64,000 nt of DNA, taken from Leptolyngbya sp. FACHB-261. GTDB lineage: Bacteria > Cyanobacteriota > Cyanobacteriia > FACHB-261. The notes beneath the pieces were generated by a model that was not told the DNA's origin, made no database searches, and saw only the letters and a program-made list of their open reading frames with translations. Within the stretch, counting starts at the first letter, position 1, and every line of letters starts with the position of its first letter. The stretch spans positions 186,001 through 250,000 of the forward strand of contig NZ_JACJPL010000018.1 of the NCBI RefSeq assembly GCF_014696065.1, read 5' to 3'. Shown here piece by piece: positions 1 through 64,000 of the stretch. The translations under genes were made by a program, and so were the position numbers.

Positions 1-1
1 A

Positions 2-676
2 TCCCATGAGCTACGCACCCCCATTTCTAATATGAAGCTGGCAATTCATATGCTGAAGTTAGGCCCTGAACCGGTGCGATTTCAGAAATATCTAGACATT
101 CTACAAGCTGAGTGTAATAAAGAAGCTGCATTAATCAATGACTTGCTAGATTTGCAGAAATTGGAAGCAGAGCGTTACTCCATATTCGCGGGAACTATCG
201 TTTTACAGGATTGGATACCCGCGTTGGTTGAGCCGTTTCTATCTCGGGCTCAGAGCCAACAACAAACGCTTCAAGTTGATCTATCGCCTGAGCTACCGCC
301 AATCGTCTCAGACTGCAATAGTTTGAGTCGCCTTCTAGCAGAGCTGCTCAATAATGCTTGCAAATATACGGCTCCGGGCGGTGGCATTCGGTTACAAGTT
401 CACTCGGCCTCGGCCTCAATTGATGCAGATTCAAACACCACGCCTCTTACTATCTTTGCCGTCAGTAATGAAGCTGAGATTTCTGACGCTGAGTTACCGC
501 GTATTTTCGAGAAGTTTTATCGTGTTCCTCAGGGAGACCCGTGGCGACAAGGAGGCACAGGCTTAGGACTGGCATTGGTGCAGAAGCTAGTTGAACAGCT
601 CGGAGGCACTCTTCATGTCAAAAGTCAGGCTGGTTGGACGACATTTACAGTCGCGCTAGCAAACCTGGCAGAATAG
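2..676 (+). CDS. Sensor histidine kinase, C-terminal part (cut by window edge)
   Basis: The frame is open to the left edge. It begins inside the H-box: the first codons read SHELRTPISNMK, so the phospho-accepting His is the second residue visible. A HisKA dimerisation helix follows, then a HATPase_c domain with an N-box (ELLNNACKYTAP) and a G-box (GGTGLGLALVQKL). Sensor and membrane parts lie outside the window. The visible part is a close relative of the kinase half of the permease-kinase fusion at 28535-31726 (same AIHMLK and NDLLDLQ.LEA stretches), so the two are paralogues. It would autophosphorylate and pass phosphate to an unknown response regulator. No regulator gene follows it. Confidence 0.93.
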   Translation, partial: SHELRTPISNMKLAIHMLKLGPEPVRFQKYLDILQAECNKEAALINDLLDLQKLEAERYSIFAGTIVLQDWIPALVEPFLSRAQSQQQTLQVDLSPELPPIVSDCNSLSRLLAELLNNACKYTAPGGGIRLQVHSASASIDADSNTTPLTIFAVSNEAEISDAELPRIFEKFYRVPQGDPWRQGGTGLGLALVQKLVEQLGGTLHVKSQAGWTTFTVALANLAE

Positions 677-777
677 AGTGTGAATAGCAAGACCGCGAAG
701 CGATTCGAGAATGGCGCGAGGATGCTAGCGTTTTGACCCAAGCAATGATTCACCTCAATTACTAGCGCAAGTCCCAA

Positions 778-828
778 TTGCTAAAAGGGTAAGCTTGCTA
801 AAAGGGTGAGCAACTTCAGCTCACCCTT
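778..828. repeat. 17-bp tandem duplication running into a 10-bp hairpin
   Basis: TTGCTAAAAGGGTAAGC (778-794) is followed directly by a copy with one change (795-811). The second copy forms the left arm of a hairpin: AAGGGTGAGC (802-811), 7-base loop, GCTCACCCTT (819-828). It lies between the kinase and the convergent hydrolase gene. It may work as a terminator, but there is no clear T-run. Confidence 0.6.
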
Positions 829-910
829 GCATCATTCCAATGTTAAGCGCTCAGTTCTCCAAACCAGTTCTCTAGAGATATCTAGATATCAGTTAAGCCC
901 TAAGTGGTTT

Positions 911-1774
911 CTAGGCAGCTCCGTATTGTTTGAACCAAGCTTGCAGACGCCGCCAACCATCTTGAGCCGGTCCACGCCGGTAACTGGGGCGATAGTCAGC
1001 ATGGAAGCCGTGGGGGGTATCAGGATAGACAATAATCTGTGAGGGATTATTAGTAGTGCGCAAGGCAGAGCGCATTTGCTCCACAGTGTTTAGCGGAATG
1101 CCTTCGTCGCTGCCGCCATAGAGACCTAGGACTGGAGCCTTGATTGAGGCAGCGAGATCTACTGGATACTGTGTCTGTAGCTCGTTGGCTTGACCGACCA
1201 AGCGTCCATACCAAGCGACTCCCGCCTTCAGCTTGGGGTTATGAGCTGCGTATAGCCAGACAACGCGTCCGCCCCAGCAAAAACCTGTGATGCCTAGCTT
1301 ATCAGCATTGCCCTTGCCAGAGGCGGCAGCCCAAGCCACCGTCGCATCCAAATCTGACATCACCTGGGCATCTGGCACTTTGGAGACGACCTTGGCAACA
1401 ATCTCCTGAGCATTGCTCAAGCGCGACACATCACCCTGACGGGCAAATAACTCTGGTGCCACTGCAAGATAACCGAGTTTGGCAAAGCGGCGGCAAACAT
1501 CCTTGATGTGCTCATGCACGCCGAAGATTTCCTGCACTACCAACACGACCGGAAATGGTCCTCCGGTTGCAGGCATGGCTCGGTAGGCTGGCACTTCGCC
1601 ATCGCTGACCGGAATTCTGACTTCACCGGCCACTAAGTCCCGCTCATCCGTTCTAACGGTCTGGCTGGAAATGGGTTGAACAGCCAGGGCAAAGCCTGTC
1701 GCCAGCCCCGCCATAATAAAGGCTCTGCGCCTGAAGGCAGGCTGCAACAATGGGTTCCTGTCTTTTTCCTGCAT
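911..1774 (-). CDS. Dienelactone hydrolase family protein, exported
   Basis: An alpha/beta hydrolase of the dienelactone hydrolase family (carboxymethylenebutenolidase-like). The nucleophile Cys lies in GFCWGG, and the family's C-terminal His in [10 protein letters not shown]; the acid is probably in the GGSDEGIP segment. The N-terminus has [13 protein letters not shown] and then a hydrophobic stretch, which resembles a twin-arginine signal, so export is likely. I chose ATG 1774 over TTG 1798 because it leaves a compact signal peptide. It is the last gene of a minus-strand run after the SDR (2967-3734) and the OYE flavoenzyme (1864-2925), 89 bp below the latter. The natural substrate is unknown; many members cleave small lactones or esters. 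Confidence 0.88.
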
Positions 1775-1863
1775 CTCGCTAGGGCAATCAGCGCCCAAAT
1801 AACCAACTTTGCAATCCTACTGACTGCGGTCGGGTTTTGGCAGTGGTTCGGTTTTGGCCTTGT

Positions 1864-2925
1864 TCAAGGCTTGGCCCGTTCGTACTGCGACGGCCAGGAC
1901 CCCGCTTGCTTTAGTTCTAGGGAAGCCCGCAACGGCCAGTAGGGATCGCGCAGCAACTCACGGGCGAGCATCACCAAGTCGGCCTGCCCAGTGCGAATAA
2001 TGTGGTCAGCCTGCTGAGGCGAGGTAATCATGCCCACAGCAGCAGTCAAAATTCCTGTAGCTTTGAGCCGCTCCGCAAACGGAGTTTGGTAACCAGGACC
2101 AGCCGGGATTGAGGCTTTCGGGACCAGGCCACCGGAGGAGCAATCGATCAAATCAACACCGAGGGGTTGGAGCTGGCTGGCCAATTCGACGGATTGCTCA
2201 AGATCCCAGCCTCCCTCTACCCAATCTGTAACCGAGAAACGGACGAAGAGTGGGTAGCGCTCCGGCCAATGCTGCCGAACAGCTTGGACCACTTCTCGGA
2301 GCATGCGAGTGCGATTGGCAAAAGAGCCCCCGTACTCGTCCTGGCGCTGATTACTCAAGGGAGACAGAAATTCGTGGAGCAAATAGCCGTGGGCGGCATG
2401 GATTTCGATCACCTTAAAACCTGCGGCTAAAGACCGACGCGCCGCCTCAGCAAAGGCTTGAATCACTGCCTGAATTCCGGCTGCATCCAAGGCTTCAGGC
2501 ACTGGATCACCTTCCGCAAAGGCCAAGGCAGAGGGGGCCACAAGCGGACGCCAGCCGCCCTCGCTTTCCGGTACAGCTCCTCGCCCCTGCCAAGGGCGGT
2601 ATGTACTAGCCTTGCGACCAGCATGAGCCAATTGAATACCAGCGACAGCCCCGTATTCATGGATAAAGGTAACGGTCTGAGCCAACGCCTCAATGTGCTC
2701 ATCTTGCCAAATGCCCAAATCCTGAGGGCTGATCCGACCGTGGGCCTGCACCGCAGCCGCCTCAGTAATCACTAAGCCAGCTCCACCGACAGCGCGGCTA
2801 CCCAGATGCACCAAATGCCAGTTATTGGCATATCCATCCACGCTGGAATATTGACACATTGGCGAAACGGCAATGCGGTTTCGTAAGTTGACCTCACGAA
2901 TTTGCAAAGGCTCAAACAGGTGCAT
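1864..2925 (-). CDS. namA: NADH:flavin oxidoreductase, Old Yellow Enzyme family (YqjM/NamA-like)
   Basis: A 353-residue TIM-barrel flavoenzyme of the YqjM/NamA branch of Old Yellow Enzymes, which use NADPH and FMN to reduce activated C=C bonds such as enones. Family marks are visible: the N-terminal RNRIAVSPMCQYSS with the redox-tuning Cys, the substrate-binding GIQLAHAGRKAS, and HAAHGYLLHEFLSPLSNQRQ near residue 180. The C-terminal FMN-phosphate region (DLVMLARELLRDPYWPLRA) is intact. Length is normal for the family. It lies between an SDR and a dienelactone hydrolase on the same strand with gaps of 41 and 89 bp, which suggests a small operon for unsaturated carbonyl or lactone compounds. 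Confidence 0.93.
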   Translation of the reverse strand: MHLFEPLQIREVNLRNRIAVSPMCQYSSVDGYANNWHLVHLGSRAVGGAGLVITEAAAVQAHGRISPQDLGIWQDEHIEALAQTVTFIHEYGAVAGIQLAHAGRKASTYRPWQGRGAVPESEGGWRPLVAPSALAFAEGDPVPEALDAAGIQAVIQAFAEAARRSLAAGFKVIEIHAAHGYLLHEFLSPLSNQRQDEYGGSFANRTRMLREVVQAVRQHWPERYPLFVRFSVTDWVEGGWDLEQSVELASQLQPLGVDLIDCSSGGLVPKASIPAGPGYQTPFAERLKATGILTAAVGMITSPQQADHIIRTGQADLVMLARELLRDPYWPLRASLELKQAGSWPSQYERAKP

Positions 2926-2966
2926 GAAATCTTTAACTCCAAGGCAAAGAGATTAGAGGCTAAAAA

Positions 2967-3734
2967 TCAGAAACCAAAACCAGTAAATCCGCCATCAACG
3001 GCAACACACTGCCCTGTAATAAATGCGGCTCCAGGCATGCACAAAAAGGCGACCAAGCTCGCAACTTCCTCGGGTTCACCAACTCGCCCCAAGGGAGTTC
3101 GCGCTAGCACTGAAGATAGAAACTCTGGATTCTTCAAGACAGTCTCGGCTAGCGGGGTTCGGATATACCAAGGAGCAACCGCGTTCACTCGAATTTGATC
3201 GGCTGCCCACTCAACCGATAAGTAACGAGTCAATTGGGTCAGGGCAGCTTTGGTCATCGCATAAGGAGCCCCTGTCCGTACAGCGGTTAATCCAGCAACT
3301 GAACCAATATTGACGATGCTGCCATTGCCACTACTTTTGAGAAAGGGATGGGCCAATCGACAGAATTCAAATGCAGAAACCAAATTGGTCTGCAATAGAA
3401 ACTCGTATTCACTCTCGCTATATTCCAATGTTTTTTTACGGATATTAGTTCCTGCATTGTTGATCAAGATGTCCAGGGTTGAAAACGCCTCACTGACCTG
3501 GGCAAAAATTCTCTGACGATCTTCTGGTTGGGTAATGTCTGCAGAAACGCCCTGCGCTTGCCAGCCCTGCTGTTGCCAGGTGGTCAGGCATTGCTGAATG
3601 TTTTCTGCATTGCGCGCCACAATCATGACTTCTGCACCCAGGGCTAAAAGTTCTTCAGCTATCGCCAGACCAATGCCTTTCGTCGCTCCTGTAATCAGTG
3701 CCTTCTTGCCAGCCAATGTCCACCGCGCAGCCAT
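2967..3734 (-). CDS. SDR-family oxidoreductase (tropinone-reductase-like)
   Basis: A 255-residue classical short-chain dehydrogenase. Visible motifs: the NADP-binding TGATKGIG near residue 16, NNAG near residue 92, a serine in the IVNIGS strand, the catalytic YAMTK, and a C-terminal [10 protein letters not shown]. The overall pattern resembles plant and bacterial tropinone-reductase-like SDRs, which reduce a carbonyl with NADPH; the substrate cannot be deduced. ATG 3734 is preceded by GAGGGA at a suitable distance. It is the first gene of the SDR / OYE / dienelactone-hydrolase run. Confidence 0.9.
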
Positions 3735-3850
3735 TGCTTAGTCCCTCTATATCCAGTGTGTCCCGATTCAATGTTCCAGACTTAAGTGTGCCAGGCTTCC
3801 CATCACCGAAGCCCGATCAATAAATTCAAGCCTGAAATCAAATTTTCAGG

Positions 3851-4510
3851 CTAGAGGAACGTCCGCACTCGCATGCGAAACAGGCGCAATGTTTCTTTCT
3901 GTCCCAGGGTTTTGCTCTGCTCAATCAGCTCAAGAATTTCTGCAATAGGTAGAAAGGGAAAGGCAAGGCTCTGATTGCAGAGATCATACTCAGAACCCAC
4001 CAGTTGATAAACCTGCAAACTCTGTTTTTCGTACCGCCAAAATTCAGGCACACGCAAAGCACTATAGATCTCAAACTTACCTAAAGCACGCCGTGTGTAA
4101 TTGATTTCAATGGCTAAATCTGGTGGGGATACTGTTGCTAGATCAATAGCTTTATTGGCTCTATTTTTGATGCTGACTCTTCTTCCCAGATAGAAACAGG
4201 CATCGGGCTCAATCGCCAAGTTCAATTCCCGGTGCTTAAGTAAGGGCGAACCTAAGGCACTAACTTCTAACTGCGATTCATCCCCTAACACTTCAATGAA
4301 TTTTTCGAGTAACCCTCTTGGCTCCTCGTGCTCCTCGTAGGGCACCATGAGTTCCAACATCTCTTGCTGATAGGCAATGCGGCTATCCCGGCTCTCCCCC
4401 ATCTCACGCATCAGGGTCTCAAAGGTTTGCCAGCTCACTCCCTTCAAGATCACCCTCGACTCAGCCGAGTTTCGGTATTGCGTAGAAATGTCCACCGGCT
4501 GCCTATCCAT
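3851..4510 (-). CDS. Uma2 family endonuclease-like protein
   Basis: About 219 residues with the Uma2 (DUF820) pattern, a PD-(D/E)XK nuclease fold that is greatly expanded in cyanobacteria. The core EPDACFYLGRR... PPDLAIEINYTRRALGKFEIYSALRVPEFWRY is clear, with acidic residues in EPDACF and DLAIEI and the downstream lysine of GKFEIY as candidate metal and catalytic residues. Biological substrates of these proteins are not established; many genomes carry dozens. The upstream codon pair is GTG-ATG, and I prefer the ATG at 4510 behind GAGGA. A second, only distantly similar Uma2 protein lies at 32479-33210. Confidence 0.88.
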   Translation of the reverse strand: MDRQPVDISTQYRNSAESRVILKGVSWQTFETLMREMGESRDSRIAYQQEMLELMVPYEEHEEPRGLLEKFIEVLGDESQLEVSALGSPLLKHRELNLAIEPDACFYLGRRVSIKNRANKAIDLATVSPPDLAIEINYTRRALGKFEIYSALRVPEFWRYEKQSLQVYQLVGSEYDLCNQSLAFPFLPIAEILELIEQSKTLGQKETLRLFRMRVRTFL

Positions 4511-4675
4511 CACTCAGTTCCTCAACTAGCTGGCTTAGACCCCATTATCTCTAGCTATGGTTTCGACCCATTGAGCTGTATCAAAGGTTTTTTACAAGTT
4601 TTTTTATTCACTGTTCCAAGTCGCGTTCCACTAGCCATAGCCAGTGAGATTAGCGCAAGCAAAGCATTAGTACCT

Positions 4676-4870
4676 CTAACTGTGCTCCAACCAGTCAAAA
4701 ATCTGGTCAAGCTGCTCTATCGAGACCAAACCGTACTGCCAAAGAATCATTGGTAGAGGCCCGGAGTTCTGCGCCTGAAGACGTAGGGCCATATTGACAT
4801 CTGGGGATGAAATCGCCAGATCTTCTTGCAAGAAGCTAACTAGACTGGTTGCGCTACGGTTTGAGCCCAT
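4676..4870 (-). CDS. DUF2949 family small protein
   Basis: A 64-residue protein with the DUF2949 pattern, a small cyanobacterial family of unknown function: a short variable N-terminus, then ...FLQEDLAIS...ALRLQAQNSGPLPMILWQYGLVSIEQLDQIFDWLE. The LWQYGL..LEQLD.IFDWLE block is the part I recognise. The start is well supported, with GGAGGAG 5-6 bases before ATG 4870. It probably stands alone: a 165-bp gap separates it from the downstream Uma2 gene. Confidence 0.82.
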   Translation of the reverse strand: MGSNRSATSLVSFLQEDLAISSPDVNMALRLQAQNSGPLPMILWQYGLVSIEQLDQIFDWLEHS

Positions 4871-5310
4871 ATCTCCTCCAAGCCTTGATGAATGCAGTTT
4901 GAGCCAGCTGGTGGCACCCCAGACTGTTTTAGGTAAAACAATCTTACATTCAACAGTACCACAAGTTTGTTCGAATACAAATATTCCGCAACGAATCAGT
5001 CGCGTCCCGTTCCTCTAGGCGCTTGAGGACTCCCGTCAGCAGCATGAGTAAGCGGCACGAGTGACCGGTACCGGGAAGTGGCAGGGGATTCAGTGGCACG
5101 TTGGTTGCAGCCGACCCAGTATTCTCAGCTCAATTTTCTAGCCTTAAGCCTGAATGATGTTTGAGAAGCTAGTATGCAGTCAATAATTAGCCAGTAACAA
5201 GCCCAGTAACAAGGCCCTAGAAATCTAGAGCCTTGTGCAGTAGCTGTTCAAGGTTTATGTAACTCTAAGACCGTTGATTTCATTGTGCGTAAGCAAAAGC
5301 AACTTGAACT
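4871..5310. other. 440-bp intergenic gap with tandem 12-mer and hairpin
   Basis: No convincing gene. It holds a 12-bp tandem pair (CCAGTAACAAGC 5191-5202, CCAGTAACAAGG 5203-5214). Overlapping it is a hairpin from ACAAGGC to GCCTTGT (about 5208-5236) with an inner CTAGA/TCTAG, placed downstream of the RTX gene and a possible terminator for it. The stretch 5015-5100 is G/C-rich without a recognisable motif. Confidence 0.5.
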
Positions 5311-5874
5311 TTAGACAAAGATAAAATCGCGATTGAAGCTTACGTTAGTTGAGTCTTGAACCACACCAATCAAGTCATTACCGCAGTAAATAGCTGTATC
5401 TTGATTGCCATTGCCGAACCAATCGCCGTAACCAAAGGAGTAGCTATCAGAACTTCCCCAAGCTTGAATGTAATCCGAGGTGTAATCCCAGTCCGTAATT
5501 AGAGCGTAGGAATAATCATTGCCCCCGCTTAAACCACCGAGGTAACACACGCCTGTAGAATCGCCCAATACGAAGGTGTCAGAGCCCTCGCCACCGGTCA
5601 GTGTGTCCATTTCCCAGTTATAATCGTAGGAGTAGCCTCGAATAACATCGTTACCACTGCCACCATCCAAGCTATCATTGCCCAGATCGCCATTCAGGCT
5701 ATCGTTGCCAGACCAACCATATAAGGTATCGTTGTCAGCGCCACCATATAGAGTGTCGTTACCTGCATCTCCCCAAATCGTATCGTTACCTCCATTAGCA
5801 TAAGCGACCAAATCTTCAGAGCTCAGCCAGTTGTAGGAATCGCTGCCTTCGGTACCATAATAAAACTGAGTCAT
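5311..5874 (-). CDS. Small RTX-type calcium-binding repeat protein
   Basis: A 187-residue acidic protein. Residues about 30-80 hold some five RTX nonapeptides of the GGxGxDxUx type (GNDTLYGGADNDTLYGW, GNDSLNGDLGNDSLDG, GNDVIRG). These coil into a Ca2+-binding parallel beta roll, usually after secretion by a type I system. The C-terminal 90 residues are rich in Tyr, Trp, Asp and Ser and look like the beta-rich domain seen at the end of many cyanobacterial RTX proteins. No N-terminal signal peptide, protease or lipase domain, and no hlyB/hlyD genes nearby. The start has AGGAG in front. Isolated gene; function unknown beyond calcium-dependent folding. Confidence 0.9.
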   Translation of the reverse strand: MTQFYYGTEGSDSYNWLSSEDLVAYANGGNDTIWGDAGNDTLYGGADNDTLYGWSGNDSLNGDLGNDSLDGGSGNDVIRGYSYDYNWEMDTLTGGEGSDTFVLGDSTGVCYLGGLSGGNDYSYALITDWDYTSDYIQAWGSSDSYSFGYGDWFGNGNQDTAIYCGNDLIGVVQDSTNVSFNRDFIFV

Positions 5875-6102
5875 TTGCCTGCTCCTTTATTGTTTAAAGT
5901 TCGGGTCGCTTGTGCGATGACTTAAACATAAAGGAAGGCATTAAGAGAAGCACTAATACTTTATGCCAAACCCTTTGCAATATCCGGCTTGCTTAACTGT
6001 CAGATTGCGCTAGCTGGATTGCCGAAAACTGCACTTAAGGGGCAACAATAAGCCTCACAAGTAGCTAGCAGCACAACAATAGTAAAAGGCAGGCCTTCCG
6101 TT

Positions 6103-6600
6103 ATGAGTGCTCTCAACCCTCCTCTGCGCGTTGCAGTCATTGGTGCAGGCAACTGTAGCCCGGAGTTGGCTACAGTTGCCTACGAAGTTGGTCAAAGAAT
6201 TGCCCAACAGGGTTGGCATTTGGTTTGCGGCGGACGGGGTGGCGTGATGGCTGCCGCTTGCGAAGGAGCTCAGCAAGCAGGGGGTTATACGCTTGGCATT
6301 TTGCCAGACAACGACCCCAGGTCAGGCAACCCCTATCTGAGCACAGCCATTGCTACTGGTTTGGGCGAAGGGCGCAATCTTCTGGTAGTCATGAATGCCG
6401 ATGGTGTTCTAGCAATTGGCGGCGCGGCGGGCACCCTGAGTGAAATTGCCTACACCCTCTACTACCGCAAACCGTTGGTACTATTGCATAGTTGGCACTT
6501 GCAGCCTCCTGATGCCCCGCTTGATCCTATGCCCAGCGTTGTTCAGAGCCCACAAGCAGCAATTGAACGCCTCGCTAAACTCTTAAGTTCTGTCTCTTAG
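6103..6600 (+). CDS. TIGR00725-type LOG-family-like Rossmann protein
   Basis: A 165-residue Rossmann-fold protein of the SLOG/LOG superfamily, most like the TIGR00725 family. It has RVAVIGAG.C near the N-terminus, GWHLVCGGRGGVMAAACEGA near residue 40 (nucleotide binding), and IGGAAGTLSEIAYTLYYRKP in place of the PGGxGTxxE motif of cytokinin-activating LOG enzymes. The Glu after the glycine turn is kept. LOG enzymes hydrolyse nucleoside 5'-monophosphates, but the activity of this branch is not established. It lies 128 bp upstream of the ferredoxin gene on the same strand. Confidence 0.85.
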   Translation: MSALNPPLRVAVIGAGNCSPELATVAYEVGQRIAQQGWHLVCGGRGGVMAAACEGAQQAGGYTLGILPDNDPRSGNPYLSTAIATGLGEGRNLLVVMNADGVLAIGGAAGTLSEIAYTLYYRKPLVLLHSWHLQPPDAPLDPMPSVVQSPQAAIERLAKLLSSVS

Positions 6601-6728
6601 GATCCTATCTGGCTAACCCCAAAGGTGAAGAGATTCCAAAAAGCTTGCGGTAGCGAAGGCAGGCACCATTAGGGTTAAGGGTGCTCCAGTTAATCAATCA
6701 TCTTGCACCTGCACAGGACGGAGGCAGC

Positions 6729-7043
6729 ATGGCCGAGTACCAGGTTCACCTAATCAACGAAGACGAAGGCCTCGACGAAATTATTGAGGTTGATGAAGAC
6801 GAGTACATCCTGGATGCGGCTGCCGCTGCTGGCATCACCCTCCCCTTCAGTTGCCGAGCTGGCACCTGCTCCACCTGTACAGCTCGCGTTCTAGAAGGCG
6901 AGGTCGATGACTCCGACGGCAACCCCGCTATGTTCTTCAACAGCGACCAGCGAGCTGCTGGTTACCGCTTGATCTGCATCGGCTACGCTCGCGGCGACTG
7001 CAAGATTCTCACCCATCAAGAATCAACTGTGATGCGCCGGTAG
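6729..7043 (+). CDS. Plant-type [2Fe-2S] ferredoxin (divergent)
   Basis: 104 residues with the plant-type ferredoxin fold: FSCRAGTCSTC supplies three cluster Cys in the C-x4-C-x2-C spacing, and the fourth is in RLICIGYARGDCKI. It carries single electrons, normally from photosystem I or to soluble reductases. It is not the canonical photosynthetic PetF: the loop before the last Cys reads FFNSDQRAAGYRLIC, there is an extra Cys near the end, and the C-terminus is basic (STVMRR). The start at 6729 is chosen over an upstream in-frame codon because GGAGG precedes it by five bases and MAEYQVHLINEDEG fits the family. It may serve a specialised partner. Confidence 0.92.
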   Translation: MAEYQVHLINEDEGLDEIIEVDEDEYILDAAAAAGITLPFSCRAGTCSTCTARVLEGEVDDSDGNPAMFFNSDQRAAGYRLICIGYARGDCKILTHQESTVMRR

Positions 7044-7091
7044 CACGCCAAGCTCAAGCGGGTTACAATAGGTTCAGCTCCTTCTGAGGCG

Positions 7092-7119
7092 TTGGTGACT
7101 GCCAATAACGTTTTATGAT
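7092..7119 (+). promoter_or_regulatory. Candidate sigma-70 promoter for the 6S RNA
   Basis: TTGGTG (7092-7097), 16 bp, then TATGAT (7114-7119). The predicted start is near 7126, just before the left arm of the 6S hairpin. An alternative -10, TATGCT, lies at 7121-7126. Confidence 0.5.
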
Positions 7120-7125
7120 CTATGC

Positions 7126-7286
7126 TCGACAAAACGGGAGCTAAGAGCCTATGGCGGCAGTAGACCGGGCTTGCCTTGTGCAAGATTTCCCGGAAACTTT
7201 AAGCCAGTTCGGACGTGGCACCCACCTGGTTTAGGCCAGGTCAAAAACTGAGGTAAGACGGCGCTCCCGGAAGGATGCTATTTTTT
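7126..7286 (+). ncRNA. ssaA: 6S RNA (ssaA/ssrS)
   Basis: No ORF fits here. The sequence folds as a long, interrupted hairpin: CGGGAGC near 7135 pairs with GCTCCCG near 7263. There is an inner CCGGG/CCCGG arm and a terminal hairpin ACCTGG-TTTAGG-CCAGGT around 7222-7241. The right half (CCGGAAACTTTAAG, then CACCCACCTGG, then AAGACGGCGCTCCCGGA) runs colinear with the 3' half of the E. coli 6S RNA as I remember it (CCGAGAAGCCUUAAAACUG, CAUUCACCUUG, GGCGGCAUCUCGGA). 6S RNA mimics an open promoter and sequesters sigma-70 RNA polymerase. About 160 nt to the T-run at 7281-7286; the exact ends are approximate. Confidence 0.75.
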
Positions 7287-7294
7287 GTTAAAAG

Positions 7295-7322
7295 TTCCCC
7301 TGAACCATCAGGGGAATTTTTT
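7295..7322 (+). terminator. Rho-independent terminator after 6S RNA
   Basis: TTCCCCTGA (7295-7303), loop ACCA, TCAGGGGAA (7308-7316), then six T. It argues against an ArsR start at 7285, which would place the hairpin inside the coding region. Confidence 0.85.
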
Positions 7323-7338
7323 ATGGAACTCTGTCCCT

Positions 7339-7698
7339 ATGCCCAAATCCTCTTCTCGTGTGCGGTTCCCCGCTTCCTATTTGGGGCAACTCACTCAATT
7401 GCTGCAATTGCTGAGCGACGAAACTCGCTTGAGCCTAGTGTTGTGGTTGGCACAGGGAGAATCTAGCGTCAGTGAGCTTTGTGCTGAGCTCAAACTGCCT
7501 CAAAGCACCGTCAGCCATCATCTAGGTTTATTGCGTTTGGCTGGTTTAGTGCAGAGCCGTCGGCAGGGACGGCAGGTCTACTATCACATCAACCAAGTGC
7601 TATGGCGACGCATGGCCTCCAGTTTTTTCGATCACTTACCTGAAGGTGAAGTTCGCCGTTTGACACTTGACCGTTTTGTGATTCAGGAGTTGCCCTAG
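7339..7698 (+). CDS. ArsR/SmtB-family transcriptional regulator
   Basis: 119 residues with the ArsR winged helix: LLQLLSDETRLSLVLWL, then SVSELCAELKLPQSTVSHHLGLLRLAGLV (helix-turn-helix), then the wing SRRQGRQVYYHI. Classic metal sites are missing: the alpha-3 helix has ELCAEL rather than ELCVCDL, leaving one Cys and no DxHx10HxxE pair. It may sense something other than arsenite or zinc, or act as a constitutive repressor. I start at ATG 7339, after the 6S terminator; the longer frame from 7285 reads through that hairpin. No metal-efflux gene is adjacent. Confidence 0.88.
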   Translation: MPKSSSRVRFPASYLGQLTQLLQLLSDETRLSLVLWLAQGESSVSELCAELKLPQSTVSHHLGLLRLAGLVQSRRQGRQVYYHINQVLWRRMASSFFDHLPEGEVRRLTLDRFVIQELP

Positions 7699-8094
7699 CC
7701 GTTGCGAGGCAAGAGCACGTATTAGGGTTAAAACTCAAATTTTCTGCATGCTTCTAGCAGTAGATCTCAAGCGGCAAAATTCATCGTTAATGCGAAGAAT
7801 GTTTAAGGCTTAAAATGTGGGCCGCCTCAGCCAAAGATGGAACAGAATAGGTGTCATTTCTCTACCAAAAGTTCTTCCGAAACCCGAAAAAATCAATAAA
7901 AATTTGGATACTAAAGTTGCATTTTGCAATTACATTCTGCTGAGGACTTTTTTTACCTTTTCAACTCAGTTTCAAGGTTTGTATCAGAAAATCTGTATCA
8001 GAAGACTCGACAAGCTAACCAGAGTGAACCTATAGACCGCACCGGGACTGAAGCGCTAACCTAGTCAGGCCAGTTCCCACCCTCCCAACGGTTC
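7699..8094. other. 396-bp A/T-rich gap
   Basis: No credible gene. It contains an A/T-rich block (about 7870-8000), a small palindrome TTGCATTTTGCAA near 7917-7929, and a repeated TGTATCAGAA (near 7980 and 7996). It presumably holds the promoter of the gene at 8095. Confidence 0.4.
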
Positions 8095-9162
8095 ATGCAA
8101 ACCCTTCCTACGCTTGATGCTGCTGACCTTCAGGCTTTGCCAGCTGCCGATCTTGATTTCAAGCTGCCAGACCCCGAAGACCCGCAAATCTCTGAGGCCG
8201 ACTTCCAGCAGCAACTCGACACAGCCTGGAAAGTTTGTGACCGCTTCGACTTGCAAACCGATATCTGGCGAGGACGGATTCTGCGAGCTGTCCGGGACCG
8301 TGAAAAAGCCCAGGGCAATCAGCGCGGTGCTGGCTTTCTCAACTGGCTCAAAGATCACGAGATCACCAAAAGCCAAGCCTATAACTTGATTGAACTGGCC
8401 AACAGCGCCGACACACTGCTGGATGAGGGCCATCTAAGCGCGGACGACATTCACCATTTCAGCAAACGTGCCTTTGTCGCCACCGCCCAAGCGGCTCCAG
8501 AAGTTCAGCAGTTAGTCAGTGATGCGGCCAGCCGAGGCCAGCGCATCACCCGTACCCAGGTCCGGCAGCTTGCCGATGAGTGGACGGCTATGACCTCAGA
8601 TGTTCTGCCAGAAGAAGTGCGCACCAAAGCTGCCAACAGCGAAATCCCTACCCGTTACCTGGCGAACACTGCCCGTGAACTGGAAAAACTCCCTGTGCAA
8701 CAGCGGGAAGCCTTGCAGGCAGAAATTGCTCACAGTCCAGAAATCGATACGCTCAAGCAGGTGGCATCAGAAGCCCGTTATCTAGCTCGCTATCTCGAAG
8801 CGGCGGGTCAGGTGCAAGCGCTCACCCAGGCTCCAAACCTGGATTTAGAACGGGCGCTCGAAGAAGCTATGCGCTTGGGCCACCTGAATTTAGCTGCCGA
8901 CTTGGTCAACCAAGCAGCTCAGCTGGAGCAGACCCTCTCCCGCCTCTATACAACCTGGAAGCGGGTTGGCAGCCTCACAGAGAAGCTTTACCTTGAAAGC
9001 GGTGCCAGCACGCCAAATCTACGCAACCTCATCCGTACCCTAGAGCCTCTAGCCAGCCAATGCCTGAACCTCACGCTTGCAGAAACTGTCGTGAGTCTCC
9101 AAATCGAAGAAAGGACCCCTCTAGCAGAGGAGCCCCTTGGCGAGCCACCAACCGACTTTTAG
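8095..9162 (+). CDS. Conserved-looking hypothetical protein, helical
   Basis: 355 residues, soluble, acidic, almost wholly helical by composition. I do not recognise the family. Residues about 80-100 (GFLNWLKDHEITKSQAYNLIELANSAD) look like a small helix-turn-helix of the type found in some plasmid and phage proteins. Residues about 160-250 carry heptad-like Leu/Ala patterns that suggest coiled coil. No signal peptide or membrane segment. Convergent with the next gene, with only 7 bp between stops. No Shine-Dalgarno is evident before ATG 8095. A DNA-binding or scaffold role is possible but unproven. Confidence 0.8.
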   Translation: MQTLPTLDAADLQALPAADLDFKLPDPEDPQISEADFQQQLDTAWKVCDRFDLQTDIWRGRILRAVRDREKAQGNQRGAGFLNWLKDHEITKSQAYNLIELANSADTLLDEGHLSADDIHHFSKRAFVATAQAAPEVQQLVSDAASRGQRITRTQVRQLADEWTAMTSDVLPEEVRTKAANSEIPTRYLANTARELEKLPVQQREALQAEIAHSPEIDTLKQVASEARYLARYLEAAGQVQALTQAPNLDLERALEEAMRLGHLNLAADLVNQAAQLEQTLSRLYTTWKRVGSLTEKLYLESGASTPNLRNLIRTLEPLASQCLNLTLAETVVSLQIEERTPLAEEPLGEPPTDF

Positions 9163-9169
9163 AAGCAAC

Positions 9170-9445
9170 CTAGCTATCTTGCATTAGGGAGAGGGCGTGG
9201 TTTAGCCGGCGCCTAGCGGCGCTGGTACTTTCTAGATACACGGCGGCAATTCGGTCCATTGGCCACACCGCTGAGCACTGCTCATAAGATTGCAAGCGCT
9301 CATCGAACCATTGGGCCTGAATCACAACAAAGTCTGTCTCTACACAGGTCAAGAGCGCAGACTCATAACCCATGTCTGAGGAGTCATAAATGCCAACAAC
9401 TCGTTGCTCTTCACAGAGTTGCTTAAGGTAATCCACCATCAACAT
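9170..9445 (-). CDS. Small hypothetical protein
   Basis: 91 residues from ATG 9445 (a TTG at 9499 would add 18). The sequence MLMVDYLKQLCEEQRVVGIYDSS...FVVIQAQWFDERLQSYEQCSAVWPMDRIAAVYLES looks like a small alpha/beta or SH3-like fold with alternating beta strands, no membrane segment. No family recognised. Convergent with the 355-residue gene to its left. Confidence 0.65.
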   Translation of the reverse strand: MLMVDYLKQLCEEQRVVGIYDSSDMGYESALLTCVETDFVVIQAQWFDERLQSYEQCSAVWPMDRIAAVYLESTSAARRRLNHALSLMQDS

Positions 9446-9708
9446 GTTTGCAGTCCGCCTTGAGAAGTGTTGAAGTTTGGCCGAGCTGCTGAATGCCAAG
9501 CTCTAAACCTATTGTCAAACTATCAAGCGGTTGAGAAGAGCTACGCCTGTAGAACTACCGATTTTAGTAGCAGGTTTTTTAAGGCGGCAATGAAATTGAG
9601 TAAATACGCCTTGACATAGACTTTATTAAGCGCTGTACGCTTTACTGTGTAAGACTTTCAGCCCAACCCAAAGTTGAAATTTTCTTCAGCCGACCTGAGC
9701 AAATTCAC

Positions 9709-10443
9709 TCACAGCAATTCTGCTGATTTTGAGTCGCTTTCAAAGCACAAGTGGTAGCGATATAACGCAACCGGTCGATTGGCGGCTTTGAAGTAATCTG
9801 GGTCCTGCGGAGACAGGTAAACTGCGGTTATCTGATCAGCATTGAGCAGAGGTTCACCATTTGGTTCAATTTGTTGAATGTAGTCAGTTGTCGTTTCTAC
9901 ACGGTTGAACCGCACTGAACCGGCCCCCCGAAAGACCTGTTCAAATACCTCGCTGGTAATGTAACGCTCAGGAGACGGGGTTTCAGTTGCCCGCTGCGTG
10001 ACGATAGAGACTAGCTGACGGTTGCCTCGCAGCAAAGTGACTTGACGGTTAGGGTCAGCAGGATCAGCCTTGACGTTTTGGACAGCGTTGCCCAGGTAAG
10101 CCTTAGCGAGATTGCGACCATTGAAGGTTCGGTCGGCAACGATACGACCGGGCTTGCCGTTAAAACGAGCCTGAAAATGGACCGGTTGGTTCAGCAAGGA
10201 ACGATTGCCCTCAAAACCAGGCGTGGTAATCTCTGGAGCTAGAGGGGCCACGAGATCAACTAACTTCGTGCTCACCTGCCAAGTCCCCTGGAACCAGTCT
10301 GGATAAATTAGATCCCCCTGGGCTCTCTGAGTGCGTGGGCTGCCCCAATCTGGAAACTGTGCCATGCGCTCAGCCAGAGGTCCTGCTTGCATTGGCACAC
10401 ATAGCAGAACCCAGAGCAGCAAGCTCCAGCACCAGAGGCTCAT
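9709..10443 (-). CDS. Exported protein of a cyanobacterial/plastid family (DUF6816-like)
   Basis: Starting at ATG 10443 the protein has 244 residues. It opens with a signal peptide (LLLWVLLCVPMQAG), then a globular domain with YPDWFQGTWQVSTKLVDLVAPLAP, GNRSLLNQPVHFQARFNGKPGRIVADRTFNGR and a Tyr-rich end. The PDWFQGTW block is one I associate with the DUF6816 family of cyanobacteria and chloroplasts; the name is from memory. This start overlaps the stop of the upstream gene as TGATG, pointing to translational coupling; an in-frame codon at 10473 would lengthen the protein by ten residues. A lumenal or periplasmic location is likely. Function unknown. Confidence 0.8.
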   Translation of the reverse strand: MSLWCWSLLLWVLLCVPMQAGPLAERMAQFPDWGSPRTQRAQGDLIYPDWFQGTWQVSTKLVDLVAPLAPEITTPGFEGNRSLLNQPVHFQARFNGKPGRIVADRTFNGRNLAKAYLGNAVQNVKADPADPNRQVTLLRGNRQLVSIVTQRATETPSPERYITSEVFEQVFRGAGSVRFNRVETTTDYIQQIEPNGEPLLNADQITAVYLSPQDPDYFKAANRPVALYRYHLCFESDSKSAELL

Positions 10444-10850
10444 CACACAGCTACAGAGGGTGCGGGTTGCCAAGTCTCACCATGTTTCTGGCGTAGTGCT
10501 TCCCAAGCTTCCACTTGACCGGGTTCGTACTCGCCCGGTTTGCCCCACTGTAGAAAGATGCTCAAGCCAGCTTCACCCGCTTTATCTAACAGGCGAATGG
10601 CATAGGTCGTGAAATTGCCCCGCTTGGCTTCGCCAGTTTCAAACTTCACCTGAGTCACGTCGTCCATGTTGAGGTGAAACTCAAACACCTCACTATGCAT
10701 ATTGGCGTAACGACCTTTAGGCAGCTCTGCATAAAACAGCTTTTGGATCTTCCCTCGGGCCTCCAAAACAGCTGTGCCATTGGTGACGATCAAACGCACA
10801 GTTCCTAGCGCATCACATTCTTCCAGAAACTCGCGAAGGGTTGCGCTCAT
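10443..10850 (-). CDS. ChuX/HutX-family heme-utilisation-fold protein
   Basis: 135 residues with the single-domain HemS/ChuX-like pattern: VRLIVTNGTAVLEARGKIQ, the GRYANMHSEVFEFHLNMDDV strand-helix, then GNFTTYAIRLLDKAGEAGLSIFLQWGKPGEYEPGQVEAWEALRQKHGETW. ChuX and HutX bind heme and hand it to degrading enzymes in pathogens. Cyanobacterial relatives have no proven role and may handle heme or another tetrapyrrole. Its stop overlaps the next gene's start (TGATG), so the two are probably made together. Confidence 0.78.
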   Translation of the reverse strand: MSATLREFLEECDALGTVRLIVTNGTAVLEARGKIQKLFYAELPKGRYANMHSEVFEFHLNMDDVTQVKFETGEAKRGNFTTYAIRLLDKAGEAGLSIFLQWGKPGEYEPGQVEAWEALRQKHGETWQPAPSVAV

Positions 10851-10959
10851 AACTCCACGAAATCAGCATTTCTACAGTTTTTCATAGTGACATACTTTCC
10901 AACTCAGACTGTAGACGCTGCACGGCTCAAGGCTGAGGCAAACGTCGGCCGCCGCTAGT

Positions 10960-10989
10960 CAACCCCTGCTAGACCAACCTCTGCTAGAC
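10960..10989. repeat. 15-bp tandem duplication
   Basis: CAACCCCTGCTAGAC (10960-10974) is followed directly by CAACCTCTGCTAGAC (10975-10989), one mismatch, just upstream of tRNA-Arg. Confidence 0.8.
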
Positions 10990-11016
10990 TAGGGCCAGCC
11001 TAACGCAGGCTCCTTT

Positions 11017-11089
11017 GTCCTCGTGGCTCAGTGGATAGAGCAGCCGCCTCCTAAGCGGCAGGTCGCGCGTTCAAATCGCGCCGGGGACG
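11017..11089 (+). tRNA. trnR-CCU: tRNA-Arg (anticodon CCU)
   Basis: A complete 73-nt cloverleaf without CCA. Acceptor GTCCTCG pairs with CGGGGAC. The D arm is GCTCAGTGGATAGAGC. The anticodon arm GCCGC-CTCCTAA-GCGGC has anticodon CCT (11050-11052). The T arm is GCGCG-TTCAAAT-CGCGC, and the discriminator is G. It reads the AGG codon. A T-run follows (11091-11096). Confidence 0.96.
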
Positions 11090-11122
11090 CTTTTTTGACT
11101 CAACAACATACAACCCAATACT

Positions 11123-11162
11123 CATTCAAGCCCAGCGCAGGAGCGCTGGGCTTGAATGTTTT
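11123..11162 (+). terminator. Strong hairpin with 16-bp perfect stem
   Basis: CATTCAAGCCCAGCGC (11123-11138), loop AGGA, GCGCTGGGCTTGAATG (11143-11158), then TTTT. It ends the tRNA transcript and could also serve the minus-strand gene at 11303 as a bidirectional terminator. Confidence 0.85.
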
Positions 11163-11302
11163 CCAGCCAGGCTATTTTTCAGTCAGACTTTGACTTGCTT
11201 CTTCCGGATGTAGTCACCCTAGTCAGAAGGAAGGAATGGTAGATGCACCCTGATTTCACCCCCAGCCCCTTTCGAGGGATTGGGGGCGTTTCATTTGGAG
11301 GC

Positions 11303-11620
11303 TTAGCAGCTACTAGTGACCCAGCCAAAGACAATGGAGCGCTTCTCCTGATCTGGACCGTAGTGGATTTGGTAAGCGACTTCGGTCTGTCCCTGAGGTT
11401 TAGAACGCTCCAGATGCTTACGCACCCACTCGACTGGCCAGGGTGAGGGCAGCCAGTGCAGTGTCTCCACCCCAAACTTTGGAATCACAGCAACTTGAGC
11501 GGTGAGCGTTGCAAAGGTCGACAGAGGAGCATCGGGTGGCAATTCCACCGCTCGCCCTGAATTGGAAAGAATACGTAGACAGCTGATGAGTTCGGCAACC
11601 GTTAGGCTATGTTTACCCAA
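11303..11620 (-). CDS. Small hypothetical protein, TTG start
   Basis: 105 residues, no family recognised. The TTG at 11620 is supported by AGGAG six bases upstream. The N-terminal half (LTVAELISCLRILSNSG) is helical; the rest alternates short strands with aromatic residues (ETLHWLPSPWPVEWVRKHLER). No signal peptide or membrane segment. A perfect 12-bp palindrome TGGGAGCTCCCA (11645-11656) lies about 25 bp upstream and may be an operator or leader hairpin. Confidence 0.6.
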   Translation of the reverse strand: MGKHSLTVAELISCLRILSNSGRAVELPPDAPLSTFATLTAQVAVIPKFGVETLHWLPSPWPVEWVRKHLERSKPQGQTEVAYQIHYGPDQEKRSIVFGWVTSSC

Positions 11621-11747
11621 TCTGAACTCCTCCCTGGGTGAATGTGGGAGCTCCCAGGAATGGCAATTGGGTGGATGGTGTCAGTCAATGGTCAGGGCGG
11701 GAAGGGGGGTCAGACCACTGGGGTCAAGTGGCATCATGTGATCACTC

Positions 11748-11775
11748 GCTCAACTCAGCCAGCTCAACTCAAAAT
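11748..11775. repeat. 14-bp tandem duplication
   Basis: GCTCAACTCAGCCA (11748-11761) is followed by GCTCAACTCAAAAT (11762-11775), shortly before allA. Confidence 0.65.
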
Positions 11776-11798
11776 CCAACTCAGATCAACAGGTTGCT

Positions 11799-12320
11799 AT
11801 GTCTACTCCTGTTCAAGGAAGCCGCCTTCTGACGCCACAGTTACTGACGCCAGAGCGATTTGCGCCCTATGGTGATGTCATTCTGCCTGCCGAGGACGGC
11901 GATGTTTATAAGCCAGGCAAAGACGCAGACCTCGATCTCTCTCAGGGCAGGCCTCGGTTCTACATCATGACGCTACACAGCCGAGGTCTGAGCTTTGACC
12001 GGATCACCCGCCATCGTCAAACGACCCAATGCCTGGGCAGCCTGGAAGGGAAAGTCTGGTATTTGGCTGTAGCCGAGCCTAAAGATCTCGAAGACCCGGA
12101 AGCAGTACCCGACCTTGAAACACTACAGGCCTTTTATATTCCAGGCGACCGGGCTCTCAAGCTGCACCGAGGCACCTGGCATGCAGGCCCTTACTTCAAG
12201 GAGGAAAGCGTGAGCTTCTATAACCTTGAGCTGGCAGATACCAACGCGACAGACCACCAGACCTGTGTCCTGTCCTCACGCTTTGGCCTCAGTTTTGAGA
12301 TGGCCGCCTTTGCTGGCTAA
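11799..12320 (+). CDS. allA: Ureidoglycolate lyase
   Basis: 173 residues, matching AllA in length and sequence. It cleaves ureidoglycolate to glyoxylate and urea, the last step of allantoin/purine catabolism. Visible marks: LTPERFAPYGDVI near the N-terminus, TLHSRGLSFDRITRHRQTTQCLGSL with the conserved HR.TTQ segment of the cupin core, a fold-closing FYIPGDRALKLHRGTWHAGPYF, and ELADTNATDHQTC. No other allantoin genes are nearby, but ureC is about 21 kb downstream and its product would consume the urea. Confidence 0.9.
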   Translation: MSTPVQGSRLLTPQLLTPERFAPYGDVILPAEDGDVYKPGKDADLDLSQGRPRFYIMTLHSRGLSFDRITRHRQTTQCLGSLEGKVWYLAVAEPKDLEDPEAVPDLETLQAFYIPGDRALKLHRGTWHAGPYFKEESVSFYNLELADTNATDHQTCVLSSRFGLSFEMAAFAG

Positions 12321-12344
12321 CTATGCGCTTAGTTAGAGCGCAGG

Positions 12345-13004
12345 CTAGGCAACCGCAGCAAACAGGTTTGTGTACTCCTGGCGAGGAGCATCAGCCCGAG
12401 CTACCACCTCCACTATCTTGTTGCGAGCGGACTCCTGCAACAGAGCCTCCACACAGACCTGGGCCACCGTATCTCGAGGAATTGAGCCTTCAAATAGTGT
12501 GTCGGCCCCCTGCATCACAACCGGATCCGGGGCTGCATCGTTGCGCAGACCGCCAGGACGCACAATTGTGTAGGTGAGGCCGCTCGCTTTGAGATATTCT
12601 TCGGCTTTGCCCTTCCAGTGCAAAATTAGCCAGAACAGATTGAGTGGGTGAAAGAAACGGGACACACAAAGCGATGACACCAACACGAATTGACTAATTC
12701 CCGCTTGCTTAGCGCAGTCCACCAAATTTTTATTGCCCTCATAATCCACCTTGTAGGGACCTGTCGGATCTAGGCTGGGGCTTGCTCCTGTCGCGCAGAG
12801 TAATACCGTGCAGTCAGTGAGGGCAGCCCTCACAGTGGCAGGATCCAGTACGTCGCCTTGCACCAATTCCACCCCCTCGGGCAGGATGCCTTTTGCTTTT
12901 TCGACATCGCGTACTAAAGCTCGAGTGGCAATCCCCCGCTTGTGCAGTTCTTGCACGATGCGGCGACCCGTTTGGCCCGTTGCGCCAGCAACCAATGCTT
13001 TCAT
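12345..13004 (-). CDS. NAD(P)H-binding SDR-like protein (NmrA/Tic62 type)
   Basis: 219 residues, atypical short-chain dehydrogenase. The dinucleotide motif ATGQTGRR is at the N-terminus, with ALVRD after beta-2 and GDVLDPATV after beta-3. VLVSSLCVSR replaces the catalytic strand and no YxxxK is visible, so it may bind NAD(P)H without classical catalysis. Relatives include cyanobacterial NmrA-like proteins and the NAD(P)H-binding part of plastid Tic62. ATG 13004 has AAGGA about 11 bases upstream. Divergent from the cytochrome b gene, with 39 bp between start codons. Confidence 0.87.
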   Translation of the reverse strand: MKALVAGATGQTGRRIVQELHKRGIATRALVRDVEKAKGILPEGVELVQGDVLDPATVRAALTDCTVLLCATGASPSLDPTGPYKVDYEGNKNLVDCAKQAGISQFVLVSSLCVSRFFHPLNLFWLILHWKGKAEEYLKASGLTYTIVRPGGLRNDAAPDPVVMQGADTLFEGSIPRDTVAQVCVEALLQESARNKIVEVVARADAPRQEYTNLFAAVA

Positions 13005-13043
13005 GAGCCTACATTCCTTAATTTTTTGTCATATTGTACGGAT

Positions 13044-13706
13044 ATGACCCACGATCCCTCTCTCCCCTCAGTACGACCTCCCACTCGTCCTGCTTTGCGA
13101 TTGCACAAATCTCTAGCAGTACGGCTGTTTCATGGGCTGAATTTGTTCTCAGTCCTAGTAATGGTCGGCAGTGGTTTGGAGATTTACAACGCCAATCCGG
13201 TGTTTGGTGGGCGAAAGGGTTTACCGATGCCCGATTTCTTTGCCATTGGCGGTTGGCTAGCTGGAGGTCGGCACTGGCACTTCTTCGGCATGTGGGTCTT
13301 CGCTCTCAACTTGCTTTGGTATGGCATCTACTTGCTAGCCACTGTCCCAATCAGCCGACGCCGCTACTTGGGAAGCCGGGACCTGCGAGCCCTATGGTCA
13401 GGTCAGAATCCCAAGCGCAGCGAATATGCTAAACACCGCTTAGTGTTCACCCTGATGGTGCCCGTGTTGCTGCTGGCACTCTATACCGGCTTGGGGATGT
13501 ACAAGCCCGTTCAGTTTGACTGGATCGTGGCTAGCATCGGCGGTGATTGGCAGGCATTGCGCATTGCCCATTTCCTACCTGTCGTGTTGCTCCTCGGGCT
13601 CACAGCCTTACACCTGGTTCAGGTGATTCGAGTGGGTGGCTGGGAGTTGGCGCAGTCGATTTTTGTGGATGCTTACCGAGTACGACCGGGACAAAGCGAT
13701 GAGTAA
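13044..13706 (+). CDS. Membrane cytochrome b (cytochrome b561/Ni-hydrogenase-type)
   Basis: 220 residues with four transmembrane helices and the PF01292 pattern. His residues in RLFHGLNLFSVL, GRHWHFFGMWVFALNLLWY, YAKHRLVFTLMVPVLLLALYTG and RIAHFLPVVLLLGLTALHLVQVI are candidates for two b-heme ligands. I start at ATG 13044; an in-frame ORF reaches 12942 but lacks family sequence. The stop overlaps the start of the molybdopterin oxidoreductase gene, so the two products probably form one complex passing electrons between the quinone pool and the soluble partner. Confidence 0.88.
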   Translation: MTHDPSLPSVRPPTRPALRLHKSLAVRLFHGLNLFSVLVMVGSGLEIYNANPVFGGRKGLPMPDFFAIGGWLAGGRHWHFFGMWVFALNLLWYGIYLLATVPISRRRYLGSRDLRALWSGQNPKRSEYAKHRLVFTLMVPVLLLALYTGLGMYKPVQFDWIVASIGGDWQALRIAHFLPVVLLLGLTALHLVQVIRVGGWELAQSIFVDAYRVRPGQSDE

Positions 13707-14400
13707 GTTCTCACGTCGAGATCTCTTACGATTGCTGCCAGTAGGAGGCATTGGAGCCTTGCTCTCAGGCTGCGGGGCAGGCGGTTTAGAGGAAGTTATT
13801 CACGAAGTCTGGGAACCGTTCAACCAGCGCAGCGAGCAACTGCTTTTCAATCCACAAAAGCTAGCACCGGAATTTCCAGAGAGCGCCATTCAGCCGCAGG
13901 AGTTATTGGTTAATACCTTCCGCGGCACGCCTCTTATCGATCCGGCCCGCTACCAACTTTCGGTGGCTGGCGCAGTGGCCCAGCCACTGGTCTTGACTCT
14001 GGCCGACCTCAAGGCCCTACAGGCTAAGACAATGACAATTCGGCATGTCTGTGTCGAGGGTTGGGCTGCAATCGTGCAGTGGACGGGCGTGCCCTTAAGA
14101 GAAATTGCCCGATTGGCTCAACCCCAGCCGGGGGTCCGCTACGTTTATTTTGAGTCAGCAGATGGGTACTACGAGAGCTGGGATCTGCCCTCTGCCCTAC
14201 ATGCCCAGACCCTACTGGCCTACGGCAAGAATGGCAGCGACCTACCTGTTGATAATGGCGCCCCACTCCGCCTAGCCTCGCCGATCAAGCTTGGTTACAA
14301 GCAAAGCAAATGGGTTGTTGGCATACGCTTTCTGCGAGACCTACCCGTTACGCAGGGTTATTGGGAGGATCGGGGTTACGAATGGTACGCCGGTCTCTGA
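13699..14400 (+). CDS. Molybdopterin-dependent oxidoreductase, sulfite-oxidase/MsrP-like
   Basis: 233 residues. The N-terminus has a twin-arginine-like SRRDLLRLLPVGG and then LLSGC, which could be a lipobox. The rest is a single sulfite-oxidase-type Moco domain. The molybdenum-ligating Cys is in RHVCVEGWAAIVQWTGVPL, followed by YVYFESADGYYESWDLPSA and a C-terminal KLGYKQSKWVVGIRFL. It lacks the C-terminal dimerisation domain of sulfite oxidases and is shorter than E. coli MsrP (about 334). ATG 13699 overlaps the cytochrome stop (ATGAGTAA). Likely exported as a folded enzyme and paired with that cytochrome b; substrate unknown (S- or N-oxides are possible). Confidence 0.88.
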   Translation: MSKFSRRDLLRLLPVGGIGALLSGCGAGGLEEVIHEVWEPFNQRSEQLLFNPQKLAPEFPESAIQPQELLVNTFRGTPLIDPARYQLSVAGAVAQPLVLTLADLKALQAKTMTIRHVCVEGWAAIVQWTGVPLREIARLAQPQPGVRYVYFESADGYYESWDLPSALHAQTLLAYGKNGSDLPVDNGAPLRLASPIKLGYKQSKWVVGIRFLRDLPVTQGYWEDRGYEWYAGL

Positions 14401-14631
14401 GCCAGAGTTTCTGAGCCCAAGTCGGGGCTGCTATTGGGGCTCAAAGTGAGCAGATCTCGCTGATGATTGGCTAGGCAGTTACCGAGCTGTGCTCTGTCAA
14501 GCCGCTATAAAGTTGCGGTAAAGAAATAGTGACCTGTAGTAGCAAGCACATCAAAGTTCTCAACTTACGGTTTACAACTGTGGTTGCCTGCTGGTTACTG
14601 TCTGTGAGATCAAACCTAGTTTTACAGGTGT
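14401..14631. other. 231-bp gap with terminator-like hairpin
   Basis: Shortly after the Moco gene, GAGCCC (near 14414) pairs with GGGCTC (near 14437) in an imperfect hairpin. Nothing else is recognised. Confidence 0.35.
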
Positions 14632-14844
14632 GTGAGACAAAACGTGCCATACCAGACAAGTTTCAAGTCAAATCCTGAGAGCATTGAGCTGAGCTCATCT
14701 AGCCAATCTCTCAGCACTTACCAGTTAGCAATTCTGTCAGCCCTCTACGAGCCCAAAGACCTGCCGAAGGTGCGTCTCTTGGCCCATGAGTGGGGCTACT
14801 CCCAAGAGAAACTGTGCAGCATCTGGCAGAAGCTCCACGCCTAG
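14632..14844 (+). CDS. Small hypothetical protein
   Basis: 70 residues from GTG 14632 (another GTG at 14644). The C-terminal 45 residues, LSTYQLAILSALYEPKDLPKVRLLAHEWGYSQEKLCSIWQKLH, look like a compact three-helix or helix-turn-helix unit. The N-terminus is Ser-rich and polar. No family recognised and no strong ribosome site. It precedes cobO on the same strand by 122 bp. Confidence 0.5.
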   Translation: MRQNVPYQTSFKSNPESIELSSSSQSLSTYQLAILSALYEPKDLPKVRLLAHEWGYSQEKLCSIWQKLHA

Positions 14845-14978
14845 CTTCAACTAAGATCTGCCTCACCTTAGACTTCTTCAAGTTCGCTCAGCCACGGTGA
14901 CTATTCGCAAGTTGCCTATCTGCAAGTTTGCCCTCCACAAATTTGTAAGATAGCGGACAGTCTATCGTGGCCGTTCTG

Positions 14979-15602
14979 ATGAGTACATTCCCAACCGAAG
15001 CTGGTGGCGACGAGCAGTACCGTGCTCGGATGCAACGCCGCAAGGCAGTTCAAGAAGAGCGTTTAGCCGAGCGGACGCGCGAGAAAGGTTTGATCATTGT
15101 TAATACAGGCGACGGCAAAGGCAAGACAACAGCGGCCTTAGGTGTTGTGCTGCGCTCGCTGGGTACCGGCTACCGGGTCGCCATTGTGCAATTTATTAAA
15201 GGCGCCTGGGACCCAGGGGAAAAGCGAGCGCTGGAGCACTGGGGTAAGCAGGTTGCTTTTCATGCCCTCGGCGAGGGCTTCACTTGGGAAACCCAGGACC
15301 GACAGAGGGACATTGAGAAAACCCAAGCAGCTTGGCAAGTTGCGATGGACTACATTCTGAACCCTGATTATCAGGTCGTGCTGCTCGATGAAGTCAACAT
15401 CGCCCTCAAGCTAGGCTATCTGGAACTTGAAACTGTACTCGCTGGTCTTAGCCAGAAACCAGAGATGACTCATGTGATTTTGACTGGGAGGGGCGCGCCT
15501 GAGGGTCTGATCGAGCAAGCTGACCTCGTCACCGAGATGAAGCTGATCAAGCACCCCTTCCGCAGCCAAGGCATTAAGGCTCAACCTGGTATTGAGTTTT
15601 GA
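14979..15602 (+). CDS. cobO: Cob(I)yrinic acid a,c-diamide adenosyltransferase
   Basis: 207 residues from ATG 14979 (a GTG at 14967 is also in frame). CobO/BtuR transfers the 5'-deoxyadenosyl group of ATP to the reduced cobalt of corrinoids. The P-loop reads GDGKGKTTAALG near residue 50, followed by VAIVQFIKGAWDPGEKR, the Walker-B-like VVLLDEVNIALKLGYL, and HVILTGRGAPEGLIEQADLVTEM. Typical length. No cobalamin riboswitch is visible upstream; a GATAG/CTATC hairpin lies just before the start. The CobT-like gene at 19229 belongs to the same pathway. Confidence 0.93.
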   Translation: MSTFPTEAGGDEQYRARMQRRKAVQEERLAERTREKGLIIVNTGDGKGKTTAALGVVLRSLGTGYRVAIVQFIKGAWDPGEKRALEHWGKQVAFHALGEGFTWETQDRQRDIEKTQAAWQVAMDYILNPDYQVVLLDEVNIALKLGYLELETVLAGLSQKPEMTHVILTGRGAPEGLIEQADLVTEMKLIKHPFRSQGIKAQPGIEF

Positions 15603-15666
15603 CAGAAGCCCTTGAATGATTGAAATGATTGACTTGAATGGCTGCGAGCGACTGAAGTTAAGCCAA

Positions 15667-15912
15667 CTACGCGGCTTGTGCCTCGCTCATCGCTTCAGCA
15701 TCGCAATGGCAGTTATAGGGAGCGTGCTCGGTGTAGATGCCCCGGGCCTGCTCTAAGTGCATCCCCAAATTTTCCATCAGGAAGGTGTGAGTGCTGAAAG
15801 ACATGGGGTTCTGCAAGGCTGTCACCATTGTGGTGCTCTCTCGCAGTGACGCCTCCCGCCCCCAGTGAGCGTTCAGAGCTTGTTCTGCACGGTGACGACA
15901 GTATGGTTGCAT
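15667..15912 (-). CDS. Small protein behind a consensus NtcA site
   Basis: 81 residues from ATG 15912, which has GAAGGGGG six bases upstream. The longer frame to 15945 would begin at the predicted transcription start and is less likely. The sequence is unlike anything I know, including NblA, GifA/IF7, GifB/IF17 and PirA. It is helical in the middle and ends in HAPYNCHCDAEAMSEAQAA, with a CHC motif and acidic tail. A GTA-N8-TAC site and a -10-like box lie upstream at class II spacing, suggesting nitrogen control and perhaps a PII- or enzyme-binding effector. That role is inference only. Confidence 0.65.
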   Translation of the reverse strand: MQPYCRHRAEQALNAHWGREASLRESTTMVTALQNPMSFSTHTFLMENLGMHLEQARGIYTEHAPYNCHCDAEAMSEAQAA

Positions 15913-15951
15913 GATTGCCCCCTTCGAGTTGGTTGTTTTCATCACGATAGG

Positions 15952-15994
15952 TATTTAGACTTATCGCCTCTGATTGTGTTGTAGCAATTGCTAC
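15952..15994 (-). promoter_or_regulatory. Candidate NtcA-activated (class II) promoter
   Basis: GTAGCAATTGCTAC (15981-15994) is a perfect 14-bp palindrome matching the NtcA consensus GTA-N8-TAC. On the minus strand a 23-bp gap leads to TAAATA (15952-15957), close to the usual 20-24 bp distance to a TAN3T-type -10. The predicted start is near 15945, giving a leader of about 33 nt before ATG 15912. The site is symmetric and could also act rightward. Confidence 0.6.
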
Positions 15995-16248
15995 TGCGTT
16001 GTTATGACGCTTAACCGCTCCTTGCTCTGGTGTTAGACCAAGAGATTCTTGGCAGCAGTTTTCTCAGCTACCTCGTTGCAATCCGGAACAAGATCAGTCC
16101 AAACCAGGGGTTGAGAATTCAAGTTGTTTCGGCTGTTATGCAATGAAGGGATACTTACCATATTGAGCCAGAGCGGAATGATAATTTATGTATCTCTTGG
16201 TAGAAATGCTGGGAGTAAGTTTGGCTACTCATTGAGCGGCAATTCCTC

Positions 16249-16284
16249 AAAAAAACTGAGCCTGAGATTGTTGCAATCTCAGGC
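16249..16284 (-). terminator. Rho-independent terminator
   Basis: On the minus strand GCCTGAGATTG, loop CAA, CAATCTCAGGC (arms 16274-16284 and 16260-16270), then TCAG and seven T (16249-16255). It ends the rpoZ / secreted-protein transcript. Confidence 0.9.
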
Positions 16285-16317
16285 CACATAGCGCTTTAAA
16301 TCTAAGCTCTAGGTCGG

Positions 16318-16947
16318 TTAGGGCCCCAGAAGTAAACGGGCGTCTCCCGGTCTAGGTTGGGGCGGACGATTCGGTTGGGAGCTAGAGCTTGAGCCATTTG
16401 CTGGGCCGGTAGTCCCACCTGTAGACGGGCCAGTAGAGGCAGCGCCAGCAGGGGAAATTGTACGCCCATCAGCTTGAGTAAAAATCTCAGTGAGGGTTTG
16501 GACCAGTTGGTTACGCTGAGCACGAGAGAGGCGACGAATAGCCGCACGATCCCCCTCCAGAGGATTACGTGTTAGGGTATCCGCGCCCGGATAGATATCC
16601 TCGTTAATCACCTCGTTACTGCCTAGATAGTCAGCTAAGGTCAGCTTCCAATCCAGACGGTAGTAGAGCGAGCGGCTCTTGCTGAGCTGGTGGTAGCGAA
16701 TCAGCCGTTGAAGAAGCGTACTCCCTGCATCCCGTTGGGCTCCCGCAACACGGCTGTACTGGTCTTCACGCGGCAGCTGCGGAAGGGCCTGATAGGCTAA
16801 AGTAGCGGCCTCCTGAGCATTTAGGCGCTGTGCAGAGGCCGGTAGTTGAGCTAACACAACTAGGCTAATGACCAATACATAGACCGGCAGCAGAGCAGGC
16901 AGCCGGTCTATGGAGCGCAATGGGTTAATCACGAGAGGCAACACCAC
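16318..16947 (-). CDS. Hypothetical exported protein with Ser/Gly/Pro-rich tail
   Basis: 209 residues from GTG 16947. A signal peptide or anchor (LLPVYVLVISLVVLAQLPASAQ) would be cut after ASAQ. The middle 110 residues are helical (AATLAYQALPQLPREDQY, YYRLDWKLTLADYLG). The last 50 are low-complexity: GAASTGPSTGGTTGPANGSSSSSQ, then Pro-rich. No family recognised. It starts 23 bp after rpoZ on the same strand and ends at a strong terminator, so it probably shares the rpoZ transcript. Confidence 0.78.
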   Translation of the reverse strand: MVLPLVINPLRSIDRLPALLPVYVLVISLVVLAQLPASAQRLNAQEAATLAYQALPQLPREDQYSRVAGAQRDAGSTLLQRLIRYHQLSKSRSLYYRLDWKLTLADYLGSNEVINEDIYPGADTLTRNPLEGDRAAIRRLSRAQRNQLVQTLTEIFTQADGRTISPAGAASTGPSTGGTTGPANGSSSSSQPNRPPQPRPGDARLLLGP

Positions 16948-16970
16948 AAGGCAGTACCGCAGCCCAACCG

Positions 16971-17198
16971 CTATTCGCCAATAATCTCTGGTTGCGTCAA
17001 CTCATCGGACATCTCAATGATCGCCCGCATCACTGGCTTCATCAGCGAATCATCCATGTCATCAAATTCTTCAAATCGGCGACGCTTCGCCCGATTAGCA
17101 ACCTGAACTGTAATGCGGTAGCGATTGGAAGCCGCTCCAATTAAATCCTCGGCTCGACGCATGAGCTGAGCTGTGTCAATCGTGGTGCGCTTAGCCAT
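16971..17198 (-). CDS. rpoZ: RNA polymerase subunit omega
   Basis: 75 residues with the cyanobacterial RpoZ pattern: [39 protein letters not shown], then [17 protein letters not shown]. Omega helps fold and hold the beta' subunit; in cyanobacteria it also influences sigma factor recruitment. Normal cyanobacterial length, slightly shorter than E. coli omega. A hairpin (17257-17283, 9-bp stem) lies about 60 bp upstream in the presumed leader. Confidence 0.92.
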
Positions 17199-17256
17199 AG
17201 TGCTTGTCAGGGCAGCTTGCCGAAAGGAAAAATCACGTTCCTGCCAAAGCAGGACT

Positions 17257-17283
17257 CCCTTGAGTGTATCAGCGACTCAAGGG
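17257..17283. other. 9-bp hairpin upstream of rpoZ
   Basis: CCCTTGAGT (17257-17265), loop, ACTCAAGGG (17275-17283). No T-run on either side; possibly a leader structure of rpoZ. Confidence 0.45.
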
Positions 17284-17429
17284 GCGCTGCCAAGGCTGAC
17301 CTTAGAATGCGCCTTCAGAGCAGCTGTTTTGGTACGGGTGTTCTCTAGCTTTGGATCACGGATTTTCTAAGTACCCCTATTGCATTAAGCTCTGCGAATA
17401 ATTGTGTATCTCTGTGTTGTGAGGTTTTC

Positions 17430-18128
17430 ATGCAAACTGCGCCCCGGACTGCCATTCCGACTTTTGCGGCCCACTCAGAAAGACAGGTGGTACCACGTAA
17501 GTTTGTGGTGCTGGGAGACAGTCTAGTTTACGGCTTCGGGGATCCCGAAGGGGGCGGTTGGGTGGAGCGCCTAAGGCGGAATTGGTCTTTGAAGCAAGGA
17601 GATGGTCCGGTTCTGTACAATCTGGGCGTGCGCGGCAACACGGTACGGGGAGTGGCTGAGCGCCTGGAAACGGAGTTTCGAAATCGCGGCGAACTGCGCA
17701 ACCGCTGTCCCGATGCCATTTTGCTTTCGGTTGGTGTTAACGACTCTGCTCGTCTAGGCAGTGCTCAAGGTCGAAATTTCACACCACTGCTTCAATTTGA
17801 GCAAGAGCTAACAGAGTTACTACAACGAGCGACTGCTTTAGGACCGGTGCTGTTCGTCGGTATGGTGCCCGTAAACGAGAGCCGTATGCCATTTCTCGAA
17901 GCTTTTTACTTCAACCTTGAGGACCAGGAGCGATACCGACTCGCAACTCGTCGAGTTTGTGAGCGCTGGGGCGTTGCCTATCTGGACATATTTGAGCGCT
18001 GGCTAGCTCGGGGGCAGGACTGGTATGAGCCCCTGCTGCTGGAAGATGGCCTTCATCCCAATACGGCTGGACACCAAGCCTTATACCGGGAAATTCTAAA
18101 CTGGGAGGCGCTGCAAGCCCAGCTCTAG
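17430..18128 (+). CDS. GDSL/SGNH-type esterase
   Basis: 232 residues with all four SGNH blocks: block I VVLGDSLVYGFGD (nucleophile Ser), block II Gly in LGVRGNTVRG, block III GVNDS (Asn), and block V LEDGLHPNTAGH (Asp and His). These enzymes hydrolyse acyl esters of lipids, thioesters or carbohydrates. No signal peptide is evident, so it is probably cytoplasmic like TesA-type relatives without a leader. GAGG sits seven bases before the ATG. Single gene; substrate unknown. Confidence 0.9.
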   Translation: MQTAPRTAIPTFAAHSERQVVPRKFVVLGDSLVYGFGDPEGGGWVERLRRNWSLKQGDGPVLYNLGVRGNTVRGVAERLETEFRNRGELRNRCPDAILLSVGVNDSARLGSAQGRNFTPLLQFEQELTELLQRATALGPVLFVGMVPVNESRMPFLEAFYFNLEDQERYRLATRRVCERWGVAYLDIFERWLARGQDWYEPLLLEDGLHPNTAGHQALYREILNWEALQAQL

Positions 18129-18129
18129 C

Positions 18130-18329
18130 GATTGCTTAGGATTGCTTAGGTAATTTCTAAAAAATTGGCTTGCCCCTGGCCCGTCTAGCCCGAGAGGTGG
18201 AAGTCTTAAGTGTCAGTGTCAAGACAGAGCTAAGTTTTCCCCTATTGCTCCAGCCCTATTGCTCCAAGGTAAAGGCTTCTACCCCTGCACCCATCAGACC
18301 ACTCACCTGAATAGCACTCACCTAAATGG
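18130..18329. repeat. Three separate short tandem duplications
   Basis: Three unrelated tandem pairs lie within 200 bp. GATTGCTTAG twice (18130-18149); CCCTATTGCTCCAG and CCCTATTGCTCCAA (18240-18267); CACTCACCTGAATAG and CACTCACCTAAATGG (18300-18329). No gene is seen between the esterase and the DUF2232 gene. Confidence 0.75.
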
Positions 18330-18390
18330 GGGTGGTTCGAGGTGCTCTTGCCCATAATGGAGACTGCGCTGCACGCTTAGCTTCCTCTTC

Positions 18391-19176
18391 ATGCCTGACT
18401 CTTCAGACCCCCATAGTCTTGACGACCTGCCTACCCTTCCTGCAACCGCAGAGGAAATGGCGGACCTTGATGCCGCCTTCGACTTTGACTCGCAGCCCAA
18501 GGAAGAAACTACTGCTCAGCCGGACCAGCGCAACTCAACTCAACTCACGCCACCGCCTCTAGTGCTGGTTGAGACGGCTTTTCTAGCCAGCACCTCGGGG
18601 ATGCTCTGGCTGGTCAATTATTACTTCCCAATGGGGCCTCTGCTGCGCACTTTCTTTCCAGTACCCATTGCCTTGGCTTTTTTGCGTTGGGGCAGTCGGG
18701 CCTCGGTGATGACCACTGTCGTGACCGGGCTACTTCTCTCGGTACTGATGGGTCCAGATCGCAGCATTCGCTTTGTGATTCCCTACGGCCTACTAGGGGT
18801 ACTACTGGGTCTGTTATGGAAGCGGCGGGCTAGTTGGTGGCTATCGATGGGGCTGGGCTCTGTAGTGGCAGCCTTTGGACTGTTCTTCAACATTGCGCTG
18901 CTTTCGGTGTTGTTGGGCGAGGATCTGTGGCTGTACCTAACCACACAGATTTCTGGGCTGGTCGATTGGTTATTCTTCAGGCTGGGGATCCTGGCGCAAC
19001 CCTCCCTGCAAGCGATCCAGGTTGTTGCAGCGCTGATGGTTGTGATTAACGCGGTGCTCTACTTGTTTCTGGTGCATTTGGTGTCCTGGCTGATGCTAGA
19101 GCGCTTGGGCAACCCAATTCCTGACCCGCCGGATTGGCTGCGCTACTTACTGGCCTACGAGGAAGATACGCCTTAA
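18391..19176 (+). CDS. DUF2232 family membrane protein
   Basis: 261 residues. A cytoplasmic, acidic N-terminal 55 residues lead into about six transmembrane helices, beginning LVLVETAFLASTSGMLWLVNYYFPMGPLLRTFFPVPIALAFLRWG. The pattern matches DUF2232 (YybS-like) proteins, some of which resemble the substrate-binding S components of ECF transporters; the cyanobacterial role is unknown. Its stop codon lies inside the first unit of a 15-bp tandem repeat that runs on into the start of the next gene. Confidence 0.88.
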   Translation: MPDSSDPHSLDDLPTLPATAEEMADLDAAFDFDSQPKEETTAQPDQRNSTQLTPPPLVLVETAFLASTSGMLWLVNYYFPMGPLLRTFFPVPIALAFLRWGSRASVMTTVVTGLLLSVLMGPDRSIRFVIPYGLLGVLLGLLWKRRASWWLSMGLGSVVAAFGLFFNIALLSVLLGEDLWLYLTTQISGLVDWLFFRLGILAQPSLQAIQVVAALMVVINAVLYLFLVHLVSWLMLERLGNPIPDPPDWLRYLLAYEEDTP

Positions 19177-19230
19177 GAAAACCAGCCTTAAGACAAACAG
19201 CCTTGAGGTAAACATCCTTGAGACAAATGT
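19171..19230. repeat. Four tandem 15-bp units bridging a stop and a start codon
   Basis: Units at 19171, 19186, 19201 and 19216 follow the pattern CCTTRAGRYAAACAK. Unit 1 contains the TAA stop of the DUF2232 gene and unit 4 ends at the GTG start of the CobT-like gene, so the whole intergenic space is made of this repeat. Confidence 0.85.
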
Positions 19231-20338
19231 GATTCGCACTTATGCTCAGGTCGAACGGGCAGAAACTTGGCTGGCGCGCTACCGGGGCCAACAGCCAACC
19301 TTCGTCTGCGTATTAGGCTTTACGGCAACTGGCTTGATTCCGGGAATTTCAGCTGCCGGAGCTACCCCAGAGGCGCGCCGCTTCACTGCGGTGGCCGATG
19401 CTGAGTTTTTAGTCGATGGTCCTTCTGCCCAACCCCGTTACCCGTTGCCCCCCTTAGACGCCGGGGCTTCCCCTGTGTTGATCAGCCGCGCCGTAGTCAC
19501 GGGTCAGGCTATCCCTGTCCTATTGTTTAATGCCGGATTGCCCGTATCGCCAGCAGTCGCCAGTATTGAACTCGATGGTCGTCCTGCCCAGTGCCTGAGC
19601 ACTGGCCAAGCATTGCCGCTAGAACAGGTGCAAGCCTTATTTGAGCAGGGTCTGCACTGGGGCAATCAACTGGCTGATCGCGGCTACCTGATTATTGGAG
19701 AGTGCGTTGTGGGCGGCACTACAACAGCACTTGCAGTACTGACTGGACTGGGAATAGAAGCTCGCAATCGCGTTAACAGTTCTCACCCCACCTGCAACCA
19801 CGAGCAAAAGTGGAGCCTGGTGCAACAGGGGCTAGCCCAATTGCGTGCCTCAGATCCCTCAGCTTTAGAAGCCTTAGATCCCTTGGCATTGGTTGCCGCT
19901 GTGGGCGATCCGATGCAGGTTGTAGTTGCAGGTATGACCTTAAGCGCTAGCCGCCACACAGGGGTTCTGTTAGCTGGCGGCACGCAAATGTTGGCTGTCT
20001 ATGCCTTAGCCCGAGCTCTGGCTCAGCAGCAAAGCCTTGCTTGGCAGCCAGAACAAGTCGTTATAGGAACCACTCGCTGGGTTGCGGAAGACCCAACTGG
20101 TGACACGATAGGTTTAGCCAAGGCTGTGAATGATGTGCCCCTGCTCGCAACCTGCCTCAGTTTTGCTAACTCCCAATATCCACAATTGCGAGCTTATGAG
20201 CAGGGATTCGTTAAAGAGGGCGTAGGAGCAGGCGGTTTGGCGATTGCCTCATCGCTATACCAAGGCTGGGATCAGCATTACCTGCAAGACACAATCGAAG
20301 AGTTATTGAAGACTTGCCGAAAGATAGAGGTCGAGTAG
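19229..20338 (+). CDS. CobT-like nicotinate phosphoribosyltransferase family protein (UPF0284/TIGR00303)
   Basis: 369 residues from GTG 19229, matching the TIGR00303/UPF0284 branch of CobT-like proteins typical of cyanobacteria and archaea. CobT makes the alpha-ribazole-type nucleotide of the lower corrinoid ligand from nicotinate mononucleotide and a base. Visible blocks: VLGFTATGLIPGISAAGATPEARR, LIIGECVVGGTTTALAVLTGLG, GVLLAGGTQMLAVYALARAL and the C-terminal EGVGAGGLAIASSLYQGW. Cyanobacteria often make pseudocobalamin with adenine, and this branch may use that base. cobO lies 3.6 kb upstream on the same strand. Confidence 0.85.
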   Translation: MIRTYAQVERAETWLARYRGQQPTFVCVLGFTATGLIPGISAAGATPEARRFTAVADAEFLVDGPSAQPRYPLPPLDAGASPVLISRAVVTGQAIPVLLFNAGLPVSPAVASIELDGRPAQCLSTGQALPLEQVQALFEQGLHWGNQLADRGYLIIGECVVGGTTTALAVLTGLGIEARNRVNSSHPTCNHEQKWSLVQQGLAQLRASDPSALEALDPLALVAAVGDPMQVVVAGMTLSASRHTGVLLAGGTQMLAVYALARALAQQQSLAWQPEQVVIGTTRWVAEDPTGDTIGLAKAVNDVPLLATCLSFANSQYPQLRAYEQGFVKEGVGAGGLAIASSLYQGWDQHYLQDTIEELLKTCRKIEVE

Positions 20339-20496
20339 GAAATAGTTCTTACTCAAGACATAAGCCTATTGGTTGGATTACCCATACTATTGGCGGAAGC
20401 TGGAGACGCAGAAAAACTCTTGAGAGTCGGTGAATAACCGCTCTGTTTTTCAGCGGCTATATCAATGATTTGAGTCTTTGGCGAGGGAAACACACC

Positions 20497-23400
20497 ATGT
20501 TTGGGAGTTTAGAGATCACCTGGAAGCTAGCCAGTTTACAGTACTGGCTAGCGCAGGTTCCGGTAGATAATGGCGTTGTCAGGCCTGAGGATGCAGCATT
20601 AGTTTACTCGGGACCTCAGTTTTTTATTGCCTTAATTGCAGGCATAGTTTTAGCCTTTGCCTTGCAATTATTGCTGACCAATCTCTCAGTTGCTTTAGGA
20701 ATCTCGGCATTAGGAAACCTGTCTCACTCTGACTCCTCTGATCATGATCATGACAGTTCTGGGAGTCTAGGTGGCACTATTAAAAAAGTCGGTTTGGCTG
20801 TTGGTCTTTGGACTTTAGTAACAGTCACACTTGCACTGTTTGTAGCCTGTCTATTAGCTGTCAAATTAAGCTTGATCGCCAGTGAAACCTTGGGAGCCAT
20901 TGTTGGCTTGGTGATCTGGGCTGCCTATTTCATGCTGTTAATTGTGGTCAGTTCTTCCACTGTGGGCTCTTTAGTGGGCTCAGTGGTCAACACAGCCACC
21001 TCTACGTTTCAAGCTATTGTTGGCACTGCAGCTGCAGCCCTAGGTGGCAAAGCTGTTAATGACCAAGTGGTTTCTACAGCCGAGGCTGCTGCCGCTGCGG
21101 TGGGACGGCAATTGCGTACAGCTGTAGATCCGATCAGTATTCGCGAGAACTTGGAAGACTATCTGGCAACAGTACGTCGTCCAGAATTAGATATGCAATC
21201 GATTCGCGGCGACTTCGAAAGATTGCTTAGCGATGCAGACTTAAAAGCACCTGGGGTGCGCGAACGGCTTGGCAACATTAACCGTCAAACCTTTGTCGAT
21301 CTGGTGCGCAGTCGCACTGATTTGTCCAAGCGGGATGTTGATAAGATTGCTGACCAATTAGAAGTCGTTTGGAGGCAAGTTGTAGGCCAGCAACCCAAGG
21401 CTGACTCAACTGCTGAATTGTTGGAATATCTGCGCTCAGCCAATGCTCAGCAGCTCAAATCTGATGAACTGAGCCGCAGGCTCGATCAGGTAGTGGCAGA
21501 GCTACGCAACAACAATAACAATCCCAGCAATGCCAAGCCAGATGAGCAAAAATCGGCTGGTTTGATTGAGCGGGCGATGCAATTCGGCACCAGCAGCCTC
21601 ATGGGGATTGTCATGGGCCGCACAGATCTTTCTGACTTTGATGTCGAAAAGATCCTGGGTCAATTGCAAGTGCTACGCGGCAAAGTTTCTGATCAAGTCG
21701 GCGATAAAATTCCTGGTCTTTCCAGTGGTGGCACGGTTGCTGCCGATGTTGAGAATTACCTGGTCAATTCCTACTCTTGGAAACTAAATCGCGAGAGCGT
21801 TGAAGTTGACTTTCCCGAAGTTCTCTACGATCCGGAAGCAGATCCAGGAGCAGTTCGTGCCCAAATTGAGCGCCTCAACCGCAGGCGCTTTGTGGAACTG
21901 CTCAACCAGCGCGGTGATATGACTCCAGAGAGAGTCGCCAGTTTAGCTGACCAGTTAGAGGGACTGCGCACTTCAGTCCTAACTCGGGTGCAGGCTCAGG
22001 AGCTGGAACAACAGGCTACCGATCTACGCACCCAGGTTGAGCAATACCTCAGCACTGCCAATCGGACCGACCTGCTCACGCAAACCAGTGTTCAGCCCAG
22101 CTTCCGCGCTATTTTGAGCGACCCCAATGCTGAGTATGAGCAATTCACTGATCGCTTGCGTCAGTTTGACCGCAATACCCTAACGGCGGTACTGACCCGA
22201 CGCAATGACCTCAGCCTGGATGAAGTCAACCAGGTGGCAAACTACCTAGAGGACACTCGCAATCAGGTGCTGCGCGAAGCTGAAGAAATTCACTTCCGCT
22301 CCAAGTCTGAAGCTGAAGCGTTGCGGATTCGAGTTGAATCTTACCTTCGCAACACGGGCAAGGACGAGCTGAGCCCTGATGGTATTAAGCGCGATGTGCA
22401 AAAGCTCTTAGAAGACCCTCAAGCCGGAGCCAGCGCCCTGCGCAGAAGGCTGTCCCAGTTTGACCGCAGTACTCTGGTGCAGTTGTTGAGCCAGCGTCAG
22501 GATCTCAGCGAGCAACAGATCAACCAAACCATTGACCAAGTTGAGTCGGTGCGGGACAACATTCTGCACGGACCGCAGAAATTGGCTGGCAAGGCTCAAG
22601 ATCAAGTCGACCAGGTGACCAGTACCCTTGCTGAATACCTGCGCAACACTGGTAAGGACGCGCTAAACCCCGAAGGTATCCAGCGCGATCTGCAAACGCT
22701 GCTGCACGATCCCAAGCAAGGTGCCTCGGCTTTGCGTTCCCGCCTGTCTCAAGTTGATCGTGACACCCTGGTGAAGCTGCTCAGTCAACGGCAAGACCTC
22801 AGCGAAGACCAGGTCAATCAGATCATTGACCAGGTGCAATCAACGATTCGCAGCCTCGTGCGCGCACCTCGTCGTTTGGCTTCACGGGCTCAAAACCGAG
22901 TCATGGAGTTCGAATCAGAGCTCGAAAACTATCTACGCAACACCAACAAAGAAGAACTCAATCCCGAAGGTATCAAGCGTGACCTGCAATTACTGCTGAG
23001 CAATCCACGCGCTGGGGCTTACAACCTCGGGGAACGCCTAGGTAGCGTTGATCGCTCCACGGTTGTGTCACTTTTGTCGCAACGTAGCGACATGAGCGAA
23101 GAAGAAGCGAACCGCATCTTCGATCAAATTGAGTCTGTACGGACTCAGTTTGTGGAACAGGTCCGTTCGATTCAATCCAGAATTCAATCGGCGATTGATA
23201 GCGTCTTCGAGCGGATTCGGACTTATCTGAACTCGCTGGAGCGCCCAGAGCTGAACTATGACGGGATCAGACGGGATCTGCGTACCCTGTTTGATGATCC
23301 GCAGGCTGGCTTTGATGCTCTCCGGTCTCGTCTCAGCCAGGTTGATCGCGGCACTTTGGTCGCTCTGCTTAGCTCTCGCGAGGATATTTCCGAAGCGGAT

Positions 23401-23628
23401 GCTAACCGCTTGATGGATCAGATTGAAGGAGCACGCACCAGTGTTCTCCAACGAGCTGAGCGCTTACAGCTTGAGACGCAGCAGCGGCTAGCAGATGTAA
23501 AGCGGCAGGCCCAGAAGCAAGCCGAGGAAACTCGTAAGGCGGCGGCCAGTGCAGCCTGGTGGCTGTTTGGTACAGCACTGGTTTCTGCTATCGCCTCAGC
23601 CGGGGCTGGGATTTTAGCCGCACGCTAA
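20497..23628 (+). CDS. Large membrane protein with about eight ~80-residue helical repeats
   Basis: 1043 residues from ATG 20497, with GAGGG upstream. Residues about 40-180 hold three or four transmembrane helices around a His/Asp/Ser-rich loop (SDSSDHDHDSS). From about residue 215 to 1000 a repeat of roughly 75-100 residues recurs about eight times. Its consensus is YLRNTGKDELNPEGIKRDL, LL.DP.AG..AL..RL, .DR.TLV.LLSQRQDLSE, and .N.I.DQ.E..R. The last four copies are closest. A final hydrophobic segment (WWLFGTALVSAIASAGAGILAA) ends the chain. The repeats look all-helical and probably face the cytoplasm or a lumen between two anchors. I do not know the family; a scaffolding or tethering role is possible. 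A terminator follows. Confidence 0.88.
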   Translation: MFGSLEITWKLASLQYWLAQVPVDNGVVRPEDAALVYSGPQFFIALIAGIVLAFALQLLLTNLSVALGISALGNLSHSDSSDHDHDSSGSLGGTIKKVGLAVGLWTLVTVTLALFVACLLAVKLSLIASETLGAIVGLVIWAAYFMLLIVVSSSTVGSLVGSVVNTATSTFQAIVGTAAAALGGKAVNDQVVSTAEAAAAAVGRQLRTAVDPISIRENLEDYLATVRRPELDMQSIRGDFERLLSDADLKAPGVRERLGNINRQTFVDLVRSRTDLSKRDVDKIADQLEVVWRQVVGQQPKADSTAELLEYLRSANAQQLKSDELSRRLDQVVAELRNNNNNPSNAKPDEQKSAGLIERAMQFGTSSLMGIVMGRTDLSDFDVEKILGQLQVLRGKVSDQVGDKIPGLSSGGTVAADVENYLVNSYSWKLNRESVEVDFPEVLYDPEADPGAVRAQIERLNRRRFVELLNQRGDMTPERVASLADQLEGLRTSVLTRVQAQELEQQATDLRTQVEQYLSTANRTDLLTQTSVQPSFRAILSDPNAEYEQFTDRLRQFDRNTLTAVLTRRNDLSLDEVNQVANYLEDTRNQVLREAEEIHFRSKSEAEALRIRVESYLRNTGKDELSPDGIKRDVQKLLEDPQAGASALRRRLSQFDRSTLVQLLSQRQDLSEQQINQTIDQVESVRDNILHGPQKLAGKAQDQVDQVTSTLAEYLRNTGKDALNPEGIQRDLQTLLHDPKQGASALRSRLSQVDRDTLVKLLSQRQDLSEDQVNQIIDQVQSTIRSLVRAPRRLASRAQNRVMEFESELENYLRNTNKEELNPEGIKRDLQLLLSNPRAGAYNLGERLGSVDRSTVVSLLSQRSDMSEEEANRIFDQIESVRTQFVEQVRSIQSRIQSAIDSVFERIRTYLNSLERPELNYDGIRRDLRTLFDDPQAGFDALRSRLSQVDRGTLVALLSSREDISEADANRLMDQIEGARTSVLQRAERLQLETQQRLADVKRQAQKQAEETRKAAASAAWWLFGTALVSAIASAGAGILAAR

Positions 23629-23654
23629 AGCCTCGCTAATTTTGGTTCCAGAAG

Positions 23655-23681
23655 AAGCCCCTCTTAGGAGGGGCTTTTTTT
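23655..23681 (+). terminator. Rho-independent terminator
   Basis: AAGCCCCTC (23655-23663), loop TTAG, GAGGGGCTT (23668-23676), then a T-run, 27 bp after the repeat-protein stop. Confidence 0.95.
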
Positions 23682-23734
23682 AGCGTTATTTGTTCAGCCT
23701 TTTCTGAGTCAGCCTGCTTTAACGGAAGTGTGAC

Positions 23735-24337
23735 TTAAGAAGCCGAACCTGTTGAGTTGTTGCGCTTACTGGCAGAGAGTTTGCGCATGGCTAATAGCCC
23801 GGCGGCTAGAGCCCCCAGGGCGACAGTACTACCAGGCTCAGGGACTGAAGTTGCAGCCCTTTGGGTAAAGGTATAGGTGCCAGTCAAGGCATTATCACTG
23901 AGGGCAGTCCCATTAAAAGTGCCAGGTTCTGCATTCTCGAAGGAACCAGAGGTCCTCAGCAAGTCCCCAGCAGGATTAATGCCAACAAAATCTGCTCCCA
24001 ACAGAATGCCATAGCCAAAAATTGCAGCTGGCAATTCTTCGCTACTACTCAAATCATCTTCCTTAGTCCAAGATGCTGTTCCCAACCGAAAACCAAATGT
24101 GGTTAGCGGAATGAAAGAATAATCGAACTCAGGTGACGGCAAATTTGAGTCGTCAAAGCTGAAGAAGCCGGTGATTGGATCTCCCGATTTCAGACCAAAT
24201 TCCTGAAAGTCTCTATCGACCGTTCCATTAATCGTGTATTCAACAATAGCGGCCTGAGCAACAGGAGCTAAGCTCAATGTGCCTAGGGTAAGAACGGCTG
24301 CCCCTGCAATCTTGAGCGTCTGTTTCGTAATGGACAT
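23735..24337 (-). CDS. PEP-CTERM sorting-domain protein
   Basis: 200 residues. An N-terminal signal peptide (KIAGAAVLTLGTLSLAPVAQA) precedes a beta-rich domain. The C-terminus is a classic PEP-CTERM tail: VPEPGSTVALGALAAGLLA, then a basic RKLSASKR. Such tails are processed by an exosortase, linking the protein to the surface or extracellular matrix. No exosortase gene is in the window. The middle (YTINGTVDRDF, GDPITGFFSFDDS) resembles other cyanobacterial PEP-CTERM proteins of unknown function. Isolated gene. Confidence 0.9.
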   Translation of the reverse strand: MSITKQTLKIAGAAVLTLGTLSLAPVAQAAIVEYTINGTVDRDFQEFGLKSGDPITGFFSFDDSNLPSPEFDYSFIPLTTFGFRLGTASWTKEDDLSSSEELPAAIFGYGILLGADFVGINPAGDLLRTSGSFENAEPGTFNGTALSDNALTGTYTFTQRAATSVPEPGSTVALGALAAGLLAMRKLSASKRNNSTGSAS

Positions 24338-24597
24338 AACTGTTGCCTTTACTCAAAGAGTGACTGGTCAGCAGCAAGAACGCCCTGAAGTCTTCTGCAG
24401 CAATTCACCTAGTATCTATAAAGCTTTGTCAGGAGGAAAACATTTTTCAGTGAATCTACATCAAGTCGGCTCATTTTATGAAGTAGTTATGAACTTCTGA
24501 CGTTGCTGCCAGCGGAAGGAGCTGGAGAGCTAATCTTCACCTCTCGGAATTTCCCTTAAAATCCAGTTCTTTAACTCGTCTTACTAATAAGCTGGAA

Positions 24598-26820
24598 TTA
24601 TCTTTGACGAATAGGAATCTCAATTGAGAATTCTGTACCCTGACTTGAATCCGAGCAACATTTCAACTCGCCGCCATGCTTTTTGACAACAATCTGATAG
24701 CTAATCGATAATCCCAAGCCTGTCCCTTTGCCCACAGGTTTAGTCGTAAAAAATGGATCAAATAAGTGCGCTTTCAGAGATTCAGCAATGCCTGGCCCAT
24801 TGTTCCAAATTCGAATCGCTACACGCTCGCTACTGAGCTGTCTAGTTTGAATTCGAATGGTTGGGGTTAGGTCGTGCTGCTGCCATTGCTCGTTACCCAA
24901 AGCTTCATCTAGAGCATCAATGGCATTGGTCAAGAGGTTCATAAGTACTTGATTCAACTGACCTGGATAGCACTCAATAGTCGGCAATTCGCTATACTCT
25001 TTGACCATTCGAATACCAGGGTGACCTGCCCTTTCTTTCAAGCGGTGTTGTAGCAGCAGCAATGTATTGTCAATGCCCTGATGAATATCCACCGGTTTGC
25101 TCTCCGCCTCGTCGAGCCGGGAGAAGTTGCGCAAAGACAGCACGATTTCCCGAATTCGGCTGGCTCCCACTTCCATTGAGGAGAGCAGCTTAGGCAAATC
25201 TTCGAGCAGGAACTCCAGATCCATTTCTTGAATCGCCTGTTGCAGCTCAGGTGAGGGATTGGGATAGTGCGTTTGATAAAGCTCGATCAGCTTTAGCAGA
25301 GTCTGCATATAGTCTCGGGCAGGGCTGAGATTACTGTAGATAAAGCTGACCGGATTATTAATCTCATGCGCAACCCCAGCTACCATTTGCCCCAAACTGG
25401 ACATCTTTTCACTCTGAATCAGGTGAGTTTGAGTTTGCTGCAACTGCTGGAGGGTTTCGTGGAGGTAGGCGTTTTTGTCCTGCAATTCTAAAGTACGTTG
25501 TTCTACTTTTAGCTCCAAGGTACGCGAGTATTCCTCTAGCTGATGGTGAGACAGTTGCAGTTGCTCGGTCATTTGATTAAATGCTCTTGCCAGAACACCC
25601 AGCTCGTCTTGGCGCTCAATTTGCACTGTTTGATTCCAGTGGCCTCTAGAAAGGGCTGTTGCCGCAGCGCTCAGTCGCAGGATCGGCTTCACTATCCAAC
25701 GCGAGGTTAGTAAGCCTGAGACTAAGGCAACGAGAAGAGCACCGAAACACAACAGAACGGTGTAGCGTGTATTTTCATCGATCCGCTCCATGAAATCGGC
25801 TTCGGGCACCACCACCACGATCAGCCAATCCAGCCCACGCCCGTCGGTAAACGGGGTCACTTGTAGGAGTTGTCGGGCCCCTTCTAGCTCAAAGGCAGAC
25901 TGCTGACTCTTACGAATTTTCGCAAAGCTACCAAAATGTTCCAGCAAATGCAGTGAAGTTGCTCGAATCAAACTGTCTTTGCTCTCAGCCGCCTGAATGC
26001 GTTCGGTTCCTTGCTCTGTAAGCACAAAAGGTTGTTGCAAAGTCGAACTGGCGACCAGCAAACCCGAACGTTCCATGATGAAGGTTTGGCCGGAGCGACC
26101 GATTTCTAAACTTCGCAAGAAGTCACCGATCCGAGCTAGGTTGAGATCGGCGGACATCACACCCAATAGTTTGCCCTGTTCGTCGTAGAGCGGCTGATTA
26201 GCTGAGAGCGCTACCGCTGGTTCGTTCCCCAGGTAGGTATAAACTTCTCCCCAGATGGGCATACCGGCCTTCACAGCAGCGGTGTACCAGGGCCGAACCC
26301 GAGCATCATAGTTGGGGGTAACTTCAATCAGCCGGGTCCGTTGCCCCTCTGCATTTGTGATGTAGGCAAAGATAGATGTCCCAGTTGAGCGGTCCCGAAC
26401 GTTGACCGCTAATTGCCCATCAGCGCGACGCTCAACCCCAATGAATTCGCCCTGCTGATTGCCAAAACCAATGAAACCGACCGTATCGAATGAGCGCATT
26501 TGACGCCAGAAGTAAGCCTCCATAAGCGGAAAGCTTTGCGCTTGAAGCAAGCCAGCTTGAACTGCATCAATGTTGCTTTGGTTGATTTGGTGGGGAGTGG
26601 CAATGTAAGCCTGAAGGCGTTGCTGAATTCGGGCGCTAGTCTCACTGCGCAGTTGGGTAGTGACTTCATTGACGGCCTGTTGCCCGTTACGCAGGGCCAG
26701 CCAACCAGTCAAACCGACAGCAGCACAAATCTGAATGACAAAAGGCACCACCAGTACCACCCGCAGAGGCACTTCTCTCGTCCCCTGTGCAGCTCTATGA
26801 AGTACAGGTTTTAGGAACAT
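24598..26820 (-). CDS. dCache-HAMP sensor histidine kinase
   Basis: 740 residues from ATG 26820. Order: TM1 (VPFVIQICAAVGLTGWLAL); a periplasmic double-Cache domain (residues about 50-350) with YDARVRPWY and GVMSADLNLARIGDFL; TM2 (VLLCFGALLVALVSGLL); HAMP; a coiled coil of about 70 residues; HisKA with MSSLGQMVAGVAHEINNPVS; and HATPase with N-box NAIDAL and G boxes NNGPGI and GKGTGLGLSIS. The H-box type (AHEINNP) marks the NtrB/HPK4-like group. dCache domains usually bind small ligands such as amino acids or organic acids. No response regulator is adjacent, so it is an orphan kinase. Confidence 0.93.
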   Translation of the reverse strand: MFLKPVLHRAAQGTREVPLRVVLVVPFVIQICAAVGLTGWLALRNGQQAVNEVTTQLRSETSARIQQRLQAYIATPHQINQSNIDAVQAGLLQAQSFPLMEAYFWRQMRSFDTVGFIGFGNQQGEFIGVERRADGQLAVNVRDRSTGTSIFAYITNAEGQRTRLIEVTPNYDARVRPWYTAAVKAGMPIWGEVYTYLGNEPAVALSANQPLYDEQGKLLGVMSADLNLARIGDFLRSLEIGRSGQTFIMERSGLLVASSTLQQPFVLTEQGTERIQAAESKDSLIRATSLHLLEHFGSFAKIRKSQQSAFELEGARQLLQVTPFTDGRGLDWLIVVVVPEADFMERIDENTRYTVLLCFGALLVALVSGLLTSRWIVKPILRLSAAATALSRGHWNQTVQIERQDELGVLARAFNQMTEQLQLSHHQLEEYSRTLELKVEQRTLELQDKNAYLHETLQQLQQTQTHLIQSEKMSSLGQMVAGVAHEINNPVSFIYSNLSPARDYMQTLLKLIELYQTHYPNPSPELQQAIQEMDLEFLLEDLPKLLSSMEVGASRIREIVLSLRNFSRLDEAESKPVDIHQGIDNTLLLLQHRLKERAGHPGIRMVKEYSELPTIECYPGQLNQVLMNLLTNAIDALDEALGNEQWQQHDLTPTIRIQTRQLSSERVAIRIWNNGPGIAESLKAHLFDPFFTTKPVGKGTGLGLSISYQIVVKKHGGELKCCSDSSQGTEFSIEIPIRQR

Positions 26821-27075
26821 CACGGCAACGGTTCTACAGCACAAGCAGGCGTAGGGAAGCGCTGACAGCAGACCGTTGCCCCTCGAAATTCAGGTTTGCT
26901 TGAGTGCTGGAATGGGCCGAGACTTACGTAGGGGATGGTTACTGTCCTCACCTCTACATACGTAACTCTCTAGGAAAACCCGCATGCTTAAGGTTTCAGC
27001 GCTCCAAAAACAGCACCAACCTCAGTACAGGCTAGTTATGCTCTATACAGAGGTGACCTTCGCGACAACTCAGCT

Positions 27076-27825
27076 TTAGCTAGATGGGCTTCTAGTTGGA
27101 GATGGGCTTCTGCTAGGAGATGGGATTTCAAGTGGAGACGGGCTTCTGCTAGGAGATGGACTTCTCGTGGGAGGCAGGAGCCTAGATGGAGATGGGCTTC
27201 TGCTAGGAGATGGGGTCTCAAGCGGAGATGGGCTTCTGGTGGGAGATGGACTTCTCGTGGAGGATGGGAGCCTAGCCGGAGATGGGCTTCTGGTGGGAGA
27301 TGGACTTCTCGTGGGAGGCAGGACTCTAGCCGGAAATGGGCTTCTGCTGGGAGGCAGGACCCTAGCCGGAGACGGGCTGCGACCCGGAACAATCAATTCC
27401 TCTTCTAAATCTGCAAGGCGCTGTTGATTCAAGCGCACCAGACAACCTGTGCGTCTGGCTGAGGCCATGGCCCGTTCAGAGAATCTGGTGCTGCTGAAGT
27501 CGCAGGCGACATTGCGAAAGCGTAACCAAGCCTGATGGGAGTTGACTAGTTTTTGACGGCGAGCGGCGGGCAGGGTTCGTTGCAACTCTCGGTAAAGCTG
27601 GTCCAGCCTGCGATTGCTTGCTTCGTAGTCCCGTACTGCGCAGCGGCGCACATCTGCAATCGTTTGCGGGCTAGCACAGCCCACGGATAATCTGGGCACA
27701 GCTGGAGTAGCTGGTGGGATAGCTGGTGGTGTAGCTCTCTGTCCCAACGCATTTGGCATCAACAGGGCGAGTGAGCCGACGCTCAGTAATGTCAAAACCC
27801 CCGCTTTTCCCCAGTTCCAGCGCAT
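27076..27825 (-). CDS. LprI-like (DUF1311) secreted protein with long Ser-Pro-Arg-rich tail
   Basis: 249 residues from ATG 27825, which has GAGGTG just upstream. A signal peptide (GVLTLLSVGSLALLMPNALG) is followed by a DUF1311/LprI-type domain, residues about 50-145, with Cys in VGCASPQ, VRRCAV, VACDFSS and TGCLVR as in lysozyme-inhibitor relatives. The last 100 residues are a low-complexity tail of SPSP, TRSP, SRSP and LPP blocks, encoded by a degenerate DNA repeat (27080-27380). Such a basic, proline-rich tail could bind an anionic cell wall or polysaccharide. The gene at 27943-28356 is a tandem paralogue without the tail. Confidence 0.85.
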   Translation of the reverse strand: MRWNWGKAGVLTLLSVGSLALLMPNALGQRATPPAIPPATPAVPRLSVGCASPQTIADVRRCAVRDYEASNRRLDQLYRELQRTLPAARRQKLVNSHQAWLRFRNVACDFSSTRFSERAMASARRTGCLVRLNQQRLADLEEELIVPGRSPSPARVLPPSRSPFPARVLPPTRSPSPTRSPSPARLPSSTRSPSPTRSPSPLETPSPSRSPSPSRLLPPTRSPSPSRSPSPLEIPSPSRSPSPTRSPSS

Positions 27826-27942
27826 ACTCACCTCAACCAAACGGCTTCAACCAAACAGCTGAAAAATTCGTCATTGAGTTTATGAGTCTACACAAACTTA
27901 CTCACCAACAGGCCCAAGGCTGCCAGATCACCTGGAGCTAGC

Positions 27943-28356
27943 TCATCTGGGATTGTTGAGCCCTTGCTGTAGCTCTCGAGTGCGTTGCTGGGTTACTTGG
28001 GTGAAGCAACTGGTTAGAGCAACAGGTTCAAATGTGCCGCCTTCGAATTCACTGCTGCTGAAGGCACAGGTTGCATCTCGATATTGAACCCAAGCTCGCT
28101 GTGCAACCGTCAATTTCTGACGCCGGGAAGCTGGAAGGCTAGCCATCAAGCGCTGATAAACCTGATTCAGGTTGCGATCTGCTGCCTGGTACTCCTGGCT
28201 CGTGCACGTTCGCATCTCCAGAGTGCTTTGAGGAGCAGCACAGTTCGGCTGCGCCGACTGTTGTCCCATTTGTTGTCCCGTTTGTTGTCCCATTGCGCCG
28301 GATGCCAGCGTTAGAGTTGAAATTGTACCCAGTAAAAGCGCAGCCCCAAGTCTCAT
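27943..28356 (-). CDS. LprI-like (DUF1311) secreted protein
   Basis: 137 residues from ATG 28356, with AAGGA upstream. Signal peptide LGAALLLGTISTLTLASGAMG, then a spacer of Gln-rich repeats (GQQTGQQMGQQ, from a 15-bp DNA repeat), then a DUF1311 domain. Its four Cys (NCAAPQ, RTCTSQ, ATCAFSS, TSCFTQ) match those of the neighbouring gene. The LNQVYQRLMASLPASRRQKLTVAQRAWVQYRDATC core is shared, so the pair arose by duplication. LprI-type proteins inhibit lysozyme in mycobacteria; a defence against muramidases or a general periplasmic role is possible here. Confidence 0.87.
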   Translation of the reverse strand: MRLGAALLLGTISTLTLASGAMGQQTGQQMGQQSAQPNCAAPQSTLEMRTCTSQEYQAADRNLNQVYQRLMASLPASRRQKLTVAQRAWVQYRDATCAFSSSEFEGGTFEPVALTSCFTQVTQQRTRELQQGLNNPR

Positions 28357-28534
28357 CTGCTTGTCCTTCAACACAGTTTGGTCCTTACATCTACATAACT
28401 GAGCTTAATACGAGAGCATTAAATCTACACTCACCCGATTAGTGGTTTTATGAACTAGGAATTACAGTCTTCGAGTTTTATTGCGAACATAACTACTACT
28501 TTCTTCACTGATTTTTCTTCACTAATACTTTTTC

Positions 28535-31500
28535 TCAATCTTCATCTAAACTGGCGTGCGCTCGACCTAAGGGTAGAACAACTGTGAAACAGGTCTGCCC
28601 CAACGCACTTTCAACCTGAATACAGCCTCCCAAATGGGTCGTTAATTTCTGCACTAATGCTAGACCCAACCCAGTTCCTCCCTGCTGCCATCGGTCATTA
28701 CTGGAAACTCGATAGAACTTTTCAAAAATGTGCGGCAGCTCTGACGCTGGGATCTCTGCTTCATTACAAATCTGGAAAATAGCGGTAGGAATTGGAGCTG
28801 ATGCGACTCGAACGGTGAAGGTTATTTGACCACTCGGGGATGTGTATTTGCAAGCGTTGTTCAAGAGTTCTGTCAAAATACGCTCTAATCCACGCTGGTC
28901 TGTCATTAAAGGTGGCAGGTCAGAAACAAGGTCAAGATGCAGACTTTGTTGACGCTGGTGAATCCGAGACTGGAAGGGCTCTAGGAGGCTAGGCAACCAA
29001 TCGGTTAGGTTTAGAAGAGACCAATCAGGCGAAGCAACGCCAGCTTCTAGGCGCTGCAAATCTAGCAGGTCGTTGATCAGATCAGTTTCCCGAGCACACT
29101 CATTCTTCAGAATTTGCAGATAGCGCTCACGCTTTTCCTCAACTTTGGAGGTTTTCAGCATGTGAATAGCCATCTTCATATTGGATAGAGGAGAACGCAA
29201 TTCGTGAGAAACAGTGCTCAGAAAGTCATCCTTGAGCTGGTGCAATTTTTCAAGTTCTTTGACTTGAGCTTGGGAGGATTGATAAAGATTTGCTTGACGA
29301 AGAGCAATTGCGCACTGATTCGCAACCTGCCGGACCAAGCGCATCTCCAAATCGTTAAAGGTTTCCTCTGACTGCTTATGCAACCACAAGTCACCTAGCA
29401 CGCCCTTGTCATCAACAATTGGACAAGCAAGCAGAGCTTCATGAACTTGATGCAGTTCTGGAATAGACCCACAGAATTGAAAACACTGCCCTTGCAAAAG
29501 CTGATGATAGATCTCAGGAAAGTCCGTCATAGCAATTACCCGCTTTTGACCCTGAGGTAATTGAATTTGCACAGACTCATAGTGGACCGTTGAAGTCCCG
29601 TAATCAGCGCTGTAGAGCGCAGCATCACAGTAGCAAACAGATAGCAAAAGGGCTAATTCCTGCACAACTGTTTGCAAAATTTGGCGCTCATCAAGGCTGT
29701 CTCGCACCTTGTCTGTAATCCGTTTGAGTAGTGCTTCGAAATCGAGGGACTGCTGCAATTGAGCAGTTCGCTCTTGCACCTGGTGTTCAAGTCCTGCATT
29801 GAGTTCTTGCACCTGCCGGTAGAGTTGCTGTAGTTCTGCTTCTGAGTGCTTCTGTTCGGTGATATCGCGCAGAATCACGACATACTCCTGGAAGTCTGAA
29901 TTGAAGCGGTTGGAGACCGCAACTTCGAAGATACGGAGCTGTGAGTCTTGGGTAAGAAACTGTTCACTCCGCCTTGGCCAGTGCTCTGGCCTATCCTGCA
30001 AACTGGTTAGCAGTTCATTCAAACGCTCTCCCAACAGGTGAGCGCGACTCAAGCCGAGTAGAGACTCAGTTGATGGGTTCAGCTGACGAATCACACCATC
30101 ACCGTCCAAGACAAGAATGGCGTCAAGGGCAATCTCAAAGAGGTGCTCAGCCTGTTTGCGTGCGGTAAGCATTGCAAGCACCTGTGGCAAGCTGGTCCAG
30201 CAAGCAATAGCAACCGCTAAAAAGGCTGTGAGCAAAAGCAGCACAATCAGCAGATTTGCAGAAGGTTGAGCAGAGATCGGCACTAACCAGGCTCGCATTA
30301 CCCAGCCCAAAGTAAGAGCGCTGCAAACCAATCCCAGCAAGATGATGATTTGAACGGCAATAGAATCGTTGGCCTTGCCAAATCGCTGCTTCTGATAACG
30401 CTGGACCCACCAGTTAGATTGAAAGGGCGCAAATTTCAGGCGTTGAATAGCCCAATCTATCGCTAAAATCGCCAGGGGCCATAGCAATCCAACCAGCAAG
30501 GTCCAGCGCCAGGTCGCTCCTGCTACCACCAGGACCACAGCCTCTAACAGGAGACACCCCAAAGACCAATGGGGCCAGCGTACTTCTGGCTGCTGGCGCG
30601 AGAGCCATAGGGCCAACTGGACGATCATGATTGTCACAAAGTAGCTGGTGCCAGTTGCCACCAACAAGCTAGGTACGTCTCCCCAAGCCAGACACAGGAA
30701 ACTGATCAAAAAGGTAAAAGCCAGGGCAGGTTCTAGAACCCCCGTCCGTGAGACGACTGCGAAGACGGGCGCAAGCTCACCATCCAGAGCAAACTGGTAC
30801 AAAAAGCGAGGGCAGACTGCAACTGCAGTGGCACAGGCTAGCAGGAGACCAGCAGTCACTAAGAGCGTCACGAAGGCTGAGGCAGATTGACCCCAGAATG
30901 GCTGGGCTACTGCAACCAAGATCAAGAATGGATTGTTGCCTAGTTCTGGCCTTGTTGCTAATTGCATCAACACCCAAGAGCCTCCCAGAAAAACAACTGG
31001 GATTAGGCAGGCAGTGAGCAAGAGAAACCTTAAGGCGGCAGTGGGCTTCCGGCTTTCTCCAACAAAGACAGCAGAGGTGTCGCTGCAATAGTAGGTGGGG
31101 AGCGCCAGGAAAACCCAGTTAGCCCAGGAGTTGAAGCTGAAGCTAGGCCAATGGCTTGGCAGCAAACCCGGACTATCAGGTGAGAGCGCTAACCAGCCAA
31201 CCCCTTGAACACAGAAGAGCAGCAGCGAGGCAATCGCCGGGAGCACCAAACATAAATGCAAGACCGACAGAGCTTTGGTGCCACTTAGAGCCACTACAAA
31301 GGCAATGGCTGTGAAGCCAATTTTCAAGGGCAACTCGGGACAGGGGAGCCCTAGCGGCTCAAGGTTCTCCTTGAGAAGGGCCGCAAAGACGATGGCACTC
31401 ACTGCTGGCGTTGCGGCCCAGGTTAAGAAGTAGCCAATCGCAACGTAGCGTCTTAGCCACGGGTAGGGTTTCAGCAGACGGGCTACATAAGCAGGATTAC

Positions 31501-31726
31501 CTCCGACTAGCTCCGGCCACTGCGAACCCAGGTGTTGCACCTGCAAGTTGTAGAGGACGCCTGAGATGGCTCCGAACAGCCAAACCCAAAGTGCTTGAGA
31601 TCCCAGCGCAGCCTGCATGATGGGCGCAAGGGCAATCCAAGCAACCAGATTGGTCAGACTAAAACCCCAGGTTTCAAGAGCAGTGAGGCTACGGGGGAGG
31701 CGCGTTGCGGAGTCCTGATTGAGCAT
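28535..31726 (-). CDS. APC-type permease fused to PAS-GAF histidine kinase
   Basis: 1063 residues in one frame, starting at ATG 31726 behind GAGG. Residues 1 to about 515 are an APC-superfamily (amino-acid permease) domain of about 12 helices. The TM6-like segment ends in FVGESRKPTAALR, as in transporters, but TM1 (NLVAWIALAPIMQAALG) lacks the usual glycine-rich unwound motif. Then come a PAS domain (about 530-640, DAILVLDGDGVIRQLNPS), a coiled coil, a GAF domain (about 680-810), HisKA with H841 in VSHELRSP, and HATPase (ELLNNACKYTSP, GGTGLGLALVQKL). The permease probably acts as the sensor. No regulator is adjacent. The kinase half resembles the partial gene at the left edge. Confidence 0.93.
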   Translation of the reverse strand: MLNQDSATRLPRSLTALETWGFSLTNLVAWIALAPIMQAALGSQALWVWLFGAISGVLYNLQVQHLGSQWPELVGGNPAYVARLLKPYPWLRRYVAIGYFLTWAATPAVSAIVFAALLKENLEPLGLPCPELPLKIGFTAIAFVVALSGTKALSVLHLCLVLPAIASLLLFCVQGVGWLALSPDSPGLLPSHWPSFSFNSWANWVFLALPTYYCSDTSAVFVGESRKPTAALRFLLLTACLIPVVFLGGSWVLMQLATRPELGNNPFLILVAVAQPFWGQSASAFVTLLVTAGLLLACATAVAVCPRFLYQFALDGELAPVFAVVSRTGVLEPALAFTFLISFLCLAWGDVPSLLVATGTSYFVTIMIVQLALWLSRQQPEVRWPHWSLGCLLLEAVVLVVAGATWRWTLLVGLLWPLAILAIDWAIQRLKFAPFQSNWWVQRYQKQRFGKANDSIAVQIIILLGLVCSALTLGWVMRAWLVPISAQPSANLLIVLLLLTAFLAVAIACWTSLPQVLAMLTARKQAEHLFEIALDAILVLDGDGVIRQLNPSTESLLGLSRAHLLGERLNELLTSLQDRPEHWPRRSEQFLTQDSQLRIFEVAVSNRFNSDFQEYVVILRDITEQKHSEAELQQLYRQVQELNAGLEHQVQERTAQLQQSLDFEALLKRITDKVRDSLDERQILQTVVQELALLLSVCYCDAALYSADYGTSTVHYESVQIQLPQGQKRVIAMTDFPEIYHQLLQGQCFQFCGSIPELHQVHEALLACPIVDDKGVLGDLWLHKQSEETFNDLEMRLVRQVANQCAIALRQANLYQSSQAQVKELEKLHQLKDDFLSTVSHELRSPLSNMKMAIHMLKTSKVEEKRERYLQILKNECARETDLINDLLDLQRLEAGVASPDWSLLNLTDWLPSLLEPFQSRIHQRQQSLHLDLVSDLPPLMTDQRGLERILTELLNNACKYTSPSGQITFTVRVASAPIPTAIFQICNEAEIPASELPHIFEKFYRVSSNDRWQQGGTGLGLALVQKLTTHLGGCIQVESALGQTCFTVVLPLGRAHASLDED

Positions 31727-32220
31727 TGCCTCGTTTGCCCTGCTTTACATTTAGGTCTATTCAGATCTTTTACCTGATGGTTCTGGAGGCAGAGCCGCAT
31801 ATGCTGGCTCTCCTCTTGAGACCCATAGAGAGAGACCAACAGAGAAAGCCCACAGAGCATCCGGCCTGTGCGGCTCGCCATGATTCTAGCCCTGGCATTT
31901 TCTCGTCTTCTTTAGCTCAGCAGTCAGCACAATAGGCTGTACTGACAACTTCCTCCGCCTCAGTTGCCGAAGATAATGGCTTAGGTTTGCCTTAGTCTCC
32001 CAGGTCAAGCCCTGGGAGCGAACGCCCTAGTTTCCCCTGAAATTTGCTAGGAGCCCTTATTGCTACTTCCTGACTCTTGCCTGAAATGAAGTCAGAGCTA
32101 AGCAAGTAGGAACCAGCAAGCCCACCTCCTTCCAAAATTGATCCCCTTCTTTCAGGGGTAGGAGAAGGGGCCGGGGGATGAGGGCCTCTAGCCTTCCACA
32201 CTGCATTAGCATTTCAGGCC
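31727..32220. other. Intergenic gap with noncoding G/C-rich element
   Basis: It holds the upstream region of the permease-kinase gene. At about 32142-32185 a hairpin CCCCTTCT...AGAAGGGG is followed by CCGGGGGATGAGGG. This C/G-rich noncoding motif resembles short repeats common between bacterial genes. No coding region is seen. Confidence 0.45.
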
Positions 32221-32399
32221 GTAACAGTCACCGTATAGCCTGCATAAGATGTTGCTTATGCGACATCTGTCACCACTTAAACAGAACTTATGGATCCGAG
32301 TTCTGTGACAGTCACCCTAAATCGTGCATCAAATGATCTAAATCGCGTGACAGTCACAGCATAAGTGGAGCTTATAACTTCGAGTTGTGTGACGGTTAC
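32221..32399. repeat. Array of five 11-bp palindromic motifs spaced exactly 42 bp
   Basis: The motif GTGACAGTCAC occurs at 32305-32315 and 32347-32357. Related copies are GTAACAGTCAC (32221), ACATCTGTCAC (32263, half-conserved) and GTGACGGTTAC (32389). All five starts are 42 bp apart. The intervening 31 bp differ, but units 1 and 2 each carry a 7-bp inverted repeat (GCATAAG/CTTATGC and CAGAACT/AGTTCTG) whose centres are also 42 bp apart. 42 bp is four helical turns, so a protein bound to all sites would sit on one DNA face. It lies 80 bp after the Uma2 stop and about 500 bp upstream of the permease-kinase gene. Confidence 0.85.
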
Positions 32400-32478
32400 C
32401 GCTTGTTAAGCCAGAGTCTTCGCAGGCGTAGAAGTTATGTCTGTAAATCTGTTTCGGAGATCCCAGTTTCAGGAATTG

Positions 32479-33210
32479 CTACAACTCTTCGGGATTCAAG
32501 CCAAGCTCTCTGAGCTTGGCTGCCATACGATCCTGGCGTTGCCGCTCTTGCTCTCGCAGTTGCCGCTCTTGCTCCACCAGCTCTGTTCCCCACAGGAGCA
32601 GCTCACCTGGCGCATTCCACCAGCGCAACCAATAGCCAGTTCGCTCGGCCTTAGTGCCCTCCCGAAGTCCTAAGAACAGGTCAATCCCTTCTAGCCAATA
32701 GCGGCCCTGGGTATCCGGTATTTGCAGTTGATACCGGCCTAACCCAAGCTGATAGACCTCTAACTGCCCGGTTCTCGGCTCGAAGATCACGTAGTTGGGC
32801 ACCTGCAAAATCTGCTCGTAGAAGAACCACTTGCCAGGTGGGTAGGTGGGCTTGCTGGAATATTCGCCGCCCTCAGTTTCTGACAGAAACTCCATCACAA
32901 CGGCAGGCTTATCCCCTTCTAGATTGGGCGTGTAGCTACGACGGGGAGAGGATGAACTTGTGAGCAGTACCGAAGGCACGTAAACCCAATCTGGCGCTTT
33001 GATAATCAACTTGCCGTCTACTGTGGCGCATAAGCCAAAGTTGGTAGCAACTAGCGTCGTCTCGCGCAGCAAACCAGCCAGTTCTAAACTTTCAGTCAAA
33101 GCTGAGGCTAGAACGGGTTGATCGAGATTGTCCACGGGCTCGTCATCTAAACGAAAATCATCCGGCAGTTTTTCCCAGGCAATCGTATGACCGCTCAGAG
33201 TGATGGACAT
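32479..33210 (-). CDS. Uma2 family protein with coiled-coil tail
   Basis: 243 residues. The Uma2 core is present but divergent: APDWVYVPSVLLTSSSSPRRSYTPNLEGDKPAVVMEFLSETEGGEYSSKPTYPPGKWFFYEQILQVPNYVIFEPRTGQLEVYQL, with the acidic VVMEFLSE and a Lys in PGKWFFYEQI as candidate catalytic residues. A charged helical tail (EQERQLREQERQRQDRM) ends in LRELGLNPEEL, a common C-terminus in cyanobacterial Uma2 proteins. Function unproven. Divergent from ureC, with 146 bp between starts. Confidence 0.88.
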   Translation of the reverse strand: MSITLSGHTIAWEKLPDDFRLDDEPVDNLDQPVLASALTESLELAGLLRETTLVATNFGLCATVDGKLIIKAPDWVYVPSVLLTSSSSPRRSYTPNLEGDKPAVVMEFLSETEGGEYSSKPTYPPGKWFFYEQILQVPNYVIFEPRTGQLEVYQLGLGRYQLQIPDTQGRYWLEGIDLFLGLREGTKAERTGYWLRWWNAPGELLLWGTELVEQERQLREQERQRQDRMAAKLRELGLNPEEL

Positions 33211-33356
33211 AGTGCCCTTCTGCCTTGCGCTTTAGAATTCCCTGCTGTCCAGCCTAGCTGATCTAGAACTTGCGCTTCAGGCCCCAACAACAACACTTTT
33301 GCCCGGTCTGGGTGTGGTATATCAATGGCGTCTCCCTTAACCGCGAGTTTGCCTTC

Positions 33357-35078
33357 ATGTCGCTGAATATCCCCCGCCGCCAGTACGTCAGCAACTACGG
33401 TCCCACGGTTGGCGACCGGGTGCGGCTGGCTGATACTGAGCTGATCATCGAAGTCGAGCAGGATTTCACCACCTACGGCGAGGAAGTCAAGTTCGGTGGC
33501 GGCAAGACTATCCGGGATGGCATGGGCCAGAGCCCCACGGCGACTAGAGAAGAAGGGGCGGTTCTGGATCTAGTGATTACCAACGCCCTGATCTTGGACT
33601 GGTGGGGCATCGTCAAAGCTGACATCGGCATCCGCGATGGCAAAATCGCAGGCATCGGTAAAGCAGGTAACCCAAATATTCAGGATGGCGTCACACCGGG
33701 CATGGTCGTGGGCGCCAGCACTGAAGTGTTAGCAGGCGAGAACCTGATTGTCACCGCAGGCGGCATCGATACCCACGTTCACTTTATTTGCCCGCAACTG
33801 ATCGAATTTGCGATCTCTTCCGGTCTGACCACACTGTTGGGTGGCGGCACTGGACCTGCTACGGGAACCAACGCCACCACCTGCACACCTGGAGCCTGGA
33901 ATATCAGCAAAATGCTCCAGGCTGCCGAAGCCTTTCCGATTAACTTAGGCTTTTACGGCAAAGGTAACAGCGCCCTGCCTGCGCCACTCATGGAACAGGT
34001 CGAAGCGGGCGCTTGCGGCCTCAAGCTCCACGAAGACTGGGGCACCACCCCCAGTGCCATCGATACTTGCCTCAATGTCTGCGACGAGTACGACATTCAG
34101 GCTTCAATCCACACCGACACACTGAACGAGTCAGGCTTTGTAGAAGACACAATTGCAGCAATTGACGGACGCACGATTCACACCTTCCACACCGAGGGCG
34201 CAGGCGGTGGTCACGCGCCAGACATTATCCGTATTGCCGCTGAGCCCAATGTGCTGCCCAGCTCGACTAACCCAACCCGGCCCTACACAGTTAACACGAT
34301 CGACGAGCACCTAGACATGCTGATGGTTTGCCACCACCTCAGCAAAAATGTGCCCGAAGATATCGCCTTTGCCGAGTCGCGCATTCGGCCTCAGACCATT
34401 GCCGCCGAAGATATCCTGCACGATTTGGGTGTGTTCTCAATTCTCTCCTCCGACTCGCAGGCGATGGGGCGAATCGGTGAGGTGATCATCCGCACCTGGC
34501 AAACCGCCGACAAAATGAAGCGTCAGCGGGGTCCGCTTTCAGAAGACTCCGACCGCAACGACAACTCCCGCGCCAAACGCTACATTGCTAAGTACACCAT
34601 TTGTCCGGCAATTGCTCACGGCATTTCCCATGTTGTGGGTTCGATTGAGGTTGGTAAGCTTGCTGACTTGTGCCTGTGGAAACCAGCATTCTTTGGAGTC
34701 AAGCCAGAAATGGTGCTCAAGAGTGGCTTTATCGCCTGGTCGCAAATGGGGGATCCCAACGCCAGCATTCCCACCCCTCAGCCGGTTTGGCCGCGTCCGA
34801 TGTTTGGGGCCTATGGTGGGGCTCAAACCAGTACTAGTGTTTTATTTATGTCCAAGGCTGCTGTAGAGCTAGATATTCCTGAAAAACTGGGTTTGAGCAA
34901 GCCCGTTTACGCGGTTGAGCGCTGCCGATCTGTGAGTAAAGCCGATCTCAAACTGAATACAGCAACGCCTCGGATTGAGGTCGATCCTGAAACCTACACC
35001 GTGAAAGCTGATGGTGAAGTGCTTACCTGCGAACCTGCTGAAGTTTTGCCTCTAGCGCAGCGTTATTTCCTGTTCTGA
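33357..35078 (+). CDS. ureC: Urease subunit alpha
   Basis: 573 residues from ATG 33357, giving the normal UreC N-terminus ([23 protein letters not shown]); a longer in-frame ORF to 33270 adds non-family sequence. UreC holds the dinuclear nickel site that hydrolyses urea to ammonia and CO2. Visible ligands: His of DTHVHF, the lysine to be carbamylated in GLKLHEDWG (K223), His of [15 protein letters not shown], and the flap MVCHHLS. C-terminus ([10 protein letters not shown]) complete. Neither ureA/ureB nor the accessory genes ureDEFG are in the window, so urease genes are scattered. A hairpin follows. Confidence 0.97.
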
Positions 35079-35117
35079 GCTAGCCATCTAACTCAATAAC
35101 TAAGCTAATAAAAACCC

Positions 35118-35145
35118 AAGGGGAGCCCGTATTGAGGCTCCCCTT
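35118..35145 (+). terminator. Terminator-like hairpin after ureC
   Basis: AAGGGGAGCC (35118-35127), 8-base loop, GGCTCCCCTT (35136-35145). No T-run, so efficiency is uncertain. Confidence 0.6.
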
Positions 35146-35236
35146 AGATCATTCAAGCTTGGGTTGGTTCAAGTCTGAGTTCATTCAAGCTCGGTCCAGT
35201 GCCAGTTCCGGCTAACGATCAAGACCGAGCTATCAG

Positions 35237-36199
35237 TTAGATCCCCAACACTTTCTTGGCACGGGCTAGATGATGTTTGCGATCGGGCAGACCGTTTCTA
35301 CCACCATTGATCTTCTTGGTAATAGTGAGAATGTCATCCCTGTCGGCCCAGATATTAAGGCTACCGCCACGTTCCTTGGCACAAATCACATCCCAATACC
35401 AACCAGCGGAGCGTACCGCGAATTCGGGAGCCGCCATCAGCGTTGGATACTGAGTGAAATCGACCTTAAAGAAGCTGCCAGCCTTCACGTAGTTGGCGCG
35501 TCCAGTCATCTGGATCAGACCACGACCCTTGAACCGAACACCATCGCCACGCTTAGTATTGCCCAGGTCTCTTCTGCCTTCATAAGCTCGACCACTGGCA
35601 ATTTCTTCCATGTAGTTGAAGGAGCCAGATTCATGAGCAATCTGAGCAATAAAGTGAGCCTGCCGCAGTTTGGTCGTGATGCCAAACTCTTTCATCGTTT
35701 GGTTAATTGCAGGCGTGAGTAGGTTAACTCTGGACAAGCGAGCGGTCGGTACAATTGCCTTCAACTGGGCTGCGGTGATGAATTGAACCTTGGCAGCCGG
35801 AGCCGGAACTACAATGCCCCCTGCCGGGAACAGACCAGCATAGGGCGGTCTCCCTTGGGGACGGGCAGGCAGTGAGGAGAGTTTCCGAATTAGATCATCC
35901 ACAGTGCCATCTACGACCTGATAGGCAGGCGGCAAGGTCAGGAGCAAGTCATCAAGCATGTCACTGGCTTTACGCCGCCAGTTGCGGAGATTGTCGGGAG
36001 GCAGGATCCCCTCGTAAGGGTTGCGATTCGCAGGCTTGGGAGGCAGCTTCTTCAAGCTTCTAATGAGCCCATCGAGAACCACATCAATCGAAGTAAATTC
36101 CTTAGGCTTCAGAGGCAACATCAGGTCATCAACGCGTTGAGCCCCCTGCTGTCTCCAGCTTTTAATTTGTGATGCACTGATCTGTGTTGTGGTTGCCAT
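35237..36199 (-). CDS. GH19 chitinase/lysozyme-like protein with two N-terminal repeats
   Basis: 320 residues, with GAGGAA before the ATG. Residues 1 to about 130 hold two related units of some 60-65 residues (IKSWRQQGAQRVDDLMLPL...NPYEGILPP and LRNWRRKASDMLDDLLLTL...PPYAGLFPA), possibly wall- or polymer-binding. Residues about 140-320 are a GH19-type domain: FIAQIAHESGSFNYMEEIASGRAYEGR with the catalytic Glu, then GVRFKGRGLIQMTGRANY. This architecture resembles phage endolysins and bacterial muramidases. There is no signal peptide and no holin or phage gene nearby. It could act in wall remodelling, or kill competitors if exported by another route. Confidence 0.88.
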   Translation of the reverse strand: MATTTQISASQIKSWRQQGAQRVDDLMLPLKPKEFTSIDVVLDGLIRSLKKLPPKPANRNPYEGILPPDNLRNWRRKASDMLDDLLLTLPPAYQVVDGTVDDLIRKLSSLPARPQGRPPYAGLFPAGGIVVPAPAAKVQFITAAQLKAIVPTARLSRVNLLTPAINQTMKEFGITTKLRQAHFIAQIAHESGSFNYMEEIASGRAYEGRRDLGNTKRGDGVRFKGRGLIQMTGRANYVKAGSFFKVDFTQYPTLMAAPEFAVRSAGWYWDVICAKERGGSLNIWADRDDILTITKKINGGRNGLPDRKHHLARAKKVLGI

Positions 36200-36747
36200 A
36201 AATTCCTCTATAAGTTAGTGACCCTGTAACCTAACCATTCCCAACCGGAGGCAGAGAGCTCATAGTCCCGAAGTTGAGCGACTTCTTTCAGAATCGAAGG
36301 GTTGACTTCAGGAAGAGCTTCCAACTGGGAAGAAGCCACTGTCTAGTCTTACCCTCACCGCCATCGAACCAACCCAAGTTAACAACACTGGGAGCAGTTA
36401 ACCGAGAGCTGCACTCTACTCGCTTTCAACGACTTCTCCAAATATTCCCCAGAGGATGAATTGGGATCCGTGTAGAACTGCAACAAGATTTACAAAACGT
36501 TAAAGCACTGAGTCAATGCTGGTCATGAATAAGGCTGGTCATGAATAATGAGATCTAGCAATCTTGCATAATTGTATTGAGTCATGACATCCTTCTTCTC
36601 ACCTGATTGGGTTAACTGATTGGGTTAACTAATTGGGTTAACTGAATTAGGATCGGTACTCGCTGCCCTGTGTGACGTTAACTGCTTTGTTTAACTGTCT
36701 TTATCCTAAAGGTTCCATTCAAAAGAAACATCTGAAAAACGTCTTGA
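36200..36747. other. Gap upstream of GH19 gene with short tandem repeats
   Basis: Non-coding as far as I can see. It contains GCTGGTCATGAATAA twice at 16-bp spacing (36518-36532, 36534-36548). It also has three 13-bp units, TGATTGGGTTAAC twice and TAATTGGGTTAAC (36604-36642). Further GTTAACTG and TTTAACTG copies follow near 36680-36695. Confidence 0.6.
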
Positions 36748-36866
36748 GCCTATCAACCAAAGAGAGCAGACTCTCCTGACTTTCGTTGACACAGTAAGTA
36801 TGATTGCTTAAGACTTTAGTTGATAGGCAACTGAGTCGTGACGGGGCAATCGCAGCCCTCAGTTTT
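36748..36866 (+). ncRNA. Candidate structured RNA: long inverted repeat plus terminator-like hairpin
   Basis: GCCTATCAACCAAAG (36748-36762) pairs with CTTTAGTTGATAGGC (36814-36828), 14 of 15 bp, enclosing a small GAGAG-CAGA-CTCTC hairpin (36762-36775). Directly after, AACTGAG (36829-36835) pairs with CTCAGTT (36858-36864), followed by TT. Two consecutive stems ending in T fit a small RNA with its terminator; a decayed mobile inverted repeat is the alternative. Orientation is inferred from the T-run. Confidence 0.35.
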
Positions 36867-37099
36867 GACCTCAGACAAAACAGTTGAGGAGTCTAGGCCA
36901 CCAGAGAGCAAAACGGCTGCCTTCACTTGCACAGCAGGAAGTTGAGTGTAGAAAGGTTAGCTAAAGCCTGAGCAACCACAATCGGCGCAGATCTCAGATC
37001 AGACTTTTACAATCCCCAATAGCGATTGCAGAAGTTGAGCTGGAACCTGCGCCGATCTGTCATGGACTAGAGCTGTACTCAGAGCTTGACTTAACTTAA

Positions 37100-39472
37100 C
37101 TAGTGCCCTGATTGCTCGCTTGCCTGAATGGCTGAAGCGCTTTGCTGCTCCCACAGCTGACGAGCTTTTAAAGCATCTTGCTCACTCAGTTTGAAGATGA
37201 CGACCCCTAGTGGCGGCAGACAAACATCTAGTGAGTGATAGTGGCCGTGATAAGCAATGCTTTCACTGTGTTTGCCACCATAGTTACCAACGTTGCTGCC
37301 TCCGTAATCAGCCGCATCACTATTGAGCAACTCTTGATAAAAACCGGGCTCTGGCACGCCGACTCGATAGTGGTCATGGAGGACTGGTGTGAAATTGCAC
37401 ACGACTACCACAAACTCATCCGAGCCTTTAGCCCGACGGATAAAGGAGATTATGCTGTTGCGATTGTCGTTGCACTCAATCCACTGGAAGCCATCGTAGG
37501 AGAAGTCATCTGTGTACAGCGCTGGCTGCGCTTTGTACATGTGGTTGACATCTCGAAGGAACTTCTGCAAGCCCTTGTGGGCTGGGTATTGCAGCAACCA
37601 CCATTCCAGATCGCCCCAGACATTCCACTCACGCCACTGGCCGAATTCCATACCCATGAACAGGGTCTTCTTGCCGGGGTGGGTGAACATGTAGCCATAC
37701 AGGCAGCGCATATTGGCAAACTTTTGCCACTCATCGCCAGGCATTTTGCCAGGCATGTTGCTCTTACCATGCACCACTTCATCGTGGGAGAGCGCCAACA
37801 TAAAGTTCTCGCTCATGGCATACATGATGCTGAAGGTCACATGGGTATGACCAAACTGGCGGAACCAGGGATCCATGCTGAAGTAGTCCAGCATGTCATG
37901 CATCCAGCCCATGTTCCACTTGAGGTTGAACCCCAAGCCGCCTACATAGGTGGGCCAGGTAACCATCGGCCAGGACGTTGATTCTTCAGCAATCGAGAGC
38001 GTGCCAGGGAAGTAGCCGAAAATTATTGAGTTAGTTTGGCGCAGGAAATCAGCTGCTTCTAAGTTCTCGCGCCCGCCGTATTGGTTGGGCAACCATTCGC
38101 CAGGTTTGCGCTGGTAGTCCAGGTAGAGCATGGAGGCGACAGCATCGACCCGAATGCCGTCGATGTGGTACTTGTCAAACCAGAACAGGGCATTGGCCGC
38201 TAAGTAGTTGCGCACCTCATGGCGACCGTAGTTGAACACCAGGGTGCCCCACTCTTTGTGTTCGCCCTTACGGGAGTCGGCGTGCTCGTAGAGGTGAGTC
38301 CCATCAAACAGCGCCAGACCATGACCATCTTTGGGAAAATGCCCCGGCACCCAGTCCACTAGAACCCCAATGCCGTTTTGGTGACACTGGTCCACAAAGT
38401 ACATGAAGTCTTGGGGGGTGCCGTAACGCGAGGTGCTGGCATAGTGCCCAATCACCTGATAACCCCAGGAGCCATCGAAGGGATGCTCAGCGACCGGCAG
38501 CAATTCGATGTGGGTAAAGCCCAGACCCTTGACGTAGGGGATCAAACGGTGGGCTAGTTCCCGATAGCTCAGGAAGCGCGCTCCGGGTTTGAGATCGGCA
38601 GCATAGACAACTGGCGCTTTCTCGCCCCGTTCGTCTAGAGGCGGCAGGTTGGCATCACCGTGCATCCAGGAACCGATGTGTACCTCATACACAGAGATCG
38701 GTTGCGTGAGCGGATCGGTATGCCGCCGTTGCTCCATCCAGTCGCTATCCGACCATTGATAAGTGCTCAGGTCAGTGACGATAGAAGCCGTTTTGGGCCG
38801 GATTTCCTGCTGGAAGCCATAGGGGTCAGATTTCTCGTAAATGTGACCCGCCTGGTTTTTGATCTCGTACTTGTAGGGCTCGCCCACGCCAATCTCAGGC
38901 ACGAACAAATCCCAGATGCCGGTTGGTCCTTTTCGCATCTGGTGCTTGCGCCCATCCCAATGGTTAAAGTTACCTAGAATGCTGACGTTACGAGCATTGG
39001 GGGCCCATACGGCAAAGTAAACCCCCGGCACGCCGTTCAGCAGGGTGAGATGGGCCCCTAACTTCTCATAAATACGGTGATGATTGCCTTCGCCGAACAG
39101 ATGCAGGTCCAGGTCGGTCAGCAAGGGCGAACGGAAGGCATAGGGATCATAAATTACCCGTTCGTGTCCGCCTTCAAAGACGCGCAACTGATAGTTGAGC
39201 AGTTCCTCGGTGTCCAGAACGCACTCAAAAAAGTGTGGGTTATGCACCGGATGCATCGGATAATCTTTGCGCTGCCCGGGATCGACCACTGCCGCCGCCT
39301 GAGCTCCTGGCAAGTAGGCCCGAATGACCCACCGTCGAGAGCCATTTTGCTCAATGGCGTGAGGACCAAGCACCTCAAAGGGATCATGGTGCTGGTTCCA
39401 GACAATCCGGTCAATCTGCTCTGGAGAGATAGTTTGAGGCGCTGTGACCTCAAGAATGGAGAGCGAAGGCAT
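37100..39472 (-). CDS. glgB: 1,4-alpha-glucan branching enzyme
   Basis: 790 residues from ATG 39472 (a TTG at 39478 is also in frame). It makes alpha-1,6 branches in glycogen. An N-terminal module (HHDPFEVLGPHAI) precedes CBM48 (GVYFAVWAPNARNVSILGNFNHWDGR) and a GH13 barrel with EVHIGSW, the nucleophile Asp in GIRVDAVASMLYLDY, the acid Glu in IAEESTSWP and the transition-state Asp in ALSHDEVVHGK. The C-terminal beta domain is complete. Length and order match other cyanobacterial GlgB proteins. No other glycogen gene adjoins it. Confidence 0.97.
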   Translation of the reverse strand: MPSLSILEVTAPQTISPEQIDRIVWNQHHDPFEVLGPHAIEQNGSRRWVIRAYLPGAQAAAVVDPGQRKDYPMHPVHNPHFFECVLDTEELLNYQLRVFEGGHERVIYDPYAFRSPLLTDLDLHLFGEGNHHRIYEKLGAHLTLLNGVPGVYFAVWAPNARNVSILGNFNHWDGRKHQMRKGPTGIWDLFVPEIGVGEPYKYEIKNQAGHIYEKSDPYGFQQEIRPKTASIVTDLSTYQWSDSDWMEQRRHTDPLTQPISVYEVHIGSWMHGDANLPPLDERGEKAPVVYAADLKPGARFLSYRELAHRLIPYVKGLGFTHIELLPVAEHPFDGSWGYQVIGHYASTSRYGTPQDFMYFVDQCHQNGIGVLVDWVPGHFPKDGHGLALFDGTHLYEHADSRKGEHKEWGTLVFNYGRHEVRNYLAANALFWFDKYHIDGIRVDAVASMLYLDYQRKPGEWLPNQYGGRENLEAADFLRQTNSIIFGYFPGTLSIAEESTSWPMVTWPTYVGGLGFNLKWNMGWMHDMLDYFSMDPWFRQFGHTHVTFSIMYAMSENFMLALSHDEVVHGKSNMPGKMPGDEWQKFANMRCLYGYMFTHPGKKTLFMGMEFGQWREWNVWGDLEWWLLQYPAHKGLQKFLRDVNHMYKAQPALYTDDFSYDGFQWIECNDNRNSIISFIRRAKGSDEFVVVVCNFTPVLHDHYRVGVPEPGFYQELLNSDAADYGGSNVGNYGGKHSESIAYHGHYHSLDVCLPPLGVVIFKLSEQDALKARQLWEQQSASAIQASEQSGH

Positions 39473-39609
39473 AGGCAAAGCTCAGAATCTGAGGGACAGG
39501 GATAAGCAAGTAGCGAGCAACGGACCTATGGATAATACTAAAGAGGATTTACGAGTTGTAGATAATCCTCAAGACAATTAACCGCTCAGCTCCACGAGTT
39601 CAGACATAC

Positions 39610-40113
39610 TTATACCCCCATAGCACTGGTGAGATCGGCTTTGCTGAGGTCAGCCTGCTCAAGGTCGAGGTTGCTTAAGTTTGAGCAACTGAGGTCAGCG
39701 TTGTAGAAATTAGTCTGCTCAAGAGTTGCCCCAGTGAGGTCAGCGCGGATCAGGCTGGTTCCCTCTAGGCGGGCTTTACTCAAGTTCGCCCCGCGCAGGT
39801 CAGCGCAGTAGAGATCGGCCCCGCTTAGATCAGCAGTGCTTAGATTTGCACCTTGGAGGTTACTGTTGCGCAGGTTCGCATTCTGCAAGTTGGCCCCACT
39901 CAGATCAGCCCCCCTCAAATCGGCTTTCCAGAGTGCCGTTCGCCGCAGATCAGCCTGCTTCAAGTCTGCCTGAGTAAAGTCTGCCTGCTTCAAATCTAGC
40001 CGCCGCAGATCCAGACCCGCCAAAGTACAGCCAGCAAAGCTGCGTTGCCCACGGCTGTAGGCACTTTTAACAGCGCGAGCATCTTTGAAAGTATCTGGTA
40101 CAGGATCCGGCAC
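39610..40113 (-). CDS. Pentapeptide-repeat protein
   Basis: 167 residues from GTG 40113, with GAGGTGA upstream. About 25 consecutive A(D/N)LXX pentapeptides (ADFTQADLKQADLRRTALWKA and so on) from residue 30 to the end fold into a right-handed quadrilateral beta helix. Cyanobacteria have many; most functions are unknown, though a few mimic DNA and bind gyrase. No membrane or extra domain. Seemingly cytoplasmic, single gene. Confidence 0.93.
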   Translation of the reverse strand: MPDPVPDTFKDARAVKSAYSRGQRSFAGCTLAGLDLRRLDLKQADFTQADLKQADLRRTALWKADLRGADLSGANLQNANLRNSNLQGANLSTADLSGADLYCADLRGANLSKARLEGTSLIRADLTGATLEQTNFYNADLSCSNLSNLDLEQADLSKADLTSAMGV

Positions 40114-40684
40114 GGAAACATCACCTCAAGGCTTCAAGTATGAGCCTACCGGACAGATGTCGCACTCTTGCGTTTTTACTGAGAATGATTGACAACCAGC
40201 TTCTTCACTCCTATTCTCATGTACCCAGGTAGATGATCACGAATTACCTCTAGTGCTCTAGACACGTCAAGCATTGTTTATCCCTGGTTCTGAGGTTCTT
40301 TATTACACCGCTAAGCTTTCCGCCAAGGAGGATAATCGCTCAAAATTTCTTGACTTCTATTCTCACGTGACTAGGACTGAGGGGTAACCTCTAGACAGCA
40401 ACTAGGTGCGATTACCCCAGGACTGCTGCTCTTTGAGCTGTTCTTTGAGCAGTGGACTACGCATTATTCTGCTTAGCTGTGTGCTGCTTAGCTACTGCCG
40501 TGCCTTTGTGCTCTGTTGCGGTTCTGCTTATGCTGCTCTGCTGTGCTGCGATAGCTGTGTCTAGTCATGCTGCTGGATTTGGTTGTGTAGGTTGACCTGT
40601 GCTGCTTCAGTACCAAGGACTGATTACCTGATAACTTCCCCCTTTGACTGCATACCCTTTGACTGCATAGGAGAATGACTCTAC
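40114..40684. other. 570-bp gap with CTG/TGC-rich low-complexity tract
   Basis: No convincing gene. About 40430-40600 is a low-complexity tract of CTGCT, GTGCTG and TTGAGC words, including a 12-bp near-repeat (CTCTTTGAGCTG, TTCTTTGAGCAG). CCTTTGACTGCATA occurs twice at 15-bp spacing (40641-40654, 40656-40669) just before a possible small ORF. Confidence 0.45.
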
Positions 40685-40855
40685 ATGGCGCGAGAGTTAC
40701 CGATTGATGCTGACTATCAGCCGATGGAACGCTTCCCAAAACCACTGGACTTAGCCCAGGTTTGTGTCTATGAGCTGAGCATTTCGTCCGCAGGTCTCTT
40801 TCTATTCTTGCCCTTCTTTAACTTATTACATCCCAGCTGTAAGTATGTTCTGTAG
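40685..40855 (+). CDS. Possible small ORF (56 aa)
   Basis: ATG 40685 to TAG 40855. It begins MARELPIDADYQPMERFPKPL and has a hydrophobic C-terminal stretch (GLFLFLPFFNLL) that could be a membrane helix. GGAG lies about 12 bases upstream, a little far. No family recognised, and it may be chance. Confidence 0.25.
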   Translation: MARELPIDADYQPMERFPKPLDLAQVCVYELSISSAGLFLFLPFFNLLHPSCKYVL

Positions 40856-40881
40856 TGGAAAGGGATGTTTTTGGACAAACT

Positions 40882-41787
40882 CTAAAGTGGTGTACCGCGC
40901 AGTTCTGCCAGCTTCAGGTTAATGATAGACAGCACAAAAATGCCCAGGAATAAAACTAGGCCAACTGTGCAGGCATAGCCCATTTCTAAGTCAGAAAAGG
41001 CTCGCTCATAGAGGTAGTAAACAATAGTCTTAGAACTATTCAGTGGGCCGCCTCGCGTCATCACGTAGACTTCTTCAAAGACTTTTAGCGCGGAAATCGA
41101 AGAAATTACGCCCACCAGTAGCAGATAAGGCTTCATCAATGGAACAGTAATGTCCCAATGTTGCTGAACGCCCTCGGAGCCATCGATACTGGCAGCTTCA
41201 TAGAGATCCTGAGGAATGCCCTGGAGGCCCGCTAGGTAAATCACCATGTAGTAACCCAGCCCCTTCCAGATGGTTACCGCCATGACGCTAAATAGAGCGA
41301 TATCTGGACTGGTAAGCCAGGGCACCGTCGGCAAGCTCAAAGACTGCAAGCCTTGATTCAGCAGCCCATTCTCAGAGTAAAGCCACTTCCAGGCAATACC
41401 TGCTACCACCATTGAGATCACCACCGGCACATAGTAGGCTGCCCGAAACCAACGCACCCCCCGCAACTTTTGGTTGACTAGAATCGCCAGAACTAGGGGC
41501 AACGCCACCAGCACCGGCACCACACAGACTAGGAACAGCACGGTATTCAACAGGGCCTTCCAAAATGCCTGGTCGTGCCACAGTCGAACAAAGTTCTCTA
41601 GCCCCACCCACTCAGGCGGCGTGATGATGTCGTAGCGGGTCAGACTCAGATAAAACGCCTGCAGCAAGGGCCAGAAAAACACTAGGGTCATCACTGCCAA
41701 GGCAGGTAGCACAAACAAGTAGGGCGTCAGCCGGGGCATCGCCCGGTGTGCGCCTTTGCCCATCGCGACCCAGACAGATTGCAGCAT
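40882..41787 (-). CDS. Carbohydrate ABC transporter permease (MalF/UgpA type)
   Basis: 301 residues from ATG 41787 (a GTG codon precedes it). Six transmembrane helices: PYLFVLPALAVMTLVFFWPLL, LLNTVLFLVCVVPVLVALPLVLAIL, AAYYVPVVISMVVAGIAWKWLY, and three more. The ATPase-docking EAA loop reads EAASIDGSEGVQQHWDITVPLMKP. It belongs to the family importing sugars, glycerol-3-phosphate or glucosylglycerol-type solutes, but its partner permease, binding protein and ATPase are not here. It starts 14 bp after the nblS stop, so the two are probably co-transcribed. Confidence 0.93.
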   Translation of the reverse strand: MLQSVWVAMGKGAHRAMPRLTPYLFVLPALAVMTLVFFWPLLQAFYLSLTRYDIITPPEWVGLENFVRLWHDQAFWKALLNTVLFLVCVVPVLVALPLVLAILVNQKLRGVRWFRAAYYVPVVISMVVAGIAWKWLYSENGLLNQGLQSLSLPTVPWLTSPDIALFSVMAVTIWKGLGYYMVIYLAGLQGIPQDLYEAASIDGSEGVQQHWDITVPLMKPYLLLVGVISSISALKVFEEVYVMTRGGPLNSSKTIVYYLYERAFSDLEMGYACTVGLVLFLGIFVLSIINLKLAELRGTPL

Positions 41788-41801
41788 CACACACTATCGC
41801 T

Positions 41802-43844
41802 TCAAGCCAAGAACTCTGAAACCGGCTCTAATTCCGGCAGCACTAACTCCGGTAGAGCAACGGTTGATTGCTCTTGAAACACACTGAGGTCAAACCAGAA
41901 CGTGGTGCCACTGCCAACTTCACTGCTGATGTGAATCTTGCTGTGGTGCTTCTCAATGATGTTGTGAACAATCGAAAGCCCTAGGCCCGTACCCTCTAGG
42001 GTATGAACCCGATTCTCAACTCGGAAAAATCGCTCGAAGATGCGGGTCTGATCTTCAGGCGCAATGCCAATCCCGGTGTCTGAGACTTCAATACGGACCA
42101 CTCCTGGTCGCACATGTACTGGCCACGAGTGCTCCTCTGCCGATGCTTCAATCTCAGCTGGCAGAGCACCTTCCGCTTCTTTGAGGTTACAGACTGGCTG
42201 GTGGAAGCAGTAGGCGTGAATTTTGACCTTGCCACCAGCCGGTGTGAACTTCACCGCGTTGCCTACCAGATTGGCAAACACTTGCAGAAGCAGGTCGTAG
42301 TTGCCCCAAACCGGCGGCAGATCGGGTTCGATTTCCGAGATCAGCTCGATGCCCTTGTCGCGAGCATTGAGCTGATAGGTGCGCAGCGTTTGTTCAACCG
42401 GTTGCGCAATATAAACAGCATCCAGTTGATACTGCCGTCCTGATTCCAGACGCGATAGATCCAGAACATCATTGACCAACCGCGTCAGCCGATCTGTTTC
42501 CCGATTGGCAGTATCTAGAAACTCTAATCGCTCGACCTCGCTGAGCTCGGGGCCGTATTCCTGTAGCGTCTCAATGAACGACTTGATATTGAACAAGGGC
42601 GTGCGCAGTTCATGCGAGACATTGCTGATGAACTGGCTCTTGGCATCATTCAGCTCAACTTCCCGGCTGATGTCCTGCACCGTCATCGTGATGCCCTTAA
42701 GGCTCTCGCGCCTTTGGTCAAAGACTGTATTGAGCAGGACTCGTACCGTGCGATCAGAGCGGTCAGAGGCTTCCTGCAAGACCACACGGAACTCTCCGCC
42801 TTCTCGCTCACCATTAACCATTTGGGCAAGAGGGCGAGTTAGCTCAGCGCGTAGCTTGTCCGGTAGGGACTGCAAGACGTTGCCGCCCATGGGCGGATTG
42901 GTCTCCCAGTTGAAGATGCGCAGCGCAGCCGGGTTGATCAGCACAACCCGGAGTTCGGCATCCAGCAGGACAGCACCATCCGCAATTGTGGAAACCAGAG
43001 TTTCTAGCTTGGCCTTCTGAGCCGTCATCTCTTCGACGTTCTGCTCTTCGTAGCGCTCTAGCCGCTCGGCCATCTCATTGAAGCTGGAGATCAACTCACC
43101 CAACTCACCGCCAAAAGGCAAGTCTACTCGTTGCTTAAAGTTGCCAGCAGCAATGTTTTTGACCCCAGCGACCAGCTCCTTAATAGGCTGCGTGATCTGA
43201 AGCGCATTGAATACCGCGCCCAAAATCACCATCACCCAAATCGAGACAAACACAGCAATCGTCACGTCCCGAGTCAAGTTCGAAGAGGTGACGACCGTAG
43301 GGTTTGGGTTAATGCCTAGGGCTAAGATACCTAGCTCTTGCTTCTCGTGGTAAAGTCCCACGAATACATCAGTCACCTCGCCGTCTGGAGTTAGATGTTG
43401 ACGTACTAGAGGATGATCTGAGGTTGGATGTTTGCCCTCCGGCAACTGAATCCGACGCCGAATCGTAAGTGAGTTCTTGACCTCCGACTCTGAGAAGGGA
43501 ATGCCGTAGTAGATCTCACCATCTGGATCCGCATAGAGCATGTAGCGGATACTGGTTGTGCTGTTGTAAAACTTCTGGGATAAACGGGCAATCTCAGTGC
43601 GGTTATCCTCAGCAATTAAAGGGGCCACATTGGCCGCCATTAGCAGCCCTAAATCCTGACCGAAACGAGTATCGTTCAGGCGGGCATCGCTCTGAATATT
43701 ATTGACCGCCCAAAAGGTCAAACCGCTCATCACCAGCGACACAGCGAGGGTCGCCGCTGCCATCAAGCGGGTTTGAAGCGTGAAGTCTGACCACCAACGC
43801 TTAAAGATCTCACCAAGTTGCCTGAGCAGTTCCAGCAAGGGCAA
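41802..43844 (-). CDS. nblS: Stress-response sensor histidine kinase NblS (Hik33/DspA)
   Basis: 680 residues, closely matching NblS/Hik33. Order: TM1 (LMAAATLAVSLVMSGLTFWAV); an extracytoplasmic loop (about 50-190); TM2 (IAVFVSIWVMVILGAVFNAL); HAMP; a PAS domain (LETLVSTIADGAVLLDAELRVVLINPAAL); HisKA with FISNVSHELRTPLFNIKSF; and HATPase with NLVGNAVKFTPAGG, VSDTGIGI and GTGLGLSI. This kinase, with RpaB, controls responses to high light, cold, osmotic and nutrient stress, including psbA and nblA genes. The start appears to be a TTG (43844) without a clear ribosome site. An ABC permease gene follows at 14 bp. Confidence 0.95.
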   Translation of the reverse strand: MPLLELLRQLGEIFKRWWSDFTLQTRLMAAATLAVSLVMSGLTFWAVNNIQSDARLNDTRFGQDLGLLMAANVAPLIAEDNRTEIARLSQKFYNSTTSIRYMLYADPDGEIYYGIPFSESEVKNSLTIRRRIQLPEGKHPTSDHPLVRQHLTPDGEVTDVFVGLYHEKQELGILALGINPNPTVVTSSNLTRDVTIAVFVSIWVMVILGAVFNALQITQPIKELVAGVKNIAAGNFKQRVDLPFGGELGELISSFNEMAERLERYEEQNVEEMTAQKAKLETLVSTIADGAVLLDAELRVVLINPAALRIFNWETNPPMGGNVLQSLPDKLRAELTRPLAQMVNGEREGGEFRVVLQEASDRSDRTVRVLLNTVFDQRRESLKGITMTVQDISREVELNDAKSQFISNVSHELRTPLFNIKSFIETLQEYGPELSEVERLEFLDTANRETDRLTRLVNDVLDLSRLESGRQYQLDAVYIAQPVEQTLRTYQLNARDKGIELISEIEPDLPPVWGNYDLLLQVFANLVGNAVKFTPAGGKVKIHAYCFHQPVCNLKEAEGALPAEIEASAEEHSWPVHVRPGVVRIEVSDTGIGIAPEDQTRIFERFFRVENRVHTLEGTGLGLSIVHNIIEKHHSKIHISSEVGSGTTFWFDLSVFQEQSTVALPELVLPELEPVSEFLA

Positions 43845-43979
43845 ATACTGAAGTAGGTAGATTTACTTTTCTAGCAGTCTTTCACGCTGACTGGAGATTA
43901 GGCCAGTCGGGAAATATCCGCTCCCATCTGCATCATAAGTTGCATCGTGTGGCAACCGTCGGCTATTGGGGGATCGCTC

Positions 43980-46799
43980 TTACGGTGCTGCCAGAGGCAG
44001 TACCAGACGGCTCAGGATCCGTTCATCCTCCAACTTGGCAATCGTCAACTCGCCGCCAGCCTGTTGCATCAGCGCTTGGCAAATCGCCAAGTGCAGACCC
44101 GGAGGACGGTCTAGGGTCGAGGGCGCCAGCAAATCGCTAGAACGGCCATCCTCAAGGTCTTTAAGCAGTTGAGGCTCAATCTCACCATTATCGGTGATCG
44201 AGATTTCTAGCCAACGATCGTCGATTGGGCGGCACCAGATATCGATGCGGCCTCCCACTTTGGCACGGGTACAGGCTGCCAGCATTAGCTCGTAGCTGAT
44301 CAGCTCGATCTTGTCGATATCACCTCCGAGGACGGCACTGGCATTGGCCTGGTTATGAACTTGTGACCAAAGCTGGCGCTGTTTGATTATCTCGTCTACT
44401 CGCTCCAGAGTTCGCTTCAACAAACCGGCTAGGGGAGCCGTCTCTTGGGCGGTACGCAGATGCCACTGTTCCTGCTTAATGATGCGGGTTAGCGGCATTA
44501 CCGAGCCTTGGAGATAGCGCAGAGACTGCTGCAGACGCATCGCCCCCAATGCATCCTTCTGGTTGATCACATCGGCAATCTTGCGAATGCCCGAGTTGAT
44601 TGAGCGGTAAATGTCTTCAATCCGGCGCTGCTTGTACCAGTTCAGGCGCTCTAGCTCTTGACACTGTTGGCGCGTTCGCTCTTGCAGCAGCAAATGGCGA
44701 CGGCACCAGGCCAACTGATTCACCAGCATGGCAAAGGCGTTCAGGTAGCGCTCTGGCCACTTGCGCCCCTGCCGGTCGGCTACGATCAGTACACCAGAGG
44801 GTTCGTGGTCTCGGGCAGTACGCAGAGCCATCACCAAGATCTGACCGATCTCCCGACCACACATCCACTGGCGGGTTTCGGCAGGCAGGTCGTTGACGTT
44901 CAAGGGCAATAGACCATCGGTTTGCAGCGCCCACTGTAGCAGTGGGTCCGTGTGCACGGGCAATACCATCTCTGCGTTGAGCGAGAACTTGTCGCTGGTG
45001 CAGGCCGTGGCACTCAGGCGACCACCGCGTCGCCCTGGCGTCCAGGTGGCTAAGGCTGCCAAAGGCACCTGCAATACTTGAGCAATATGCTGGACGGCCA
45101 TATTTTCCAGGCGATCGATCGTGGCAGCCTGCTGCATGGAGGTAATGCCCCACTGGATGCTGGCATGCATACGCTGCTGCTGATCTGCTTGCTTCTGCAA
45201 TTGCCATTGGTGCAGGATCAGGCCTACCTGCTGGGCGACGGCCTGCACGATTGAGCGCTCCGAGCCATTCCAGGTTCGGCTGGCCTCGTGAGCGATTAAC
45301 AACAGGCCTTCTAGTTGATGTCCGAGCGAAGTGCTGCTGACTAACAGCGAGTGCACTCCCAACTCTAGAAAGGCATTGCGCCAGGCTAGCAGTTTGAGAT
45401 CATCTTCGAGATTCTCGATGGCGATCGGTTCGGTTGCCCGTTCCAACATCTGCCAGTCCACTTCGTTCAGTGTGGCCAACGGGCTGGTGACTGGCCGACG
45501 GTTATTGGGTTGGCTCTGGTAGCAGATTTCGAAGGTGCCAGAATCGCGGTCATGCAGCAGCACCAGGAAACGTTCTGCTTTCAGACGAGCACACAGCGCT
45601 TCTGCCGAGGTTTTTAGAGCCGCTTTCCAATCTGTATCGCTGTAGATCGAACGGGCCACCCCCGCCATTAGGGCCTGATCAGTGCGAATGCGCTGGACAT
45701 TCTCTTCCATCTCTTCGAGTGGGGCCGTTAGCGCAATCAGTTGAGCCGCCCCTCGCACAAAGTTTTTCTCCTCCTCTTCCCACAGACGAGCTTCATTACC
45801 TTCGACGCTTAGAAAGCCTAGTAGCTCGTTCTGAAAGATAATCGGCGCCGCTAACAAGGAGCGAGCTTTGAGGTGCTGCATCAGACGGTTGGTGACGTCA
45901 GAGCGTAGCGAACTCTGAGCTTCGCTTACAGCAACCATCTGGTCCGCTACCAAAGATTGGTAGAAGGTATTGACCTCCTGCACCATGATGCCGTTGGAAG
46001 CAGAATAGAGGTCTGCCACAACGCCATAGACTGTCCCGGCCTTCTGTCGGTTGCCTACGCGTCGCCAAAAGTAGCGGCGTTCGCGCTCAAACCAGTAGAC
46101 GTTGGTGCGTGAAGGGGCAACGAACAAATGAGTCTGCTCTACCACTTCTTCCAGGCGTTGAGCTAGGGTAGGCAGCGAGCGCAACTTGTGCAGCAGAGTC
46201 AGAAGGGGCTGATCGGGGCGCTTAACTTGTTGGCGCTGCCAATCCGTCTCAATCTGGTAGAGAGCAGCCCCTAAACTACTCAACACCATCGCTAGGCGGG
46301 CTTTTTCTTCTGAACGAGGCGAGACACCCCAAAGATGGGAACCCAGCAAGGCCACACCAAAGCAGCGGTCTCGATGGCGAATCGGGAATAAGAGCGCACC
46401 CTGGATGTTGAAGCGTTGAGCTGCTTTCTGCCAAATGCCTGCCCGGCTTTCCTCGCGGAGATCAGGAATTCCATAGGGGCGCTGCTGCACCACAATCTGC
46501 TCTAAGATATCGCCGGGTTTGAGCAGAATCTTTTGGCGCAAGAAAGACTGGTCAGGACTCGGCGAGGTGCCTCCTTTACCAAACAGGCGGTGATCAACCC
46601 GGTCGTAAAGGCCAATCCAAACCAGAGCATAGTCGAAATAAGCTTGGAGGTAGTCGAGCACTGCCGCTACCAAAATATCGGCACTCTCAGCTTCCCGGAG
46701 AGTCTGTAGTGTCTTCCCCAGAGCAACCAGTTGCTTTTCAGATGCACTCGATTCTTTGTGCTGGACCATGCCTGGGGAAAATAGAGATGGCTGAGCCAT
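43980..46799 (-). CDS. Four-GAF protein with kinase-like C-terminus lacking the phospho-acceptor His
   Basis: 939 residues, soluble. Four GAF-like domains at about 30-180, 215-365, 380-535 and 550-705 are followed by a coiled coil (LLLQERTRQQCQELERLNWYKQRR) and a helical pair. The last 100 residues are a weak HATPase_c domain: KIELISYELMLAACTRAK in the N-box position, ITDNGEIEPQ for G1, and PPGLHLAICQALMQQAGGELTIAKL for G2. In the DHp position I see RRIEDIYRSINSGIRKIADVIN, with no His-Glu pair. No GAF has an obvious bilin-binding Cys-His. It may sense small ligands and act as a pseudokinase. It lies 135 bp upstream of nblS on the same strand. Confidence 0.88.
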   Translation of the reverse strand: MAQPSLFSPGMVQHKESSASEKQLVALGKTLQTLREAESADILVAAVLDYLQAYFDYALVWIGLYDRVDHRLFGKGGTSPSPDQSFLRQKILLKPGDILEQIVVQQRPYGIPDLREESRAGIWQKAAQRFNIQGALLFPIRHRDRCFGVALLGSHLWGVSPRSEEKARLAMVLSSLGAALYQIETDWQRQQVKRPDQPLLTLLHKLRSLPTLAQRLEEVVEQTHLFVAPSRTNVYWFERERRYFWRRVGNRQKAGTVYGVVADLYSASNGIMVQEVNTFYQSLVADQMVAVSEAQSSLRSDVTNRLMQHLKARSLLAAPIIFQNELLGFLSVEGNEARLWEEEEKNFVRGAAQLIALTAPLEEMEENVQRIRTDQALMAGVARSIYSDTDWKAALKTSAEALCARLKAERFLVLLHDRDSGTFEICYQSQPNNRRPVTSPLATLNEVDWQMLERATEPIAIENLEDDLKLLAWRNAFLELGVHSLLVSSTSLGHQLEGLLLIAHEASRTWNGSERSIVQAVAQQVGLILHQWQLQKQADQQQRMHASIQWGITSMQQAATIDRLENMAVQHIAQVLQVPLAALATWTPGRRGGRLSATACTSDKFSLNAEMVLPVHTDPLLQWALQTDGLLPLNVNDLPAETRQWMCGREIGQILVMALRTARDHEPSGVLIVADRQGRKWPERYLNAFAMLVNQLAWCRRHLLLQERTRQQCQELERLNWYKQRRIEDIYRSINSGIRKIADVINQKDALGAMRLQQSLRYLQGSVMPLTRIIKQEQWHLRTAQETAPLAGLLKRTLERVDEIIKQRQLWSQVHNQANASAVLGGDIDKIELISYELMLAACTRAKVGGRIDIWCRPIDDRWLEISITDNGEIEPQLLKDLEDGRSSDLLAPSTLDRPPGLHLAICQALMQQAGGELTIAKLEDERILSRLVLPLAAP

Positions 46800-46805
46800 A
46801 CCGCT

Positions 46806-46845
46806 AGGGACAGGTGTTAAAGACTACGGAGCGGTCTTTGTCCCT
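46806..46845. other. Hairpin upstream of the GAF-protein gene
   Basis: AGGGACA (46806-46812) pairs with TGTCCCT (46839-46845), and AAAGAC (46819-46824) with GTCTTT (46834-46839). It is adjacent to the GAF-protein start and could be a leader structure or operator. Confidence 0.45.
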
Positions 46846-46999
46846 CATTAAAGCTGAAAGGTCAAAAGGCCCGCTATGGGCAAATCTGGGAGATTGAAAC
46901 GTACGAACCGTAGACTGTCGCTGATGCACCTAGTTAAACGGGATTGACGCTCAGACTGTCGAGCCATTCCACCCTCATTTCACCATTAGGAGGGCCCTC

Positions 47000-47065
47000 A
47001 TGACCGAAACCTTACTGGGTCAAGAGGCTGACTTAGTTAAACACAACTTAGGGAGTTGGCATTGA
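47000..47065 (+). CDS. Putative 21-aa leader peptide upstream of pyrD
   Basis: ATG 47000 is preceded by a perfect AGGAGG (46988-46993) six bases away, the strongest ribosome site I noticed in the window. The 21-codon frame begins MTETLLGQEADLV and ends at TGA 47063-47065. That stop overlaps the TTG start of pyrD (47062) as TTGA. The arrangement indicates translational coupling or leader-peptide control of pyrD. Confidence 0.6.
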   Translation: MTETLLGQEADLVKHNLGSWH

Positions 47066-48183
47066 ACTTAGATCTCTACCAAAGCGGCTTACGCCCTCTG
47101 TTATTTGACCTACTACGAACTGATCCAGAGCGAGCTTATCAGCATTTGATTACCTTCTGTGCCTGGGCTGGCAGTGAGCGAGGAAGCTGGATTCGTAAGG
47201 CAGCAAGACAAGTATTCAACCTTGAGGATACGCGTTTAGAGCAGCACCTATGGGGATTGTCTTTTGCTAACCCTGTAGGCTTAGCCGCAGGGTTTGACAA
47301 AGACGCCTTAGGAGTAGACTTCTGGCCGAGCTTAGGATTTGGCTTTGCGGAGGTGGGCACCCTGACTTATCACGCACAGGTCGGCAATGCTAAGCCTCGT
47401 CTGTTTCGTCTGCCACAAGATCAGGCTGCCCTCAATCGCATGGGCTTTAACAATTCGGGAGCCGCGGTGGCCGCAAAGCGACTCCAGGCAGTTCAACGCA
47501 AAATTCCTTTGGGCATTAATTTGGGCAAGTCTAAGGTGACCCCTCTGGCAGCAGCGGCAGCTGACTACCGGGCCAGTTTTGAACTGCTACGGGAGTTGGG
47601 GGATTACTTCGTTATTAATGTCAGCTCTCCCAACACGCCAGGATTGCGCACATTGCAGTCCCCCGAGGCTTTAGGCGAAATCTTAGAGGCTGTGCAAACA
47701 GCCAACTTGGGCCATAAGCCCCTGCTCGTCAAAATCGCACCGGATCTGGAGTTTGAAGCGATTGCAGAGGTGCTGAGTTTGTGTGAGCGTTACCAACTGG
47801 CAGGCATTATCGCAACCAATACCACGATCTCGCGTGACGGCCTCAACACGCAGGTTTTGCCAGAGACTGGTCAGCCAGTTGCGGCAGAATTAGGCGGTCT
47901 CAGTGGTGCACCTTTGCGGGCCCGATCTACTGAGGTCATCCACTTTATTTATCAGCAGACTAGCGGCAAACTGCCCATTATTGGCGTGGGCGGTCTTTTC
48001 ACAGGCGAGGATGCCTGGGACAAGATTGTGGCCGGAGCGTCTCTGGTTCAGGTCTACACGGGTTGGTTTTACGAAGGTCCTTCAATGGTGCAGCGCATCC
48101 TGAAAACGCTGCTCCAGAAACTAGAAAGCCACGGTTTCCAAGAGCTTAGTGAAGCGGTAGGACTGGCTCACAAAAAAATGTAG
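47062..48183 (+). CDS. pyrD: Dihydroorotate dehydrogenase (quinone), class 2
   Basis: 373 residues from TTG 47062, chosen because AGGGAG lies six bases upstream; a TTG at 47056 abuts that site. Class 2 enzymes oxidise dihydroorotate to orotate in pyrimidine synthesis and pass electrons from FMN to membrane quinone. Visible: the N-terminal membrane-associating helix (GLRPLLFDLLRTDPERAYQ), NPVGLAAGFDKDALGVD, LNRMGFNNSGA, GINLGKSK, the catalytic-Ser loop NVSSPNTPGLR, IATNTTISRD and GVGGLFTGEDAWDKI. C-terminus complete. It is convergent with psbA and shares a terminator with it. Confidence 0.93.
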   Translation: MNLDLYQSGLRPLLFDLLRTDPERAYQHLITFCAWAGSERGSWIRKAARQVFNLEDTRLEQHLWGLSFANPVGLAAGFDKDALGVDFWPSLGFGFAEVGTLTYHAQVGNAKPRLFRLPQDQAALNRMGFNNSGAAVAAKRLQAVQRKIPLGINLGKSKVTPLAAAAADYRASFELLRELGDYFVINVSSPNTPGLRTLQSPEALGEILEAVQTANLGHKPLLVKIAPDLEFEAIAEVLSLCERYQLAGIIATNTTISRDGLNTQVLPETGQPVAAELGGLSGAPLRARSTEVIHFIYQQTSGKLPIIGVGGLFTGEDAWDKIVAGASLVQVYTGWFYEGPSMVQRILKTLLQKLESHGFQELSEAVGLAHKKM

Positions 48184-48230
48184 GGGCGGCTTGCCCAGGC
48201 TTTTGAGCCTGTAACAAGCGTCGCCCCTAC
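48180..48230. terminator. Bidirectional terminator between pyrD and psbA
   Basis: GTAGGGGCG plus GCTTG at the left pair with CAAGC plus CGCCCCTAC at the right, with an inner AGGCT/AGCCT. The two genes converge on it. The GTAGGGGCG/CGCCCCTAC arms resemble a dispersed noncoding repeat. Confidence 0.7.
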
Positions 48231-48252
48231 TGAGTTGTGCCGTTTGTAAGGT

Positions 48253-49335
48253 TTAGCTGTAGATTGCGGGTGCAGTCATTGGCACAGGGATCGCATCTCC
48301 TGAGGCTAAATCTAAGGGGAAGTTATGAGCATTACGCTCGTGCATCACTTCCATCCCCAGGTTCGCCCGGTTCAACACGTCTGCCCAGGTCGGCACCACC
48401 CGGCCCGTGCTGTCCAACACCGACTGGTTGAAGTTGAACCCGTTCAGGTTGAACGCCATCGTGCTGATGCCCAAGGCGGTGAACCAGATGCAAACAACTG
48501 GCCAGGCACCCAAGAAGAAGTGCAAGGAGCGAGAGTTGTTGAACGACGCGTATTGGAAGATCAACCGGCCGAAGTAGCCGTGCGCCGCAACGATGTTGTA
48601 GGTCTCTTCTTCCTGACCGAACTTGTATCCCGCATTCTGCGACTCGTTCTCCGTCGTCTCACGAATCAAGCTGGAGGTCACCAGCGAGCCGTGCATCGCA
48701 CTGAACAGAGAGCCGCCGAACACACCTGCTACCCCCAGCATGTGGAAGGGGTGCATCAGGATGTTGTGCTCCGCTTGGAACACGAACATGAAGTTGAACG
48801 TGCCACTGATGCCCAGGGGCATGCCGTCAGAAAACGAACCTTGACCGATGGGATAAACCAAAAACACTGCCGCAGCAGAGGCCAGAGGTGCGGAGTAAGC
48901 CACACAAATCCAGGGACGCATGCCTAAGCGGTAGCTTAGTTCCCACTGACGGCCCATGTAGCAAGCTGCGCCGATCAGGAAGTGGAACACAATCAGCTGG
49001 TAAGGACCGCCGTTGTACAGCCACTCATCTAAAGAGGCAGCTTCCCAAACGGGGTAGAAGTGCAAGCCAATAGCATTGGAAGATGGAACCACAGCACCAG
49101 AAATGATGTTGTTGCCGTAGATGAGGCTACCGGCAACAGGCTCCCGAATGCCGTCGATATCAACGGGTGGAGCAGCGATAAAGGCGATAATGAAACAGGT
49201 GGTGGCAGCCAGTAAGCAAGGAATCATGATTACGCCGAACCAACCGACATAGATGCGGTTATCGGTACTCGTAATCCATGCGCAGAACTGATCCCACGCA
49301 CTCGCATTACTGCGGCGGTCGAGGGTAGTGGTCAT
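48253..49335 (-). CDS. psbA: Photosystem II D1 protein, Gln130 (low-light) form
   Basis: 360 residues, the full-length D1 precursor. All functional residues are in place by count: Y161, D170, E189, H190, H198 (P680 ligand), S264 (QB pocket), H332, E333, D342 and A344 (Mn cluster), with processing expected after A344 to release a 16-residue tail. Position 130 is Gln (CYMGRQWEL), which marks the low-light or standard D1:1-type form; high-light forms carry Glu. D1 binds P680, pheophytin, QB and the oxygen-evolving cluster in the thylakoid. Other psbA copies probably exist elsewhere. Convergent with pyrD. Confidence 0.99.
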
Positions 49336-49368
49336 AGCTTCGTGTTCATTACGAAACAGTGTCTTGAC

Positions 49369-49409
49369 GATAGCGGAAGCTATCTATAGTGAGTGAGAGG
49401 GCTCAGCAA
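49369..49409 (-). promoter_or_regulatory. Candidate psbA promoter and leader hairpin
   Basis: On the minus strand TTGCTG (49404-49409), 15 bp, TATAGA (49383-49388), giving a start near 49376 and a leader of about 40 nt. GATAGC-TTCC-GCTATC (49369-49384) overlaps the predicted start and could form a hairpin at the 5' end. The rest of the gap to 49739 shows nothing I recognise. Confidence 0.45.
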
Positions 49410-49739
49410 ATCTTTACTTCGGTACGTAGCAATCAGACTTTCACCGCCTAACTTTATAAAGACCTGTAACAGATAGAGGCGCTTAAGACTTTTTGCCTAA
49501 GGCTCTTTAAAATTCATCTAGGAGCCTGAACTTCTTTTAAGGGATAGTTGCTTAGGGGCTCTGCTTACACAGACCCTAGGAAGTTCTAGGACGTAGGTAT
49601 TTTTACATGTTAGTGGTTATTAGTTAAGCAATTGGGTGTGCCAAGACCTGTTTTTTTACGAGGGAGGCATTTAGGAGGGAGCGATACACGTTCAGCTCTA
49701 CAGTGCCAAGGCCTGACTCTGCAGCAGGCTGCTGAATTC

Positions 49740-50831
49740 TCAATGCCACTCCCGTACTACTGCCAGAATGATCTCGATCAAAATGAGCAAGATCACGACC
49801 AACTCCAAAGCCTGACCCTGAGCAGTATTCACCCGGTCTGTTAGCAGCCTGTACAGGTCTTCGATGATGTCGAGTTTGCGTGATATCGAAGTTTGCCAGT
49901 CTTGCAGATAAAAACGCCGTCCTGCAGCTGTATGAACTCGGGCTAAATACAAATCACCAATTAGCTTCAGTGAATTATCAACTCGTTCTGATAACAAAGC
50001 TGACTCAATACGCAACTCTGCTAAATTGTTAATCACACTTTGATAGGGCGTGCGTAAGGGTATAGGCAGGAGCGGACGACGCTTCACTAAGCCCTCATAA
50101 TCATCAATAACCCGATCTAGACGAGCATCGATATAGCGGGCTTCCAGCAGCTCGATATTGAGCAATTCCAAAACGCTAATCGTATCACTGTAGTCTCGAT
50201 CGTAGATCAGAGCAGCGTTCCAGTCCATAATTGCCAAATCATCTTCGTAATAGGAAACCTGCTCCTGTAAAGCCTCTTCTCGTTGCGTTGTACTCAAAGG
50301 TTGATCTTCAAAACGCAATACCTGAGCAATACTGGCTCGATATTGTTCCAATAACTCATGAGAAGACAAGCTAGGCTGTATGCGGTCGAGCACAAAGATG
50401 TAGTAGTCCTCAATCAGGGGCGCAAGATGAGGACGTGTAATTGCCGAGCTCAACTTCTCAATCAAGCTTTCTGCTTGAAGTTTGGCATGGGCCTCTAAAT
50501 CCAAACTATGTAGATGCTGAGAGAGCACTGGCATTTTGCTCATGGGCGTCTCTTCTAGAGGCCAACGATAACCAATGCTCACCGCTCCGAAGTCAAACAA
50601 GGTAGCAGTAATCTGACCAGTACGAGTCTCTAAAGGCCCGATTTCACCTAAAATCAGCACCTGCGGTGGGTTGCTGTACTGCAAATAAGTGGGGGTTCGC
50701 TTCTTACGCGAGATTGGCTGCAAAGGTGTGGAAGCAATCAAAGCCTGCACGCCTTCTAGAGAGATTTCGTAGCCCAGGTCAAATGCAAAAAAAGCGACCA
50801 CTTGGCCACTACAGGTGTGGGAATTGGTCAT
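49740..50831 (-). CDS. RMD1-like (DUF155/YagE-type) protein with C-terminal anchor
   Basis: 363 residues. The N-terminus VVAFFAFDLGYEISLEGV...KRTPTYLQYSNPPQVLIL and the middle TATLFDFGAVSIGYRWPLEE resemble the RMD1/Sif2/YagE family (DUF155), whose eukaryotic members are mitochondrial membrane proteins. The C-terminal half is helical (ARLDRVIDDYEGLVKRR, ERVDNSLKLIGDLYLARVH), and one membrane segment (ALELVVILLILIEIILAVV) ends the protein, so it is tail-anchored. The family name is from pattern memory. Third gene of a minus-strand run after tldD and a small membrane protein. Confidence 0.75.
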   Translation of the reverse strand: MTNSHTCSGQVVAFFAFDLGYEISLEGVQALIASTPLQPISRKKRTPTYLQYSNPPQVLILGEIGPLETRTGQITATLFDFGAVSIGYRWPLEETPMSKMPVLSQHLHSLDLEAHAKLQAESLIEKLSSAITRPHLAPLIEDYYIFVLDRIQPSLSSHELLEQYRASIAQVLRFEDQPLSTTQREEALQEQVSYYEDDLAIMDWNAALIYDRDYSDTISVLELLNIELLEARYIDARLDRVIDDYEGLVKRRPLLPIPLRTPYQSVINNLAELRIESALLSERVDNSLKLIGDLYLARVHTAAGRRFYLQDWQTSISRKLDIIEDLYRLLTDRVNTAQGQALELVVILLILIEIILAVVREWH

Positions 50832-50945
50832 AGGGGAAAGAGGGAAGACGCCCTGAGCGTACCTGAAAGCGAGGTAGGTTTTTGCAGCTAGCTCGTTGGT
50901 ACCCTACCACAGGTTCTCGGAGGCAGCTGCTCAACACAGCTTTGT

Positions 50946-51380
50946 TTAAAACCCTAAGACAGGCAATTGCTGCAACCATGCCTGCACAAACGGCCACAGC
51001 TTTAGCGCTCCCCACCCCAGAGCCACAGCTGAGACTAACAGCATTTGCCCAAAGAACCACAGGGCAGCTGCCTCGCTATGTCGGCTTTCAATGACAAAGG
51101 CTGGGGCTACTAGTACCAGCAGAACAATAGGGGCAACGACTCCCAAAACCAAGGGTAGCCCCTGAACTGCGATGAAGGTCAGCACCCCTCCTATAGCTGC
51201 CTGTGAGCTACTGCCCTGCCCACTGAGCCGTTGAAAGACCCAGAAGCCTAGATAGGCTAATCCAGCTAACAAGCCAAGCAGGATCGCACCGCAGCCTAGA
51301 AGCCATAGCACCGTCAGCAGTGTATAGAGTAACCACTGACGAGGGGTTGGTCTAGGCTTGCGCAGTTGCTCCTCATTCAT
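50946..51380 (-). CDS. Small membrane protein overlapping tldD
   Basis: 144 residues from ATG 51380 (a GTG at 51395 would add five). The start overlaps the tldD stop (ATGAATGA), so translation is probably coupled. About four transmembrane helices: LLYTLLTVLWLLGCGAILLG, LLAGLAYLGFWVFQ, LTFIAVQGLPLVLGVVAPIVLLVLVA, and WFFGQMLLVSAVALGWGAL. No family recognised. The coupling suggests a job related to TldD or only shared expression. Confidence 0.78.
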   Translation of the reverse strand: MNEEQLRKPRPTPRQWLLYTLLTVLWLLGCGAILLGLLAGLAYLGFWVFQRLSGQGSSSQAAIGGVLTFIAVQGLPLVLGVVAPIVLLVLVAPAFVIESRHSEAAALWFFGQMLLVSAVALGWGALKLWPFVQAWLQQLPVLGF

Positions 51381-52791
51381 CGAGGGCTTCGCCACCCACT
51401 ACAACGTTGTTGATGCGCAGGCTAGGACCGCCGCAGCCCACTGGCAAGCCATTCTGGCCGCCCTTGCCACAGCCGCCTGACTCATCCCACCAGAAATCGT
51501 CACCAATGGCTTCAATGTCCGCTAGGGTTTGAAACACATTTCCAGAGAGGGTGACGTCCCGCACCGGCTCAGCTAATTTGCCACCCCGAATCATCCAGGC
51601 TTCACCGGCCGTGAAGGTGAACATTTCACCATTGGTCATACCACCCTGCCAATTTCGGGCGTAGACGCCCTCATCAATTCCAGACATCAGCTGGTCAACT
51701 GGAGTATCGCCACGCTCAATCCAGGTATTGGTCATACGCACGATCGGCGAAAAGTGGTAATCCAGACAGCGAGCGTTGCCAGTGGGCTCCTCACCCAATT
51801 TGCCAGCAGTCTCACGCGAATGCAGACGGCCCACCAGAACGCCATCCTCAATCAGCTGGGTGGTGGTGGCAGGGGTCCCTTCGTCGTCGTAGAAGTAGCT
51901 GCCTCGATGGCCTTCTGGCAGGGCCCCATCAAAAATCTGCAAATTCTCTGGACCGAAGCGTCGGCCTAGGCTCATCACCTCTAACAAATCTGGGTTTTCA
52001 TAAGCCATATCGGCCTCGGACAAGTGACCGAAGGCTTCGTGCACGAATAGACCACTTAGAACCGGATCGATCACGACTGGATAAGTGCCGCCTTTGACCG
52101 AAGGCAGCGAGAGAGCAGTGACAGCCCGTTGAGCTGCAGTTTGCACGGTCTCCTCCAGCCCTTCGAGATCCTCGTAGGCCTTGCGGGAACCAACCGTTTC
52201 GCGCCCCGTTTGCACAACGTCTCCAGAGCGAGCGGTTGCGGCAAAGCGCATCTCTAGATCGGTCCAGGCTTGCTCAATGAGACTGCCTTCGGAGGTTGCA
52301 ATTAGGACGCGCTGACTGCTGTCTCCGTAGCGAACGGTTGTAGTCGCAATCTGGTCAGAACCCGAGCGCAGCAGTTCGGCATAGTGCTGGCACAGGGCTT
52401 TTTTGCGTTCTAGTGGCACCTGACGGGGATCGGTACCGGTCAAGGTCAGGATGCGGGTGTCTTGAACTGGCACGACAGGAGCGAGCAGGGTTTCTTCTGC
52501 ACCGACCAATCGGGCCGCACTGACCGCTTCTTCGATCCGCTCTGCCAAACTGGACAGTTGGTTGAAGCTAGCGAAGCCCCAGCCCCCCTTATAACAAGCC
52601 CGGACCTGACCACCGAGGGAAAGCCCCTCACTCAAAGTCTCGATTTGGCTGCCTCGCAGCAGGATGTCAGTGCCCTCTGCTTCCTCCAGGCGAATCAACA
52701 GAAAATCTACACGAGAGCGGTAGCGTGCAATCAGCTCAGTCAACTGGCTACGGAGATCTTGAGCCTGAAGATTAGTAAGCAGGGAGGACAT
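51373..52791 (-). CDS. tldD: TldD/PmbA family metalloprotease
   Basis: 472 residues from ATG 52791 (an in-frame TTG at 52803 is weaker). TldD has the zinc motif HExxxH, here HEAFGHLSE in VLSGLFVHEAFGHLSE; with TldE/PmbA it trims unfolded or ribosomally made modified peptides. The C-terminal half is intact (GGMTNGEMFTFTAGEAWMIRGGKL, DDFWWDESGGCGKGGQNGLPVGCGGPSLRI). The TldE partner is not in the window. The downstream membrane-protein gene overlaps its stop. Confidence 0.93.
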   Translation of the reverse strand: MSSLLTNLQAQDLRSQLTELIARYRSRVDFLLIRLEEAEGTDILLRGSQIETLSEGLSLGGQVRACYKGGWGFASFNQLSSLAERIEEAVSAARLVGAEETLLAPVVPVQDTRILTLTGTDPRQVPLERKKALCQHYAELLRSGSDQIATTTVRYGDSSQRVLIATSEGSLIEQAWTDLEMRFAATARSGDVVQTGRETVGSRKAYEDLEGLEETVQTAAQRAVTALSLPSVKGGTYPVVIDPVLSGLFVHEAFGHLSEADMAYENPDLLEVMSLGRRFGPENLQIFDGALPEGHRGSYFYDDEGTPATTTQLIEDGVLVGRLHSRETAGKLGEEPTGNARCLDYHFSPIVRMTNTWIERGDTPVDQLMSGIDEGVYARNWQGGMTNGEMFTFTAGEAWMIRGGKLAEPVRDVTLSGNVFQTLADIEAIGDDFWWDESGGCGKGGQNGLPVGCGGPSLRINNVVVGGEALDE

Positions 52792-52922
52792 GGGCACGAA
52801 CAAGACAAGACCTTTTCATTCTACTGAGGCCCATTAGATGCAGTAGGGCCAGTAATTGCAGGGTGATGGGTCAGCGCTGAAACCTGTTGGTTTGCCATTG
52901 GGGCTTCGGTCAGTGTCTTCTA

Positions 52923-53366
52923 TTAGTCTCGGATTGACACATCCAAAACATAGCGGCCCAGCTGCATCTGGTTAGTCCGTAGCTCGTACTCCAGATGCAG
53001 ATATTCCAACACTGGGGTTGGGGCTGAAGTGGAACGCACAGACAGGCTGTAAGTGTAGTTGCGCAGGGCAATTTGGGTCTGGCCACTCAGCCAGTAACGA
53101 CTAATCCCGCAAACGCCGCGCTCCCAGAAATGTCGATAGCTGAGCTTGCCATCGCCTTGCATGGTCATCACCACCCGGTAAGGAGAAATCTCCAGCCACA
53201 GCAGCCGAGGAGTAGTGGACTGGTTCAGGCTAGGCTCAGTCAGGAGCAGATGAAAACGATCGCTATCTCTCTGATACAGTGTTCCCGCAGCCTCTACTAC
53301 TGACCAGACCGGCAGGTCCACCGAAAACAAGGCTAGGGAAACGGCCCTGTGGTAGTAGGTCAACAT
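52923..53366 (-). CDS. Hypothetical protein
   Basis: 147 residues from ATG 53366 (the frame is open to a TTG at 53396). A beta-rich, probably soluble protein: AGTLYQRDSDRFHLLL, PRLLWLEISPYRVVMTMQGDGKLSYRHFWERGVCGISRYWLSGQTQIALRNYTYSLSVRS. No signal peptide, no recognised family. No ribosome site is seen. It lies between tldD and the divergent aroA. Confidence 0.7.
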   Translation of the reverse strand: MLTYYHRAVSLALFSVDLPVWSVVEAAGTLYQRDSDRFHLLLTEPSLNQSTTPRLLWLEISPYRVVMTMQGDGKLSYRHFWERGVCGISRYWLSGQTQIALRNYTYSLSVRSTSAPTPVLEYLHLEYELRTNQMQLGRYVLDVSIRD

Positions 53367-53507
53367 GGCGACAATTGCAGTTGAAAACAAAGGCAAATAA
53401 AGGAATCAAGGCCAAGAACGGCGATAAAATCAAGCTCCGCCACTTGCTCCCCCACTTGGCAATCGCTGCTTGCTCCGCTCTAAATTCCCCACCTCAGGGT
53501 TCCCAAG

Positions 53508-54836
53508 ATGGTTACTCTCGACGCTACTTCCCATCAACACCTCTTAACAATTCAAGGTCATATTGCCGGTGGCCTGCAAGGCAAAATACAAATTCCCGGC
53601 GACAAGTCTGTTTCCCACCGAGCCTTGATGTTGGGGGCACTGGCAAGCGGCACTACCTCGATTCGAGGTTTGTTACTGGGAGAAGATCCCCGCAGTACTG
53701 CTGCCTGCTTTCGAGCGATGGGAGCGCAAATCTCAGAGCTGAACGAGACCGAAGTTACGGTCGTTGGCATCGGGGGCCAGCTTCAGGAACCTGCTGACGT
53801 CCTTAACGCTGGTAACTCCGGTACAACCTTGCGCTTAATGCTGGGCATTCTGGCAGCTCAACCCGGATTGTTTTTCACGGTGACTGGCGATGCTTCACTG
53901 CGCTCCCGGCCCATGAGCCGAGTGGTCAAGCCACTGTTGCAGATGGGAGCTGAGATCTGGGGGCGCGATAGTGGTGACCGAGCTCCCTTAGCAGTTCGAG
54001 GGCAGGCACTCCAACCGATCTACTACACGTTACCCGTAGCTTCAGCCCAGATTAAGTCTTGTTTGCTGCTGGCAAGCTTGTTTTGCCAAGGCGAAACTCA
54101 GATTACTGAGCCAATGGCTAGCCGGGATCACAGTGAGCGTATGCTTCGGGCTTTTGGGGCTCAGCTTAGCGTCGATCCTGGCACGCGCACGATCAGCTTG
54201 CAGGGTCCAGCACAGCTTACCGCCCAGCCTGTGACCGTACCCGGCGATATTAGCTCTGCTGCTTTTTGGTTGGTTGCCGCTTCTATAGTGCCTGGCTCCG
54301 AGATCCTGATCGAGAACGTCGGCGTTAATCCAACCCGCACCGGCATTCTAGATGCGCTCACACAGATGGGTGCTGACGTTACCCAGTTAAATGTGCGGGA
54401 GGTGGCTGGTGAGCCCGTTGCCGATCTGAGAGTGCGCTCCACAGCCCTCAAAGCTTGCACTCTAGAAGGCGAGATCATTCCCAAACTGATTGACGAAATT
54501 CCTATCCTGGCGGTAGCCGCAGCCTTTGCTCAAGGGCGAACGGTTATTCGAGATGCGGCAGAATTGCGCGTCAAAGAGAGTGACCGGATCGCAGTTATGG
54601 CTCGCGAGCTGAACCGCTTGGGCGCTCAAGTCACCGAATTACCAGATGGGTTGGAGATTCAAGGCGGCTGTCCGCTGACCGGCGCTGAGGTAGATAGCTA
54701 CGACGATCATCGCGTTGCTATGAGTTTGGCAATTGCCGCTCTGCAGGCTAAGGGAATGACTCAGATTGCTCGGGCTCAGAGTGCCGCTGTCTCCTATCCC
54801 AACTTTGTGCCAACCCTGACTCGGCTACTGGGTTAG
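53508..54836 (+). CDS. aroA: 3-phosphoshikimate 1-carboxyvinyltransferase (EPSP synthase)
   Basis: 442 residues. It joins PEP to shikimate-3-phosphate in the shikimate pathway. Both pseudo-repeat domains are present: [21 protein letters not shown] near residue 30, [18 protein letters not shown] (the PEP-binding loop, with Ala after LN-), [54 protein letters not shown] and [12 protein letters not shown]. The NAGNSGTT form and KESDR loop match the cyanobacterial/Bacillus-type branch, which is often less glyphosate-sensitive. Single gene. Confidence 0.96.
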
Positions 54837-54883
54837 TCTGCTGGATTAGCTAGCGTGGCTAAATTTATCTAGCTCACTTTCAG

Positions 54884-55582
54884 CTAATGGTTGCGCTTCA
54901 AAACGTTAGACATGGGCAGGCATAACATGTTGTCTTCCTGCACCTGGATCAAGCCTTTCTGCTTAAGCTTGCCCATCAAGCGTGTCACCGTTACCCGAGT
55001 TGAGCCGATGGCGCTGCCAATCTGCGCGTGTGTGAGCGACCAAGGCAGGCAATAGCCATCGCCGCAGGGTTGTCCGTATTCTTCAATGAGTAGCGTTAGA
55101 AAACCCATCAAGCGGTCAATCGTGCGTCGCTGGCCCAAGGTGCTCAGCCACAACAGCTTGCGTTGGTGTTGATGGCGGAAAGCATCCAGAACTTCTCGCC
55201 GAAAATGCGGCCAATTGTCCAGGTCATTCCAGTACATCCAAAGCACCGCTGTCTGATCGACATGAGCGTAGCTCTGAAGGGTAAAGGGAGACTGCGCCAC
55301 AATTTCAAAGGGTTGACCAGCACCCACAAACCCCAAAAATGCCTCCTCTGGTGCAACTCGCGGTAGGCGCGATTGAGCCCCAGACACACCTGCTGTGATT
55401 TGAGCTGTACCCGCTAATCGCACGGACCCCCGCTGGACTAAATAGACTAGACCAGGCCGGGTTGGGATCTTTTCATCCTTACTGAACGTGCGGCTGCGAT
55501 AGTGCTCCTGAGCCCAGTCCAGGATTCGCTGCCAAGTTAGAAACGGTCTTTGCGATTCTGAAGGAGGCGACATTGAAAACAT
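54884..55582 (-). CDS. Crp/Fnr-family transcriptional regulator
   Basis: 232 residues. The cyclic-nucleotide-binding-like N-terminal domain is degenerate (GLVYLVQRGSVRLAGTAQ, GFVGAGQPFEIVAQSPFTLQSYAHVD) and lacks the cAMP-binding RxS motif. The C-terminal winged helix is good: SLTHAQIGSAIGSTRVTVTRLMGKLKQKGLIQVQ, with the same IGSTRVTVTRL recognition helix as NtcA. It is not NtcA itself, because the sensor domain differs. It may bind related GTA-N8-TAC-like sites. No Fe-S cysteines of the Fnr type. Its 5' side faces a 480-bp gap. Confidence 0.9.
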   Translation of the reverse strand: MFSMSPPSESQRPFLTWQRILDWAQEHYRSRTFSKDEKIPTRPGLVYLVQRGSVRLAGTAQITAGVSGAQSRLPRVAPEEAFLGFVGAGQPFEIVAQSPFTLQSYAHVDQTAVLWMYWNDLDNWPHFRREVLDAFRHQHQRKLLWLSTLGQRRTIDRLMGFLTLLIEEYGQPCGDGYCLPWSLTHAQIGSAIGSTRVTVTRLMGKLKQKGLIQVQEDNMLCLPMSNVLKRNH

Positions 55583-56064
55583 GTCAGGAGAGGCGAGAGG
55601 TGAAGACGGATGCTTGAGGTACTGAGATCAACTAAGCGTTAGAACGGGCAGAACGATCTACCCCAACCCTACTGGCAGCCAAGAAGGCTAATCTCTTCCA
55701 TACTAGCTTCACAATACTCTTATAATGGCTAGCCTGGATTTGAAGGTTACAAAAAGCACAGAGGGGCTAATTTCGATTCACGTGTTCCCAAGGCTACAGC
55801 TTGCCGCTACCTGAGGGCTGAGGGGTCACGCCCCCTTTATTTCACTAATCTGTAACTCCGCTGATCAGTGGTTGCACTAGGAAAAGATAAATCTTTCCCA
55901 AAATTTGGGGATATTGCGCGAAATATGCCCTTATAGCTAGACAAGTAATGGCGACTTCGCTATATTTCTAATTGTGTGAGGAGCGAACCAAGAGGGGTGT
56001 CGAGACGAAACACGGCCAGTCGCCGACACCCTTCCTGACTTTTAGACAACCAAATACGACCAAG
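55583..56064. other. Gap upstream of the Crp/Fnr gene
   Basis: About 480 bp without a convincing gene. It should contain the regulator's promoter; an A/T-rich stretch lies near 55880-55970. No clear operator is recognised. Confidence 0.35.
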
Positions 56065-56111
56065 AACACTAAAGGCGCTAGAGGACAGGTTCTCCAAGCG
56101 CCTTTAGTGTT
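56065..56111 (-). terminator. Hairpin with 14-bp stem after the alpha/beta hydrolase gene
   Basis: AACACTAAAGGCGC (56065-56078) and GCGCCTTTAGTGTT (56098-56111), loop of 19, with outer CAAGAA/TTCTTG further out. It lies 55 bp past the hydrolase stop. No long T-run. Confidence 0.6.
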
Positions 56112-56165
56112 TCTAGTTCTTGATAGCAGGTGCCGACCAAGCAGACCCGAACAACGCAGCTATGC

Positions 56166-57122
56166 TTAGTTTAATAGCTTGCAGCTTGCAGCCAGCACCC
56201 GGGATTCAAGCCAAGTCAGCAGCTCCTGGTTAACTCGCTCTGGGCATTCATCATGGGCGCAATGGCCTGCATTCTCCAGCTCAACCAGCTGCAGAGCGGG
56301 ATTGTAGCTCACAAACCGCTGAGCTAAAGCGGGCGGGATCATCCGATCCTGTTGTCCCCAAAGCAATAGGGCTGGAATCTGCAAGTCGCTCAGAATGGCT
56401 TTGATACTGGGACCAAACTGAGGACTAATCATGGCTTTAAGGATGGCGCAAAAGGCCCCCGCTGAGCCCTGATCCTGAGCGGGTGTGGTCAGGATTTCCA
56501 GCAACTCATCGGTGATCGCCTCGCGAGTGGCGTAGGCTAAACTCGCCCACGGGCGCACAATGCGGGGATGGCGAACTAAATAGAACAGAGGCTGGAGAAG
56601 CAGGGGCGAGGCGAAGAGTGCCTCAATCGTCCGCACTACAGGACGAGCCATGGAGGGAATTGCTTCCTCACGCATAGAGGTATCAGGCAAGCTGATCATT
56701 GCCACTCCTTGAACCATATCCGGATGAGCGGCGGCGGCGGCCAGGCAAGCTAGTGAGCCGATGGAGTTGCCTACTAGGACTGCTGGCTCTCGAATAAAGG
56801 TCTGCCAGAATTCATAAATCTGCTCTACCCAGAGCGAGGTTGTGTAGGGCGCAACTGGCTTCTCTGAAGCACCAAAGCCCAACAGATCTAGGGCATAAAC
56901 AGTGTGATGCTGGGCTAGCGCCGGAATGTTCTGTCGCCAATGCCCAATAGAAGCGCCGAAACCATGCACCAGGATCAGCGGAACCTCGCTCTGGAGATTG
57001 CGTACAAAGGTGTAGCGGATCTGCCAGCCTCGCCATAGCCAATCCCGCTGGTTCCCGTAACGTTGCGCGGCAGAGGCCCAAGCAGTTTGGGTAGACAGTG
57101 TTGGCAAAGTCAGAGAAGACAC
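56166..57122 (-). CDS. Alpha/beta hydrolase
   Basis: 318 residues from GTG 57122, with GAGG upstream. Oxyanion region HGFGASIGHWRQN, nucleophile elbow VGNSIGSLA (Ser), acid Asp in GQQDRMIPP, and His in NAGHCAHDECPE. The pattern is that of haloalkane-dehalogenase-like or chloroplast pheophytinase-like hydrolases common in cyanobacteria; the substrate is unknown. No signal peptide. A large hairpin follows the gene. Confidence 0.9.
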   Translation of the reverse strand: MSSLTLPTLSTQTAWASAAQRYGNQRDWLWRGWQIRYTFVRNLQSEVPLILVHGFGASIGHWRQNIPALAQHHTVYALDLLGFGASEKPVAPYTTSLWVEQIYEFWQTFIREPAVLVGNSIGSLACLAAAAAHPDMVQGVAMISLPDTSMREEAIPSMARPVVRTIEALFASPLLLQPLFYLVRHPRIVRPWASLAYATREAITDELLEILTTPAQDQGSAGAFCAILKAMISPQFGPSIKAILSDLQIPALLLWGQQDRMIPPALAQRFVSYNPALQLVELENAGHCAHDECPERVNQELLTWLESRVLAASCKLLN

Positions 57123-57290
57123 ACAACCAACCTCAAACGCAAAGTTTTGTAACCGACAATCTCATAATAGTGGCTTTCTCAGTCGCCTGTGGCTATTGCA
57201 CAAAGGACTGACTAGCCAGCTGAAAGCAAGCAAGAAAGCGATAGCTTCCAGCTCAAAGGCATTGCTGCTTAAATTAGTCCCAGTCCCAGT

Positions 57291-57812
57291 TTAATTATTG
57301 GCAAACCACTTCTGGGCATTGAGCCGCTGCATGACTCCAAAGACGAGTAGGTCTAAGGGAGCCTTGCGCTCGTCGATCAAGAAGGGCTCAATTGTGCTGG
57401 GAGGTATCCCTTCATCAGAGCAAGAGAAACCTTTTTGAGCGTCGATATCAGGTTTGGTGAAATAGACCGTGAACTGACGTCGTCCGTCTAACCACTTGCC
57501 AGTGACCTGATTGTTCTCAAAGCTCAACTTCAGATCACTGATGCCATAACCTGCAAATGCCTTGGTTAGAGCTGGCAGAAGTTCCTGGGGGATGAATTTG
57601 TCAAAGGGTTTGTCCTCCGGGGCAGGTGGCTTTTCTTTGGGAACCCGAGCTGCTTTAGCTTTAGGCGCAGCCGCTTCAGCTTTGGGCTCAGCTGTCTCAG
57701 TTGGAGCAGTCGCTGCCGCGTCAGCAGGCGCTGCATCTTCAGTGGCAGCTTTGGCCTTAGCTTTAGGGGCGCGGGGAGGGTTAGCCTGAGGGGCGTTTTC
57801 TTCTTCGGGCAT
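57291..57812 (-). CDS. DUF2996-like protein with Ala/Pro/Lys-rich N-terminus
   Basis: 173 residues from ATG 57812. The first 70 are low-complexity (PKAKAKAATEDAAPADAAAT). The rest is a compact domain: FIPQELLPALTKAFAGYGISDLKLSFENNQVTGKWLDGRRQFTVYFTKPDI, then PSTIEPFLIDERKAPLDLLVFGVMQRLNAQKWFANN. From memory this matches DUF2996, the family of the plant NDH subunit NdhV. It follows ndhM by 44 bp on the same strand, which supports a role with the NDH-1 complex. Both the family name and the role need a search. Confidence 0.8.
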   Translation of the reverse strand: MPEEENAPQANPPRAPKAKAKAATEDAAPADAAATAPTETAEPKAEAAAPKAKAARVPKEKPPAPEDKPFDKFIPQELLPALTKAFAGYGISDLKLSFENNQVTGKWLDGRRQFTVYFTKPDIDAQKGFSCSDEGIPPSTIEPFLIDERKAPLDLLVFGVMQRLNAQKWFANN

Positions 57813-57856
57813 AGTAGCTGAGTTCTTAGAGGGCAACGGAGTTAAGCAAGCAGCAA

Positions 57857-58207
57857 TTACAAGGACTTCACTTCACCCTCACGCAGAATCTGCGGACGGC
57901 CCATGCTGTAGTTGAGCACTCGGCTGTTGAGGTTGTAGCTGATTTCGCCTTGCTGAAGTAGGGAGCGGATGAACTGCTCTAGATAGGAGCCAATTCGACG
58001 CAGGTTATAGTCCGTCAAGTCTGAGCCGGCATAGCTTTCGACCAGCTCATCAAACTTACGATAGACCTTCTGCAGACTCTCGTTGTTCCAGTTGAATTCG
58101 TTGTCTGGATCAATGTCTAGAGTCAGAACATCGTCGCTGGGTTGCAGCTCGTTATTTTCGATCACTCCAGAGAAGATGTGAACGTGGCGGGTGGTGCACT
58201 TGATCAT
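57857..58207 (-). CDS. ndhM: NAD(P)H-quinone oxidoreductase subunit M
   Basis: 116 residues from ATG 58207 (an ATG at 58234 would add nine). It matches NdhM, an oxygenic-phototroph-specific subunit of the NDH-1 hydrophilic arm: CTTRHVHIFSGVIENNELQPSD, LTLDIDPDNEFNWNNESLQKVYRKFDELVESY, YNLRRIGSYLEQFIRSLLQQGEISYNLNSRVLNYSMG. NDH-1 accepts electrons from ferredoxin for cyclic flow, respiration and CO2 uptake. The next gene downstream (DUF2996-like) may be another NDH-associated factor. Confidence 0.95.
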   Translation of the reverse strand: MIKCTTRHVHIFSGVIENNELQPSDDVLTLDIDPDNEFNWNNESLQKVYRKFDELVESYAGSDLTDYNLRRIGSYLEQFIRSLLQQGEISYNLNSRVLNYSMGRPQILREGEVKSL

Positions 58208-58375
58208 GGACAGTTCAACAGCGAAGGGGTGCATCTGCTCTCAGCTTACCCCCATTTCTCAGCCCTAACTTAGCGGTACCGGGCCAAGACTAAGCACCTC
58301 AGCAAGACTCAGAGTCTCATGACTGAAACCGGCGATGACTATCTCGCCGGTCGGCTAAGCAGCCTTATCTAGGTT

Positions 58376-58426
58376 GGTTCTGAGGTGGTTCCGAGGCGGT
58401 TCTGGAGCAGTTCTGGAGTGGGTTCT
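58376..58426. repeat. About four tandem 11-12 bp units
   Basis: GGTTCTGAGGT, GGTTCCGAGGC, GGTTCTGGAGCA, GTTCTGGAGTGG and a final GTTCT run head to tail between ndhM and the end of pstB. Confidence 0.75.
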
Positions 58427-58458
58427 AATGGCAGACAGTTTGGTGTGTTGTCGCCGGA

Positions 58459-59268
58459 TTAGCCGAAGCGGCCACTGACATACTCTTCTGTTTCGCGACA
58501 ACTGGGCGAATTAAAGATGGCGGGTGTCTGGTTGAATTCGACCAGCTTGCCGCGACGATTGCCCTTTTCGTCGGTCTCCGTGTAGAAGAAGGCAGTCATG
58601 TCCGACACACGAGACGCCTGTTGCATGTTGTGAGTCACGATGATGATCGTGTACTGCGACTTGAGTTCCTGCATTAACTCTTCGATCCGCAGCGTGGAAA
58701 TGGGATCTAGAGCCGAGCAGGGCTCGTCCATCAAGATGACATCGGGCTGCACTGCAATCGCTCGGGCGATGCACAGACGCTGCTGTTGGCCACCCGAGAG
58801 AGCGAGACCGCTTTCTTTGAGCTTGTCCTTCACCTCATCCCACAGAGCCGCCTGCTTGAGGGAACGCTCTATCAACTCGTCCATGTTGCCCTTGTAGCCG
58901 TTGATCCGGGGTCCAAAGGCGATGTTTTCGTAGATCGACTTAGGGAATGGATTAGGCTTCTGAAACACCATGCCAATCCGGCGTCGCACCTCTACAGGGT
59001 CAATAGAGGGCTCGTAAAGGTTTTGGCCGTGGTAACTGACTACACCCTCTACTCTGGCCCCCGGAATGAGATCATTGAGACGATTAAAGCAGCGCAGAAG
59101 GGTACTCTTACCACAACCCGAAGGTCCGATAAAGGCAGTAATTTGGTTGTAAGGAATCTCGATGTCTACGTTGTGAACGGCTAGGAAGTTCCCGTAGTAG
59201 ATATCAACGTCACGGGCTTCGAGAATGGTAGCCCCCTGAGTAGTGGTGGCCTGACGAGTGGACTGCAT
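58459..59268 (-). CDS. pstB: Phosphate ABC transporter ATP-binding protein
   Basis: 269 residues. Walker [10 protein letters not shown], the Q-loop in [28 protein letters not shown], the signature LSGGQQQR, and Walker [14 protein letters not shown] with H-loop [11 protein letters not shown]. PstB powers high-affinity phosphate import through PstC and PstA. Last gene of the sphX-like/pstS/pstC/pstA/pstB series, 57 bp after pstA. Confidence 0.97.
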
Positions 59269-59325
59269 AAGTGTTACCTAAGCCTATAAACAGTATAGTT
59301 CTGAACGATTTTGGACGCTGTCTTA

Positions 59326-60228
59326 CTATTTAAAGGTTGAGAAGCGATTGCGAATGTAGATGGCAATGCCATTCAGTGCAAGCACTAACAGCAGCAACAC
59401 AATAATGGCCGCCGCCGCCGCAAGTTTGAACTCTGCTTGAGGCCGACTAACCCAGTCATAAATTAAAATGGGCAGGGCCATAAAGCGGCTGAACAGGCTT
59501 GGATTGCTGGCCAAAAAACCAACAGCACCAACAACAATGAGAGGCGCTGTTTCTCCAATAGCTCGCGAAATCGAAATAATGACACCCGTTAAGATGCCAG
59601 GTACCGCATAGGGCAATACGTGGTTACTAATGGTTTGCCATTTGGTGGCGCCTAAACCGTAGGATGCCTGACGCAAGGACTGAGGTACGGCTCGAATCGC
59701 CTCGCGAGAGGCCACGATGATCAGTGGCAACGCTAGCAGAGATAAGGTTAGAGCACCAGATAACAAAACTGGCCCAAATTTCAATAGTTCATTAAAAACA
59801 CCAAGGCCCAGTAGCCCATAAACAATTGAAGGAACACCCGCCAGGTTAGCAATGTTAACTTCAACAATATTGCTCCACCAGTTTTTAGGAGCATACTCTT
59901 CTAGATAGAGCGCAGCACCAACCCCAATTGGTACAGCAATCAGCAACATCAGAGCCCCTAACCAAATGCTACCAAATAGTGCAGGACGTAGACCTGCTCG
60001 TCTGGCAAAACGGGAAGGATTGCCCAAAAGGAATTCGGGTTGCAAGGCTCTAGGCAAACCGTCTTTAAGAACATCCCACAACAGGAGGGCGAGAACGACA
60101 AGCCCAATGCTGAGGCCAAGGAGACAAATCCAACCAAAAATCTTGCCAGCCCGCTCTCGCAGCTTGACATTAGGCTCAAAGCTGCCTGCTTGGAGTTGAG
60201 AAGAATCCTCTGGAAAAGAAACAGCCAT
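59326..60228 (-). CDS. pstA: Phosphate ABC transporter permease PstA
   Basis: 300 residues, about six helices (IFGWICLLGLSIGLVVLALLL, LFGSIWLGALMLLIAVPIGVGAALYLEEYAP, and more). The EAA loop reads REAIRAVPQSLRQASYGLGATKWQTISNHVLPYAVPG. Pairs with PstC. It starts 6 bp after the pstC stop, so the two are co-translated. Confidence 0.96.
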   Translation of the reverse strand: MAVSFPEDSSQLQAGSFEPNVKLRERAGKIFGWICLLGLSIGLVVLALLLWDVLKDGLPRALQPEFLLGNPSRFARRAGLRPALFGSIWLGALMLLIAVPIGVGAALYLEEYAPKNWWSNIVEVNIANLAGVPSIVYGLLGLGVFNELLKFGPVLLSGALTLSLLALPLIIVASREAIRAVPQSLRQASYGLGATKWQTISNHVLPYAVPGILTGVIISISRAIGETAPLIVVGAVGFLASNPSLFSRFMALPILIYDWVSRPQAEFKLAAAAAIIVLLLLVLALNGIAIYIRNRFSTFK

Positions 60229-60234
60229 GATGAT

Positions 60235-61176
60235 TTAGTCGTAGACTTCCCGGTAACGCCTAGCAATCCAATAGCTAATAATGTTGAGAGCCAGGGTCAT
60301 TAGGAACAACACAGCCCCCACAGCAAACAGAGTTTTATAGGCAGTGGTGCCACGGGGCGTGTCACCGGCCGCAACCTGAGCAATATAAGCGGTCATAGCA
60401 GCGACCGATTCCAAAGGATTCAGAGTTAGGCGAGGCTGTTGCCCCGCAGCAATCACAACAATCATGGTTTCGCCGACTGCTCTAGAAACCCCCAGAATGA
60501 TCGACGCAATAATTCCAGACAGGGCGGCTGGCAGCACAATTTTGGTCGTTACTTCCATTTTTGTAGCCCCCAAACCATACGCCGCCTCGCGTAAGGAGCG
60601 AGGCACAGCCCGCAAGGAGTCCAAGCTAATCGAGCCAATCGTGGGGATGATCATGATTCCCATGACCAATCCAGCACTTAGAGCATTAAAAATAGCTAGG
60701 GGTAAGAAACTGCGCAGCAGAGGGGTTACAAACAGAAGCGCAAAGTATCCGAAAACAACCGTTGGAATCCCGGCCAATAACTCTAAGGCAGGACGCAGAA
60801 TACTGGCCAGCTTAGAGGAGGCATATTCACTTAGATAAATTGCAGAGGCAAGCCCCAAGGGAACTGCGATCAGCATCGCAATCGCTGCAATTAAAACAGT
60901 GCCGTTAATGAGAGGCCAGATGCCAAAGTGCTGATCGGCAAACAGAGGAGTCCATCGAGTGTCCAGGAAGAATTGAGCAAACGAAACTTCTTGAAAAAAC
61001 TCGAAGGTGACCTCAAAGAGAACCGCCACGATGCCAAAGGTCGTGAGGATCGAAACGAGACCACAGGCCAATAAAAGCAGTGCAATGAGTCGCTCTCGCA
61101 AGTTGCGGGAAGCGCTCTTCTGAAGCGATTGATTGAGGTTTGCTGCAGGAGAAGAAGTTGAATTAGAGGCTTGCAT
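60235..61176 (-). CDS. pstC: Phosphate ABC transporter permease PstC
   Basis: 313 residues from ATG 61176; the frame extends to 61245 but the added His/Arg-rich part is not family sequence. Helices: [64 protein letters not shown], and more. EAA loop [37 protein letters not shown]. It forms the channel with PstA. It lies 162 bp downstream of pstS. Confidence 0.96.
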
Positions 61177-61338
61177 GGATATAGATAGCCTGTGAGCGTG
61201 CCGGTGACTAAGCCGAGGCAGAGGACAGGAATGAGTTACAGGCAAAGAGAATTAAAGCCAGCAGTTCTCTACTCGTCATGCAGCTTCTATCAGCTCATAC
61301 CCTGGGTAACGAGCAGCGAGCTGCTGGCTTCAATTCGG

Positions 61339-62430
61339 CTACTGGGCGGCTTCGCGGCCTAGAACCTCAGTGATATCCTCACCCGGTTTAGCATCTTTGA
61401 AGGTAGAGCCCGTTTTGCTGGAGGCAACTCGTTCTTGAGCCTTGGAGTAGCCCTCATCTGGCAGTGCTACATAACCCACGTCCTTGACCAGAGCTTTAGA
61501 ATTCGATAGATAGAAATCTACGAACGACTTTACCGCTGGCTTTTCGTCCAGGGATTTCTTGCTGACATAGATAAACAGCGGACGTGACAGGGGCGCGTAG
61601 CTGCCGTTCACGACGTTATCCAGCGGGACGGGGGCTTGGCATTCACCAGTATCAGGGTTCTTAACTTGCAGCAGCTTAAGCTTGTCCTGATTCTCTTCAA
61701 AGTAAGCAACGCCAAAATAGCCAAGGGCGCCCGGATCACCGGCAACCCCCTGCACGAGGACATTATCGTCTTCGCTAGGGGTATAGTCTGTGCGGCTAGC
61801 CTTGGCTTTGTCATTAATCGCTTCCGTGAAGTACTCAAAGGTACCGGAATCGGTGCCAGGGCCGTAAAGCTTTAGTGGTGTGCTGGGGAATTGAGGGTTG
61901 ATTTGATTCCAATTGGTCACCTTACCGGTTGCAGTCGTGTCCCACATCTTTTTCAGTTCTTCAACTGAAAGACAGGTAGCGAACTGGTTTTGGGGGTTAA
62001 CAACAATAGCAATCCCGTCTAGGGCGACAGGCAGTTCAACAAACTCAATTCCTGCTTGTGTGCAGGTTTCAATTTCTTCCGCTTTGATCGGACGCGACGC
62101 ATTCGCGACATCAATTTCACCAGCACAGAACTTCTTCATCCCACCACCAGTACCACTGGAGGCAACACTCACTTGAGCGTTGGGGTTAGCCCCTTGAAAT
62201 TCCTCAGCAATAGCTTGAGAAATGGGGAAAACGGTGCTTGAACCATCAACTGCTACAGTACCGGTGACTTGTTCACCGCCTGCACTGGCACCAGCAGCCG
62301 GAGAGGCAGAGGAACCTGCATCACTTCCTGGCTGAGAACTACCACCTTGGCAAGCGCTGACCCCTGCCAGCGAGAAAACCATCAAAGAGGCAAACAGGGT
62401 TCGACGATTTGGCTTGAAGCGAGAGAGCAT
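61339..62430 (-). CDS. pstS: Phosphate-binding lipoprotein PstS
   Basis: 363 residues from ATG 62430. The lipobox SLAGVSAC gives a lipidated Cys, followed by a Ser/Gly/Ala linker. Phosphate-binding loops are standard: DGSSTVFPISQAIAEEF, SSGTGGGMKKFCAGEIDVANASRPI, and GPGTDSGTFEYFTEAI. It captures phosphate in the periplasm for PstCA. A Pho-box-like repeat lies about 60 bp upstream. A divergent second binding protein is encoded just before it. Confidence 0.97.
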   Translation of the reverse strand: MLSRFKPNRRTLFASLMVFSLAGVSACQGGSSQPGSDAGSSASPAAGASAGGEQVTGTVAVDGSSTVFPISQAIAEEFQGANPNAQVSVASSGTGGGMKKFCAGEIDVANASRPIKAEEIETCTQAGIEFVELPVALDGIAIVVNPQNQFATCLSVEELKKMWDTTATGKVTNWNQINPQFPSTPLKLYGPGTDSGTFEYFTEAINDKAKASRTDYTPSEDDNVLVQGVAGDPGALGYFGVAYFEENQDKLKLLQVKNPDTGECQAPVPLDNVVNGSYAPLSRPLFIYVSKKSLDEKPAVKSFVDFYLSNSKALVKDVGYVALPDEGYSKAQERVASSKTGSTFKDAKPGEDITEVLGREAAQ

Positions 62431-62492
62431 CACAATACGTTGGTTATAGTCTAGTCAAACGCCTTGAATGTTACAACTTCAGCGTAAAGACC

Positions 62493-62520
62493 GGTTTAAC
62501 AACAGATTAAGAGCGTTAAT
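62493..62520 (-). promoter_or_regulatory. Candidate Pho box upstream of pstS
   Basis: On the minus strand ATTAACGC (62513-62520), then CTTAATCT (62504-62511), three bases, GTTAAACC (62493-62500). The last two 8-mers have the 11-bp period of cyanobacterial SphR/PhoB sites (PyTTAAPyPyT/A). CTTAATCT matches fully; GTTAAACC only partly. Phosphate starvation control is expected. Confidence 0.6.
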
Positions 62521-62644
62521 ACCAGTCTTTATAGGTAGATGGCAAGCAGTTCTGTTACCAAATTTTAGACTATTTCAGGCTATCTATAAAACAGCTTTTT
62601 AATAAGGTCTATCGCCTGGTACAAGCGCTTCAATCTCAAATTGA

Positions 62645-63565
62645 TTAAAGCTTTCTTCTGCTTAAATAATAATCGACAAAGGCCTTAACCTGTGACTTCG
62701 CGTACAACGACCTCTGATTCACGTAAATACGCAGTGTTCTGGCTAAAGGGTCCGTTGGCGCTTCTGGAGCTAGGGCTGGGCTAGCAGAGGTCTGGCAACC
62801 GTCCTCACTGTATGTAGGCACTATGCGCAGTCCAGCTACTTCCACCTGACTGGCATCAACATAAGCCAATGCCTCTGGCGTTGCTGCCACAGCTCGGACC
62901 AAGCTGTCGCCATTTTCCTGCGGCTGATAGTCTGAGCGGCTGCTTCCCTCTTTGCCATTGATGCTGCTTGTGAAGTGGCTAAAAGCTGTGGAGTCCGGCC
63001 CAGGCCCATAAAGCTTGAGCGGTAAGTTTGGGAATGACGGGTCGAGTTGCCGCCAGTTCTGCAGCTGGCCTTCGGCTGAAGGTCCCCAAACTCTCTGGAG
63101 TTGGCTGATCGTCAAACAGTTGAGCCAGGTGTTTTTGGCATTAACAACAACTACCAGCTTCTCAACCGCGATCGGCCAGGTGACTAGCTCAATGCCTGCT
63201 CGCCTACAGCTTTCGGTCTCCGGCACAGTCACAGGACGGGCTGCAGAAACTAAGTCGATGGCACCAGCACAGAGCTTTTTGAATCCGGATTCCGTACCAC
63301 TCAAACCAATGTTGATCTGGGCTTGGGGGTGCTCAAGCTTGAATCCTTCAACGGTGGCCTGAAGCAAAGAACTTGCGGCCCCTGTACCATCAACCTCAAT
63401 GGCTCCTTTAACAAGTTCAGGCGTTGCAGTCGAAGGTATTGGCGTCTGAGAATTACCTGTAGTGGGCGGTGTCGCTCGGACACAACTTGTAGAAAACAGG
63501 GCCAGCAGAGCTAGTCCAGATACCCACTTTTCACTTACATACCTGCTCAAACCATACCTGCTCAA
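62645..63565 (-). CDS. sphX: SphX-like second phosphate-binding-type lipoprotein
   Basis: 306 residues. No ATG or GTG exists in frame after the upstream stop, so the start is a TTG: 63565, or 63550 within a 15-bp duplication that encodes SRYGL-SRYVS. The lipobox is LFSTSC. The fold matches PstS (VDGTGAASSLLQATVEGF, LSGTESGFKKLCAGAIDLVSAARPV), but the third phosphate loop reads GPGPDSTAFSHFTSSI instead of GPGTDSGTFEYF. SphX proteins are phosphate-regulated binding proteins beside pst genes in cyanobacteria; the loop change may alter affinity or ligand. First gene of the series, 214 bp upstream of pstS. Symbol by analogy. Confidence 0.82.
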   Translation of the reverse strand: MSRYGLSRYVSEKWVSGLALLALFSTSCVRATPPTTGNSQTPIPSTATPELVKGAIEVDGTGAASSLLQATVEGFKLEHPQAQINIGLSGTESGFKKLCAGAIDLVSAARPVTVPETESCRRAGIELVTWPIAVEKLVVVVNAKNTWLNCLTISQLQRVWGPSAEGQLQNWRQLDPSFPNLPLKLYGPGPDSTAFSHFTSSINGKEGSSRSDYQPQENGDSLVRAVAATPEALAYVDASQVEVAGLRIVPTYSEDGCQTSASPALAPEAPTDPLARTLRIYVNQRSLYAKSQVKAFVDYYLSRRKL

Positions 63566-63618
63566 ACCGTTACGCCAGCCTCTGCTAACAGACTGTAAAT
63601 TTTTTCGGGAGTTATTCT

Positions 63619-63650
63619 ATCATAGAACAAAACTGTATATTTCAATACAG
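63619..63650 (-). promoter_or_regulatory. Possible promoter/operator of the sphX-like gene
   Basis: On the minus strand the palindrome CTGTAT-TGAAAT-ATACAG (63633-63650) overlaps TTGAAA (63640-63645). TATGAT follows 15 bp later (63619-63624). The spacing is short for sigma-70. The palindrome could be an operator. Confidence 0.35.
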
Positions 63651-63753
63651 ATTTTTAGCAGAATCTTATGAATAAAACTCTCCCACACCCCTATCCTAGA
63701 CATTTTCTAAACTCCGAACCAGACTTAGCACTGCCAACCTGGCTGGATTCCCA

Positions 63754-63780
63754 GGCTGGTTTCTGGCCGGCCAACCAGCC
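63754..63780 (-). terminator. Hairpin at the 3' end of the edge gene
   Basis: GGCTGGTT (63754-63761) pairs with AACCAGCC (63773-63780), with GGCCGGCC inside. It starts at the stop of the minus-strand frame that enters from the right. No T-run. Confidence 0.4.
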
Positions 63781-64000
63781 TAAGCCCTTAGGACTTCGAC
63801 ACCAGCAGGTCCAAACGAACTGGCTACGGTGCAGCGGCCACTCTGATCACGCAACTCGATACCACTGGTTTGCTCAGGGGTCTGAATTCTAGAAGGGGCT
63901 TGTTTTTCCGGCAGCTGCGGTCGCTCCACACCGTTTTTGAGCACATCGAAGTAGAGCGCTCGATAGCCAGATAGCACATTACTATCGGCTCGGTCTGCGC
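63780..64000 (-). CDS. C-terminal fragment of a protein cut by the window edge
   Basis: A minus-strand frame open from the right edge to TAG at 63780-63782: about 73 residues including SGYRALYFDVLKNGVERPQL and a C-terminal Gly/Ser/Val-rich end. Not recognised. Coding is suggested by the open frame and composition and by a hairpin at the stop. An overlapping plus-strand frame (63668-63892) looks less likely. Confidence 0.45.
   Translation of the reverse strand, partial: ADRADSNVLSGYRALYFDVLKNGVERPQLPEKQAPSRIQTPEQTSGIELRDQSGRCTVASSFGPAGVEVLRA

Follow-up and report, generated by a model that had tools for sequence, protein, structure and literature searches.

Why should a short palindrome recur five times, in strict register, in an intergenic region of Leptolyngbya sp. 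FACHB-261? The sites lie within a stretch of 64,000 bp that was analysed as a whole (the window), and a preliminary description of its sequence had presented them as an element of its own kind. The reading that we favour, at a probability of roughly 45%, is that this array is an orphan member of a class-wide family of arrays with a period of 21 bp, and that it would serve as a multi-site platform for a protein of a small family, here called A1, acting from a remote locus. The features concerned are the following (positions in the window; those without a sign have no strand).

32204..32414: whole degenerate array, about nine 21-bp units with a dominant repeat of 42 bp (autocorrelation at lags 21/42/84 only)
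32221..32231: site 1, GTAACAGTCAC, palindrome with one mismatch (read from the sequence)
32263..32273: site 2, ACATCTGTCAC, right half-site only (read from the sequence)
32305..32315: site 3, GTGACAGTCAC, perfect palindrome (read from the sequence)
32347..32357: site 4, GTGACAGTCAC, perfect palindrome (read from the sequence)
32389..32399: site 5, GTGACGGTTAC (read from the sequence)
32242..32261: spacer dyad GCATAAG-N6-CTTATGC, centre 32251.5 (read from the sequence)
32281..32306: spacer dyad ACAGAACT-N10-AGTTCTGT, centre 32293.5, 42 bp after that of the first dyad (inverted-repeat listing)
32317..32324, + strand: octamer CTAAATCG, copy 1 (direct-repeat listing)
32338..32345, + strand: octamer CTAAATCG, copy 2, 21 bp after copy 1 (direct-repeat listing)
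32479..33210, - strand: Uma2-family gene (PF05685), flanking neighbour, 3' end 64 bp from the array
28535..31726, - strand: permease-kinase gene, flanking neighbour, start 477 bp past the other end of the array

Internal structure of the window array

Direct reading confirmed that the five GTGACNGTCAC-like sites (32221-32399) follow one another in exact 42-bp steps. The finer details that had been reported also hold: one copy is a right half alone (32263), two copies are identical (32305 and 32347), the inverted repeats of the spacers are centred 42 bp apart (32251.5 and 32293.5), and the octamer returns after 21 bp (32317 and 32338). No ORF of at least 60 aa crosses the array, which is thus noncoding. 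Its self-match amounts to 0.36 at lag 21, 0.43 at lag 42 and 0.54 at lag 84, with neighbouring lags at 0.20-0.25. Since matches recur at these lags and not at their neighbours, 21 bp is the underlying period, and the 42-bp step of the sites is twice that. The array is too degenerate for Tandem Repeats Finder (TRF) to report; elsewhere in the window TRF lists a tandem repeat with an 18/90-bp period (27082-27378, score up to 317).

It had been considered that the motif might simply occur at chance frequency. As to numbers in the window this is so, with 22 matches at up to two mismatches against 21.6 expected; the phasing, however, departs from chance. Over 450 kb of the contig, which contain 160 sites of this kind, 42-bp-spaced pairs are confined to the window array, and a 42-bp register set from any start outside it meets one site at most. 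The autocorrelation of the array is not exceptional in rank, as a value at least as high is found in 20 of 1249 1-kb bins, including bins with true arrays and with coding repeats.

A family of arrays with a period of 21 bp

Searching the same genome for GTYAC phased at 21 bp returned some nine more arrays whose units differ, four of them upstream of A1 genes and three near genes of a second small family, A2. In a scan of 1.25 Mb of the genome, tandem self-match has its maxima at 21, 42 and 63 bp, is near zero at 20, 22, 41, 43, 62 and 64 bp, and has no counterpart in shuffles; stretches without long ORFs contribute 14, 15 and 11 segments at the three periods, respectively. Averaged over 55 arrays, the match is 0.64 at lag 21, 0.64 at lag 42 and 0.58 at lag 63, compared with 0.21-0.30 at other lags, 7 and 14 included. 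In some arrays the best periods are 41, 62, 83 or 85 bp, that is, slips of one base from multiples of 21. Slips of this size can be reconciled with a helical constraint (near 10.5 bp per turn) but not with one set by codons. On these grounds, and with no ORF of at least 60 aa across the window array, we rejected a coding heptapeptide repeat (21 bp being seven codons).

From locus to locus the unit sequence differs and the period stays 21 bp. This bears in two ways on the expectation that motif and spacing would be kept in relatives. The GTGACNGTCAC motif itself is not conserved: its 42-bp pair was found in 0 of 290 other genomes tested. The phased architecture does persist, class-wide, while units diverge. 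Nor does the idea of a one-off element find support, since this genome and other cyanobacteria have many 21-bp arrays, of which the window array is one. Of 54 unit profiles, 14 are dyad-symmetric with p<=0.013, against an expectation of fewer than one. Arrays throughout the class also have a weak unit motif in common (score 176 against a null of 107+-2), oriented mostly on the strand of the A1 gene. By contrast with a promoter or terminator bias, intergenic placement is indifferent (6 divergent, 15 tandem and 6 convergent regions).

It is established that the helically phased array of the window is real and is part of a broad family of arrays linked with A1. The family is apparently undescribed; we found no earlier description of 21-bp arrays in the open-licence full-text literature, which is an incomplete body.

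Association of the arrays with A1 genes

A1 proteins, of about 130 aa, occur in 62 of 291 genomes of the cyanobacterial class, with 12 copies in the genome studied here. To score upstream regions, self-match at multiples of 21 bp was compared with control periods. By this measure 36 of 41 A1 genes from this genome and its relatives are preceded by an array, with scores of at least 19, and these arrays end 114-297 bp from the start codon, while control periods score at most 12 and no downstream region of the 41 loci exceeds 13. Four of these genes had been found via their arrays; among the 37 detected by protein search alone, 32 are array-positive. In the relative G190 every full-length A1 locus (12/12) has an array. 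The autonomous form thus defined comprises about 7-12 units, 100-300 bp upstream of an A1 gene. A1-bearing G190 contains 12-13 non-heptamer 21-bp arrays per 580 kb, whereas A1-lacking G018 has two 42-bp noncoding arrays and none at 21 or 63 bp per 600 kb, a comparison of one A1-positive with one A1-negative genome. The same 580 kb of G190 (C1:1-580000; L274-L293, L324-L332) also hold very many heptamer tandem repeats of the GTTAGGA and CTAACTC types, which are plainly distinct from the 21-bp arrays.

In many relatives the interval between array and A1 gene (L186-L209) contains the conserved box TTTGCTGAACC and after it AAGCCA-GCTGG, some 50 bp ahead of the A1 start; in several A1 loci of the genome studied here, AAATCTACTGA follows the array. 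These are possible promoter elements.

Array types and the assignment of the window array

Pairwise comparison of units in this genome gave 13 multi-member array types. Eight of them consist of exactly one A1 locus together with A2-linked or orphan arrays, and none includes two A1 loci. All ten A1 arrays of this genome fall into different types, and eight share their type with non-A1 arrays. Such a "one A1 per array type" pattern has a P of about 0.11 in this genome, which is suggestive and not significant alone. In G190, five orphan arrays each resemble chiefly a single A1 type, though the L349 and L355 types are to some degree similar to each other, and three further orphans form a type without an A1 in the sample. 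Across 46 loci, array similarity rises with A1 identity (Mantel p 0.002): the fraction of alike arrays is 1-2% below 55% protein identity, 55% at 65-75% and 82% at 75-85%. Co-variation of this kind would fit recognition of the array by A1 or plain co-inheritance.

As for the window array, its unit scores 0.56 against the array of an A1 locus on contig C1 and 0.60 against an orphan array on contig C26 (99.9% null 0.53). Among the 46 A1 arrays of the class, the C1 locus is the best match for both the window array (0.56) and the C26 array (0.80). Window positions 32247-32295 (49 bp, covering the first spacer dyad) match the C26 orphan at 80%, the array of the C1 locus has a GTGACAGTCACC unit at 42/21 bp as in the window, and the genome search located a second 42-bp pair of GTGACAGTCAC within a 21-bp array at C1:32840/32882. 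Judged by unit similarity, the window array is a member of the C1 A1-locus type, with the C26 orphan, although its match of 0.56 to the A1 type is modest. Neither A1 nor A2 genes were matched in the 64-kb window, and BLAST of the array against 39 relatives, all of the same class, gave no match. Because the GTGACNGTCAC pair is absent from the other 290 genomes searched and the window lacks A1 and A2, we regard the array as an orphan whose type has so far been seen only in this genome.

A2 and other neighbours

A2 proteins, of about 108 aa, number about 45 in this genome, many with a 21-bp array nearby (e.g. C22:247391, C28:97347 and C31:208354; L155-L184). They are predicted to be winged-helix proteins resembling MarR-like and archaeal regulators. 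Pfam and PHROGs gave no match, and for the members sampled NCBIfam and PADLOC gave weak sub-threshold ones only, from a single member. Since no A2 was found in 193 other genomes of the class (194 tested with this one), the family is a lineage-specific addition. With this distribution, and no A2 near the window array, A2 was rejected as its binder. In two loci a second small gene (MHLTQVLQPQLCIPLSQVARFLGIPESLICR...) without a Pfam match lies across the array from A2 (flanks of C31:208054 and C31:786841; L140:3102-3497). A further small-protein family (..GDKSRIFIQQAMEV.. / ..GDKTRAFVHKAVEL..), likewise without a Pfam match, apparently sits beside two long arrays (C31:425831-426281 and C18:360184-360453). 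Other arrays adjoin TIR, EAD9-like and STAND/AAA_35-like genes of predicted conflict systems (C31:389986, 409310, 631081, 647250 and 691373).

Of 17 arrays on contigs C18 and C31, 5 have a Uma2 gene no more than 2 kb away, compared with 0.70 expected. As the genome holds 53 Uma2 copies and the enrichment exists at the 2-kb scale only, it points to a shared neighbourhood, not to partnership, and Uma2 was rejected as a partner. Nothing ties the window array specifically to its Uma2 or permease-kinase neighbour.

Proposed mechanism

On the position and co-variation of the arrays, A1 probably binds those that lie upstream of its genes. A dimer or oligomer of the A1 type would bind the repeated, often dyad-symmetric sites, whose spacing of two turns would place them all on one side of the helix. 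The resulting cooperative nucleoprotein patch might control A1's own gene, and orphan arrays sharing the unit of an A1 could let it act at remote loci. The candidate binder of the window array is the A1 paralog at C1:32168-32548. The preliminary description had envisaged a dimer on one face of the DNA; the 21-bp phasing, the one-base slips and the frequent dyad units all fit this geometry, whereas the protein itself is a matter of deduction. We infer its identity with A1, its oligomerisation or cooperativity, and any regulatory effect of the orphan array on neighbouring genes.

Several observations count against A1 as the binder. Its model, which has a 54-residue helix and basic ends (pTM 0.52), suggests a long coiled coil in which no DNA-binding fold is recognised. 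Foldseek found no structural neighbour in the PDB (best E 5), Pfam and PHROG libraries gave no match, and neither did NCBIfam or PADLOC for the members sampled. That the long helix would span about two DNA turns is a numerical coincidence, no more. Convergent regions are as frequent as divergent ones, which is odd for operators, and the window array has no A1 gene in its vicinity.

It is tempting to speculate further that expanded A1 families form a cyanobacteria-wide DNA-addressing system, in which each paralog has its own fast-evolving array type and targets both itself and same-type orphans across the chromosome; we put this forward tentatively, as possible and no better than that. If the pairing of A1 and array is a binding code, many cyanobacteria would have several orthogonal DNA-address systems running in parallel, which could be read from sequence and put directly to the test in binding assays. 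A1, a small family without a domain assignment in the libraries searched, would gain a function, and a class of period-21 repeats distinct from the known heptamer repeats would be explained.

Alternative explanations

The foremost alternative, unlikely in our view but deserving serious weight, is that another protein, a nucleoid-associated or regulatory factor, binds the arrays, with A1, A2 and conflict-system genes merely its favoured targets. It would account for arrays beside A2, TIR, EAD9 and STAND-like genes and for the occurrence of a single array type next to both A1 and A2 genes, and A2 is a predicted winged-helix protein. Nonetheless, the association with A1 is the tightest and is class-wide, A2 cannot explain arrays elsewhere because only this genome of 194 has it, and the many unit types per genome would demand many factors.

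Rather improbable is a dispersed selfish or miniature element, copied by A1 or a linked activity, with orphans as non-autonomous copies in the manner of REP/RAYT. The absence from A1 of a recognisable nuclease or HUH domain speaks against it, as does the absence of A1 from IMG/VR and phage records. No conserved ends and no target duplications were seen, and arrays of one type resemble each other only in their units. What it does capture is that one genome can hold a type both in autonomous form, with gene and array, and as orphan copies, that placement is independent of gene orientation, and that Uma2 is in excess near arrays.

A neutral slippage minisatellite, in which 21 bp would be a mere trace of the duplication mechanism, seems to us quite improbable. 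The fast drift of array sequence and the tandem copies speak for it, and heptamer repeats, presumably products of slippage, are abundant in a related genome. However, the position upstream of A1 is conserved over many genera, period 21 dominates all others, and neither the excess of dyads nor the shared weak motif, mostly on the A1 gene strand, would be expected. That the functional form is a structured RNA or an extruded cruciform can hardly be credited: the window array folds better than its shuffles (z -3.75), but 16 of 68 arrays fold worse than theirs and the rest vary widely, so that folding is no common trait of the arrays, and with no Rfam match above chance an RNA gene was rejected.

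Comparison with known systems

Iteron arrays and partition sites of the ParR/parC type consist of tandem repeats in helical phase, close to the gene for their binder, which autoregulates that gene. The 21-bp arrays resemble them in being tandem, phased and near the gene of the presumed binder, A1. They differ in their many copies and unit types per chromosome and in their orphans, and A1 differs in having no recognised domain; no replication initiator, rep, par or ParM/ParR genes were seen beside the arrays inspected.

REP elements with RAYT transposases are dispersed intergenic repeats that exist in gene-linked and gene-less copies (PMC3733652, PMC3116915), and the 21-bp arrays share these traits. 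Unlike REP elements, they are tandem and not single hairpins, and have no GTAG/CGTC tag; nor is an HUH tyrosine transposase recognised in A1, which matches no family, or in the neighbours of the window array, which are Uma2 and permease-kinase genes. STRR heptamers and TAACTGA-type repeats are intergenic tandem repeats of filamentous cyanobacteria (PMC4679880). Here the likeness is that 21-bp arrays are intergenic tandem repeats of cyanobacteria too, and that 21 is a multiple of 7. Yet the 21-bp arrays show no excess at lags 7, 14, 28 and 35 (0.22-0.24 against 0.64 at lag 21), and their sequence varies by locus at a constant period; with matches of 0.26 at lag 7 and 0.29 at lag 14, the window array was rejected as an STRR array.

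With its regular spacing and unrelated-looking spacers, the window array recalls a CRISPR. Its core, however, is only 11 bp, in place of near-identical repeats of roughly 23-50 bp with unique spacers, its "spacers" are themselves 21-bp-phased repeats, and neither Rfam nor TRF recognises it. The NTP-dependent conflict systems of multicellular bacteria (PMC7159879) come to mind through the TIR, EAD9 and STAND-like genes that adjoin some arrays, but the text of that study makes no mention of tandem repeats, 21 bp, intergenic, palindromes or iterons. The window array fits the A1-associated array, as defined here, in two respects: it is noncoding with a 21-bp period, and it shares its unit with an A1-linked array. 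No A1 gene adjoins it, and in this it is an orphan like many others of the family.
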